DNA of 41,432 nt, taken from Ignavibacteriota bacterium. GTDB lineage: Bacteria > Bacteroidota > Ignavibacteria > UBA10030. Below are positions 1 through 41,432 of the stretch, piece after piece. How positions within the stretch are numbered: the first letter of the stretch is position 1; each line of letters starts with the position of its first letter. The translations under genes were made by a program, and so were the position numbers. Location: positions 1-41,432 of the forward strand of contig PLMK01000031.1 in NCBI GenBank assembly GCA_003142475.1, written 5' to 3'. The notes beneath the pieces were generated by a model. That model did not search any database, was not told the origin of the DNA, and saw only the letters and a program-made list of their open reading frames with translations.

Positions 1-372
1 TTCCGTTCGTGTACGACGTTCTTTGAGCATTTTATCGTACTTCTTCGCCTGGTCTTCCGTAAGAACGGATTTAATTTGTTCGTCGGTTTTCTTCATAATT
101 TCCTTCCTTGCGGTTTGCATCGCATCACGATTGTCTCGATTTTCATTCATTGCGGTGGTTATTTCTTCACGCTGGTCTTCGAGAATTTTCATGATTTTTG
201 TGCTTTGTTCGTCGCTCAGTTTCAAATTGTCTTTCAAAACCTTGACACGATCCTCTATTGACATACGTTGTTGTTGTGCTTTCGGCTGTGTTTGTGCCAG
301 AGTGGAAAACAATATTGCAATTCCAATCACGAGTACAAATCCTATTGTTAATCGTTTGATGGCGGCTAACAT
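1..372 (-). CDS. Spy/CpxP-like periplasmic protein, 3' end beyond the window
   Basis: I translated the minus strand from the ATG at 372; it stays open for 124 codons to the window edge, so the C-terminus is missing. Residues 1-27 form a signal peptide (basic start, hydrophobic stretch, then LAQTQ). The rest is a charged, Gln/Glu/Lys-rich helical protein. It has the pairs LKLSDEQSTKIMKI and, near residues 107-117, LTEDQAKKYDKML, which are the LTxxQ-type repeats of the Spy/CpxP/ZraP periplasmic chaperone or stress-sensor superfamily. A good ribosome site, AAGGAT, lies 8 nt before the start. It is the last gene of the minus-strand series and follows msrAB after a 325-nt gap, so it probably has its own promoter. 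A role in envelope stress or metal stress is inference. Plus-strand ORFs here are shadows. Confidence 0.75.
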   Translation of the reverse strand, partial: MLAAIKRLTIGFVLVIGIAILFSTLAQTQPKAQQQRMSIEDRVKVLKDNLKLSDEQSTKIMKILEDQREEITTAMNENRDNRDAMQTARKEIMKKTDEQIKSVLTEDQAKKYDKMLKERRTRTE

Positions 373-697
373 ATGTTTATCCTTTCTTGTTTTTATAAAA
401 GCGATTTATTAAACATCTCTAGATACATTGACTGTTTAATTAATGAACGGATACTGAGCAGAAATGTTTCTGATACCGAATACACATTATATCTTTTTTA
501 TTTAGACTCTGGAATAGATTGATTGGTTTAATGTTATTAGTAATGTTTTTTCTAGCGTCTAATTAATACTCGTAATTCCAAGATCATTTGCCTTGACGGC
601 ACTTGTTATTTTGGTACACCGCTAAAGAAACCGAAAGATGATTTTATAAAATATGATAACGCATCGTGGGGATTCAAATAGCGAATCCCTGTTGGGT
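373..697. other. Intergenic region between msrAB and the Spy-like gene
   Basis: This 325-nt AT-rich stretch holds no convincing reading frame. A 7-bp inverted repeat, GGGATTC (669-675) and GAATCCC (683-689), sits 9 nt past the msrAB stop and could form a hairpin in that transcript, but no T-run follows, so it is not a textbook terminator. The half near 373-480 should carry the promoter of the Spy-like gene. I see no clear consensus boxes. Confidence 0.4.
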
Positions 698-1774
698 TCA
701 TCTCAATATCCACAACAGATATCCGTAGCCTTCCTTTTCCATTTTTTCTTTTGGAATAAATTTCAACGAGGCAGAATTTATACAATAACGCAAATGCGTC
801 GGTGTAGGTCCATCATCAAAAACATGCCCTAAATGTGAATCGCCTGACTTGCTGCGCACTTCGATTCTTTCCATGTATGCAGTCGAATCTTTCTTCTTCA
901 CGATGTAGCGCGAATCAATCGGTTTTGTAAAGCTTGGCCAACCGGTTCCTGACTCAAACTTATCAGTCGAACTAAACAATGGTTCGCCAGACACGATATC
1001 AACGTAGATTCCGACTTTTTTATTATTCCAATATGCATTATTAAAAGCAGGTTCGGTTCCACATTGAGCGGTTACTTCATATTGCACGTCAGTTAGTGTC
1101 TTCTTCAAATCTTCTTCCGCCGGCTTTTTATATTTCGACAATCCTACATCTCCCCAAACTGCTTTGATATACCGATCTCTTCCTGAGGCACTTCGATAAC
1201 TGTAATATCGAACAGGATTCTTTTTGCAATACTGTTGATGGTAATTTTCGGCCGCGTAAAACGAAGTAAATGGAATAATTTTGGTGGCTATGGGTTTATC
1301 AAATATCCCGGACTTGTCTAGCTCCGCCTTTGAGGCTTCGGCTATCCCTTTTTGCGTTTCGTTATGATAGAAAACAACTGAGAGGTATTGTGATCCCCGA
1401 TCTACAAAGGACCCTCCTGCATCGGTAGGATCGATTTGTTTCCAGAATATGTCAACCAATTCAGAATAACTGATGAGTTGTGGATCAAAGACAATCTGAA
1501 CTGATTCAAGATGTCCGGTTGTACCGGAGCAGACTTCTTCGTAGGTAGGATTTTTAACATGTCCTCCCGAATAACCAGATACAACTTTTTTAACACCATC
1601 TAAATCTTCAAAAGCTGTTTCCACACACCAAAAACAACCGCCTGCAAAAGTTGCGGTTTCCAATCCTTGTTCATTTTCAGGTATCAATCGCGTATTCATA
1701 TCTTTTGAGTCCGTTTTTGTACAACTTGAAATTAAGATGAGAACGCCTATTAGTAATAAAAACTTCATCTTCAT
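698..1774 (-). CDS. msrAB: Bifunctional peptide methionine sulfoxide reductase MsrA-MsrB, lipoprotein
   Basis: This 358-residue protein repairs oxidised methionine in envelope proteins. It has a lipoprotein signal with lipobox ISSC (Cys18). The MsrA domain (about 40-200) has the GCFWCVE motif with catalytic Cys47. The MsrB domain (about 228-345) has [24 protein letters not shown] and RYCINSASL with catalytic Cys331. The MsrB part lacks both zinc CxxC pairs: [11 protein letters not shown] and VRSKSGDSH stand where they would be. This is the zinc-free type, which I recall from the Neisseria PilB fusion. The position often occupied by a recycling Cys (SGCGWPSF) is Thr277 here, while Cys238 just before GTEP might substitute. 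The start is supported by AAGGAT about 5 nt upstream. The lipid anchor implies a periplasmic site, fed by an unidentified electron donor. It is separate from the upstream RND gene (172-nt gap). Confidence 0.93.
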
Positions 1775-1946
1775 AAGTATCCTTATTAAACTATCCTGAC
1801 TTACTCACTAAACATTTAAAAGGATATATAAGTTTCATTGTTGATTTGTACAGTGAGAGACAAGCGGATTGATTCGGAAGATCGATGAAATCGAAACTTG
1901 TGATGCACTATTCTGTTCTATTATACACAAGATTGTTCAGACCGAA

Positions 1947-4900
1947 TTATGTAGCGGTATTTTTCTCCCTATGGAATAACCGATAGATCACCGGAAGGCC
2001 GAAGAATAAAATGAAACTCGAAACAGAAAATCCGCCGATAATTGCTATGGCAAGCGGCCTTTGCATTTGAGCACCGGCGCCGATACCTATCGAGAGCGGA
2101 AGAAGAGCGAAAACTGCGGCAAGCGTGGTCATGAGAATCGGCCGTGCGCGCATTTGTCCTGCACGTACTAAAGCATCTTCCAGAGGAAGGCCTTCCGCTT
2201 GAAATACTTTGACACTGTGTAAAACAAAGATGGCGTTTTCTGCGACAATGCCGATGATCATGATAACTCCGACAAAGCTGGAAATATTGAAGGAAACTCC
2301 TGTGAGCCACAATGCTCCCAACACACCAAAGAGCGATAACAGATTCACGATGAAAATCGAGAATGGAACTGCAAACTCACCGAACTCCAGCAAGAGCACA
2401 ATGAATACCAACATAAACGCGGCGATAGTCACGAGCAATAGTCCCTTGAACGATTCTTGCTGCGTTTGGTACACGCCGCCGTATTCTATCGTAATTCCCT
2501 TTGGAAGATGAAGCTCTTTGGCAAGTTTTTGCTGAATCTCTTCCACTGTTCTTCCCAGGTCGCGACCCTCGATTCTTGCTGTCACAGCCACAAGCTGGCG
2601 CAGCCCTTCCCGGTGCAATTCCGCTTGTCCCGAAGTTTTTTGAATTGCTGCGATGCTGCGAAGCGGAATGCGCACTCCGTTTGCATTGACAAACTGCACT
2701 TGTTCAATTTTATCCACATCCGTACGGTACATATCAGGAAAGCGCACGCGAACACCCACTAACTTCTCGCCTTTCTGAATTTGTGTCTCCGAACGTCCTC
2801 GCATGATAGTTTCCAATTGATCACGAACATCGGCGGGATTCAATCCGGCAATTGATGCTTTGACAGCATCGACATTCACGATGAATGAAGGCCCGGAAAT
2901 GATGATACCATTGGATACATCGACGACACCCGGTACGGTTCTAATGAACGCGGCTACTTTTTCTGCCGTTGCATGGAGCAGCGGTGTATCATCACCAAAT
3001 ATTTTGATTTCCACCGGCGAGGGATTGTTGGTAAGATCACCGATGACGTCCATCATCAATTGTCCAAACTCAATCTGCAAACGCGGCTCGGACGATTCTA
3101 CTTTCGCACGCACTTCAGTAATGACTTCATCAATTGCACGTGATCGTTTCTTTTTCAACTTTACAAGAAAATCTCCATCGTTTGGTTCGGTCAGGAAGAA
3201 ACCTAATTGTGTTCCGCTCCGACGAGAGTACGATTCCACTTCCGGAGTCGCCATCAGAATGTGTTCGACATTCATTAAGATGCGGTTTGTTTCATCCATC
3301 GATGTACCCGGCGGCGACTTATAATCTAAAACAAATGTCCCCTCGTCCATTTCCGGCATGAAGTCGCTGCCAATGTGATTGTAGAGGATGTACGTCGCTG
3401 CAAGGATGACGAATGCAATAGGAATAAGTACGAGCCGATACTTGAGAAACCGGCGCAGAGTGCGCTCATACCATACAGCAAACTTTGAGGGCCGGTTGTG
3501 ACGTTCTAATTCGTGCTCGATGTCTTTTTCTTTCACAAAGATCATCCCGAGCAGCGGAGCGAGTGTGATGGAAAAGAGAAATGAGATGAGCATCGCAAAC
3601 ACCATGGTAATGGAAAGCGACGCGAAGAATGCTCCGGTAACGCCGCCGAGAAACGCCAGCGGAATGTGAATGACAATCGTGCTTGCTGTGGAACCCATAA
3701 TAGCCGGCATCAGTCCGTTCAATGAAGCAGAAGCAGTTTCGGCAAACCCTGATGCTCGCACCGTGCCGCGCTCAGATTGATGTTTAGAAAAGTGTGTGAA
3801 AATATTTTCGATGACAACAATAGAGTCGTCGATGATGAGACCGACAGCCGCCGCAATACCACCGAGTGTCATGATATTGATTGTCAATCCGACCGAATAT
3901 AAACAAGCAAATGTTGATGCTATGGTTGCCGGCACGACCAGCAGCATCACCAGGCTAATGCGCCAGCTGCGAAGGAAAAGAAACACAACAATCATCGCCA
4001 GCAATACGCCGACGAGAATGCTGTCACGTGTGCTGAGGATAGAACTGTTGATGAAATCGCCTTGATCGTACCAATTCTCAAACCGCACATCTGCGGATAG
4101 ATTGAGCCTGGTTATTTCCGCTGTAACATCTTCTCCTATTTGAACAGTACTGCCCGTTGGTTGTTTGACAATGTTGATTAAGACTGCATCCTGTCCGTGC
4201 GCAGTCGTGCGGATAAATTTATCCTCAACGGATGGCTTTACCTCTGCCACATCGGAAACTTTAATCGGTACACCGCCCTGAACAGCAATGACGACAGCGT
4301 TGATATCGTCCGTGGTTTTAAACAAACCGGATACCAGCCCAAGGTACATCTGGAAATTATTGTTGACAATTCCGGTGGAAGAAATAAAATTTGTTTTCTG
4401 AATTGCATCCGCAACCTGCCGGATGTCCATGCGGTAAGCAGCAAGTTTCTCCGGTGAAACGGTCACAAGAAATTCCCGTGTATCGCCGCCGGTTACTTCA
4501 ACTCTTGCCACGCCCTTCACCTTCATCAGCGTCGGACGGATCTGATAGAGAGCAATATCCCGCAGTTCCACCAAACTCAATTTGTCCGATGTGAGGCTGT
4601 AACCTTGAATGGGAAAAACGGCAACACTCATCTGTTCCGCTTGAATGGAAGCAGACGCCGGAAGCGTGTTGCGGACGTTTGAAATTCTGCCCTGAAGAAA
4701 TTGCAGCGTTTGCTGAACGTTCGTTCCCCAGTCCAGGCCGATGGATATTTCTGTAGAACCGCGGCCGGTTACGGAGCGAACAAGTTTGACGCCGGGAATA
4801 GAACTTGCCACTTCCTCAAGCGGTTTCGTGACTTCTACTATCATCCGTTCCGTGGGCTGTTCCCCGTTGTCTGCAAGGATGACAATGCGTGGAAACGTGA

Positions 4901-5018
4901 TGTCGGGAAACAGTGAAATCGGCATGTGCAATGTGAGCACGATGCCGGAAATGACAAGTACAGTTACAGTGAACAGTATAGCTTTCGCGTGATGGCTTAC
5001 GTATTCAAACAGACTCAT
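1947..5018 (-). CDS. RND efflux pump, inner-membrane transporter (HAE1/AcrB-like)
   Basis: At 1023 residues this is the usual length for an RND permease. It is the proton-driven pump of a tripartite exporter. The expected layout is visible: TM1 at about 12-32, a periplasmic porter loop opening with PISLFPDITFPRIVI, a TM2-6 block around 335-490, a second porter loop, and a TM8-12 block at the end. TM4 carries GLIIDDSIVVIENIF, with the paired Asp residues that relay protons in AcrB-type pumps. The porter sequence (GLDWGTNVQQTLQFLQGRIS) is closer to hydrophobe/amphiphile pumps than to CzcA metal pumps, but the substrate cannot be named. It is the last of four tightly spaced genes (beta-propeller, TolC, adaptor, pump), starting 8 nt after the adaptor stop, so it is almost certainly co-transcribed. 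Confidence 0.95.
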   Translation of the reverse strand: MSLFEYVSHHAKAILFTVTVLVISGIVLTLHMPISLFPDITFPRIVILADNGEQPTERMIVEVTKPLEEVASSIPGVKLVRSVTGRGSTEISIGLDWGTNVQQTLQFLQGRISNVRNTLPASASIQAEQMSVAVFPIQGYSLTSDKLSLVELRDIALYQIRPTLMKVKGVARVEVTGGDTREFLVTVSPEKLAAYRMDIRQVADAIQKTNFISSTGIVNNNFQMYLGLVSGLFKTTDDINAVVIAVQGGVPIKVSDVAEVKPSVEDKFIRTTAHGQDAVLINIVKQPTGSTVQIGEDVTAEITRLNLSADVRFENWYDQGDFINSSILSTRDSILVGVLLAMIVVFLFLRSWRISLVMLLVVPATIASTFACLYSVGLTINIMTLGGIAAAVGLIIDDSIVVIENIFTHFSKHQSERGTVRASGFAETASASLNGLMPAIMGSTASTIVIHIPLAFLGGVTGAFFASLSITMVFAMLISFLFSITLAPLLGMIFVKEKDIEHELERHNRPSKFAVWYERTLRRFLKYRLVLIPIAFVILAATYILYNHIGSDFMPEMDEGTFVLDYKSPPGTSMDETNRILMNVEHILMATPEVESYSRRSGTQLGFFLTEPNDGDFLVKLKKKRSRAIDEVITEVRAKVESSEPRLQIEFGQLMMDVIGDLTNNPSPVEIKIFGDDTPLLHATAEKVAAFIRTVPGVVDVSNGIIISGPSFIVNVDAVKASIAGLNPADVRDQLETIMRGRSETQIQKGEKLVGVRVRFPDMYRTDVDKIEQVQFVNANGVRIPLRSIAAIQKTSGQAELHREGLRQLVAVTARIEGRDLGRTVEEIQQKLAKELHLPKGITIEYGGVYQTQQESFKGLLLVTIAAFMLVFIVLLLEFGEFAVPFSIFIVNLLSLFGVLGALWLTGVSFNISSFVGVIMIIGIVAENAIFVLHSVKVFQAEGLPLEDALVRAGQMRARPILMTTLAAVFALLPLSIGIGAGAQMQRPLAIAIIGGFSVSSFILFFGLPVIYRLFHREKNTAT

Positions 5019-5026
5019 AGTTCATC

Positions 5027-6040
5027 CTACCGTGCAACCGAGAGTCGCGTTGAGTCCGTGAGCGCATAATTGCCTTCAGTAACAATCATCATTCCTGATC
5101 GTACTTGATCGCTGCGAATTTCTGTTACGTATTCATCACTCGTACCAACGATAACGGGAATTATTTTTGCTAAAGAATCCGCCGTAATCGTCACGACGGA
5201 ATATGAATTGTCTTCATCGTTGCGAAGCAATGCTGGTTTGGGAATGAACAAGGCGTGTCTCCGAATTCCTGTTGTAATTTGTGCTGTACCGATCATTTCC
5301 GTTCGCAGCAGCGATCGTAACGAATTATTCGAATTCGAAAACTGTAACCGTACTTTGACCGTCTGACTTTGAATATCCGATTGCGGATTGACTGCGTCAA
5401 CCATTGCCGGAAACAATTTTGCCGGTATGGATTGAAAACTGACAGAAGCGCGCGCTCCGCGCCGAACCGATGACACATCGCGAAGAGCTACGTCCGCAAG
5501 AAAATCGATCGTGGAAAGATCAACAATCGTGAACAGCTCGGCGTTTTCTGCAATAAGTTCTCCCTCACTCACGCTTCGCGTAGAAACGATGCCGTCAAAT
5601 TTTGCAAGGACTTGTACGTTGTTTTGTGTTAATTGTGCAAGATTGAGAATGCGCTCTGCCTCGGATTTTTGCTCGGTAGTTACTGCCGAATTCAGCATTG
5701 ATTGTGCACCAAGAATCGTTGCTTCAGATTCTTTTGTTTGGATGACTGCGAGAACATCGCCTTTTTTTACTTCCGTTCCTTCCAGCACCTTTAAAGCAAC
5801 AATACGGCCGGCAATCAGTGCATACGTTTTTTCTTTTCGCAAAGCATCTGTTTTTCCAATCGCATCAACACTGACAATGGCATCTCGTTCGCTCACTGCT
5901 CTGACTTTAACGGTTACGGTCGCTTTTGCAGACGATTGACTGCTTTCATCGTCACCCGGCTTTTGTCGGCATCCGTCAATGAAAAGTGAAATGGAAAGAA
6001 ATAGAAAAAAAGGTAAAATCATTCCATAAGGTTTTTTCAT
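5027..6040 (-). CDS. RND efflux periplasmic adaptor (membrane-fusion protein), lipoprotein-like
   Basis: This 337-residue HlyD/AcrA-type adaptor links the RND pump to the TolC channel. The N-terminus has a hydrophobic signal ending in IDGC (Cys24), a plausible though not ideal lipobox because Asp sits before Gly. The lipoyl half-motifs are present: EGTEVKKGDVLAVIQT (about 79-94) and, after a short hairpin, NVQVLAKFDGIVSTRSVSEGELI (about 140-163). A beta-barrel domain follows (VDLSTIDFLADVALRDV), then a membrane-proximal domain. The hairpin is very short (about 40 residues), so the adaptor-channel contact should be compact. It starts 5 nt after the TolC stop and ends 8 nt before the pump start. 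Confidence 0.93.
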   Translation of the reverse strand: MKKPYGMILPFFLFLSISLFIDGCRQKPGDDESSQSSAKATVTVKVRAVSERDAIVSVDAIGKTDALRKEKTYALIAGRIVALKVLEGTEVKKGDVLAVIQTKESEATILGAQSMLNSAVTTEQKSEAERILNLAQLTQNNVQVLAKFDGIVSTRSVSEGELIAENAELFTIVDLSTIDFLADVALRDVSSVRRGARASVSFQSIPAKLFPAMVDAVNPQSDIQSQTVKVRLQFSNSNNSLRSLLRTEMIGTAQITTGIRRHALFIPKPALLRNDEDNSYSVVTITADSLAKIIPVIVGTSDEYVTEIRSDQVRSGMMIVTEGNYALTDSTRLSVAR

Positions 6041-6045
6041 ACATT

Positions 6046-7338
6046 TTATCGTGTGATTAATTGTTCCATTTTGGCGGCAAGAATTTGAATATCAGCCTTC
6101 GTTTGCAATTCTGAAAGTTTTGTATCAGTCAGCAATTGTTGTGCCGAAAGCACTTCCAATGACAATGTTCCCCCGCCTGCATATTTAGATTTTGTGAGAA
6201 GAAAATTATCCTCCGCAGATTTAAGATTGTTTTGTAGAGAACGAAGCCGTTCGCGCTGATTCGAAATCTGCACTTGTATTTTCCGTGTTTCAGTAGTAAT
6301 AGAACGCTGCAGCAGGTCCGACTGAAGGCGTAGATTGTCTGCATCCAGTTGTTTCTGCTGAACCCGCAGATCGGTCGCGCCCCAATTGACGAGAGGAATT
6401 TCTAATGCGAGGCCGAGTGAAAACCCAAACATGTTGGCACGTTCGTCACGCGGCAAACGAAGATTATCACCCGATGTGAGCAATCCCGCATCTCCGACAA
6501 ATAAGACGGTGGGATAATTTTCGTGCTGTGCCAGATCGACATCCAACAGGCTTCGCTTGATAGCCAGTGATGTCACAGACATTTCAAGATTTGTTAATGA
6601 ATCTGGACTTGTAGTAAAAGGCGCATAATCGATTTCTGTGTGCGTCGTATCGTTCAGCGAACCGACGATACTGAACGTTGTGTCAAGCGGTGTGCCGATC
6701 AATTCTGCAAGGGAATATTTCGCGACTGCAAATTCTTCTGCCGCTTTCTGATACGCAAGCTGCGCGTTCGAAAGTTGAAGTTCCGTTTTTAAGACGTCCG
6801 TATATGCAGCGCTTCCAACTTTGGAAAGGCGGCGGACGATATCTAAATAATCTTTCAGTTGGTGCACACTTTCGTCCTGCAAAATTATTTCTTGCCCTGA
6901 ACGAAGCGTTTCAACAAATTCCTGTTTAACGGAAAACACTAGATCGCGCTCTGCTATTCTTTTTTCTTTCTCAAGCCTCTTGATGTCTAAAGAAAGCTGA
7001 TCCGATTTCAACCCGCGTATGCCGCCGTCATATATGGATTGCTGAACGATCACTTGTCCTGCCAGTTGGCCGCCATTTGATATTGCCGGATCATATCCAA
7101 AACTTCCGGACGATGGTGCATAAATAGAACTCGCACCTATTTTTATTTGCGGAAGTTTCGTGGTGGAAAGTTCTGCGTGCGAAAGTTCTGCTGTACGGAT
7201 GGCATTTTGAGTGCTCCGTATTCTCGGATTCTGAGTGCGTGCCAACGTCAAGCAGCGGTCAAGCGTGAACACTGGCTGACCACTTGCAGAGAAAATGGCA
7301 AAAGTAACGAAAAGCAGAAATCTGATAACGATTTTCAC
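6046..7338 (-). CDS. TolC-family outer-membrane efflux channel
   Basis: This 430-residue protein has a signal peptide ending near SASGQP and the OEP repeat architecture: VFTLDRCLTLARTQNPRIRSTQNAIRTAEL at the mature start and long alternating helices (about 120-220 and 320-420) separated by strands. A second-half repeat includes LALEIPLVNWGATDLRVQQKQ and the typical ending KSKYAGGGTLSLEVLSAQQLLTDTKL. It provides the outer-membrane exit duct for the adaptor and pump encoded downstream in the same operon, with gaps of 5 nt on both sides. It may also serve the MacAB exporter at 14.3-17.8 kb, which has no TolC gene of its own here (inference). Confidence 0.93.
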   Translation of the reverse strand: MKIVIRFLLFVTFAIFSASGQPVFTLDRCLTLARTQNPRIRSTQNAIRTAELSHAELSTTKLPQIKIGASSIYAPSSGSFGYDPAISNGGQLAGQVIVQQSIYDGGIRGLKSDQLSLDIKRLEKEKRIAERDLVFSVKQEFVETLRSGQEIILQDESVHQLKDYLDIVRRLSKVGSAAYTDVLKTELQLSNAQLAYQKAAEEFAVAKYSLAELIGTPLDTTFSIVGSLNDTTHTEIDYAPFTTSPDSLTNLEMSVTSLAIKRSLLDVDLAQHENYPTVLFVGDAGLLTSGDNLRLPRDERANMFGFSLGLALEIPLVNWGATDLRVQQKQLDADNLRLQSDLLQRSITTETRKIQVQISNQRERLRSLQNNLKSAEDNFLLTKSKYAGGGTLSLEVLSAQQLLTDTKLSELQTKADIQILAAKMEQLITR

Positions 7339-7343
7339 GGAAC

Positions 7344-8369
7344 CTATTTTTGAATTTTCAAAATGACAAATGTGTTTGGCAAAATTGCCGGCCGCGGATG
7401 CGGGTGTTCTTGTGTTGGAGACGGCACGGGACCAAATTCTGCAGTTGGAATGTACACTGTATGTGTTGCAGGATCAACAGTTATTGTGCGCCCGCCAACC
7501 TGTGTTTTCACTGTTTCCAGTACAGAAAATTTCAACGGCGATTCTTCGTGCACGACTGTTATCGTTCCTTCGCCATTTGCTGAAAATGCTAATCCCGTTT
7601 GCCAATCAAATGCACATCCATCGGTTCTATCGCCAATCGGCAACGAAGCAAGCACTGTACCGTTATCAGCATTAAGAATAACCATTAACTTATTGCTGCA
7701 CACAGAAAACAAACGATTATTCTTGACATCGATAGCCAAGCCCGAAGGTTCCTCGCCAGGTTTTATCGGCCAGCGAGAAAGTATTTTCATTTCTTTTGCA
7801 TCGATGGCAACAATTTCACTTTTATCCTCGATATTCACAAAGACATGACCTTTGCCGTCGGTTACAGAATACTCAGGTTTACCGCCAAGAGGCAATGTTG
7901 AGATGATGGTCCCTTTTTTGGCATCAAGAATCGTGGCATCATTGCTTCGCCCGTTGAAAACAAATACGCGCCGGGAAAAAGGATCATAGAGAATTGCATC
8001 GGGATTTTTTCCAACGGAAATTGTGTCAATAAGCTTCAGGGTTTTCAGATCAACAATGCTGACCGTAGAAGCACGTCCATTAGAGACAAAACAGCGACCA
8101 AACTCATTCGCGACTGCGATTCCATGCACACCTTCCGTTTTAGGAATTTCGCCAATTACTTTATCGGAATCGGTACTCATCACAACTACTTTTGTACCAT
8201 GCGATGCAAACAATCGATGTGATCGAGCGTCGAATGTAATATAATCCCAGCCGCCCTCACCACCAACGGCAATTTTCTTTACGACGTGATAACCTGAGGA
8301 AGATTGTGCAATACCAATTGCTGATAAGCACATGAGAATGATTGCGATATTCCGCATAATTTTAAGCAT
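7344..8369 (-). CDS. Exported YVTN/YncE-like beta-propeller protein, first gene of the RND operon
   Basis: This 341-residue protein has an N-terminal signal peptide (RNIAIILMCLSAIGIAQS) followed by repeated blades such as KVVVMSTDSDKVIGEIPKT, GRASTVSIVDLKTLKLIDTISVGKNPDAI, RSNDATILDAKKGTIISTLPLGGKPE and SNKLMVILNADNGTVLASLPIGDR. This is the 40-residue YVTN/YncE repeat pattern of about seven blades. The start is backed by AGGAG 8 nt upstream. The C-terminal tail is His/Pro-rich (TQEHPHPRPAI). Propellers of this type bind proteins or ligands in the periplasm, and no catalytic motif is visible. It lies only 5 nt upstream of the TolC gene and leads the efflux operon, which suggests a role with the pump, for example as scaffold or substrate binder. 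That role is inference. Confidence 0.85.
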   Translation of the reverse strand: MLKIMRNIAIILMCLSAIGIAQSSSGYHVVKKIAVGGEGGWDYITFDARSHRLFASHGTKVVVMSTDSDKVIGEIPKTEGVHGIAVANEFGRCFVSNGRASTVSIVDLKTLKLIDTISVGKNPDAILYDPFSRRVFVFNGRSNDATILDAKKGTIISTLPLGGKPEYSVTDGKGHVFVNIEDKSEIVAIDAKEMKILSRWPIKPGEEPSGLAIDVKNNRLFSVCSNKLMVILNADNGTVLASLPIGDRTDGCAFDWQTGLAFSANGEGTITVVHEESPLKFSVLETVKTQVGGRTITVDPATHTVYIPTAEFGPVPSPTQEHPHPRPAILPNTFVILKIQK

Positions 8370-8722
8370 GGCGGCTCTCCTATGATGTGATTGGTTAAAA
8401 AATACATTTTACGTCTATAATGGCAAGTGAGCAAACAAAGGGCAGATAAAGATAAATCATTTTCATGGTTTTCTATTTTAATATACAAGAAACAGCGCCT
8501 CTGCCCGCTCGGCTATTATTGTATTGCATTTTGATTAAACGAATATCGACAGAAAATATAGTCACACTTTGTTTAATTTGAATGCAGTGCCACAGGATTT
8601 CATTATATCGTAACTAGGTATAGATAAGGTAATAAAAATTTCTTGTTGAAGGGATTATCTTAAAGTGTATGTAAATGTCTGCATGAAATGATCGTAAGAA
8701 AACAAACAATTTCGTTTTCTTC
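8370..8722. other. Intergenic region with promoter of the efflux operon
   Basis: This 353-nt AT-rich stretch lies between the start of the beta-propeller gene (8369) and the stop of the outer-membrane barrel gene (8723). It should contain the promoter of the minus-strand efflux operon, with its SD AGGAG just outside the start. No reading frame looks real. The only structure I see is the inverted repeat at 8696-8721, listed separately. Confidence 0.4.
8696..8721 (-). terminator. Inverted repeat just past the barrel gene stop, possible weak terminator
   Basis: Arms AAGAAAAC (8696-8703) and GTTTTCTT (8714-8721) are perfect complements separated by 10 nt. The repeat begins 1 nt after the stop codon of the minus-strand barrel gene. 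In the minus-strand transcript the stem ends in a U-rich arm, but it is AT-rich, so termination strength is doubtful. Confidence 0.3.
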
Positions 8723-11557
8723 TCAACGTACCGTATAAGTGAACGTGAGTATAAAATACCTCGTCAGGACTTCATTGCGATCGTCTTCGATGTAAGAACT
8801 TGCAATTGTTCTCGAAAGGCTTTTATTTTGTCCGAGGAGATCGGCAACAGTCAATTTGATTTCTCCAGCTTGTTTAGCGAAAAGCTTTTTTGCAAGGCTC
8901 ATATTCCAGAGAATAGAATTTTGGTTGTATCCGTTGCTTTGACCGTTGTTCAACACATTAGTAATTTCATCATGAAATACCACGCCGTCCAAAAATATCC
9001 AGTTGAATCTCAGACTTGCCGTATGGGAATAATAATCGGAGTTCAGGCCGGACTGAAGTGTATTTCGACTGACCGAATAATTTCCAAGATAACTGAGTGT
9101 AAAGTCTAAATTCGGGCTGATATTGCTGCCGAGAACGCATCCCGCCGTAGAAGTGAGCGCATGAGCGATATTCGTTGCATAGTTGACGGCGCCGGGAGTT
9201 TGCGTATAGCTGACACCACCACTCAGGTTGACATTGGTTTTAATGAGATCGATAGGAAATCCGTATGTCGTGAACGAACGTACCGACCAGTATCCGCCGA
9301 AGTTTTGGGGTATCGTGAGTTGTGTGCCGGGGGATACTTTCGTTCCATCGATGACAGTGTCCCGACTCGGCGCAAATATTTCGTTGCCGATATAATCATT
9401 CGTAAATGTTGCAGAGAGCAAGAAGAAAAAGCTTCGTCCCTCTTCAGGTGTCGTAATAGAATAACGGGAGAGCAGGGTTTGTGTGTATGATTGTTTTAAA
9501 TTTGAGTTTCCGGCAGTGAGGAGCATGGGATTTAAATTATTCACGACATCCTGCAATTGCGTCACTGCAGGCGCACGGGTCGATGTCTGATAATAGACTC
9601 GAACGTTTTCATGGTTGGGCAACTTCCAATTGAACATTGCATTGGGCAGAATACTTGTAAATATTTTCCTGGTGGATGCCGAGTACGGAAAAGTCTGTGT
9701 GTTGGAAAGATATGCTTGTTGTGCTTCGACGTGCATATTAAAATTCATGGTTGAATCACTGTAACGATAACCGAAGCCTCCAGCTTGAGTCCAATATCGT
9801 GTCCCGTAGGTATTGGAAAGGGAAGGTTGAAAATTAGAATATTGCTGAGTCAGCGAATCGTATTTGTACGTGCGTGTGTCCGCCGTCCCATGGGAATAGG
9901 TGGGTTGATAATTGATTTCTAAAAGATGATTGCCGCCGATCGGTTCTGTATATATGAGGCTTGGCGCAAGCGAGATACTACTAGCCGTGCCATCTGAATA
10001 TTGAATGATTGGGGCAATCGAGTCTGGTGTTCCTGATACGGTACTGCTCAATGCATTAAGATTAGTCGAACTTTCCTTATAACTTTCACCAAATCCGATA
10101 TCAAGAGAGATTGTTCGCCCCGGCGTATCGAATTTATGCCGCAAGGTTAGATGGCCTGCAAGATTATTGCCGGTTGTTATCGTTTGGTTTTGCGTCTGCG
10201 TCTGCGAAATGGGAGTCCCGTCCGCAAGACTATTTGTGTCAATTTGAGAATTCAAAGCATGATTGTCCTGATACGCGAACTGTGGAGTAAATATAATACT
10301 GTTTGCTTTATCGATTTCATAATCCCATCGGACGCTGAATCGGTGATTATAATTCAAGCCATTGATATCTGATTGCTGATTGTATAAAGAGCTGGAATCG
10401 CTGGAATATAGATATTGGCGGTTAATATCTTGATTATTTTGATTCTTGGCCTCGTTATAAAAATAATTCATCTGAAGAAACATGCCATGCGAGATCGAAT
10501 CTGAATAATTTCCGCCGAGGAAACTTGTCGTATTGATACCCTGTTGCATACCGATGATCGATGCTCCCGTGCGCGCTGAACTGCCTGGAGTGAAGATGCC
10601 AGCGCGCGGAGCAGTACCGCTGGCGTTCCTAGATCCTCTTCTGCCTCCTCCCATGCCATAATTGCGTGATTGACCGGTCCCCGACATTACGCCGAATAGA
10701 TCCTGCATAGAAAATGCCTGCGTGTTGGTATTATTTGATGAAGCGAGAATTGTGAACCGTTGATTGCCGTTGAAAATATTGAAACTGCCGCTCGATTCAT
10801 ATCGTTCGTCGTCGCCGTACCCTGCAGCAAATTTTCCAAAATTGGACTGTGCTGTACGTGTTCGCGTAATAACATTCATTGTTTTGACATATTGTCCATC
10901 GTCGAACCCAGTGAACTGTGCTTGGTCGCTCATTTGATCGAACACCTGTATCTTTTCAACGATCTCCGCTGGGAGATTACGAATTGCAAGTGTTGGATCG
11001 TCTCCGAAAAACGGTTTTCCGTCGATCAGAACTCGCTGGACTGTTTCTCCGTTCGATTGTACAGTTCCGGTATTATCGACCGTAACGCCGGGCATCTTGG
11101 TAACCAGTTCCTCGATTGTTGCATCTGGATGCGTTTTAAATGCATTAGCATTGAATTCCGTTGTATCACCATTTTGAGCAGCAGGTGGAACCCTTCCCTC
11201 AATCGTTACTGCATCGAGGTGAATCGCTGTTTCAGTCATATTTATGGTGCCAAGGTCAATATCTGTACCGACTGCCCGAATAACTCGAATAATTTTTTTA
11301 TAACCGATTGTACTTGCTTCAAAACGGTACGTTCCTTTCCAAGTACCGTGAAAGCGAAACCCCCCACGTGCATCGGTCGGCTGCACAGAGAAATGTGTCG
11401 TATCAGGGAGGCTGTAAAGCCAAACGGGATTGCCGCTCGATGGTACGCCATCAGGAAAGCGTATGATTCCATAAATATCGGATTCCTGCGCCACAACGCG
11501 TGCCATGCTTAAGAAAAGAAAAAACAGCAGCAGATATAATTTCATTCGATAGATCAT
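8723..11557 (-). CDS. TonB-receptor-like outer-membrane beta-barrel with carboxypeptidase-regulatory-like N-domain
   Basis: This 944-residue protein has a signal peptide (LLLFFLFLSMARVVAQ), then an Ig-like CarboxypepD_reg domain at about 27-110 (IYGIIRFPDGVPSSGNPVWLYSLPDTT and GTYRFEASTIGYKK). A TonB plug-like domain follows at about 115-235 (ATIEELVTKMPGVTVDNTGTVQ, VQRVLIDGKPFFGDDPTLAIRNLPAEIVEKIQVFD). The long barrel is rich in Asn, Gln, Ser and Tyr, and ends in the aromatic-flanked strand RYFILTFTYTVR. This matches the outer-membrane barrel family common in Bacteroidota. I see no clear TonB box. Residues about 299-312 form an odd Gly/Arg insert (GMGGGRRGSR) in a predicted surface loop. The second Met (residue 5) is an alternative start. 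Substrate unknown. The Gly/Arg-rich lipoprotein gene lies upstream, 316 nt away. Confidence 0.88.
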   Translation of the reverse strand: MIYRMKLYLLLFFLFLSMARVVAQESDIYGIIRFPDGVPSSGNPVWLYSLPDTTHFSVQPTDARGGFRFHGTWKGTYRFEASTIGYKKIIRVIRAVGTDIDLGTINMTETAIHLDAVTIEGRVPPAAQNGDTTEFNANAFKTHPDATIEELVTKMPGVTVDNTGTVQSNGETVQRVLIDGKPFFGDDPTLAIRNLPAEIVEKIQVFDQMSDQAQFTGFDDGQYVKTMNVITRTRTAQSNFGKFAAGYGDDERYESSGSFNIFNGNQRFTILASSNNTNTQAFSMQDLFGVMSGTGQSRNYGMGGGRRGSRNASGTAPRAGIFTPGSSARTGASIIGMQQGINTTSFLGGNYSDSISHGMFLQMNYFYNEAKNQNNQDINRQYLYSSDSSSLYNQQSDINGLNYNHRFSVRWDYEIDKANSIIFTPQFAYQDNHALNSQIDTNSLADGTPISQTQTQNQTITTGNNLAGHLTLRHKFDTPGRTISLDIGFGESYKESSTNLNALSSTVSGTPDSIAPIIQYSDGTASSISLAPSLIYTEPIGGNHLLEINYQPTYSHGTADTRTYKYDSLTQQYSNFQPSLSNTYGTRYWTQAGGFGYRYSDSTMNFNMHVEAQQAYLSNTQTFPYSASTRKIFTSILPNAMFNWKLPNHENVRVYYQTSTRAPAVTQLQDVVNNLNPMLLTAGNSNLKQSYTQTLLSRYSITTPEEGRSFFFLLSATFTNDYIGNEIFAPSRDTVIDGTKVSPGTQLTIPQNFGGYWSVRSFTTYGFPIDLIKTNVNLSGGVSYTQTPGAVNYATNIAHALTSTAGCVLGSNISPNLDFTLSYLGNYSVSRNTLQSGLNSDYYSHTASLRFNWIFLDGVVFHDEITNVLNNGQSNGYNQNSILWNMSLAKKLFAKQAGEIKLTVADLLGQNKSLSRTIASSYIEDDRNEVLTRYFILTFTYTVR

Positions 11558-11873
11558 TGTCTTTTACCTGAAAGACTCTCATTTAGCGAAAGTTTGAATC
11601 GATTGGAATAGAAAATTATTTTCGAAACCACACTTAGTAAACGAAGCGACCGAAACATTGTTTCTGAAATTTGAAAATACGGGATGTGGATAGATTCATA
11701 GGTGAAAGAGGTTGTTTGTGAGAATTGGACATTTTGTCTTATTGGATCTTGTGTTTTTTATATATCAATCTTTTGGCATTGGCTATTCGTAGTTCTATTC
11801 CGTCCAATATAACGGGCTAGCGAGATGTGACAACTGTATTCGATGATCAAAGATAATGTTCAATGTGCAATTT
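11558..11873. other. Intergenic region upstream of the barrel gene
   Basis: This 316-nt AT-rich stretch lies between the stop of the CBM9-like lipoprotein gene (11874) and the start of the barrel gene (11557). It is long enough to hold a separate promoter for the barrel gene. A weak SD-like CAGGT lies about 11 nt before that start. I see no terminator, repeat or reading frame I would defend. Confidence 0.35.
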
Positions 11874-12719
11874 CTACTGCACAAGGTGGACACGAAGACT
11901 GAAGGAAATGGGCTCATGTTGAGTTTTTGCTTCACTGGTCCGATCTCCATTGTTCCCTCGTCCACTACCAGAATAACCACCGCTGTGTGCCCCCTCATTG
12001 CCCGCCATACTACCACCCTCTGTCGGTACGTCACCGCTCGGTGCACTGCTGCCGTGCCTTCGTCTTCCTCCGCCCCCCATACCTCCACCTTGATGCTTTC
12101 CTCCGGATGGCTTTTCGATTTTCCCCGATTCGATATTCATGCTCAAAGTGTTATCGATACCAGCTCCATAAGGTTCTTGTTTTGCTTTGCGTGGAATTTT
12201 CAATTCGAGAATAGCAAGCCCTGATGAATCACGGACTGCAGTAGTAATTCCATAATCACTTTCTGATGTTAGAATTGAACTCTGAGTTATCGCATCTTTT
12301 TCAGGCCCCAGTATCTCCATCTCAGTATGATAACCATATGAATCGACCCCTTCTACAGCTGAAGGTTTGCTCATTGGGAGAGGATAATGAATTCCAAATT
12401 TTTTCCCATGTTCAGGTTCGATCCAAACAATCATACCAGCTGTAGTCATCAGACGTGCTGTTGTTCTATCGGTCGACATAAGGCAGACATATACATTGTT
12501 TGCATCATTTTGAATTCCGACCAATAATCCATTGTCTTTGAGATCCAGCATTTTCTTTCCCTTCCATTCATCGGCACGGCCATCGACAACATATGTCCCA
12601 TTTAACATTTCGCTATTCAATTCTTTTGTCGAGGAGCATCCAGAAATGAATACGGTATGGAGTAAAGAAAATGAAAAAGCCGTCGCTTTAACATATATTC
12701 TGAATTCCCATCTTGACAT
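11874..12719 (-). CDS. Lipoprotein with CBM9-like domain and Gly/Arg-rich tail
   Basis: This 281-residue protein has a lipoprotein signal with lipobox ISGC (Cys28). The core starts with YVVDGRADEWKGKKM and continues with VGIQNDANNVYVCLMSTD and GMIVWIEPEHGKKFGIHYPL, the pattern of family-9 carbohydrate-binding (CBM9/DOMON-like) beta-sandwiches seen in many envelope proteins. From about residue 203 there is a low-complexity segment (GGGMGGGGRRRHGSS, then Ser/Gly/Asn-rich to about 262), followed by a return to ordered sequence (PISFSLRVHLVQ), probably the last strand of the sandwich. So the Gly/Arg region is an insertion into a loop rather than a simple tail. Ligand unknown. The downstream barrel protein has a similar GMGGGRRGSR insert, hinting at a functional pair. 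Minus-strand ORFs in other frames at 11795-12088 are shadows. Confidence 0.7.
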   Translation of the reverse strand: MSRWEFRIYVKATAFSFSLLHTVFISGCSSTKELNSEMLNGTYVVDGRADEWKGKKMLDLKDNGLLVGIQNDANNVYVCLMSTDRTTARLMTTAGMIVWIEPEHGKKFGIHYPLPMSKPSAVEGVDSYGYHTEMEILGPEKDAITQSSILTSESDYGITTAVRDSSGLAILELKIPRKAKQEPYGAGIDNTLSMNIESGKIEKPSGGKHQGGGMGGGGRRRHGSSAPSGDVPTEGGSMAGNEGAHSGGYSGSGRGNNGDRTSEAKTQHEPISFSLRVHLVQ

Positions 12720-12979
12720 ATGAGCCTTTTTTTGTTGAGCTGAATGGTTTTTATTTTAGATGCATTATGTGGCTATAAAGTTTAATGTAAAGTTAATCTG
12801 TTAAGAATTATTCTCATAAGATTCCATTAACCTTTTGAAGATCGCACAACATATTAAGTTGATAATGCGATAAGCATTTATTGAAAAACAAAGTCTCTCC
12901 TATAAAAAGATAGGCTCATATAACTTTAAAAGTATTGAAAAGAGTAAGATGTGCCAGATTTGCATCAAGTGAACCATAA

Positions 12980-13786
12980 TCAGCTATACATTGTTATCGG
13001 ATATATTTTTTTCACCTTGCCAATAGATATATTTTCTTCAACTATATTATTTCCGTTCTTGTAATATGAGGAATTTAAAATAATAAATAGCATCATAATC
13101 TCATTAATAATGGCTTGAATAAAAACGCGTTGATCATTATTAATTCCATCAATGGGCATAGTGCAACAAACAAGGATGTTCATATTTTTTGAATTCGATA
13201 TTAGGGTTGTAAAGTGAGAGATGTTTTGCTTTTCGATAATCATTTTATTGCTTACGTGAGGATACAGATCAGAATAGCCTTGCCTTGTTTCAAAGCACTC
13301 GCTGATAGTTCTCTGGGTGCTACTGTTAATTATTCTCATTAAAGCCCAATTTGTGTTTACAATTCCAAGGACGCGTTCACTCAGGAAACGAAATGCTTTT
13401 CTAAAGTCATTTTTGGTTTCTGGATAAGTATTCGTAGTATTAAATATTGATTTAATTTCTTCAATTTGTACATTTACTTTACCAATATAACTCAGTGAAT
13501 CGTAAAGCTTTTCATCGGTTGTCTTTTTATCATTTTTCATTTTTTTAATAAACTCTTCCTGCCGAGAAGCTTCTTGCTTGTATAATTTAAAAATCAAAAC
13601 ACTTAGAGAAAACAAAATGGCAAGAAGAATCACCTCTGCTATTTCTTCATCAATAATAATTTTTTTTGTTATGGTTACAGATCCTGTGATTAATATCGGG
13701 GTAAATATTATTACAGACGATAGAACCAAATAGATTATAAAATAGAGCGTTTGGACAACGGATGCGTGATAATATTTTATTTTCAT
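12980..13786 (-). CDS. Unknown two-helix membrane protein with coiled coil and GAF-like C-domain
   Basis: I do not recognise this gene. I place the start at the ATG at 13786 (MKIKYYHAS), preceded by AGAGAGAGA, giving 268 residues; an upstream Met would add 23. Two membrane helices are visible (about 12-34 and 50-67). They are followed by a Lys/Glu-rich coiled coil (KQEASRQEEFIKKMKNDKKTTDEKLYD) and a cytoplasmic domain with alternating helices and strands (FRFLSERVLGIVNTNWALMRIINSS ... NILVCCTMPID ... VFIQAIINEIMMLF). The overall plan resembles a membrane-anchored GAF-type sensor without an output domain, but that is inference. Its AT content is clearly higher than that of the exporter genes around it, and it stands alone, which fits recent acquisition. 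A possible weak hairpin (CCTAT/ATAGG, 12899-12914) lies downstream. Confidence 0.65.
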   Translation of the reverse strand: MKIKYYHASVVQTLYFIIYLVLSSVIIFTPILITGSVTITKKIIIDEEIAEVILLAILFSLSVLIFKLYKQEASRQEEFIKKMKNDKKTTDEKLYDSLSYIGKVNVQIEEIKSIFNTTNTYPETKNDFRKAFRFLSERVLGIVNTNWALMRIINSSTQRTISECFETRQGYSDLYPHVSNKMIIEKQNISHFTTLISNSKNMNILVCCTMPIDGINNDQRVFIQAIINEIMMLFIILNSSYYKNGNNIVEENISIGKVKKIYPITMYS

Positions 13787-13855
13787 AGAAATATCTCTCT
13801 CTGTGAAGAAGTTTCCTACTTGGGAATCGATCGGTATGTACAAAAAAAACACCAC

Positions 13856-14267
13856 CTTAGATCGCTTCCAAGCAAATGGAAGTTATATCGCGCTGATGCG
13901 CAGGCGGTGTCAACTGATTTGATAAAATCTAATATGTAACTTGAAATATAATGAACCAACACGTTTACCTCTGAGTAACAATAATTCACATAAACGGTCA
14001 TCAAGGTTCTCTATACTTTTGTCCTTTCATTTTATTGCTATTACTTATTAAAGACATCTTTTATTGAATAAAGGTTCCCTTGTACGAAATCACAAGTTGT
14101 TGCTTCTCCAGAGTATCTAACAAATTGGGATTGTCTTCTATAAGAAGTATGCGCATAGATTACTTTATTAAAGAGTACTAAAAACGATGGAAACTTCGGG
14201 ATAAGGAGAAGTCCATCTTCTTTCTCTGTGAAGAACAGGCTGAAAATGGACTTCATTCTTGAGGGCG
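13856..14267. other. Intergenic region downstream of macB
   Basis: This stretch of about 410 nt lies between the macB-like stop (14268) and the unknown membrane protein. It contains a 71-codon minus-strand frame (14041-14256) beginning 11 nt after the macB stop, but it has no ribosome site and no recognisable features, so I do not call it. The promoter for the membrane-protein gene should be near its right side relative to 13786. No terminator is obvious. Confidence 0.35.
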
Positions 14268-15485
14268 TTATTCATATCTCAAAGCATCGATGGGATTCAG
14301 CATTGCCGCTTTTCTCGCCGGATAAAACCCAAAGAATATCCCAATTGCAATAGAAAATCCGAAGGAAAGAATAATCGAGAATGCCGTTACAATAGTTGGC
14401 CATTTCGCAATACTCGATATGATCGATGAACCGGCAACGCCAATTATAATTCCAACAATACCACCTAATAGACTTAACACCAGCGCTTCAATAAGAAATT
14501 GTGTAAGGATATCTCTGCTTCGTGCACCAATAGACATCCGGATTCCAATTTCGCGAGTTCGTTCTGTAACAGATACAAGCATAATGTTCATAATACCAAT
14601 GCCGCCAACAAGCAATGAGACCGATGCAATGCTTGCAAGAAGTATTGTAAGAACATCTGTGGTTGCTGTTGCTGTTGCCGCGAGGTCGGTTTGGTTACGA
14701 ATTGTGAAATCGTCCGGATCGTATGGTTGAATTTTATGTCTCATGCGCAGAAGCTCGGAGATTTGTGTTTGAGCAACACTAATATCATTCAGACTCGTTG
14801 CGGAGACAAGGATAAACCTTAAATTCGGCCAATGAGAAAGTCTTCGTATGACAGTGGTATATGGTGCAAGAATCACATCATCTTGATCTTGACCCATTGC
14901 ATTCTGTCCTTTTTTCGTCAGCACGCCGACAACCTTAAAGGGGACACTTCGTATGCGAACAGTTTGATCAACCGGACTTGATTCGGGAAAAAGATTATCG
15001 GCAACCGTTCTTCCTAATATGCAGACTTTTGCCGCTGCCTTGACATCTTGATCGGTAAAAAAATCTCCGTATTCTATCGGCCATTGACGTATCTCAAGAT
15101 AGTCGGTACCGACACCTTGAATACTTGTTGACCAATTAAGATTGCCTGCAATAACCTGACCTCCGGCTGCTGAACCTGGAGAAAGGTACTGAACAGCTGG
15201 GCATTCTCTTCCAATAGCGAGCGCATCATCTTCTGTGAGAGTTGTCGCCGAACCCGCTGCAGTTCTTACTCCTGCTTGTTGTTGGGCACCAGGAAATACC
15301 ATAAGCACATTTGTGCCCAAAGCTGCAATTTGTTCTTTCACAGAATATTCAGCACCCTGACCAATGGCAAGCATCGCTATAACAGCCCCAACACCGATAA
15401 TGATTCCGAGCATAGTGAGAAATGACCGCATCTTATTGCGTTGCAATGCTCTGAACGCTGAAAGAAGAATATTTAAAATCTTCAT
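14268..15485 (-). CDS. macB: MacB-like ABC exporter permease (FtsX family)
   Basis: This 405-residue permease half of a split MacB exporter has a cytoplasmic start (ALQRNKMRSFLTMLGIIIGVGAVIAML, TM1) and a large periplasmic MacB_PCD domain (about 45-270; contains VIAGNLNWSTSIQGVGTDY and ILGRTVADNLFPES). Three C-terminal helices follow around LLASIASVSLLVGGIGIMNIMLVSVTERTREIGIRMSIGAR, the FtsX signature, and it ends in FGFYPARKAAMLNPIDALRYE. Mechanotransmission permeases of this type pair with a periplasmic MacA adaptor and TolC to move peptides, siderophores or lipoproteins from the periplasm. The start overlaps the ATPase stop by 4 nt, so the three exporter genes are translationally coupled. 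Confidence 0.93.
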   Translation of the reverse strand: MKILNILLSAFRALQRNKMRSFLTMLGIIIGVGAVIAMLAIGQGAEYSVKEQIAALGTNVLMVFPGAQQQAGVRTAAGSATTLTEDDALAIGRECPAVQYLSPGSAAGGQVIAGNLNWSTSIQGVGTDYLEIRQWPIEYGDFFTDQDVKAAAKVCILGRTVADNLFPESSPVDQTVRIRSVPFKVVGVLTKKGQNAMGQDQDDVILAPYTTVIRRLSHWPNLRFILVSATSLNDISVAQTQISELLRMRHKIQPYDPDDFTIRNQTDLAATATATTDVLTILLASIASVSLLVGGIGIMNIMLVSVTERTREIGIRMSIGARSRDILTQFLIEALVLSLLGGIVGIIIGVAGSSIISSIAKWPTIVTAFSIILSFGFSIAIGIFFGFYPARKAAMLNPIDALRYE

Positions 15486-16273
15486 GCCGCTTCCTCCTCT
15501 TCATCATCGATCATCGGCATCTCTTTGATCACCTCGGAAGCAATATTTGGACTGCTGTTGATCTTGTCTGTTTTAATTTTACCATCTCGAAATATGATAT
15601 GTCGTTTCGCGAACGTTGCAATATCTGGTTCATGCGTTACAAGAATTACTGTAATGCCGTGATTGTTCAGCTCCTGGAATATACCCATAACTTCAACACT
15701 TGTTCGACTATCCAAATTACCGGTTGGCTCATCGGCGAGAATAATACTCGGATCATTCACCAACGACCGTGCAATTGCGACACGTTGCTGTTGACCGCCG
15801 GAAAGCTGGTTCGGATAATGATGGATTCTATCTCCAAGGCCGACTCTTTCGAGCGCCTCAGTCGCTTTTTGTTTTCGAGTTTTATTCGAAGTCGCGCCAT
15901 ATAGCAATGGGAGTTCCACATTTTCCAATGCTGAGGTGCGTGAAAGAAGATTGAATCCTTGAAATACAAATCCAATTTTTTTATTGCGTATCGCGGCAAG
16001 CTCATCTCTGGATAATTTACCGACATCGATACCCTCAAGGACATACGATCCCTTCGTTGGTTTATCAAGGCAACCCAAAATATTCATAAATGTGGATTTG
16101 CCGGAGCCGGAAGCTCCCATGATAGCAACGAACTCACCTTTTGAGACATTGACCGATATTCCGCGAAGCGCGTGTACATCAACCTCGCCAAGTTGATAGA
16201 CTTTGGTCAGGTGCTCTATCTGTATAAGAGTTCCGTTTAAATTCACGGAAGATGTGGGGAGCTTGGACGTCAT
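15482..16273 (-). CDS. MacB/LolD-type ABC transporter ATPase
   Basis: This 263-residue nucleotide-binding subunit carries Walker [10 protein letters not shown] (about 53-61), Q-loop [22 protein letters not shown], signature [15 protein letters not shown] (about 158-172), Walker [14 protein letters not shown] and the H-loop VTHEPD. This is the LolD/MacB/FtsE subgroup that energises FtsX-type permeases. The N-terminus has about 15 extra residues and the C-terminus ends in an acidic tail ([10 protein letters not shown]). In E. coli MacB the ATPase and permease are one chain; here they are separate genes overlapping by 4 nt, and the upstream adaptor also overlaps by 4 nt. Confidence 0.95.
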
Positions 16274-17790
16274 CGGAAGCCGCCTCCGCCGCCGGGACGT
16301 TGCTGACTTTGACCTTGACTTGTGAGAGGACTCTGTACCTGTTGAGCTGTTGCGCCGTTGTTAGAAGTTGCACCGAGCACTATTTGATCGCCCGGTTTTA
16401 ATCTCATCGAATTTATTTCGGTGTATCGTCCGTCGTTCAATCCGGTTCTGACAAAAACAGATTCAAGCAATCCATTTGATTTCAAAACCCATACTTTTCC
16501 TTTTCCAGATTGATGGGAAGGAATATATGCACTTTTCTGGTACTCGGGATAATTTGAAACAACACCGAAATCAGATGCACCTCCAGATACTTTGAATTTT
16601 GGTTTACTCAAAGTGGTGGGTGTAATTCTTGGAGACATTTTACCAGCGAACATCTTTTGCATTTCACCACGTAAATCCTCCGGACTTAACTTACCGCCAT
16701 GCGCCGACTGAATTGAGTCTCTGAGAACTCGGAAATGTAACCTGTCTGCTGGTAATGGCCCTGATGAGCTGTCTTCAGCAAGCGAAGAGCTGCCCGATCT
16801 TGAAGAGTCTGTTATATTTTCCCCTCTTCCCATAAAACCACTTCGCGCGGAACCAGCACCTGTTGTATCAATAATATCTGTCGCCGGCTGAAATCGTAAA
16901 GCCATATTCGAGACTTTCATAACATTGCTCGCGCTTGCAACAAGTATTTTAACATTTGCTGTCATTCCCGGCATAAGCTTCAATTGATCATTTTGAACGT
17001 CTATGATGACAATATAATTCACAACATTTTGTATGGACTGGGGAGCAAGCCTGATCTGTGAGACCATTCCTGAAAACGTCTCATCAGAATAAGCATCAAC
17101 GGTAAAAGTTGCCGGCTGACCAATACTTATCCTGCCAACATCAGATTCATCAACCGTGGTTTGAACCTGCATTTTCTTCAGATCGTTTGCAATCGTAAAT
17201 AATGTTGGAGAGGAGAAACTCGCCGCCACTGTTTGACCGATATTGACTGCACGATTGATCACGACACCATCGATAGGCGCATAAATCGTCGCGTAGGCCA
17301 AATTGATTTTTGCCCTGTCGAGCGCAGCTTCTGCAGATTTCAAGTTGGCTTCATTTGATTCCTTCGTTGTCAAAGCTGCATCATAATTGAGCTGTGAATC
17401 GAGCCCGCGATCAAGCAGTACTTTCTCTCGGTCAAAGTTCCTTTTGCTGTCTGCATACTGTGCTTTTGCCTTATCAAGATTTGCGTCGGCATCTTTTACC
17501 GCTTGGACAAGAAAGGTTGAATCTATTTGTGCGATGAGCTGTCCTTTTTTCACAATAGAGTTGAAGTCCGCATAAAGCTTAGCAATGATCCCCGAAACCT
17601 GTGTACCAACATCAACACTAATAACAGCATTAATAGTGCCGGTTGCCGTCACAAAAACTGTAAGGTCTCCTTGCGTGACTTTATCAAATCGGAAATTGTA
17701 GCTCTGACTCTTGTTTCTTGCAAAGAGTAAAATTACTCCGATAACTATTACAACAATGATCGAACCATAGATTAAGAATGACTTTTTCAT
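16270..17790 (-). CDS. macA: MacA-like periplasmic adaptor with long Ser/Gly-rich insert
   Basis: This 506-residue adaptor has an N-terminal anchor helix (SFLIYGSIIVVIVIGVILLFA), lipoyl halves (VDVGTQVSGIIAKLYADFNSIVKKGQLIAQID and INLAYATIYAPIDGVVINRAVNIGQTV), a helical hairpin between them and a barrel domain (IANDLKKMQVQTTVDESDVGRI). MacA proteins are usually 370-400 residues. The excess is an insert of roughly 115 residues (about 300-415), rich in Ser, Gly and Asp (GAGSARSGFMGRGENITDSS, SGSSSLAEDSSSG), inside the membrane-proximal domain, plus a Gly-rich tail (RPGGGGGFR). The SD AAGGG lies 6 nt before the start. It heads the macA-ATPase-permease operon; a nested hairpin is present 59-95 nt upstream. 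Confidence 0.92.
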   Translation of the reverse strand: MKKSFLIYGSIIVVIVIGVILLFARNKSQSYNFRFDKVTQGDLTVFVTATGTINAVISVDVGTQVSGIIAKLYADFNSIVKKGQLIAQIDSTFLVQAVKDADANLDKAKAQYADSKRNFDREKVLLDRGLDSQLNYDAALTTKESNEANLKSAEAALDRAKINLAYATIYAPIDGVVINRAVNIGQTVAASFSSPTLFTIANDLKKMQVQTTVDESDVGRISIGQPATFTVDAYSDETFSGMVSQIRLAPQSIQNVVNYIVIIDVQNDQLKLMPGMTANVKILVASASNVMKVSNMALRFQPATDIIDTTGAGSARSGFMGRGENITDSSRSGSSSLAEDSSSGPLPADRLHFRVLRDSIQSAHGGKLSPEDLRGEMQKMFAGKMSPRITPTTLSKPKFKVSGGASDFGVVSNYPEYQKSAYIPSHQSGKGKVWVLKSNGLLESVFVRTGLNDGRYTEINSMRLKPGDQIVLGATSNNGATAQQVQSPLTSQGQSQQRPGGGGGFR

Positions 17791-17848
17791 GATGAACCCT
17801 TAAAAAATTATCAAATAATAATCTTGCATTATCTTTAATATTAGACGA

Positions 17849-17885
17849 ATCCTAAAGCAAATAGTTTTTAACTATAGATTAGGAT
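17849..17885. promoter_or_regulatory. Nested inverted repeat upstream of macA
   Basis: Outer arms ATCCTAA (17849-17855) and TTAGGAT (17879-17885) enclose inner arms ATAGTT (17861-17866) and AACTAT (17870-17875). The element lies 59-95 nt upstream of the macA start, within its promoter or 5' leader. It could be an operator or an RNA hairpin; I recognise no known site. Confidence 0.35.
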
Positions 17886-18004
17886 ATAAACAAAATTCGA
17901 GGACTGAAGGTTTCACTCGCTTCGGTTAATATTAGGTAACAGATTAGAAAATGGTGTTATTTTGTGTTTTGAAAAGACAACTTTTTATACTTAAGTTTGT
18001 ATTT

Positions 18005-18625
18005 TCAATATATTCCAATAAGTTCTTGAATCGTTTTTCCTGAAATCACCTGGCCTTCTTTCAGAATTATTTGAACGGAGGCATGGCTGTGTTTCACACG
18101 GCGTACAAATTCAAATTCGGTGAATATACTAGTCCGCAATTTTGCGCCGTAGCGCTTCCATATAATGAGTGTCACGGCATCAACGTAACTGCGAATTTCT
18201 TGTTCCAGCATCCAATTATTGATGATAAGACACAAATCAACGGTGGTGTCATGCGCGTCTCGTTTCATAACACTGTTGCCATAAAGAATCGCACTCTCGA
18301 CATACATGGACAGTTCTTTCCGCAATCGTTTGGTAAGTCGTCCAAGGTGCCGACGTTCGATTTCGAGCATAGGAAGAATTCCTTCGTGCCATAAACGGTG
18401 TTCACGGTTGATGGCGAAGCGGTGATCGCGCCCGCCCCTGCTGCAATTCACGAAACCGATGTGTTCAAGCCGCTTCAATGCCTTCAGACTGGACCGGTGA
18501 CTCATATGAGAAAGCCGCGCAATTTCTCTGCCGGAAAGCGGCCGTGCCGCATCCATGAGAACCCGAAGCGTAGAAATATGCGACCACGTGGAAAAGACTT
18601 CGTCAAGAATATAATCGAAACGCAT
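18005..18625 (-). CDS. Winged-helix DNA-binding protein with degenerate nucleotidyltransferase domain
   Basis: I start this protein at the ATG at 18625 (206 residues) because AAGGAT lies 5 nt upstream; a Met 15 codons earlier has no ribosome site. Residues about 14-72 form a winged helix (STLRVLMDAARPLSGREIARLSHMS, recognition helix HRSSLKALKRLEHIGFV, wing NCSRGGRDHRFAIN). Residues about 105-200 resemble the MNT-type nucleotidyltransferase fold (ESAILYGNSVMKRDAHDTTVDLCLIIN), but the catalytic GS-x-DxD pattern is weakened: GN replaces the usual GS pair and the first Asp of DxD is Thr. This suggests a ligand-sensing regulator rather than an active enzyme. It is divergent from the hyp-hox operon across a 273-nt gap that contains a perfect palindrome, so autoregulation and control of the hydrogenase genes is a reasonable inference. 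Confidence 0.75.
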   Translation of the reverse strand: MRFDYILDEVFSTWSHISTLRVLMDAARPLSGREIARLSHMSHRSSLKALKRLEHIGFVNCSRGGRDHRFAINREHRLWHEGILPMLEIERRHLGRLTKRLRKELSMYVESAILYGNSVMKRDAHDTTVDLCLIINNWMLEQEIRSYVDAVTLIIWKRYGAKLRTSIFTEFEFVRRVKHSHASVQIILKEGQVISGKTIQELIGIY

Positions 18626-18726
18626 ACATGATCCTTCTTGTGCCGGCAGAAAATTTGGCGTAACTTTCATGCAGCGGCAATTGGAATGTACCGGTTTTTA
18701 AAATACTTTAAGGACTGTATCTCTGT

Positions 18727-18748
18727 ATGGATACAAAAGTATCCATAA
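18727..18748. promoter_or_regulatory. Perfect 9-bp-arm palindrome, candidate operator between regulator and hypA
   Basis: Left arm TATGGATAC (18727-18735), spacer AAAA, right arm GTATCCATA (18740-18748). The two arms are exact reverse complements. The site lies about 100 nt upstream of the winged-helix gene start and 150 nt upstream of hypA, in the shared divergent promoter region. Perfect dyads of this size are typical dimeric winged-helix operators. Confidence 0.7.
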
Positions 18749-18898
18749 TATAGCAGAATATTCATTTTCAGGAAAGCGGCTTTTAAAATTTTCGCATAAC
18801 TGAAAAGCGGAAGGCTGTTTTATGCTAAAGAAGTCGCTTCGCAGATCGGTACATTTCTTGTTTTATTAAAGTCGATTCAATTAAGAAATTGTAATCTA

Positions 18899-19261
18899 AT
18901 GCATGAACTTTCAATTGCACAGAATATTGTCGAGATTATTCACAAGCACATTCCCGAAGCAGAATGGGAAAAAGTTGCTTCCGTTCATTTAAAGATCGGT
19001 AAGGTTGCTGGAGTGGTGTCGGATTCTCTGGATTTTTCTTTCCAAGCAATTACGGCTGAGACGTCGCTTCGTAATACGCGTTTGGAAGTGGAGTCCATTC
19101 CGTTCCGTGTTCTCTGTAACGCATGCGGCGTTACAACGGAAAACGAAGTCGGATTTACGGTGTGCAGTGAATGTGGAAGCGGCAACACAAAAGTTCTTTC
19201 TGGATCAGAATTAGATATTACTGAAATAGAAATAGCAGAACCGGCAGTGAAAATTTCATGA
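18899..19261 (+). CDS. hypA: Hydrogenase nickel-insertion protein HypA
   Basis: This 120-residue protein begins MHELSIAQNIVEII, the conserved start whose Met-His-Glu binds nickel. Its C-terminal zinc site has two CxxC pairs (CNACG and CSECG, about residues 78-98). HypA hands Ni to the [NiFe] hydrogenase large-subunit precursor together with HypB. It is the first gene of the hyp-hox operon, and hypB starts inside its stop codon (4-nt overlap). No good SD is seen, only TTAAGAAA. hypC, hypD, hypE and hypF, needed for the Fe(CN)2CO part, are not in the window and must lie elsewhere if the hydrogenase is functional. Confidence 0.96.
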   Translation: MHELSIAQNIVEIIHKHIPEAEWEKVASVHLKIGKVAGVVSDSLDFSFQAITAETSLRNTRLEVESIPFRVLCNACGVTTENEVGFTVCSECGSGNTKVLSGSELDITEIEIAEPAVKIS

Positions 19262-19902
19262 GTATCGTAACAATAGAGCGAAAAGTTTTGGAGAAGAATG
19301 ACGAGCTTGCGTTGCAAAACCGAGAAGTTTTCCAACGGCATGGATTGTTCGTAGTGAATATTGTGAGTTCGCCTGGTTCCGGCAAGACGAGTATTTTAGA
19401 GCAGACATTGGAACATCTGAAAAATAAACTTCACATTGCAGTAATTGAAGGCGATGTGCAGACTGATTTTGATGCGCAACGTGTTGCAAAGTTTAATGTA
19501 CCCGTTGTGCAGATTGTGACAAATGGCGGGTGTCATCTCGATGCAAAATTAGTGCAAGATGCTCTTGCCAGCATTAATCTTGATGGAATTAAACTTTTAA
19601 TCATAGAGAACGTTGGTAATCTGGTATGTCCTGCCAATTATGATTTGGGTGAAAACGTGAAAGTTGTTGTGGCAAGCACAACGGAAGGCGATGACAAACC
19701 TTTGAAGTATCCAACAATGTTTCGTAACGCCTCTGCTCTTCTCATCAACAAGATCGATCTTTTACCATATATCAACTGCAATCTTACTGAATTAAAAACC
19801 AATGCTCTTAAAATAAATCCAAAACTGAAAGTCTTTGAAACATCCTGCACGACAAAACAAGGAATTGCAGAATGGTGTACTTGGCTGGAAAAACAAGTTT
19901 AG
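19258..19902 (+). CDS. hypB: Hydrogenase nickel-incorporation GTPase HypB
   Basis: This 214-residue SIMIBI GTPase drives Ni transfer to the hydrogenase large subunit. Seen: P-loop SSPGSGKTS (about 37-45), EGDVQTDFDA, the metal-binding GGCHLDA segment at the dimer interface, ENVGNLVCPANYDLGE, and the guanine motif NKIDL. It lacks both the N-terminal CxxCGC high-affinity nickel motif and the His-rich stretch found in some HypB proteins, so nickel storage is not expected from this chain. It overlaps hypA by 4 nt and is followed after 73 nt by hoxE. Confidence 0.96.
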   Translation: MSIVTIERKVLEKNDELALQNREVFQRHGLFVVNIVSSPGSGKTSILEQTLEHLKNKLHIAVIEGDVQTDFDAQRVAKFNVPVVQIVTNGGCHLDAKLVQDALASINLDGIKLLIIENVGNLVCPANYDLGENVKVVVASTTEGDDKPLKYPTMFRNASALLINKIDLLPYINCNLTELKTNALKINPKLKVFETSCTTKQGIAEWCTWLEKQV

Positions 19903-19930
19903 TGTATTAATATAGAAGGTAGTTAATACA
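19903..19930. promoter_or_regulatory. Inverted repeat in the hypB-hoxE gap
   Basis: Arms TGTATTAA (19903-19910) and TTAATACA (19923-19930) are perfect complements with a 12-nt spacer. The first arm begins directly after the hypB stop, and the hoxE start is 45 nt further on. It may be an intercistronic RNA hairpin or an operator of an internal hox promoter. No T-run follows, so a terminator is unlikely. Confidence 0.4.
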
Positions 19931-19975
19931 GAACTATTAATAAATAACTGAAAAACAGGCCGATAAAGAAAAACT

Positions 19976-20491
19976 ATGGTACAAGCAGAAATAAAAAATC
20001 ATCCAAGCGGCGACAATCGATTTAAGTTGCTCGACCGTGCGATTACAAAGCATCATGGAAGCGGCGATGCATTAATCGAGATTCTTCATGTGGCACAGGG
20101 CATTTTTGGATTCCTCGAAAATGATCTGATGGTCTATATTGCCAATGCACTGAAACTTCCGCTTAGCCGCGTGTACGGCGTGGCAACGTTTTATCATTTC
20201 TTCCGACTCAAACCGCAAGGCGAACACACTTTTGTGCTCTGCACCGGAACTGCATGTTATGTAAAAGGAGCAAGTGAAATTCAAAAAGCTGTTGAGCATC
20301 ATTGTGCGTGCAAATTCGGTGAGACAACGAAGGACAACAAAGTATCTCTCATCTCAGCACGTTGTGTTGGCTCATGCGGCTTGGCACCTGTAGCCGTGCT
20401 GGACAACGCTGTTTCCGGTAAGATGACTCCGAATCATGCGACAGAGCTTATTAAACAATGGCAGGAAGAAAAGAAGGAGGTTGCAGCATGA
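19976..20491 (+). CDS. hoxE: NAD-linked hydrogenase HoxE / NuoE-like [2Fe-2S] subunit
   Basis: This 171-residue thioredoxin-fold ferredoxin has four cluster ligands in the NuoE pattern: Cys89 and Cys94 (CTGTAC) and Cys130 and Cys134 (CVGSC). The N-terminal helical part reads [15 protein letters not shown] ... [19 protein letters not shown], as in NuoE. It transfers electrons within the diaphorase module of a bidirectional hydrogenase. A complex I origin is excluded by the neighbours, which are hydrogenase subunits, and by the absence of other nuo genes. The next gene starts within its last codons (ATGA overlap). Confidence 0.92.
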
Positions 20492-22152
20492 CAGTTGAAG
20501 ATCTCCGTGAGCTCGCGGAAAAAGAACAAGCGCGGCAAGCGCAGTTTGAACACCGCATTTTGTATTGTTCATCCGCAGGTTGTGTCTCAAGCGGATGCGA
20601 TGCAGTAAAAGCTGAATTGAAAAAAGCGATCGAAGAACTCGGTTTGACAAATAAATGTGAATTACTTGGTACCGGCTGCCTTGGTCTGTGCGGCGAAGGC
20701 CCCTTAGTGTTTGTACATTCTGACCCTACACTCTATCAGCATGTAGATGCAAAAGTGGCACGAAGAATTGTGGAAGAACACATTGGGCAAGGCAAAAAAG
20801 TTAAAGAGAATGAGATTGATTTGAAAGATCCATTCTTTGCATCGCAGACAAAAATTGTGCTTGAGAACATGGGCAAAATCGATGCCGAAAGCATTGAGGA
20901 GTACATTGCAGCGGACGGATATGAAGCGCTTGCCAAGGCTCTTACCGAAATGGGGCCCGAAGAAGTTATTGGTGAAATTCGTAAAGCCGGATTACGCGGT
21001 CGCGGCGGTGCAGGTTATCCAACCGGATTAAAATGGGATATTGTTCGTAAAGGTGTGTCCGATCAAAAGTATGTTGTTTGTAACGCTGATGAAGGAGACC
21101 CTGGTGCATTTATGGATCGCAGCGTACTTGAAGGCGATCCACATCGTGTGCTAGAAGGTATGGCTATCGCCGGATATGCAGTTGGGGCCAACCAGGGATA
21201 CATTTATGCACGCGCAGAATATCCGCTTGCAATAGAACGGTTGAAGACAGCAATCAAACAAGCAGAAAAACTTGGCTTATTGGGAAACAGAATTTTAGAA
21301 TCACAATTTAATTTCCGCATTGATATTCGCATTGGAGCAGGTGCGTTTGTTTGTGGCGAAGAAACCGCGTTACTGCGTTCTGTTATGGGACGCCGTGGCC
21401 GTCCAAAAGTGCGTCCGCCATATCCTTCAGAAAAGGGTTTGTGGGGAAAACCGACGGTTATTAATAATGTTGAAACGTACGCTAACATTGCTCCCATATT
21501 GAGGAATGGAAGCGCATGGTTTGCGGGCATTGGAACTCAGAAAAGTCCCGGCACAAAAGTTTTTGCGCTTGCCGGTAAGATCAACCGCACTGGTCTTGTC
21601 GAAGTTCCAATGGGAATTCCGCTTAAGAAAATCATTTTCGATATCGGCGGAGGAACTCCAGAAGGAACGGAGTTTAAAGCGGCACAAACCGGCGGGCCAT
21701 CCGGTGGTTGTATTCCGAAAGAACATCTCGACCTCCCCGTTGATTATGAATCGCTTCAAACAGTCGGTTCTATTATGGGAAGCGGCGGAATGATTATTAT
21801 GGACAACACGTCCGACATGGTGGATGTAGCAAAATACTTCATGGATTTCTGCATGGATGAATCGTGCGGAAAATGCATTCCATGTCGTGTGGGGACAAAA
21901 CACATCTACACACTGCTTGAAAAGATTGTCAATCGTCAAGCGACAGAAGATGATTTTGCATTATTAAAGGAACTTTGCATGATGGTGAAAGAAACCAGTC
22001 TGTGCGGACTTGGTCAAGCGGCACCGAATCCAGTCCTCTCTACAATCCGCTTTTTCAATGAAGAATATATATCGAAGTTGAAGCCCGCGACAACCTTCAA
22101 TGCGACCGGTGAAGAACATTCACCAGTAACTGTCGCAAAGGAGGTAAAATAA
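20488..22152 (+). CDS. hoxF: NAD-linked hydrogenase diaphorase subunit HoxF / NuoF-like
   Basis: I start at 20488 (554 residues) because GGAGG lies 7 nt upstream and the ATGA overlaps the hoxE stop; the frame is open 10 codons earlier. Domains: a thioredoxin-like [2Fe-2S] domain (about 20-100; [23 protein letters not shown]), the FMN/NADH fold ([40 protein letters not shown]) and a C-terminal [4Fe-4S] site ([13 protein letters not shown] ... SLCGLG). It oxidises or reduces NAD(P)H and passes electrons to HoxE and HoxU. There is no extra C-terminal two-cluster ferredoxin domain like that of Thermotoga HydB. The Cys-complete N-terminal domain is also seen in electron-bifurcating HydB/HndC proteins, so co-use of ferredoxin is not excluded. 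Confidence 0.93.
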
Positions 22153-22887
22153 ATGGCGGTCATTACATTTATAATAGACGATGAACAATATAGCGCTCAA
22201 GAAGGTGTTACAATTTTGCAGGTTGCACGTGATAATAAAATTCACATACCAACGCTGTGCTATCTCGACGGTTTATCCACACTTGGTGCTTGCCGGTTGT
22301 GTGTTGTGGAAATTGAAGGATCTCCAAAACTTTTTCCTGCTTGTACAACAAAGCCGACTGAAAATATGGTTGTTCGTACTAATACCGAGAAGTTGAAAAA
22401 ATACAGACGGATTATTGTTGAATTGTTAGCATCTGAAGGAAACCATCAATGCGCAGTATGTGTTGTCAACGGTCATTGCCAATTACAGGATTTAGCATAT
22501 GAAGTAGGCCTCGACCATGTACGCTTCCCTTATCTGTTCCCGAAGAAATCACTTGATGCCACGCACAAAGATTTTGTGATGGATCGGAACCGATGCGTCT
22601 TGTGCACGCGCTGTGTGAGGGTATGTCACGAAGTAGAAGGTGCCCACGTCTGGGATATTTCGGGGCGCGGTATTCATTGCGAAATCATTGCCGATCTCAA
22701 TCAGCCGTGGGGCACATCAGCAAACTGCACTTCATGCGGCAAGTGTGTTAGCGTTTGCCCGACTGGTGCATTATTTGAAAAAGGTGCCTCTGTTGGCGAG
22801 ATGCAAAAGGAACACGACTTTATCAAATTTATTGTTACTGCGCGCAACAAGCATGAATGGGTACATATTGCACCCGAAGACGAATAA
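22153..22887 (+). CDS. hoxU: NAD-linked hydrogenase HoxU / NuoG N-terminal-like iron-sulfur subunit
   Basis: This 244-residue electron-transfer subunit has every expected cluster. The [2Fe-2S] domain uses Cys36, Cys47, Cys50 and Cys64. The His-ligated [4Fe-4S] site uses His98, Cys100, Cys103 and Cys109 ([12 protein letters not shown]). Two ferredoxin-type [4Fe-4S] motifs follow: [11 protein letters not shown] (148-158) and [12 protein letters not shown] (192-203). It links HoxEF to the hydrogenase module. It begins directly after the hoxF stop, with SD AAGGAGG inside the end of hoxF 8 nt before the ATG, so translation is coupled. Confidence 0.94.
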
Positions 22888-22941
22888 TGATGTTTAATCC
22901 CAAATGAAAAAATTAATAAATAGAAACTGAGAACATAAACT

Positions 22942-23478
22942 ATGAAACCAAGAGTAGCAACTGCATGGCTGGGAGGATGTTCGGGCTGTCATATGTCGTT
23001 CCTCGATTTAGATGAACGGCTTATCGAATTGGCAGATAAGATAGATCTTGTCTATTCTCCTATAGCCGATGTTAAAGAATTTCCGGAAAATGTTGATGTA
23101 ACGCTCGTTGAAGGTGCGGTTACAAATTCCGAAAACGAAGAGCTGGCGCATATAATTCGGAAAAACTCACGTCTTGTTGTCGCGTTCGGCGATTGTGCAA
23201 CGACGGGTAACGTTACTGCGATGCGAAATCCATTCAAGCTCGAAGATGTGGAAAAACGTGCATATATAGAGCTTGCCGATAAAAATCCTCGTATTCCAGA
23301 TGAATATGTTACCATTGCACAGCTTCTGAATATAGCACATCCATTACATGAAATTATTAAAGTGGATGTGTGGTTGCATGGCTGTCCACCGACAGCTGAT
23401 CAAATATGGTTCACTGTGAACGAATTATTGCAGGGTAAAATTCCAGTGTTACCGCCCGTATATTTGCGGTACGGATAG
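22942..23478 (+). CDS. hoxY: NAD-linked [NiFe] hydrogenase small subunit HoxY
   Basis: This 178-residue protein is the short small-subunit type of group 3 hydrogenases, holding only the proximal [4Fe-4S] cluster. Likely ligands are Cys13 and Cys16 ([12 protein letters not shown]), Cys85 (FGDCATTGN) and Cys148 (HGCPPTADQ). There is no Tat signal, which agrees with a cytoplasmic enzyme. A 54-nt gap separates it from hoxU, and a 107-nt gap containing a possible 28-codon frame separates it from hoxH. Confidence 0.95.
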
Positions 23479-23491
23479 ATGATGCGCAGTT

Positions 23492-23578
23492 ATGAAAATG
23501 TTTTATGATCTCTATCTTGTGTGGCAAGAGCTGACAAGTTGGAATAAGTATCGCATGACAATTTTAATAGAGAAATGA
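23492..23578 (+). CDS. Possible 28-residue peptide between hoxY and hoxH
   Basis: An ATG-started frame fills most of the hoxY-hoxH gap and stops 7 nt before the hoxH start. The product is basic and aromatic, starting [14 protein letters not shown]. There is no clear SD. It may be an upstream frame that tunes hoxH translation, or chance. I do not recognise it. Confidence 0.2.
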
Positions 23579-23585
23579 GAAGATT

Positions 23586-25019
23586 ATGTCGAAAACAATA
23601 ACATTAGCACCTGTGACCCGAATCGAAGGCCACGCAAAAATTACTATTCAATTAGATGACAATAACGATGTGATAGATGCACGGTTCCACGTGAATGAGT
23701 TCCGCGGGTTTGAAAAATTCACGGAAGGACGTTTACTTTGGGAAATGCCCGGTATTACATCACGGATTTGTGGCATATGTCCTGCCAGTCATCTTTTGAC
23801 ATCTGCAAAAGCCGGTGACGATATTCTTGCGGTAGAAATTCCTGAGACCGCTGAAAAATTGCGCCGCCTTTTAACACTTGCACAGTGGTTACAATCTCAT
23901 GCGCTCAGCTTTTTCCATCTTTCGGCACCTGATTTTTTGCTGGGATTCGATTCGAATCCGGCGACACGAAATGTTTTTGGCCTTATTGCCGCCGATAAGG
24001 AATTCACTAAACGCGGAATTCGTCTAAGAAAATATGGTCAGGAGATTATAGAAATTCTTGGCGGCCGCCGCATCCACACGCCGTGGACAGTTCCCGGTGG
24101 TGTGAGAGAACCATTAGATCCTACGAAAAAGGATTATATGCTCGGCTGGATTCCTGAAGCAAAAGAAACAGTCGGACTGGCATTAGATGCTCTTAAGAAA
24201 ATCCATAAAAAATATGCAAAGGAAATTCCAGAGTTTGGTAATTTCCGTTCGTTGCTTGTCGGGCTTGTATCCAAAGACGGCGGGCTCGAATACTACGACG
24301 GTTTGTTGCGTATTAAAGACGGCAACGGCAATACTATCGCCGATAAATTGGATCCAAGAAAATACTTCGAATACTTTGGAGAAGCAGTTGAACCATGGTC
24401 ATATTTGAAATTCCCGTACTATAAACCGTTAGATTATCCGGATGGAATGTACCGCGTTGGTCCCCTGGCGCGTGTAAATATTTGTGACTATATCGAAACA
24501 CCGATGGCTGAAGCAGAGCGGAAGGTTTTTAAAGCTCTCAGCGGCAATGTAGGGGTCGTGAATAACTCTTTCTATTATCATTATGCACGCTGCATTGAAA
24601 TGCTTTTTGCGGTGGAAAAAATTGAAATGTTATTGAAAGATCCTGCACTTCTTGGTACGAACATACGTGCACAGGCTTCTGTTAATCGCCCCGAAGGAGT
24701 TGGTTGTACTGAAGCGCCGCGTGGTGTGTTATTCCATCATTATAAAGTGAACAAAGACGGCGTTATCCTGAAGGCGAATCTTATTATTGCTACGGCGCAG
24801 AATAATATCGCAATGAATCGAACTGTGAGGCAGATTGCGGCACATTTTATCGATGGTAAAAAAGGAAAAATCACAGAAGGCATTTTGAATCGAGTAGAAG
24901 CCGGAATCCGCTGTTACGACCCGTGCTTATCCTGCTCAACGCATGCGCTTGGTCAGATGCCGTTACATATAGAATTGGTGAGCGCAAGCGGAGAGGTGCT
25001 TGACGAAGTTCAACGATGA
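23586..25019 (+). CDS. hoxH: NAD-linked [NiFe] hydrogenase large subunit HoxH
   Basis: This 477-residue catalytic subunit carries the two active-site motifs: [10 protein letters not shown] near the N-terminus (Cys62, Cys65) and DPCLSCSTH near the C-terminus (Cys447, Cys450, His453). These four cysteines hold the Ni-Fe(CN)2CO centre that interconverts H2 and protons. A 24-residue tail after His453 is the segment that a maturation protease removes once nickel is in place; the matching protease gene follows with a 4-nt overlap. The neighbours HoxE, F, U and Y place it in group 3d, the cytoplasmic NAD-coupled bidirectional enzymes. The physiological direction, H2 uptake or release, cannot be read from sequence. 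Confidence 0.97.
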
Positions 25020-25465
25020 GCAAAGTGCTCGTCATCGGTTATGGCAACACGCTTCGCGGTGATGATGCGGCGGGTGTTCAAGCCGCCGAGTTAATTGCAA
25101 AGCGTCATCCAGAAATCGTTTGTGTTTGTCTGCACCAGCTTGTCCCGGAATTATCGGAACAAATAGCTGAATTTGATGTTGTTTTTTTTATCGATGCACA
25201 AAAAGATATCACACAACCGAATGTTCGGTTGGTTGCGCCTAGTATTGAGGCCGATCAGTCGCGCACACATTTTATCTCACCTGAATCTCTTCTTGCTTTA
25301 AGCCAACAGCTCTATCAGCATGTACCAGCAAAGGCATATATAGTTGGTATTCCTGCATCACAATTTGAATTCAGCGAAAAACTATCTGTGCAAACAGATA
25401 GTGCGATGCATGAATGTATTGAACTTGTGGACCGAATGATCCTTGAAACACAACAGATGGCTTAA
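25016..25465 (+). CDS. hoxW: Hydrogenase maturation endopeptidase HoxW (HyaD/HybD family)
   Basis: This 149-residue protease cleaves the C-terminal tail of HoxH after nickel insertion. The family motif [13 protein letters not shown] (about 8-20) contains the nickel-sensing Asp16, and FFIDAQ supplies the second conserved acidic residue (Asp60). A His in RTHFISPE is the likely third ligand. It overlaps hoxH by 4 nt and closes the hyp-hox operon. The stop lies only 7 nt from the stop of the convergent larB gene, so no separate terminator fits between them. Confidence 0.93.
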
Positions 25466-25472
25466 ACTGGGC

Positions 25473-26228
25473 TTACTTGTTTGAAGAAACCTTTATCGAT
25501 ATGATTTTAAATGCTGCTGCTGCCGCTCCAACGCCGTTATCTATATTAACAACCGAAACTCCTGGAGCGCAACTCGTGAGCATCGCAAAGAGTGCCGTGA
25601 AACCGGAAAGTGCAGTGCCATACCCGACGCTTGTTGGAAGCGCAATGATTGGTTGCGGATATAGTCCTGCGATGACGCTTGGGAGAGCACCTTCCATCCC
25701 TGCTGCAACAATAAGAACATCACAATCACGCAGCTTCGTATCGTTGGCAAAAAGACGATGAATTCCAGCAACGCCTACATCAAAAACTCTCTGCACTTCT
25801 ACACCGAGACTTTCCAGAATGAGCGCCGCTTCTTCGCATGCTGTTATATCGGTGGTTCCGGCGGAAACAATACCGATTCGTCTGCCGAAAACTTGCGCCA
25901 ACGGTTTCCCGATACGGAAGGAGTGTGCATCTTTTAAAAACAATCCCTTCGGAAAAGTTTTTTTTAATTGCGGGAAAAATTCCTTCGGACAGCGTGTACC
26001 GAGCACAAGTTTTTGTTTTGCATAAAGCGCTTTTGCGATTGCGATAATGCGCCCTATTGATTTATTTTCACAATAGATCACCTCCGGAATCGAAGTCCTA
26101 TCACGACGCGACATATCGATCTTTGCATACTCTTCAATAGTGTGCAGCGATGATGAACGAAGCTGTTCTTTCTTGGGGACGGATTTGTAGTTTTGATGAA
26201 TTGCTGAGCGGGACTTTCTATTTTGCAT
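25473..26228 (-). CDS. larB: Nickel-pincer cofactor biosynthesis protein LarB
   Basis: LarB carboxylates nicotinic acid adenine dinucleotide and hydrolyses it to pyridinium-3,5-biscarboxylate mononucleotide, the first step of nickel-pincer nucleotide synthesis. The PurE-like C-terminal domain is plain: VSAGTTDITACEEAAL, DVGVAGIHRLF, VAAGMEGALPSVIAGL, PTSVGYGTA and NIDNGVGAA. I choose the ATG at 26228 (251 residues): it overlaps larE by 11 nt and has GGGAG 10 nt upstream; an earlier ATG at 26276 would overlap larE by 59 nt. The N-terminus is very basic. larC and larA are not in the window, so the final nickel insertion and the user enzyme must be elsewhere. Confidence 0.9.
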   Translation of the reverse strand: MQNRKSRSAIHQNYKSVPKKEQLRSSSLHTIEEYAKIDMSRRDRTSIPEVIYCENKSIGRIIAIAKALYAKQKLVLGTRCPKEFFPQLKKTFPKGLFLKDAHSFRIGKPLAQVFGRRIGIVSAGTTDITACEEAALILESLGVEVQRVFDVGVAGIHRLFANDTKLRDCDVLIVAAGMEGALPSVIAGLYPQPIIALPTSVGYGTALSGFTALFAMLTSCAPGVSVVNIDNGVGAAAAAFKIISIKVSSNK

Positions 26229-27021
26229 TCTGTACGATCTCCCGATTGAGCTTCCCGGATTTAAACCCTTCTTCATCTATAAGCACTTCTTTATATCCCA
26301 ACGATATCAAAAAACTCTGCACATCACTAAATATAGTTGTAAGCTTCGGAATAGCTAAAGCATCCACCTCGATCTTTGCAGTTGTCTGAAAGTGCCGCAC
26401 ACGTACATTCGTAAATCCTTTTTCTCGAATGTACCTCTCCGCCTGAGCAATCATACCAATAGAAGCTCTATCGATCATTGTTCCATAAGGAATACGTGAA
26501 GAAAGGCATGGTGCAGACGGCTTATCGTGATTCGGCAGAGCATATAATAGAGCAGCATCGCGGACATCTTGCTTGGTGAATTGGGCTTCAATCAATGGAG
26601 AGCGGACCTGATATTCTTTTGCGGCAATTCTTCCTGGGCGATAATCTCCGATATCATCTAAATTTGCGCCATCCATTATGAATGGAATATTTTCTTTCTT
26701 TGCGATTTCGCCAAGCTGTCTATAGAGTTCTTGCTTGCAGAAATAACATCGGTTAACAGGATTTGCTGCATAATTCTTTATTTCAAGTTCATTATATGCA
26801 ATTTCCCGAAAATTGAGGTCATACTTTTTGGCAATTCTTTTTGCAAGCTCAATATCTTCCACTGTAATAGTTTCTGTTGCTGCCATTACGATGAGTGCAT
26901 TCTTGCCAAGCATTTTATTGGCAGCAAATGCGACGAGTGTCGAATCCACTCCTCCGGAATACCCGACAATCACTTTTCCCAAACTTTGAATGAGAGCCTC
27001 GAGCTGCTCTGTTTTTTGCAT
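26218..27021 (-). CDS. larE: Pyridinium dithioacid synthase LarE (ATP-dependent sulfur transferase)
   Basis: This 267-residue PP-loop enzyme has the ATP motif GYSGGVDST (20-28) and the family blocks NRCYFCKQELY, DGANLDDIGDYRPG and APCLSSRIPYG. LarE adenylates the LarB product and converts its carboxylates to thiocarboxylates. Three cysteines stand out: Cys92 and Cys95 in a CxxC, and Cys172 in APCLSSR. As I recall, LarE proteins with only the last Cys give up that sulfur, while those with all three bind a [4Fe-4S] cluster and are catalytic. This one fits the cluster type (inference from family knowledge). It is first in the larE-larB pair, convergent with the hydrogenase operon. Confidence 0.92.
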   Translation of the reverse strand: MQKTEQLEALIQSLGKVIVGYSGGVDSTLVAFAANKMLGKNALIVMAATETITVEDIELAKRIAKKYDLNFREIAYNELEIKNYAANPVNRCYFCKQELYRQLGEIAKKENIPFIMDGANLDDIGDYRPGRIAAKEYQVRSPLIEAQFTKQDVRDAALLYALPNHDKPSAPCLSSRIPYGTMIDRASIGMIAQAERYIREKGFTNVRVRHFQTTAKIEVDALAIPKLTTIFSDVQSFLISLGYKEVLIDEEGFKSGKLNREIVQNAK

Positions 27022-27369
27022 GAAGAACCTTTCTGTTTCTAATATAATCTACATAAAAAAGCTGAAAACTGCTTGTGTGTTTCGTGCATTTTCCCGATGA
27101 ATAATTCATTTCTGTGATGAACGTGATGTATAATACAGAGTTTTACTTGCATTTAAATTACAGATTAAATAGATTGACCGGTGAAAAGGTAAGACATAAA
27201 GATCAAGACGAAGTTTGGAATAGCAGCATTAGCCAAAAGAGGCTGTAGAATATTGCAGCCCATTTCATACACGATAGACATATTATACGGCATAGCGCAG
27301 CCTGATACGCATGAATTATAGAGTTACTCTATAACTAAGCGATAGTTAGGATATGCCTGAAAGGAAATT
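27022..27369. other. Divergent intergenic region between larE and the DUF4431-like gene
   Basis: This 348-nt gap must contain two divergent promoters. Besides the palindrome at 27316-27334, listed separately, there is a small hairpin candidate with arms GGCTG and CAGCC near 27240-27260. I see no reading frame or RNA gene. Confidence 0.4.
27316..27334. promoter_or_regulatory. 19-bp perfect palindrome upstream of the DUF4431-like gene
   Basis: Arms TTATAGAGT (27316-27324) and ACTCTATAA (27326-27334) flank a single central T. It ends 35 nt before the start codon at 27370, a typical operator position. The sequence differs from the palindrome at 18727, so a different regulator is implied. Confidence 0.55.
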
Positions 27370-27804
27370 ATGATACCAACATCGTTTAAATATTTCGCGG
27401 TTCTAATTTTTTGCCTCTTTACATTGGCAAGTGCTCAAGATTCCACCCCCAAGCATCCCTCTGTTGTTGAAGGAATATTTCAATCGGGAGAATTCTTTGG
27501 ACCTCCGGGTTACGGTAAAAATTCAAAAACAGATAAGATCGAAAGTTATTATTATCTTCAATTACCGACACCACTTATGCAACAACAAGGCGTTAGCACA
27601 TTGCCTTCCGATGTAAGTACTAGTGCTGGATTGACCTTTTTTGTACAACTCATAGTTAATAATCCTAAAAATGTGAAGGTGAGTTCATATGTAGGTCATC
27701 GTGTTCGTGTCACTGGTAATCTCCTTTCAGCCACTACAGGACATCATCGGACATCTATTTTGCTCGAAGCAAGTAAAATAGAGCTTATCAAGAAGTGGCG
27801 GTAG
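27370..27804 (+). CDS. Small secreted protein, DUF4431-like
   Basis: This 144-residue protein has a clear signal peptide (YFAVLIFCLFTLASAQ). The mature part reads VVEGIFQSGEFFGPPGYGKN ... YYYLQLPTPL ... GHRVRVTGNLLSATTGHHRTSILLEASKI. From memory this is the pattern of DUF4431 proteins, small OB-like beta folds with a conserved TGHH-TxxLL ending. Function is unknown. It is likely periplasmic. A perfect palindrome just upstream suggests tight regulation. The next gene, 293 nt away, is a glycosidase and looks independent. Confidence 0.65.
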   Translation: MIPTSFKYFAVLIFCLFTLASAQDSTPKHPSVVEGIFQSGEFFGPPGYGKNSKTDKIESYYYLQLPTPLMQQQGVSTLPSDVSTSAGLTFFVQLIVNNPKNVKVSSYVGHRVRVTGNLLSATTGHHRTSILLEASKIELIKKWR

Positions 27805-28097
27805 TTGTAATAGTTTTGGTACTACCGAACTAACCGTTCTATGAATTAGTCTGGGGAGCCCATCTCTTCGTAGCCCTCTAGACAAATCCTAAAAGTATGT
27901 CTTTGTCATTAACCGAGTGAGCGTAATTATTTTTCTTGTTGCCTAACATAGGTGCCCCCAAAAAGAATTCGGGGCAAGAAAGCGGACTGGATGAACATCC
28001 CGTTGAAAAACACGAGGTTATTGGGTACGGTAAGCATGGTATCACAGAGATACAGTACAGAATTGAATCTACAGAAACACCAGAAAGGTCTTAGAAA

Positions 28098-30743
28098 ATG
28101 AAAATCATTAAGCTTACGATCCTTGTGAATCTTACCTTTATTGCAAATCTTTTTTCCTATCCGCCTGATGAAAATACAAATCCGGCTCCGTATAAAAATC
28201 CCGCTCTTCCAATTGAAGTACGTGTAAATGACTTGGTATCTCGAATGACACTTGACGAAAAAATTAGCCAGATGATGAATGCCGCCGATTCAATTGGCAG
28301 ATTAGGAATACCGGATTATAACTGGTGGAGTGAAGGCCTGCATGGTGTTGCTATCTCAGGCATTGCAACGGTTTTTCCGCAGTCTATCGGACTCGCTGCG
28401 ACCTGGAACGACAGCTTGCTCAACCGCGTTGCAGATGTTATATCGACGGAGTTCAGAGCGAAATTCAATGACTATCAAAAAAAAGGAGACCATGGCATTT
28501 TCAAAGGATTAACTGTTTGGTCTCCGAATGTTAATATCTTTCGTGATCCACGATGGGGACGAGGGCAGGAAACATATGGTGAAGATCCGTACCTCACTTC
28601 CCGTATGGGCGTTGCTTATGTAAAAGGTATGCAGGGCAGCGATCCAAAATATCTAAAAGTTGTTTCCACGCCAAAACATTATGCGGTCCACAGCGGGCCT
28701 GAATCCGAACGCCACCATTTCAATGCTGTGACGGATTATCGCGACTTCGCTGAAACGTACACACCTGCATTCAAGGCATGTATTACTGAGGGAGGCGCAT
28801 TTTCAATTATGGGTGCGTATCAACGTTATCTCGCCACGCCTTGTTGTGCTAGCGAGTTGTTGTTGAAAAAGGTACTGCGTGAACAATGGAATTTCAAAGG
28901 ATACGTTGTCTCAGATTGCGGCGCTATTTATGATATCTATGGCAGTCACAAATTTGTAAGTACACCGGAGGAAGCTTCCGCTTTAGCTGTCCAGGCAGGC
29001 TGCGATCTCGAATGCGGTGATACTTATAGGTATTTGAAAAGTGCAGTACAGAAAGGTTTACTGAAAGAAACAGACATCGATATTTCTGTCAAGCGACTTT
29101 TTACGGCACGTTTCAAACTTGGCTTGTTCGATCCTCCCGAAATGGTTCGATATGCACAAATACCGATTTCTGAAAACGACAAACCGGCGCATCGTGAATT
29201 AGCACTGAAGGCGGCACGCGAATCGATTGTGCTGCTAAAAAATGAAAATAATTTTCTACCATTAAAGAAGGGCATAAAAACAATTGCCATTATCGGTCCG
29301 AATGCTAATGTGATCGAGGTGTTGTATGGCAATTACAACGGAGTTTCATCGAATCCGGTGACACCGCTCGAAGGAATAAAGAACCGTGCATCTGCATCGA
29401 CAAAAATTGTATATGAACCCGGTTCCAACACAGCCGACGAGTTTCCGATTCTATCGGCAATTCCGGAAGATGCACTTCAAACGGGTTATAAAAATGAAAA
29501 AGGTTTAAAAGCTGAATATTTTGATAATATGAATTTGGAAGGTACGCCTTTTCTAACGCGGATCGATAAGCAGGTCGATTTTGATTTCATCACTAAGCCG
29601 CCATTACCGGATAAAAATATGAAATTCTCAGTGCGATGGACTGGCTGCCTGGCTCCTACTATCACGGATACATATTTCATTGGATTTATGGGGGATGACG
29701 GCTACCGCGTTTTTCTTGACGATTCACTTCTCTTTGCAAATTGGAAAGATCATGCTTCTTCATTAAGTAAAGTCAAGATGGATCTTTCCAAAGGGAAAAA
29801 GTATAAAATCAGGATTGAGTATTATCAAAACATAGGCGGGGCAGTTGCCAGATTTCAATGGGCCAAAAAGGATGAAAATTATACGCAAAAAATCGACGCT
29901 GCTGTGAAACAAGCCGATGTGGTTATCTATGTCGGCGGCATTTCACCTATGCTCGAAGGGGAAGAAATGCCGATTGATATAGAAGGATTTCATCAAGGCG
30001 ATCGCACATCGATTGACCTGCCTACCGTGCAGGATAAAATTTTGAAGAGAATTAAATTATCCGGAAAACCGATTGTGCTCGTGTTGTTAAATGGTAGTCC
30101 GTTATCCGTAAATTGGGCGGAGAAAAATGTCGATGCGATTCTTGAAGCATGGTATCCTGGTGAAGAAGGCGGGGATGCTATAGCGGATGCCATTTTTGGT
30201 AATTACAATCCGGCAGGGCGGCTTCCTCTTACTTTCTATGCATCGGTTAACGATCTTCCTCCATTTGAAGATTACAATATGAAAGGCAGAACATATCGCT
30301 ATTTCGACGGTACTCCTCTCTATGAGTTTGGATACGGCTTGAGTTATACAACCTTCAAATATTCAAACCTAAAGGCGCCGTCAATTGCCAAGACAAATGA
30401 GAATATGAAAATATCGGTTGAAGTTGAAAATACAGGAACGATGAACGGCGATGAGGTAATTGAATTGTATACGAAGATACTCGATGCCAAGGTGCCTGTA
30501 CCCATTCACGCACTTCAAGGATTCAAGCGCATTTTCCTTAAGACGGGGGAGAAGAAAACTATTGAATTCGATCTGAAGCCAGAACAGTTCTCTCTCATAA
30601 ACAATAAGAATCAGCGTGTAGTTGAACCGGGAACTATACAGCTTTACATTGGCGGCTGTCAACCTTCACAAAAAGCTTTGAGCTCAGGTGCCGTACTCAA
30701 AACTAACCTTAAGGTTATTGGAGATGTAAATGTGATCGAATAG
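28098..30743 (+). CDS. Family GH3 beta-glycosidase with PA14 insert
   Basis: This 881-residue exported enzyme has a signal peptide (about 1-20), the GH3 barrel (about 40-340), a second alpha/beta domain interrupted by a PA14 domain (about 469-590; GLKAEYFDNMNLEG, SVRWTGCLAP, GFMGDDGYRVFLDD) and a C-terminal fibronectin-III-like domain (about 765-860). The catalytic nucleophile is Asp273 in VSDCGAI. Substrate-binding motifs include RDPRWGRGQETYGEDP and KHYAVHSGPE. A Glu in the LEGEEMPID block (about 619-626) is the likely acid/base. The W-W-SEGLHGVA start and overall plan fit xylan- or glucan-processing enzymes (beta-xylosidase or beta-glucosidase); which one is open. No transporter or polysaccharide-utilisation pair lies beside it. 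Confidence 0.93.
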   Translation: MKIIKLTILVNLTFIANLFSYPPDENTNPAPYKNPALPIEVRVNDLVSRMTLDEKISQMMNAADSIGRLGIPDYNWWSEGLHGVAISGIATVFPQSIGLAATWNDSLLNRVADVISTEFRAKFNDYQKKGDHGIFKGLTVWSPNVNIFRDPRWGRGQETYGEDPYLTSRMGVAYVKGMQGSDPKYLKVVSTPKHYAVHSGPESERHHFNAVTDYRDFAETYTPAFKACITEGGAFSIMGAYQRYLATPCCASELLLKKVLREQWNFKGYVVSDCGAIYDIYGSHKFVSTPEEASALAVQAGCDLECGDTYRYLKSAVQKGLLKETDIDISVKRLFTARFKLGLFDPPEMVRYAQIPISENDKPAHRELALKAARESIVLLKNENNFLPLKKGIKTIAIIGPNANVIEVLYGNYNGVSSNPVTPLEGIKNRASASTKIVYEPGSNTADEFPILSAIPEDALQTGYKNEKGLKAEYFDNMNLEGTPFLTRIDKQVDFDFITKPPLPDKNMKFSVRWTGCLAPTITDTYFIGFMGDDGYRVFLDDSLLFANWKDHASSLSKVKMDLSKGKKYKIRIEYYQNIGGAVARFQWAKKDENYTQKIDAAVKQADVVIYVGGISPMLEGEEMPIDIEGFHQGDRTSIDLPTVQDKILKRIKLSGKPIVLVLLNGSPLSVNWAEKNVDAILEAWYPGEEGGDAIADAIFGNYNPAGRLPLTFYASVNDLPPFEDYNMKGRTYRYFDGTPLYEFGYGLSYTTFKYSNLKAPSIAKTNENMKISVEVENTGTMNGDEVIELYTKILDAKVPVPIHALQGFKRIFLKTGEKKTIEFDLKPEQFSLINNKNQRVVEPGTIQLYIGGCQPSQKALSSGAVLKTNLKVIGDVNVIE

Positions 30744-30756
30744 ATTATGTATTTTT

Positions 30757-30778
30757 TTCGATATCACCATATATCGAA
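30757..30778. repeat. Inverted repeat downstream of the GH3 gene
   Basis: Arms TTCGATAT (30757-30764) and ATATCGAA (30771-30778) with a 6-nt loop lie 14 nt past the GH3 stop. A T-run precedes rather than follows the stem, so it is not a standard terminator; it may stabilise the mRNA end. Confidence 0.35.
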
Positions 30779-30806
30779 TACTTCTTGATAATCGACCTAA
30801 TAACAT

Positions 30807-31283
30807 GTTAGGCGGGCGAACAGAAAGGTCACCTATAAATGAAATTACTTTTTACTAATATTCGATGGCTTCGTGTTGTTGTCTCTTCATTTTTAATTAT
30901 TGTATTAAGCTTCCTTGTAATCACAATAATAACTACTGGCTATTCCTTTATCTTAGCATTTGAATCACATGGCAAGCCTGACCAAGTTGCAATCAATCAC
31001 TTTGCAGCTACGATTAGCCGATGGTTGATGCCGTTACTTGAAATAACATTCACTTTTGTTATTGCTTTGATCAGCACCAAGAAAGCTATGAACAATATTT
31101 CTATTCATGGTCTTCTAATAGGCATTCTTGTAGGATTACTAAGTACTATAGTGAAAATAAGTTTTGGTGGACAGCTTAATTATCGCACGTATATTTTCTT
31201 TTTTATTACTGTTGGGCTAGGATTTGTTGGTGGTTATTTTAGTCAAAGACAACTTACTAAGAAAATTAAATCGCCCGCCTAAC
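30807..31283 (+). mobile_element. Gene-cassette-like unit bounded by GTTAGGC-type inverted repeats
   Basis: GTTAGGCGGGCG at 30807-30818 and its exact reverse complement CGCCCGCCTAAC at 31272-31283 bracket one gene. The outer heptamers fit the integron core-site consensus (GTTRRRY on the left, RYYYAAC on the right). The gene starts 21 nt after the left repeat, and its stop codon TAA lies inside the right repeat, as is common in integron cassettes. The sequence after the right repeat (CAGCAGCTCCAAGCTGA) resembles the left half of an attC site, but I do not find a matching right half. No integrase gene is present. Call: cassette remnant or decayed attC, moderate confidence. Confidence 0.45.
30839..31282 (+). 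CDS. Small four-helix membrane protein of unknown function, inside a cassette-like unit
   Basis: I do not recognise this 147-residue protein. Hydropathy shows four membrane helices: about 14-40, 58-80, 88-107 and 114-133. The C-terminus is basic (QRQLTKKIKSPA). There are no obvious catalytic residues. It is AT-rich, and its last codons and stop (TCG CCC GCC TAA) are part of the right-hand inverted repeat, so the protein end is dictated by the repeat. This strongly suggests the gene arrived as a cassette. Confidence 0.65.
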   Translation: MKLLFTNIRWLRVVVSSFLIIVLSFLVITIITTGYSFILAFESHGKPDQVAINHFAATISRWLMPLLEITFTFVIALISTKKAMNNISIHGLLIGILVGLLSTIVKISFGGQLNYRTYIFFFITVGLGFVGGYFSQRQLTKKIKSPA

Positions 31284-31468
31284 CAGCAGCTCCAAGCTGA
31301 TGGAATGAGCGTTGTGCAAAGTTCATGGCGAGCATAGGTTAATAGAAATTGAAAATAATTAAATGAACTTGTTTCGCTTGTTACAATTCGATAGTATTTA
31401 ACATAACAACTTAGGTTCATGCCTTCAAACGAATTTCTGTTAGTAGTTTAATTATATTTAAGGAAAAA

Positions 31469-31984
31469 ATGGATACGCGGGAAATCATAAAATCTCAATA
31501 TTACGCATCTCTTGAAATGTTGAAACAAGCAATCTGTAAATGTCCGGAATCTTTGTGGAATAATGAAGACGCCAAGAACAAGTTCTGGCATACAGCATAC
31601 CATGCGCTCTTTTATACACACCTCTATTTACAGGAAACCGAAAAGGAATTTATTCCCTGGGTGAAGCATAGAGATCTACATCAATTTCTGGGACCACTTC
31701 CTTGGCCTCCGCATGATAAACCGAAAATCGGTGAACCATATAATAGAGACGAGATTTTAGAATACCTCGCATTGTGCCAGGAAGAAGTTGACAAGCAAAT
31801 TACTTCCTTAAAGCTCGACGCAGAATCAGGATTTCGTTGGTTGCCATTTAACAAATTAGAGCTGCAACTCTATAATATTCGGCATATACAGCATCATACG
31901 GGACAACTTTATGATCGGCTGGGGGCTCAAGAACACATGGACCTTGTATGGGTTGCTTTGAGACCTGACACTATGAAAAACTAA
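31469..31984 (+). CDS. DinB-superfamily protein
   Basis: This 171-residue helical protein has the His pattern of the DinB/YfiT four-helix metalloenzyme-like fold. HTAYHALFYTH (His41, His45, His51) lies on one helix and HIQHHTGQLYDRLG on a later one, a HxxxH arrangement that usually holds a divalent metal. Other DinB-like features are the opening segment (REIIKSQYYASLEMLKQAI) and the W-rich middle. DinB proteins act as thiol transferases or detoxification enzymes; the substrate is unknown here. The next gene starts 9 nt downstream, so they are probably co-transcribed. Confidence 0.7.
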   Translation: MDTREIIKSQYYASLEMLKQAICKCPESLWNNEDAKNKFWHTAYHALFYTHLYLQETEKEFIPWVKHRDLHQFLGPLPWPPHDKPKIGEPYNRDEILEYLALCQEEVDKQITSLKLDAESGFRWLPFNKLELQLYNIRHIQHHTGQLYDRLGAQEHMDLVWVALRPDTMKN

Positions 31985-31993
31985 TTCTCAGTT

Positions 31994-32335
31994 ATGAGTG
32001 AAACATTTTCTTACTGTGGTTTAGTTTGCACCACCTGCCCTATTTATTTAGCAACGCGGGAAATTGACAAAGAAGAACAGATAAGAAAGAAAACTGAGAT
32101 CGCCAAATTATGTAAAGAACAATATGGAATGAAGTTTGAGCTATCAGACATCACTGATTGCGATGGCTGCTGTACGGAAGGCGGAAGATTATTTTCAGGA
32201 TGTCATGACTGTGCTATTAGAAAATGCACAAAGCAGAAGGCGATAGAAAACTGTGCGTGCTGTTCCGAATATATTTGCCAGAAACTTGAATCCTTTTTTC
32301 GCTACGGATTCAGCCGCAAAGTCGCATTTGGATGA
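31994..32335 (+). CDS. Cys-rich DUF3795-type protein
   Basis: This 113-residue protein carries about 15 cysteines. The N-terminal block is YCGLVCTTCPIYLA. It is followed by DCDGCCTEGGRLFSGCHDCAIRKC and NCACCSEYICQKLESFF, the arrangement of DUF3795 proteins, which are presumed zinc-binding. The function is unknown. It begins 9 nt after the DinB-like stop; such DinB and DUF3795 genes are frequent accessory genes in anaerobes. Confidence 0.75.
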   Translation: MSETFSYCGLVCTTCPIYLATREIDKEEQIRKKTEIAKLCKEQYGMKFELSDITDCDGCCTEGGRLFSGCHDCAIRKCTKQKAIENCACCSEYICQKLESFFRYGFSRKVAFG

Positions 32336-32425
32336 GGTGAAAAATACAATTTCTTAAATGTTTATTGACGTGTTGTAAATCTTCCTTTAGCCCTTCCTGA
32401 AAATTAAGTATATTATGCAAACAAA

Positions 32426-33031
32426 ATGCTTCTGACTGTAATAGAAATATTAGGAATTGCTGTTGCTGCGTTTTGTGGCATTATGGAAGCCAAACGCAAC
32501 GGCATGGATATAATCGGCATTTATACAGTGGCGTTTATTACGGCGCTCGGCGGCGGAACTATTCGCGATATTTTATTAAACCGGTATCCGATTTTTTGGG
32601 TGATTCATCCGGAATATGCTACTGGAATTTTTATCCTTTCTGTTGTCACGGCGCTTATTCTCCGGTATAAGCAAATCATTATTCACCCGTATGCGATTAT
32701 CGTTCCGGATGCACTCGCTCTCGGTTTGTACAGCGCGATTGGCGCTGCGTATGCCTTAGAATTGAATCTTTCATGGTTTATCGCTGTGCTTATGGGAACT
32801 ATCACTGCAACCTTTGGGGGAGTCATGCGTGATATCTTTTGCAATAAAGTTCCGGATATATTTAAACATGGCGGACATTTATATGCAACATGCGCACTCA
32901 GTGCGGCAGTTATGTACATCATTGTTAAGTCGGTGACAAACGATCACGCATCCGCGGCGACTGCGAGTTTGATTACAGCGACATCTCTTCGGCTGTTGTC
33001 TGTGAAATTTGATATTACATTACCGATTTAG
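32426..33031 (+). CDS. TRIC-family (UPF0126) cation channel protein
   Basis: This 201-residue inner-membrane protein of about seven helices is built from two tandem repeats, each with a Gly-rich kink and a conserved Arg-Asp: GGGTIRDILLN (42-52) and FGGVMRDIFCN (about 130-140). This is the signature of the trimeric intracellular cation channel (TRIC) homologues in bacteria, formerly UPF0126/YicG. These conduct K+ and other monovalent cations in tested members; some neighbours in other genomes suggest amino-acid links. It stands alone with no clear SD (AAACAAAATG). Confidence 0.88.
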   Translation: MLLTVIEILGIAVAAFCGIMEAKRNGMDIIGIYTVAFITALGGGTIRDILLNRYPIFWVIHPEYATGIFILSVVTALILRYKQIIIHPYAIIVPDALALGLYSAIGAAYALELNLSWFIAVLMGTITATFGGVMRDIFCNKVPDIFKHGGHLYATCALSAAVMYIIVKSVTNDHASAATASLITATSLRLLSVKFDITLPI

Positions 33032-33112
33032 AAAAACAGATGCTCGGATCTTTAGTTCGTGGCAAAAGGAACTGTCATTCTTTAAGCTGTGTTGTTGATA
33101 ATATATATAAGT

Positions 33113-34045
33113 ATGTCAAGAGAACGAAAATATACATTTGGCCCCGTGCCATCGCGACGATTAGGTTTATCGCTGGGTGTAGATGTCATCCCGAAGAAAC
33201 TATGCTCACTTGATTGCGTGTATTGTGAAGTTGGCATGACCGACAAACGTGGCCTTGCGAGAAAAGAATATTTGCCTGTAAATGAAATTCTTGCTGAAGT
33301 GAAAGAAGTCATTGCGGAATATCCGGATCTCGACCACATTACGATCTCTGGTTCCGGCGAGCCAACGCTAAACTCAAAAATCGGCGACATTATCCGCGGC
33401 ATCAAACAAATAACAAATGTTCCAGTCGCAGTGCTAACGAACGGAACATTGCTGAACCTGCCCGAAGTGCGGCAGGACTTACTGGATGCAGATATTGTTT
33501 CACCATCACTAGATGCAGTCTCGGCAGATGTTTTTGAAAAAGTCGACCGCCCCAATCCTAAACTCCGTATAGATACGATTATCGACGGGATTAAACTATT
33601 CCATCAGGAATACAAAGGCATAATGTGGATCGAAATTCTTTTTGTTAAAGGTATGAACGATCACGATGAGGAAGTGTTCAGGATGAAACAGGTGCTTGAT
33701 GAAATCCAGCCGGAAAAAATTCATCTCAATACCGTCATCCGCCCACCTGCATATGCAATTGCACAGCCGGTTGGAGAAGAACGTTTGAAGGAGATTCAAA
33801 AAATACTGGGTGAACGGAGTGAAATAGTCGGAGTATTTAAAGAGACACACAAAACTTTACAGCATAACGCTGATGGACAGGCGATTCTCGCATTGCTTAA
33901 GCGCCGCGCAATGACTGTCGATCAGATGACGGAATCGTTAGCTATGCGGAAAGAAAATATTATCGCATCGCTGAAACAGCTGGATCTAGGAAAATTTATT
34001 AAATCTTACATATTCAACGGAGAAGAATACTACCAGGCACTGTAG
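33113..34045 (+). CDS. Radical SAM protein (COG0731-like) with C-terminal winged helix
   Basis: I start at the ATG at 33113 (MSRERKYTFGPVPSRRLG, 310 residues), the typical beginning of this family; a GTG 8 codons earlier is less likely. The radical SAM cluster motif is CSLDCVYC (Cys31, Cys35, Cys38), followed by SGSGEPTLN, LTNGTLL, and a strand with SLDAVSADVF. Residues about 250-310 look like a small winged helix (LLKRRAMTVDQMTESLAMRKENIIASLKQLDLGKFIKSYIFNGEEYY). It likely uses S-adenosylmethionine and a [4Fe-4S] cluster in the cytoplasm; the substrate is unknown. It converges with the next minus-strand gene. Confidence 0.85.
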   Translation: MSRERKYTFGPVPSRRLGLSLGVDVIPKKLCSLDCVYCEVGMTDKRGLARKEYLPVNEILAEVKEVIAEYPDLDHITISGSGEPTLNSKIGDIIRGIKQITNVPVAVLTNGTLLNLPEVRQDLLDADIVSPSLDAVSADVFEKVDRPNPKLRIDTIIDGIKLFHQEYKGIMWIEILFVKGMNDHDEEVFRMKQVLDEIQPEKIHLNTVIRPPAYAIAQPVGEERLKEIQKILGERSEIVGVFKETHKTLQHNADGQAILALLKRRAMTVDQMTESLAMRKENIIASLKQLDLGKFIKSYIFNGEEYYQAL

Positions 34046-34158
34046 AAGTCAAGTTGTTTAGGATTTTCAACATCTTGCTTAAAACGATTCCAACAAGTGA
34101 ACTAGGTTTACCCTAAGTTGGAATAATCTCTGAAATCATTTTTGTATTAACTTTTCTT

Positions 34159-34800
34159 CTAGTGAATTGCTCCAATCTGATTTCCAATAATGATGGCAAG
34201 GTTAACGGCTTCATGGACAACAGGAATAACTTGTTTATCACCGGATATTTTGATTATAACTTCCGAACTAGTAATGAATGCATTTGCGGATAACTTTATA
34301 AATGAAACAATTGCGTTGCGCAATTGTTCATTGTTCAGCAGGTTTAGAGCATTCTTTTCATTTTCCGTCATAACTTCAACAATTTTGTCAAACTCTTCAT
34401 AGCTTGTACCAAAATGCGGAGTTGAAAGGGCGGATCTTCGCTGAACGTTGAAACGAAATGGAACAATATTGGGAAGAGACACAACAATCATTACACATGC
34501 CATATCAACAGCAGTTGCCTTTGCGACTTTTCCCCCAGTTACTATCGAGTTTCGACTTCTGCGAGATCTCCCTCCGAAAATTCTAATTTTCACTCCGGAA
34601 ACTTGACCTCGAACGGCACACCATACAGCGTCCAATTGTGGGTGAGTGCTGACAACGTGCGTGAGTTTCAGTGCTTCCTGTGCCTGAGTAACTGCTTTAA
34701 CAACACGGCGTTTTGCCCGCGATTTCATCCATACAAATAAAACAATGAAACCAACAAATACACATGCAATAACCGCGGCGAGAGTAAAATCACTATCCAT
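34159..34800 (-). CDS. Unknown protein with N-terminal membrane anchor
   Basis: I do not recognise this 213-residue protein. It has one membrane helix (about 6-24, LAAVIACVFVGFIVLFVWM) followed by a basic patch (KSRAKRRVV), so the bulk should be cytoplasmic. The soluble domain has beta-rich segments (VKIRIFGGRSRRSRNSIV, DMACVMIVVSLPNIVPFRFNVQRR) and a C-terminal helical part. The form, an anchor plus a domain that holds an internal hydrophobic sheet, recalls DUF3137-like anchored proteins, but I would not assign it. Not linked to a neighbour by spacing. Confidence 0.6.
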   Translation of the reverse strand: MDSDFTLAAVIACVFVGFIVLFVWMKSRAKRRVVKAVTQAQEALKLTHVVSTHPQLDAVWCAVRGQVSGVKIRIFGGRSRRSRNSIVTGGKVAKATAVDMACVMIVVSLPNIVPFRFNVQRRSALSTPHFGTSYEEFDKIVEVMTENEKNALNLLNNEQLRNAIVSFIKLSANAFITSSEVIIKISGDKQVIPVVHEAVNLAIIIGNQIGAIH

Positions 34801-34906
34801 GATACCGCTCCTTTCAAATTTGTGCTATCTCCCTCTAATTAAAAAACAAGATTACATAAAGATGAATTTCTGTTTCATTCTTTATTTCATCTAAAGGAAA
34901 AATATA

Positions 34907-35620
34907 TTACAAACCTAGGAATTGGATCGCAATTCCGCAGAAGAATATTGAAATTCCCGCGAGCGTATGAGTGTATCGCTCAAAATGTCCCATAGGAAGC
35001 AGGCGCAAGCCGGCGATTGAACCGAGAACAATACCAACCATTGTACCAATGGTAATTAAACCAAAGACAAGACTTACAATCACAACATGAAGGATATGTC
35101 CATGGGCGGCGGGGTACATAAGAATTGGAATCAATGGTTCGCATGGACCAAGAACAAATATGATGAATAGTACCCATGGTGTCATACTCGGGCTGTCAGA
35201 TTGCTCATGCACGTGCGCATGTTCCTTTGCATGTATATGCGTATGGCTATGCATACTGCCATCAATGTGAGGATGCCGATGCGTATGCGGTTTATTCAGA
35301 TATGCTGTGCGAAGCCCCCAGACTCCATAGATCAATCCGAAAGCGATTAGGATCCAGCCGGCAATATTTCCGCGGATCGATTCAAGCGACTGAATATGCG
35401 CGACTGCAATTCCAAAACCAACACCTACGAATCCGAGTATAACAGAACTGCCCACGTGCCCTATACCGCAGAAAATGGTAACAAGTGTCGTCTTAAACGT
35501 AGACCACTTACCTGCCTTGGACATAACGATAAATGGCAGGTAATGATCGGGGCCAAGAAGCGTATGAACGAGCGCGACAGATACAGCAGTTATGATGAGT
35601 ATGCTAAGTTCTTGATTCAT
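34907..35620 (-). CDS. NicO/UreH-like metal transporter with His-rich loop
   Basis: This 237-residue protein has about six membrane helices. The first carries HTLLGPDHYLPF (19-30), matching the HxxxPDH motif of NicO/RcnA/UreH-type nickel-cobalt transporters. Between helices 3 and 4 lies a soluble loop with 11 histidines in 27 residues (112-138; HTHRHPH, MHSHTHIH, EHAHVH), as expected for nickel or cobalt binding. Later segments include GPCEPLIPILMYPAAHGH, which is shared by this family. The direction is unclear: family members act as importers and as exporters. The hydrogenase and lar genes 7-16 kb away provide a natural reason for nickel transport (inference). A possible 41-residue membrane peptide lies just upstream. 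Confidence 0.8.
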   Translation of the reverse strand: MNQELSILIITAVSVALVHTLLGPDHYLPFIVMSKAGKWSTFKTTLVTIFCGIGHVGSSVILGFVGVGFGIAVAHIQSLESIRGNIAGWILIAFGLIYGVWGLRTAYLNKPHTHRHPHIDGSMHSHTHIHAKEHAHVHEQSDSPSMTPWVLFIIFVLGPCEPLIPILMYPAAHGHILHVVIVSLVFGLITIGTMVGIVLGSIAGLRLLPMGHFERYTHTLAGISIFFCGIAIQFLGL

Positions 35621-35665
35621 TTTATGATGTTATAATATAATAAAAAAGCTGGAGAAAAAAATTCT

Positions 35666-35791
35666 TCATTTCCGTGGTGATAACTTACTCTTGATCATGC
35701 CGTACATAAAAACTGAAATAAATGGCAAAATAAATGATAGACCCCAGATGATCAAAGAAGGCTTCGATACAGTATTGAAATCATGATTCAC
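35666..35791 (-). CDS. Possible 41-residue single-helix membrane peptide
   Basis: From the GTG at 35791 a 41-codon frame ends 45 nt upstream of the nickel-transporter-like gene. It encodes one strong membrane helix (LIIWGLSFILPFISVFMYGMI) followed by a basic end (KSKLSPRK), a sensible positive-inside arrangement. The ribosome site is poor. It could be a small partner subunit of the transporter, or chance in AT-rich DNA. Confidence 0.3.
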   Translation of the reverse strand: MNHDFNTVSKPSLIIWGLSFILPFISVFMYGMIKSKLSPRK

Positions 35792-35832
35792 GACCAAATG
35801 TTGACATAATTATAGCAATATTGCTTATTCAA

Positions 35833-36063
35833 TCAGTAATTCGCATTCTTTTCCAATGCTTTTAAGAATGCATCAATCGTTTTACTGCCTGCCTCTTCCG
35901 CTCCTCCCGTTGATACGTCTATAATATCTCCGAACCTGCTATTGCATATAGCAGAGCCAATAAGTGCGATGTGTTTTTCAAATTCGTATGGACACCGATA
36001 TTCTTCATCGCCTACAGCAAGACGTGAATTTATCAAAACATTTAAACATATGTACTCTTGCAA
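35833..36063 (-). CDS. Small hypothetical protein, possibly 5'-truncated
   Basis: This 76-codon frame has protein-like composition: a strand-rich start (CLNVLINSRLAVGDEEYRCPYEFEKH) and an amphipathic helix at the end (TIDAFLKALEKNANY). Its only start is a TTG directly after an in-frame stop and without an SD, so the true N-terminus may be lost. The layout, a YRCPY segment then a final DAFLKAL helix, recalls DUF6968-type small proteins, but weakly. Confidence 0.35.
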   Translation of the reverse strand: MQEYICLNVLINSRLAVGDEEYRCPYEFEKHIALIGSAICNSRFGDIIDVSTGGAEEAGSKTIDAFLKALEKNANY

Positions 36064-36126
36064 TCAGAAAAGAGGTGCAGTATCTTATAAGCGATTAACA
36101 ATTTAATCATAAAAGCAAATGATGAA

Positions 36127-37194
36127 ATGGCAGCAGATAAAACTAAAATATTAGATACGTTATCAAAATTGCTTAAGCAAAAAAACATTGATAAAATTCG
36201 CGCTATAATTCAGGATGTTAAAGTAGATGTCGAGAAGTTGTCTAGCAATGAAAGTGAAATTCAAGATAAAGTATCTAATGGAAAATTTATAAAGGTTAAA
36301 TCAAAATATCTACTTGGTGAACTTGATCAAATTCTTGATACTCGAACCATTGAACGAACAAAATATTACATCCAAAGGTTAGTTCGCGCACTCACCGAAA
36401 CAAAGACCGATAAGATTAACGATTTGAATTTACATAGATGGAAAGAATATGATGATATTCTTACAGATAGCCTTTGGATTTTGGGAAAACGCGATACCTC
36501 CGGCGCTCATAGCGGTGGTTATTGGGGGAACTTTATCCCGCAAATTCCTAATCAATTATTAAGACGCTATACAAAAAAAGGGGAATGGGTGCTGGATGCA
36601 TTTCTTGGAAGTGGAACTACATTAATAGAAAGCAAGCGATTAGGGCGGAATGGTGTTGGAGTAGAGCTTTTGCGAAAAGTCGCAAACTCAGCCGCAAAAG
36701 CGATTGAACGGGAAGATGATCTTTCCTCGAGTCGAACAGAAATTATTGTTGGTGACAGTTCAAACTTGGATTTTAAGACCGAATTTCGTCAACGGAAAAT
36801 TCAAAGCGTGCAGTTTTTAATTATGCACCCGCCATACTGGGATATTGTCAAATTTAGTAAAGACAAAAGAGATCTATCGAATGCGAAATCAATAAACGAA
36901 TTTTTGGATCTTTTCGGAAAAATCGTTGATGCTACATACCCAGTTTTAGACAAAGGTCGTTATTTTGCAGTAGTTATTGGTGATAAATATTCCGACGGTA
37001 ATTGGATACCTCTTGGATTCTATACGATGCAAGAAGTTTTGAAACGGGGATATTTCTTGAAGTCTATTATCATAAAAAATTTTGATGAGACAAAGGGGAA
37101 AAGAAACCAGAAAGAACTTTGGCGGTATCGTGCATTGGTTGGCGGCTTCTACATTTTTAAACATGAATACATTTTTTTATTTAAGAAATCGTAA
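36127..37194 (+). CDS. Solitary DNA adenine/cytosine-N4 methyltransferase
   Basis: This 355-residue protein has AdoMet-binding motif I DAFLGSGTT (157-165) preceded by IPQIPNQLLRRYTKKGEWVL, and catalytic motif IV HPPYW (234-238), a His variant of the usual D/N-PPY/W. Motif I comes before motif IV, a gamma-like order, although the motif X-I block resembles that of beta-class N4/N6 enzymes. Residues 1-110 are a helical Lys/Glu-rich domain of unknown role. The rest (about 240-355) probably includes the target-recognition part. No restriction gene is adjacent. The gene is more AT-rich than its neighbours, which suggests transfer. Which base it methylates is not clear from these motifs. Confidence 0.82.
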   Translation: MAADKTKILDTLSKLLKQKNIDKIRAIIQDVKVDVEKLSSNESEIQDKVSNGKFIKVKSKYLLGELDQILDTRTIERTKYYIQRLVRALTETKTDKINDLNLHRWKEYDDILTDSLWILGKRDTSGAHSGGYWGNFIPQIPNQLLRRYTKKGEWVLDAFLGSGTTLIESKRLGRNGVGVELLRKVANSAAKAIEREDDLSSSRTEIIVGDSSNLDFKTEFRQRKIQSVQFLIMHPPYWDIVKFSKDKRDLSNAKSINEFLDLFGKIVDATYPVLDKGRYFAVVIGDKYSDGNWIPLGFYTMQEVLKRGYFLKSIIIKNFDETKGKRNQKELWRYRALVGGFYIFKHEYIFLFKKS

Positions 37195-37324
37195 CTATTC
37201 ATATCTCTCTCACAAGAATTTTATTATGGCAAGCGTGAAATTATTCTTAGCAAGAGTTGCTTTATTCGCAATAAAATAATGCTATAATTCAGTTGATGAC
37301 TTATTACTACTATAGGAGGAACCA

Positions 37325-37888
37325 ATGGTATTCTTTCTTTTTCTTGCATTCGTAATTATTCTTGTTGTCCTAGCAATTGCTGGCTACAATTCTCTTGTTC
37401 AAATTCGGAATCAAGTTCGCAATGCGTGGAAACAAATCGATGTACAGCTTAAGCGGCGGCATGATCTCATTCCTAATCTTGTTAACGCGGTGAAGGGACA
37501 GATGGAATTTGAGAAAGGAACACTTGAGGGTGTCATCCAAGCCCGCGCGGCGGCTGTTGGCGCGAGCAATATTGCCGACAGTATGGCGAAAGAGGATGTA
37601 CTGTCGTCAGCGCTCTCCAAACTTTTTGCTGTTGTTGAAAATTATCCTGCTCTGAAAGCAAACGAAAGCGTTCAACCGTTGATGGAAGAATTAACGACCA
37701 CAGAAAATCAAATCACATTTGCACGGCAATTCTATAACGACATCACGACTACATATAACACAAAATTGGAAATGTTTCCAACAAATCTCGTTGCATCGTC
37801 GATGGGCTTTAAGTTTTTCCCGCTCTTTCAGGTAAAAGATGCTGCTGAGCGCGAAGCACCGACTGTGGACCTCTCGCTAAAACAATAA
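37325..37888 (+). CDS. lemA: LemA family protein
   Basis: This 187-residue protein has one N-terminal membrane helix (about 2-22) and the LemA helical domain (GYNSLVQIRNQVRNAWKQIDVQLKRRHDLIPNLVNAVKG, FARQFYNDITTTYNTKLEMFPTNLVASSMGF). It has a strong SD, GGAGGA, 5 nt before the start. LemA proteins are of unknown function and are often encoded beside an M48 metalloprotease, as here (75-nt gap). The pair is probably an operon active in envelope quality control (inference). Confidence 0.95.
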   Translation: MVFFLFLAFVIILVVLAIAGYNSLVQIRNQVRNAWKQIDVQLKRRHDLIPNLVNAVKGQMEFEKGTLEGVIQARAAAVGASNIADSMAKEDVLSSALSKLFAVVENYPALKANESVQPLMEELTTTENQITFARQFYNDITTTYNTKLEMFPTNLVASSMGFKFFPLFQVKDAAEREAPTVDLSLKQ

Positions 37889-37963
37889 ATCTCTAGAGAA
37901 ACCTTCACAAGCTTTTCCTGATTCAGTTTAAGAGACTTTGCGAAGGTTATCGAGGCGATCACA

Positions 37964-39229
37964 ATGTCCGAACCCATTCTCACTCACGCACATAACATTT
38001 ACGAGCAACAGAAGCATAACCGGCGGATGACATGGCTGCTCATTATCATGTTCATTCTTCTTATTGCGATGGTTGGAGTAGGATTGGATGTTTTCTTGAC
38101 GATGGACACTCCCATTCGATTCATTATGCTTCCATTTGTTCTTCTGATGGCCGCCTCAGGTATTTGGAATTTCCGGCAGCGAGCTGCAGAAGGATTGTGG
38201 GAAAAACCAAAAGCATTTACCGAAGACGATAGCGATTTAACTGTGGTTTGGTGGGGTCTGGGTCTGGTAGTTTTACCAATAGTGTTACTTTTCATTTTAC
38301 TCCTGTTCCTGCCGTTGTATGCTATGAACCCCCGTCCAATAAATAATTTGATCTCTGGCTTTTTAAATAATATGTTGCAGATTTCTGATATTCCTGTTTT
38401 GCGGTACCTGCCCGTTGGAACAACGTTATCTGTTATCATCGGTATTGTCTCCGTCCTCACGAGTCTCCGCTGGGGAATGAACTCTGTGCTCTGGTCTGTG
38501 CATGCTGAGCAACCGGATGAAGAGGTTACTAATCTACCGGAGTTATTGAACGTAGTAAAAGAAATGAGTCTTGCGGCAGGAATTCCAACTCCTAAAGTGT
38601 ATATCGTGAAAGACTCAGACCCCAATGCCTTTACTATTGGTACTGACGCAGGACAAAGCTCCATTGTTGTCACAACAGGACTGCTTGCAATCCTCGACCG
38701 CGAAGAATTGCAGGGCGTCATCGCGCACGAGATGAGCCATATCCGAAATTCTGATACCCGTTTGATGACAATTATTACGGTGTTGTTTGGCGCTGTGCTT
38801 TTACTTTCCGAGTGGATGAAGAAGAGCGCTCTTCTCGGCGGATTTGTCGGAAACCGTGTGCCTGGTGCTGGATGGATGTTACGCGGCGTATTGTTCTTTG
38901 GCTGGCTTCTTACATTACTCTTGGCTCCGTTGATTGCCCGTATCGTCGCGATGGCAGTATCACGTCAGCGGGAATACCTAGCGGATGCGAGTGGTGCGGA
39001 ACTTACGCGCAATCCGAAAGCTCTTGCCAATGCTTTGATGAAAATCGAAAATGCAGCCGAACCCACAACTTCTTTTCAAAAAGGTATCGCTCATTTGTGT
39101 GTTGTTGATCCTTTAGGACGAAAGATGAATTCGAAAGAAGGCTGGTGGGCTGATTTATTTGCTACACACCCGCCGATGAAGAATCGCATTATGCTCTTGA
39201 ATGCAATGGCGTATGAGACGATTAAGTAA
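37964..39229 (+). CDS. HtpX-like M48 zinc metalloprotease
   Basis: This 421-residue membrane protease has HExxH as HEMSH (255-259) in GVIAHEMSHIRNSDTRL, with the third zinc ligand in SRQREYLADASGAELTR (about 331-347). Several helices are seen at about 23-45, 52-68, 95-120, 152-166, 268-284 and 300-325. The N-terminal half carries extra helices compared with E. coli HtpX (about 290 residues), making it the longer type found next to lemA. The active site should face the cytoplasm. It would cleave misfolded membrane proteins. The gene follows lemA by 75 nt. Confidence 0.92.
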   Translation: MSEPILTHAHNIYEQQKHNRRMTWLLIIMFILLIAMVGVGLDVFLTMDTPIRFIMLPFVLLMAASGIWNFRQRAAEGLWEKPKAFTEDDSDLTVVWWGLGLVVLPIVLLFILLLFLPLYAMNPRPINNLISGFLNNMLQISDIPVLRYLPVGTTLSVIIGIVSVLTSLRWGMNSVLWSVHAEQPDEEVTNLPELLNVVKEMSLAAGIPTPKVYIVKDSDPNAFTIGTDAGQSSIVVTTGLLAILDREELQGVIAHEMSHIRNSDTRLMTIITVLFGAVLLLSEWMKKSALLGGFVGNRVPGAGWMLRGVLFFGWLLTLLLAPLIARIVAMAVSRQREYLADASGAELTRNPKALANALMKIENAAEPTTSFQKGIAHLCVVDPLGRKMNSKEGWWADLFATHPPMKNRIMLLNAMAYETIK

Positions 39230-39360
39230 TGACAAATCCTATCTTCAAGAAAATTGAATACCCGCCCCATCTATTAAAAATGATTCAGAATTAATTGATT
39301 ATATTCCGTAAGTCATGGTGAAAGGAACTTCTCTCAATTTCATGAAGTCGATAATATAAG

Positions 39361-40692
39361 ATGGTAAGAAGAATCACTCAAATGAAATTATACTCATTGA
39401 TAGCGCAGATCCACCGGTATATCATTGCCGGACTTAGTTGCATTCTGGCTTTGGTTCTTTGTTCATCTATGAGCTACCCCCAAACCAAGCTTCTTATACC
39501 GATGGACTTAAAACAAACTGATCATCTCAAATCATATGGTGTTGCATTTTGGTTGTTAGAAAATAATGGTGAAGTGGATTGGCTTCTCAACTATCGGGGT
39601 GGGTCATTTCTCTGCGACTATAGCAACGTATTGGCAAAAGAATGTCGTGTCCGTGGAGTTTTTTTTGAACCGCTCGCCGCAAGCGAGGCAGCTTCCTTGT
39701 ATGCCGAAGTTCAACGTGAAGACAACAATGAAGACGTAGTGCGATTGGAGAAGGCGCCAAAGATTGCTGTTTATGTACCACCGGGCTTCAAACCGTGGGA
39801 CGATGCCGTAACTATGGCACTCGAGTATGCAGAAATTCATTATACGAAAGTATGGGATGAAGAAGTTCTCTCCGGTAAGCTTGCAGAGTACGACTGGCTT
39901 CATTTGCATCATGAAGATTTCACCGGACAGTATGGAAAGTTCTACGCAAATTTCCGTAATGCATCATGGTATATTGAACAGCAAATGCTGTACGAGCGCG
40001 AAGCTAAGCGGCTTGGTTATAAAAAGGTTTCTGAAGAGAAAAAAGCTGTCGCACGTTCCATTAAGGAATTTATAGGTAATGGTGGATTTATGTTTGCGAT
40101 GTGCTCGGCAACAGACAGTTACGACATTGCTTTGGCAGCAGAAAACGTTGATATCTGTGATGTAATGTTCGATGGCGATCCAGCCGATCGCAACGCTCAA
40201 GCAAAACTTGACTTCAGCAAGACATTGGCTTTTGAGAATTTTAAGCTTGACATGAATCCACTGCGCTACGAATATTCAGATATTGACATTCCGACAAGCG
40301 ATCCCCCTCCAATTCGCGACCCGAATACAGACTATTTTACGCTCTTCGAATTCTCTGCGAAGTACGATCCAGTACCAACGATGCTGACACAAGACCACGT
40401 CAATATCATCAAAGGATTTATGGGGCAAACAACGGCATTCAAGAAAAGTTTAATTAAAAAGACAATAACAATTCTTGCGGAGCGCGAGGGAACGGAAGAA
40501 GTGAAATATATCCACGGCAATTTCGGACGCGGTACATTTACTTGGTACGGCGGACACGACCCGGAAGATTACCAGCATGCTGTCGGCGACCCACCTACAG
40601 ATTTAAATCTGCACAAAAACTCACCTGGCTATCGGTTGATATTAAACAACGTTCTGTTTCCTGCGGCAAAGAAAAAACAGCAGAAAACGTAA
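39361..40692 (+). CDS. Exported protein of the Bacteroidota 'asparagine synthetase B'-like family, function unknown
   Basis: This 443-residue protein has an N-terminal hydrophobic signal (YIIAGLSCILALVLCSSMSYPQ); the Met at residue 8 is an alternative start. Mature sequence opens LLIPMDLKQTDHLKSYGVAFWLLENNGEVDWLLNYRGGSFL. From memory this is how proteins labelled 'asparagine synthetase B' begin in many Bacteroidota genomes. The label is doubtful: I see no glutaminase N-terminal Cys and no PP-loop. There is a Rossmann-like stretch (KIAVYVPPGFKPWDDAVTMAL), LHLHHEDFTGQ, a GGFMFAMCSATDS strand and GRGTFTWYGGHDPEDYQH, which look like a class-I-glutaminase-like flavodoxin fold. The real function is unknown. 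It is followed at once by grpB. Confidence 0.65.
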   Translation: MVRRITQMKLYSLIAQIHRYIIAGLSCILALVLCSSMSYPQTKLLIPMDLKQTDHLKSYGVAFWLLENNGEVDWLLNYRGGSFLCDYSNVLAKECRVRGVFFEPLAASEAASLYAEVQREDNNEDVVRLEKAPKIAVYVPPGFKPWDDAVTMALEYAEIHYTKVWDEEVLSGKLAEYDWLHLHHEDFTGQYGKFYANFRNASWYIEQQMLYEREAKRLGYKKVSEEKKAVARSIKEFIGNGGFMFAMCSATDSYDIALAAENVDICDVMFDGDPADRNAQAKLDFSKTLAFENFKLDMNPLRYEYSDIDIPTSDPPPIRDPNTDYFTLFEFSAKYDPVPTMLTQDHVNIIKGFMGQTTAFKKSLIKKTITILAEREGTEEVKYIHGNFGRGTFTWYGGHDPEDYQHAVGDPPTDLNLHKNSPGYRLILNNVLFPAAKKKQQKT

Positions 40693-40713
40693 GTGAAGTG
40701 GTTGAGACAAATC

Positions 40714-41304
40714 ATGGCGGACGAAATAAACGGCAAGGATTTTCTCGAAGAACATATTAAGCGAGTTGTGCAGGAAGAAATTGTAATCGTTCCGTATAAT
40801 TCTAACTGGCCAAGGATGTTTGAAGAGGAGAAGAAACATCTTTTCGACTGCCTGCCGCATGAAATAATAAAGAGAGTCGAACATTTCGGCAGCACGGCAA
40901 TTCCCACTTTATCGGCAAAACCAATTATTGACATCTTGGTAGAGGTGACTTCTCTTGAAGAAACCAAGAAGGTCGTTGTACCGATATTAATTGCGCAAGG
41001 ATATGATTACTTTTGGCGGCCAACGCATGGCGACGACGGTCCACCATTTTATGCTTGGTTCATCAAACGAGATACGCACGGAAACCGTACGCATCACATT
41101 CATATGGTAGAGCGTGAATTTGAACATTGGAACAGATTGTTCTTTCGAGATTATTTGATTGAACACCCATCTCTTGTTGAAGAATATCAACGACTGAAAT
41201 TACATTTAGCAGAAAAATATCCAACCGACAGGGTTACTTATACCACCGCAAAAACAGAATTCATTATAAAAATCACTCTGTTGGCAAAGGAATATTATAC
41301 ATGA
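40714..41304 (+). CDS. GrpB family (UPF0157) nucleotidyltransferase-fold protein
   Basis: I use the ATG at 40714 (196 residues); a GTG at 40693, directly after the previous stop, would add 7. The family pattern is clear: IVPYNSNWPRMFEEEKKHL, then HFGSTAIPTLSAKPIIDILVEV with the Gly-Ser and Asp of the nucleotidyltransferase fold, and HHIHMVEREFEHWNRLFFRDYLIEHP. The C-terminal helices end in a YTTAKTEFI segment. Biochemical activity of GrpB proteins is not settled; one member has been linked to coenzyme A synthesis. The next gene overlaps by 4 nt, so it is co-transcribed. Confidence 0.88.
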   Translation: MADEINGKDFLEEHIKRVVQEEIVIVPYNSNWPRMFEEEKKHLFDCLPHEIIKRVEHFGSTAIPTLSAKPIIDILVEVTSLEETKKVVVPILIAQGYDYFWRPTHGDDGPPFYAWFIKRDTHGNRTHHIHMVEREFEHWNRLFFRDYLIEHPSLVEEYQRLKLHLAEKYPTDRVTYTTAKTEFIIKITLLAKEYYT

Positions 41305-41432
41305 AAAAATCATCGATAACGAGAAAAGCAGAACTATCAGATGTGGATGCCATCACTGAAATCTACAACGAGGCAATTCTCACGACAACTGCAACTTTCG
41401 ACACTGAGCCGAAGAGCGTAGCCGAGCGGTTA
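41301..41432 (+). CDS. GNAT N-acetyltransferase (Pat-like), 5' part only
   Basis: The 44 visible codons run to the window end. The sequence reads ITRKAELSDVDAITEIYNEAIL then TTTATFDTEPKSVAERL, the beginning of phosphinothricin/methionine-sulfoximine-type GNAT acetyltransferases. The acetyl-CoA site lies beyond the window, so substrate choice is not supported. It overlaps the grpB stop by 4 nt (ATGA). Confidence 0.75.
   Translation, partial: MKKSSITRKAELSDVDAITEIYNEAILTTTATFDTEPKSVAERL

Follow-up and report, generated by a model that had tools for sequence, protein, structure and literature searches.

A gene divergent from the hypA-hypB-hoxEFUYH operon of an Ignavibacteriota bacterium is probably a recruited orphan antitoxin, whose product, lacking both a HEPN partner and the catalytic motif of its relatives, would bind a retained dyad upstream of its own gene, limit its own expression and tune that of the hyp-hox genes. 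The gene lies in a 41,432 nt stretch, here termed the window, corresponding to contig PLMK01000031.1 (Table 1). Its relatives elsewhere are predicted to be the antitoxin-position members of two-gene modules, in which a winged-helix domain fused to an MNT-type nucleotidyltransferase domain (wHTH-MNT) is followed by a HEPN-type gene. This likely origin, a wHTH-MNT/HEPN pair nearest to the catalogued system PDC-M05, was absent from the original prediction made for the locus.

Table 1. Positions of the orphan gene, its predicted operator and the adjoining hyp-hox genes within the window
Feature	Position	Strand	Remarks
wHTH-MNT orphan gene, likely CDS	18005..18625	-	206 aa; ORF extendable to 18670
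Winged-helix DNA-binding domain, residues 1-75	18401..18625	-	Weak Pfam MarR/HTH matches
Recognition-helix His43	18497-18499	-	Alignment column with the best association to operator type
Degenerate MNT (nucleotidyltransferase) domain, residues 105-206	18008..18313	-	Alignments with relatives
Operator dyad (predicted), TATGGATAC-AAAA-GTATCCATA	18726-18747	.	Perfect 9 bp arms
hypA upstream block, kept whether or not the regulator is present	18759..18836	+	blastn against congener gaps; alignment
Inverted repeat TTTTCAG...CTGAAAA	18765-18778 / 18793-18806		Within the hypA upstream block
hypA	18899..19261	+	Pfam HypA, 1.2e-31
hypB	19258..19902	+	Pfam CobW/HypB/UreG, 2.6e-21
hoxE, hoxF, hoxU, hoxY, hoxH, hydrogenase maturation protease	19976..25465	+	hox names from domain content and order

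The open frame (18005-18670, reverse strand) encodes 221 aa, of which 206 probably constitute the protein, because alignments with homologues begin at the methionine at 18625 and the sequence AGAAGG is found seven bases before it. The N-terminal half has weak MarR/HTH matches in Pfam (best E 0.0096, below cut-off), and no NTase model in the same database matched the C-terminal half at E up to 1. The latter aligns along its whole length with the relative at locus L014 (44% identity), which itself matches NTP_transf_2 at 3e-7. A PADLOC scan, which includes AbiE models, returned a match to PDC-M05A (8.9e-10, residues 37-208 of the 221 aa form) and none to AbiE at E up to 0.1, while the NCBIfam model MntA_antitoxin (NF047752) matched neither this protein nor the relatives L013 and L017, and matched L014 and L016 below cut-off. 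By its domain content, the protein is a member of the wHTH-MNT / PDC-M05A family, with a winged helix at its N terminus and an MNT domain at its C terminus. The original prediction had described such a fusion with a weakened active site, and the alignments bear this out, with G116-N117 and T128-x-D130 occupying the places where relatives have GS and DxD; the perfect palindrome it placed between the gene and the divergent hypA is likewise present. The AlphaFold2 model matched nothing in the PDB at E up to 0.001. The first eleven rows, with E from 0.02 to 0.063, all belong to HI0073 (1no5) or to entries for HEPN/MNT antitoxins, and the rows below are mixed; this is a hint only, because the model has a mean pLDDT of 56 and was built from a two-row alignment. 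A profile of seven family proteins matched several winged-helix regulators and, at 2e-4, the chain 9xbd_E, which has a nucleotidyltransferase domain. An active nucleotidyltransferase was rejected, the catalytic motif being lost.

Searching the 32 genomes of the family, the host's own included, identified seven homologues in six genomes. When the class was searched with a profile, 49 of its 391 genomes gave matches, 60 rows in all. The 55 loci inspected (the window, L013-L018 and L049-L096) hold 57 of these rows, the remaining three being fragments that were left out (G265:C182, G314:C230 and G225:C64). The alignment comprises 53 rows, excluding the broken genes L095 (with HEPN fragments) and L096 (without); L086 and L093 were additionally excluded from trees, and L073, with six bases upstream, from the operator test. 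Fifty of the aligned loci have no hyp or hox gene within the stretch viewed, and the other three are hypA-linked: the window, L013 (genome G006) and L017 (genome G018). A HEPN-type gene or fragment was found directly downstream on the same strand at 47 of the 50 non-hyp loci and at none of the hypA-linked three, a count that is partly circular in that the HEPN profile was built from these same loci. The HEPN frames span at least 100 codons at 40 of the 47 loci and are shorter at seven; of the three non-hyp loci without one, L052 and L093 are cut off by the end of their contigs, and at L089 no HEPN-type frame was detected. Of three partners scanned with the Pfam HEPN model, those of L014 and L015 passed the cut-off and that of L016 did not, while NTP_transf_2 passed in L014, L015, L016 and L018. 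The GSx10DxD motif is intact in 50 of the 53 rows, these being all of the non-hyp loci, and is missing solely from the three hypA-linked copies, with the altered loop nearly identical in the window and G006 (GN...TxD) and reading HP...TLS in L017.

No further hypA-linked copy emerged from an order-wide search (98 genomes; 14 matches in 12 of them, all already examined) or from a sample of the phylum (395 genomes; 17 match rows in 13, weak matches in G623 and G225 being left out), and no relative of the gene was found among plasmids and viral contigs. The host genome itself harbours a second wHTH-MNT gene on contig C58 (L018, 8609-9593), which has an intact motif and is followed by a short HEPN-like frame of 95 codons; to judge by eye, the genes around it encode multihaem cytochromes and transporters of sulfur compounds.

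Among catalogued systems, the closest on profile evidence appears to be the PADLOC phage-defence candidate PDC-M05, composed of the nucleotidyltransferase PDC-M05A and the HEPN protein PDC-M05B. The orphan matches PDC-M05A over almost its full length, the six relatives scanned match it too, and the relatives sit 5' of a HEPN gene. By contrast, the orphan itself has no HEPN partner, has a broken GSx10DxD motif and lies beside hypA. Of six HEPN partners scanned from the relatives, two match PDC-M05B weakly (E 0.0018 and 0.008) and the other four not at all. In addition, PDC-S09 is a better match than PDC-M05A for L066 and L069, so the family may be a sister lineage of PDC-M05. It also resembles the class II HEPN/MNT pairs (PF05168/PF01909) described in the available part of PMC7641770, as both domains score above their Pfam cut-offs at L014 and L015 and the RX4HXY motif is found in none of 48 HEPN frames of the relatives, 29 of which read HK[TN] at that position. 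It differs from them in that the MNT protein carries a DNA-binding domain and has tandem operators, and in that the window copy has neither partner nor catalytic motif. The accessible text of the same paper states that, to its authors' knowledge, no biochemistry had been done on class II pairs, and for this reason 'toxin-antitoxin' is a predicted label for the wHTH-MNT/HEPN family.

Resemblance to the HepT/MntA type VII toxin-antitoxin system of Shewanella (PMC7641770, in the portion available) is limited to a weak, model-based hint of an MNT-type C-terminal domain; unlike MntA, the orphan has no GSX10DXD motif and no partner toxin with RX4HXY. In the two MNT antitoxins for which the accessible parts of PMC7641770 and PMC11586414 describe mutants of this motif, the altered proteins no longer modify the toxin. 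The closest working model for the orphan is that of the AbiEi-type antitoxins, which according to the available sections of PMC7319586 repress their own promoters through inverted repeats: here too an inverted repeat lies upstream of the gene and is conserved with the protein, which may act from it as a repressor. The architecture is unlike that of AbiEi/Rv2827c, as the AbiE nucleotidyltransferase is the toxin, whereas the one described here shares a polypeptide with the DNA-binding domain and takes the antitoxin's place in the gene pair. As far as their accessible texts go, PMC6929052 cites earlier work in describing MNT as a repressor of HEPN that binds DNA; PMC2701414 considers that the DNA-binding component of MNT-HEPN systems might act in trans; PMC3710099 describes domesticated MNT-HEPN systems that became protein-modifying regulatory enzymes; and PMC3874152 terms orphans of this kind solitary antitoxins. 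Within the open-access literature, a scope that leaves out most subscription papers, neither a HEPN/MNT antitoxin acting as a hydrogenase regulator nor a paper on the operators of wHTH-MNT proteins was found. The wHTH-MNT family was therefore known already as a candidate, and what is new is the orphan with its kept operator beside hyp-hox.

Taken alone, the palindrome is only moderately unusual. Among 2000 Markov-random sequences as long as the intergenic region, 41 (~2%) contained a perfect repeat of its size, and the window has five repeats of this kind where ten random copies averaged 1.7. Its conservation, however, argues against a chance origin. The hypA-linked relatives L013 and L017 each retain the 18 bp core with a single substitution, and when up to one mismatch is allowed, the genomes G006 and G018 (the latter 55% complete) contain one copy apiece, in both cases at this gene; G006 has the core dyad plus a further half-site, and in G018 the sequence TGGATATATAAGTATCCA extends to the start codon. 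In the host genome, the full 22 bp motif occurs once at up to two mismatches, and the sole exact copy of the core is that beside the gene, with two sites elsewhere at one mismatch; a regulon of many sites was accordingly not seen. An RNA element was also considered and rejected: the folding z-score of -3.5 comes from a region with several inverted repeats, in which none of the Rfam families passed its threshold. A sigma-70 promoter scan of 18620-18900 found none.

Most of the HEPN-paired genes have two 18 bp dyads upstream, 20 bp apart, with half-sites that vary by subclade (TGGATAC, TATATAC, TGTTTCC, TGTTACC, TGTAAGG and others). In 44 of the 49 non-hyp upstream regions, the best tandem pair was unequalled by any of 40 Markov shuffles, a test made at the 20 bp offset alone; the dyad survey allowed 20-22 bp and chose 20 nearly everywhere. 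The sequence TAnnTTTG, the Bacteroidota -7 consensus, abuts the first dyad in 21 of the 49 regions, and TAnnTT in 33, both being raw counts without a shuffle control. Across the upstream regions of L049-L094, the half-sites of the tandem dyads diversify alongside the recognition helix, providing a natural specificity series for wHTH-MNT/HEPN modules.

The association with operator type is strongest, among all alignment columns, at residue 43 of the recognition helix. Dyads of the type TGGATAC-N4-GTATCCA, defined by at most two mismatches in 14 bases within 150 bp, accompany His43 at 14 of 14 loci and occur at one of the 38 loci without this histidine (L076); the Fisher value of 8e-12 comes from counts that ignore kinship and include the near-copies L056/L058 and L091/L092. 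The histidine changes five times on the tree; two independent contrasts lie on well-supported branches, both concordant, which are too few for a sign test to reach significance. The window protein has both His43 and an exact dyad of this type, with one clear dyad in the orphans versus two in most relatives. The palindrome is, by this comparison, of the putative operator type of the wHTH-MNT family. As the original prediction proposed, it is very probably the protein's own site, given the covariation of operator and recognition helix and its presence at all three hypA-linked copies. The expectation that it would recur near orthologues held for the two hypA-linked relatives and did not extend to the other 20 hypA loci of the family, at which no dyad was found within two mismatches.

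Matches to HypA above cut-off were found in 23 of the 32 family genomes, weaker matches below it (L137-L139) being left out of the count. The regulator stands beside hypA at three of these 23 loci, equivalent to three of the 11 with contiguous hypA-hypB-hoxE as judged in a view of ~1.5 kb on each side of hypA; the other eight contiguous operons have no regulator gene. In the congeners G004, G005 and G007, the HlyD-MacB genes likewise lie opposite hypA, without an intervening regulator gene, and a block matching 18759-18836 is kept at 74-78% identity; no convincing relic of the gene was detected in the hypA gaps of these genomes or of G017 (best E 0.14). Since congeners without the gene retain this block, the hyp-hox operon does not need the regulator, and hypA has an upstream region of its own, with the regulator's dyad just outside. 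A further sequence upstream of hypA, GGTACATTTCTTG at 18848-18860, is conserved with small changes in the same three congeners, and together with the TTTTCAG...CTGAAAA repeat (18765-18806) it probably forms the operon's own control region. At the opposite end of the operon, the nickel-pincer cofactor genes larB and larE (25473-27021, reverse strand) are convergent to hoxH and the maturation protease. The related loci have features of their own: in G006 (L013, 8749-9579) an extra gene of 277 codons, lipoprotein- and peptidase-like by eye, lies between hypA and the regulator, and in G018 the regulator is followed on its own strand by a gene (L017, 2200-2667) that, judged by eye, resembles MarR.

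This arrangement bears on whether the orphan has any target other than itself. It is possible, if somewhat unlikely, that the protein binds its own operator alone and that the hypA side is a neutral landing site: the dyad is ~150 bp from hypA, congeners that lack the gene have the hypA upstream block all the same, and there is no second dyad within two mismatches near hypA. Such an account sits poorly with the finding that all three degenerate orphans face hypA, in two genera and in one case (G018) with other outer neighbours, and the constraint on the protein would be hard to explain for a pure self-repressor without another target. Self-regulation by the orphan is well supported by the comparison of operators, and the protein is most likely a local, self-regulating DNA-binding protein. 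The control of hyp-hox suggested by the original prediction is plausible on positional grounds: the shared orientation of the three orphans and the absence of any other exact core dyad from the host genome favour it, and their restriction to three of 23 hypA loci, the extra gene in G006 and the conservation of the block without the gene weigh against it.

The hypA-linked proteins form one side of a branch with 92/92 support in a tree of 51 rows rooted at the midpoint only, and the branch persists when recognition-helix columns are removed (96/92, in 98% of bootstrap trees), with the caution that L017 has a very long branch (2.55). They sit in an unresolved fork with the His-type L014, L053, L061 and L056/L058 and a mostly Pro-type group of 13. 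The hypAB tree does not group the three host genomes (two changes, weak support), leaving co-transfer with hypAB unsupported; because it splits the hosts, the history may have been either an old recruitment followed by several losses or repeated transfer. Between the window and G006, NG86 estimates were dN 0.162 and dS 1.25 overall, 0.111 and 1.08 for the winged-helix part, and 0.197 and 1.39 for the C-terminal part, with ratios that are rough because dS is near saturation. On these estimates, the putative ex-antitoxin is under purifying selection.

Constraint on a domain with a broken catalytic motif (dN/dS ~0.14-0.18 for the C-terminal part) could reflect a new role. In its most elaborate form, which seems rather improbable, the antitoxin would have been domesticated into a dedicated hyp-hox regulator that still reads the ancestral operator and whose emptied nucleotidyltransferase pocket senses a hydrogenase-linked signal. 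That the dead domain is a sensor of a nucleotide, redox state or nickel, gating DNA binding by the need for hydrogenase, is unlikely as a claim in itself: the altered loop differs little between the window and G006, but that of L017 is wholly different, so no common pocket is kept, and dimerisation alone could account for the constraint. The same estimates disfavour a decaying relic, because both domains are constrained. Loss of the partner and active site, and a patchy distribution beside hypA in three of 32 family genomes, would suit a functionless remnant of a toxin-antitoxin pair; this is nevertheless very unlikely, as the frame is open in all three genomes, dN/dS is ~0.13 between two of them, and the operator and specificity residue have been retained together. 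Most improbable of all is an antitoxin acting in trans on a HEPN toxin elsewhere in the genome, for although the second wHTH-MNT gene on C58 precedes a HEPN-like frame, that frame is the genome's sole match to the L014 HEPN and is short (39 residues matched), the adjoining wHTH-MNT gene retains the motif, is of the Pro type in its recognition helix and goes with a different kind of operator, and the window copy has no catalytic motif.

The recruited orphan antitoxin is the probable reading, drawn from just three hypA-linked copies, all in one family, and from relatives whose HEPN partners are predicted to be toxic. Its ancestor would have been the wHTH-MNT member of a two-gene wHTH-MNT/HEPN module, which, to judge from conservation, probably repressed itself via tandem TGGATAC-N4-GTATCCA dyads. 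In one lineage of an Ignavibacteria-like family, a copy lies divergent from hypA-hypB-hoxEFUYH; by its sequence, this copy has no HEPN partner and has lost GSx10DxD, retaining the DNA-binding domain, His43 and one dyad. Acting as a dimer, the orphan would most likely bind this dyad, as the covariation suggests, and the operator's place is consistent with it limiting its own expression. From its position in the shared intergenic region, it may also tune hyp-hox transcription.

If so, the locus makes it possible to follow how an antitoxin turned into an orphan DNA-binding protein next to a metabolic operon, with the unaltered relatives, the loss of the motif and the retention of the operator all open to view. 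In the wider family, HEPN/MNT modules have DNA binding built into the MNT protein and operators arranged in tandem, and the pairing of His43 with TGGATAC represents a candidate one-residue rule that could be tested by point mutation.
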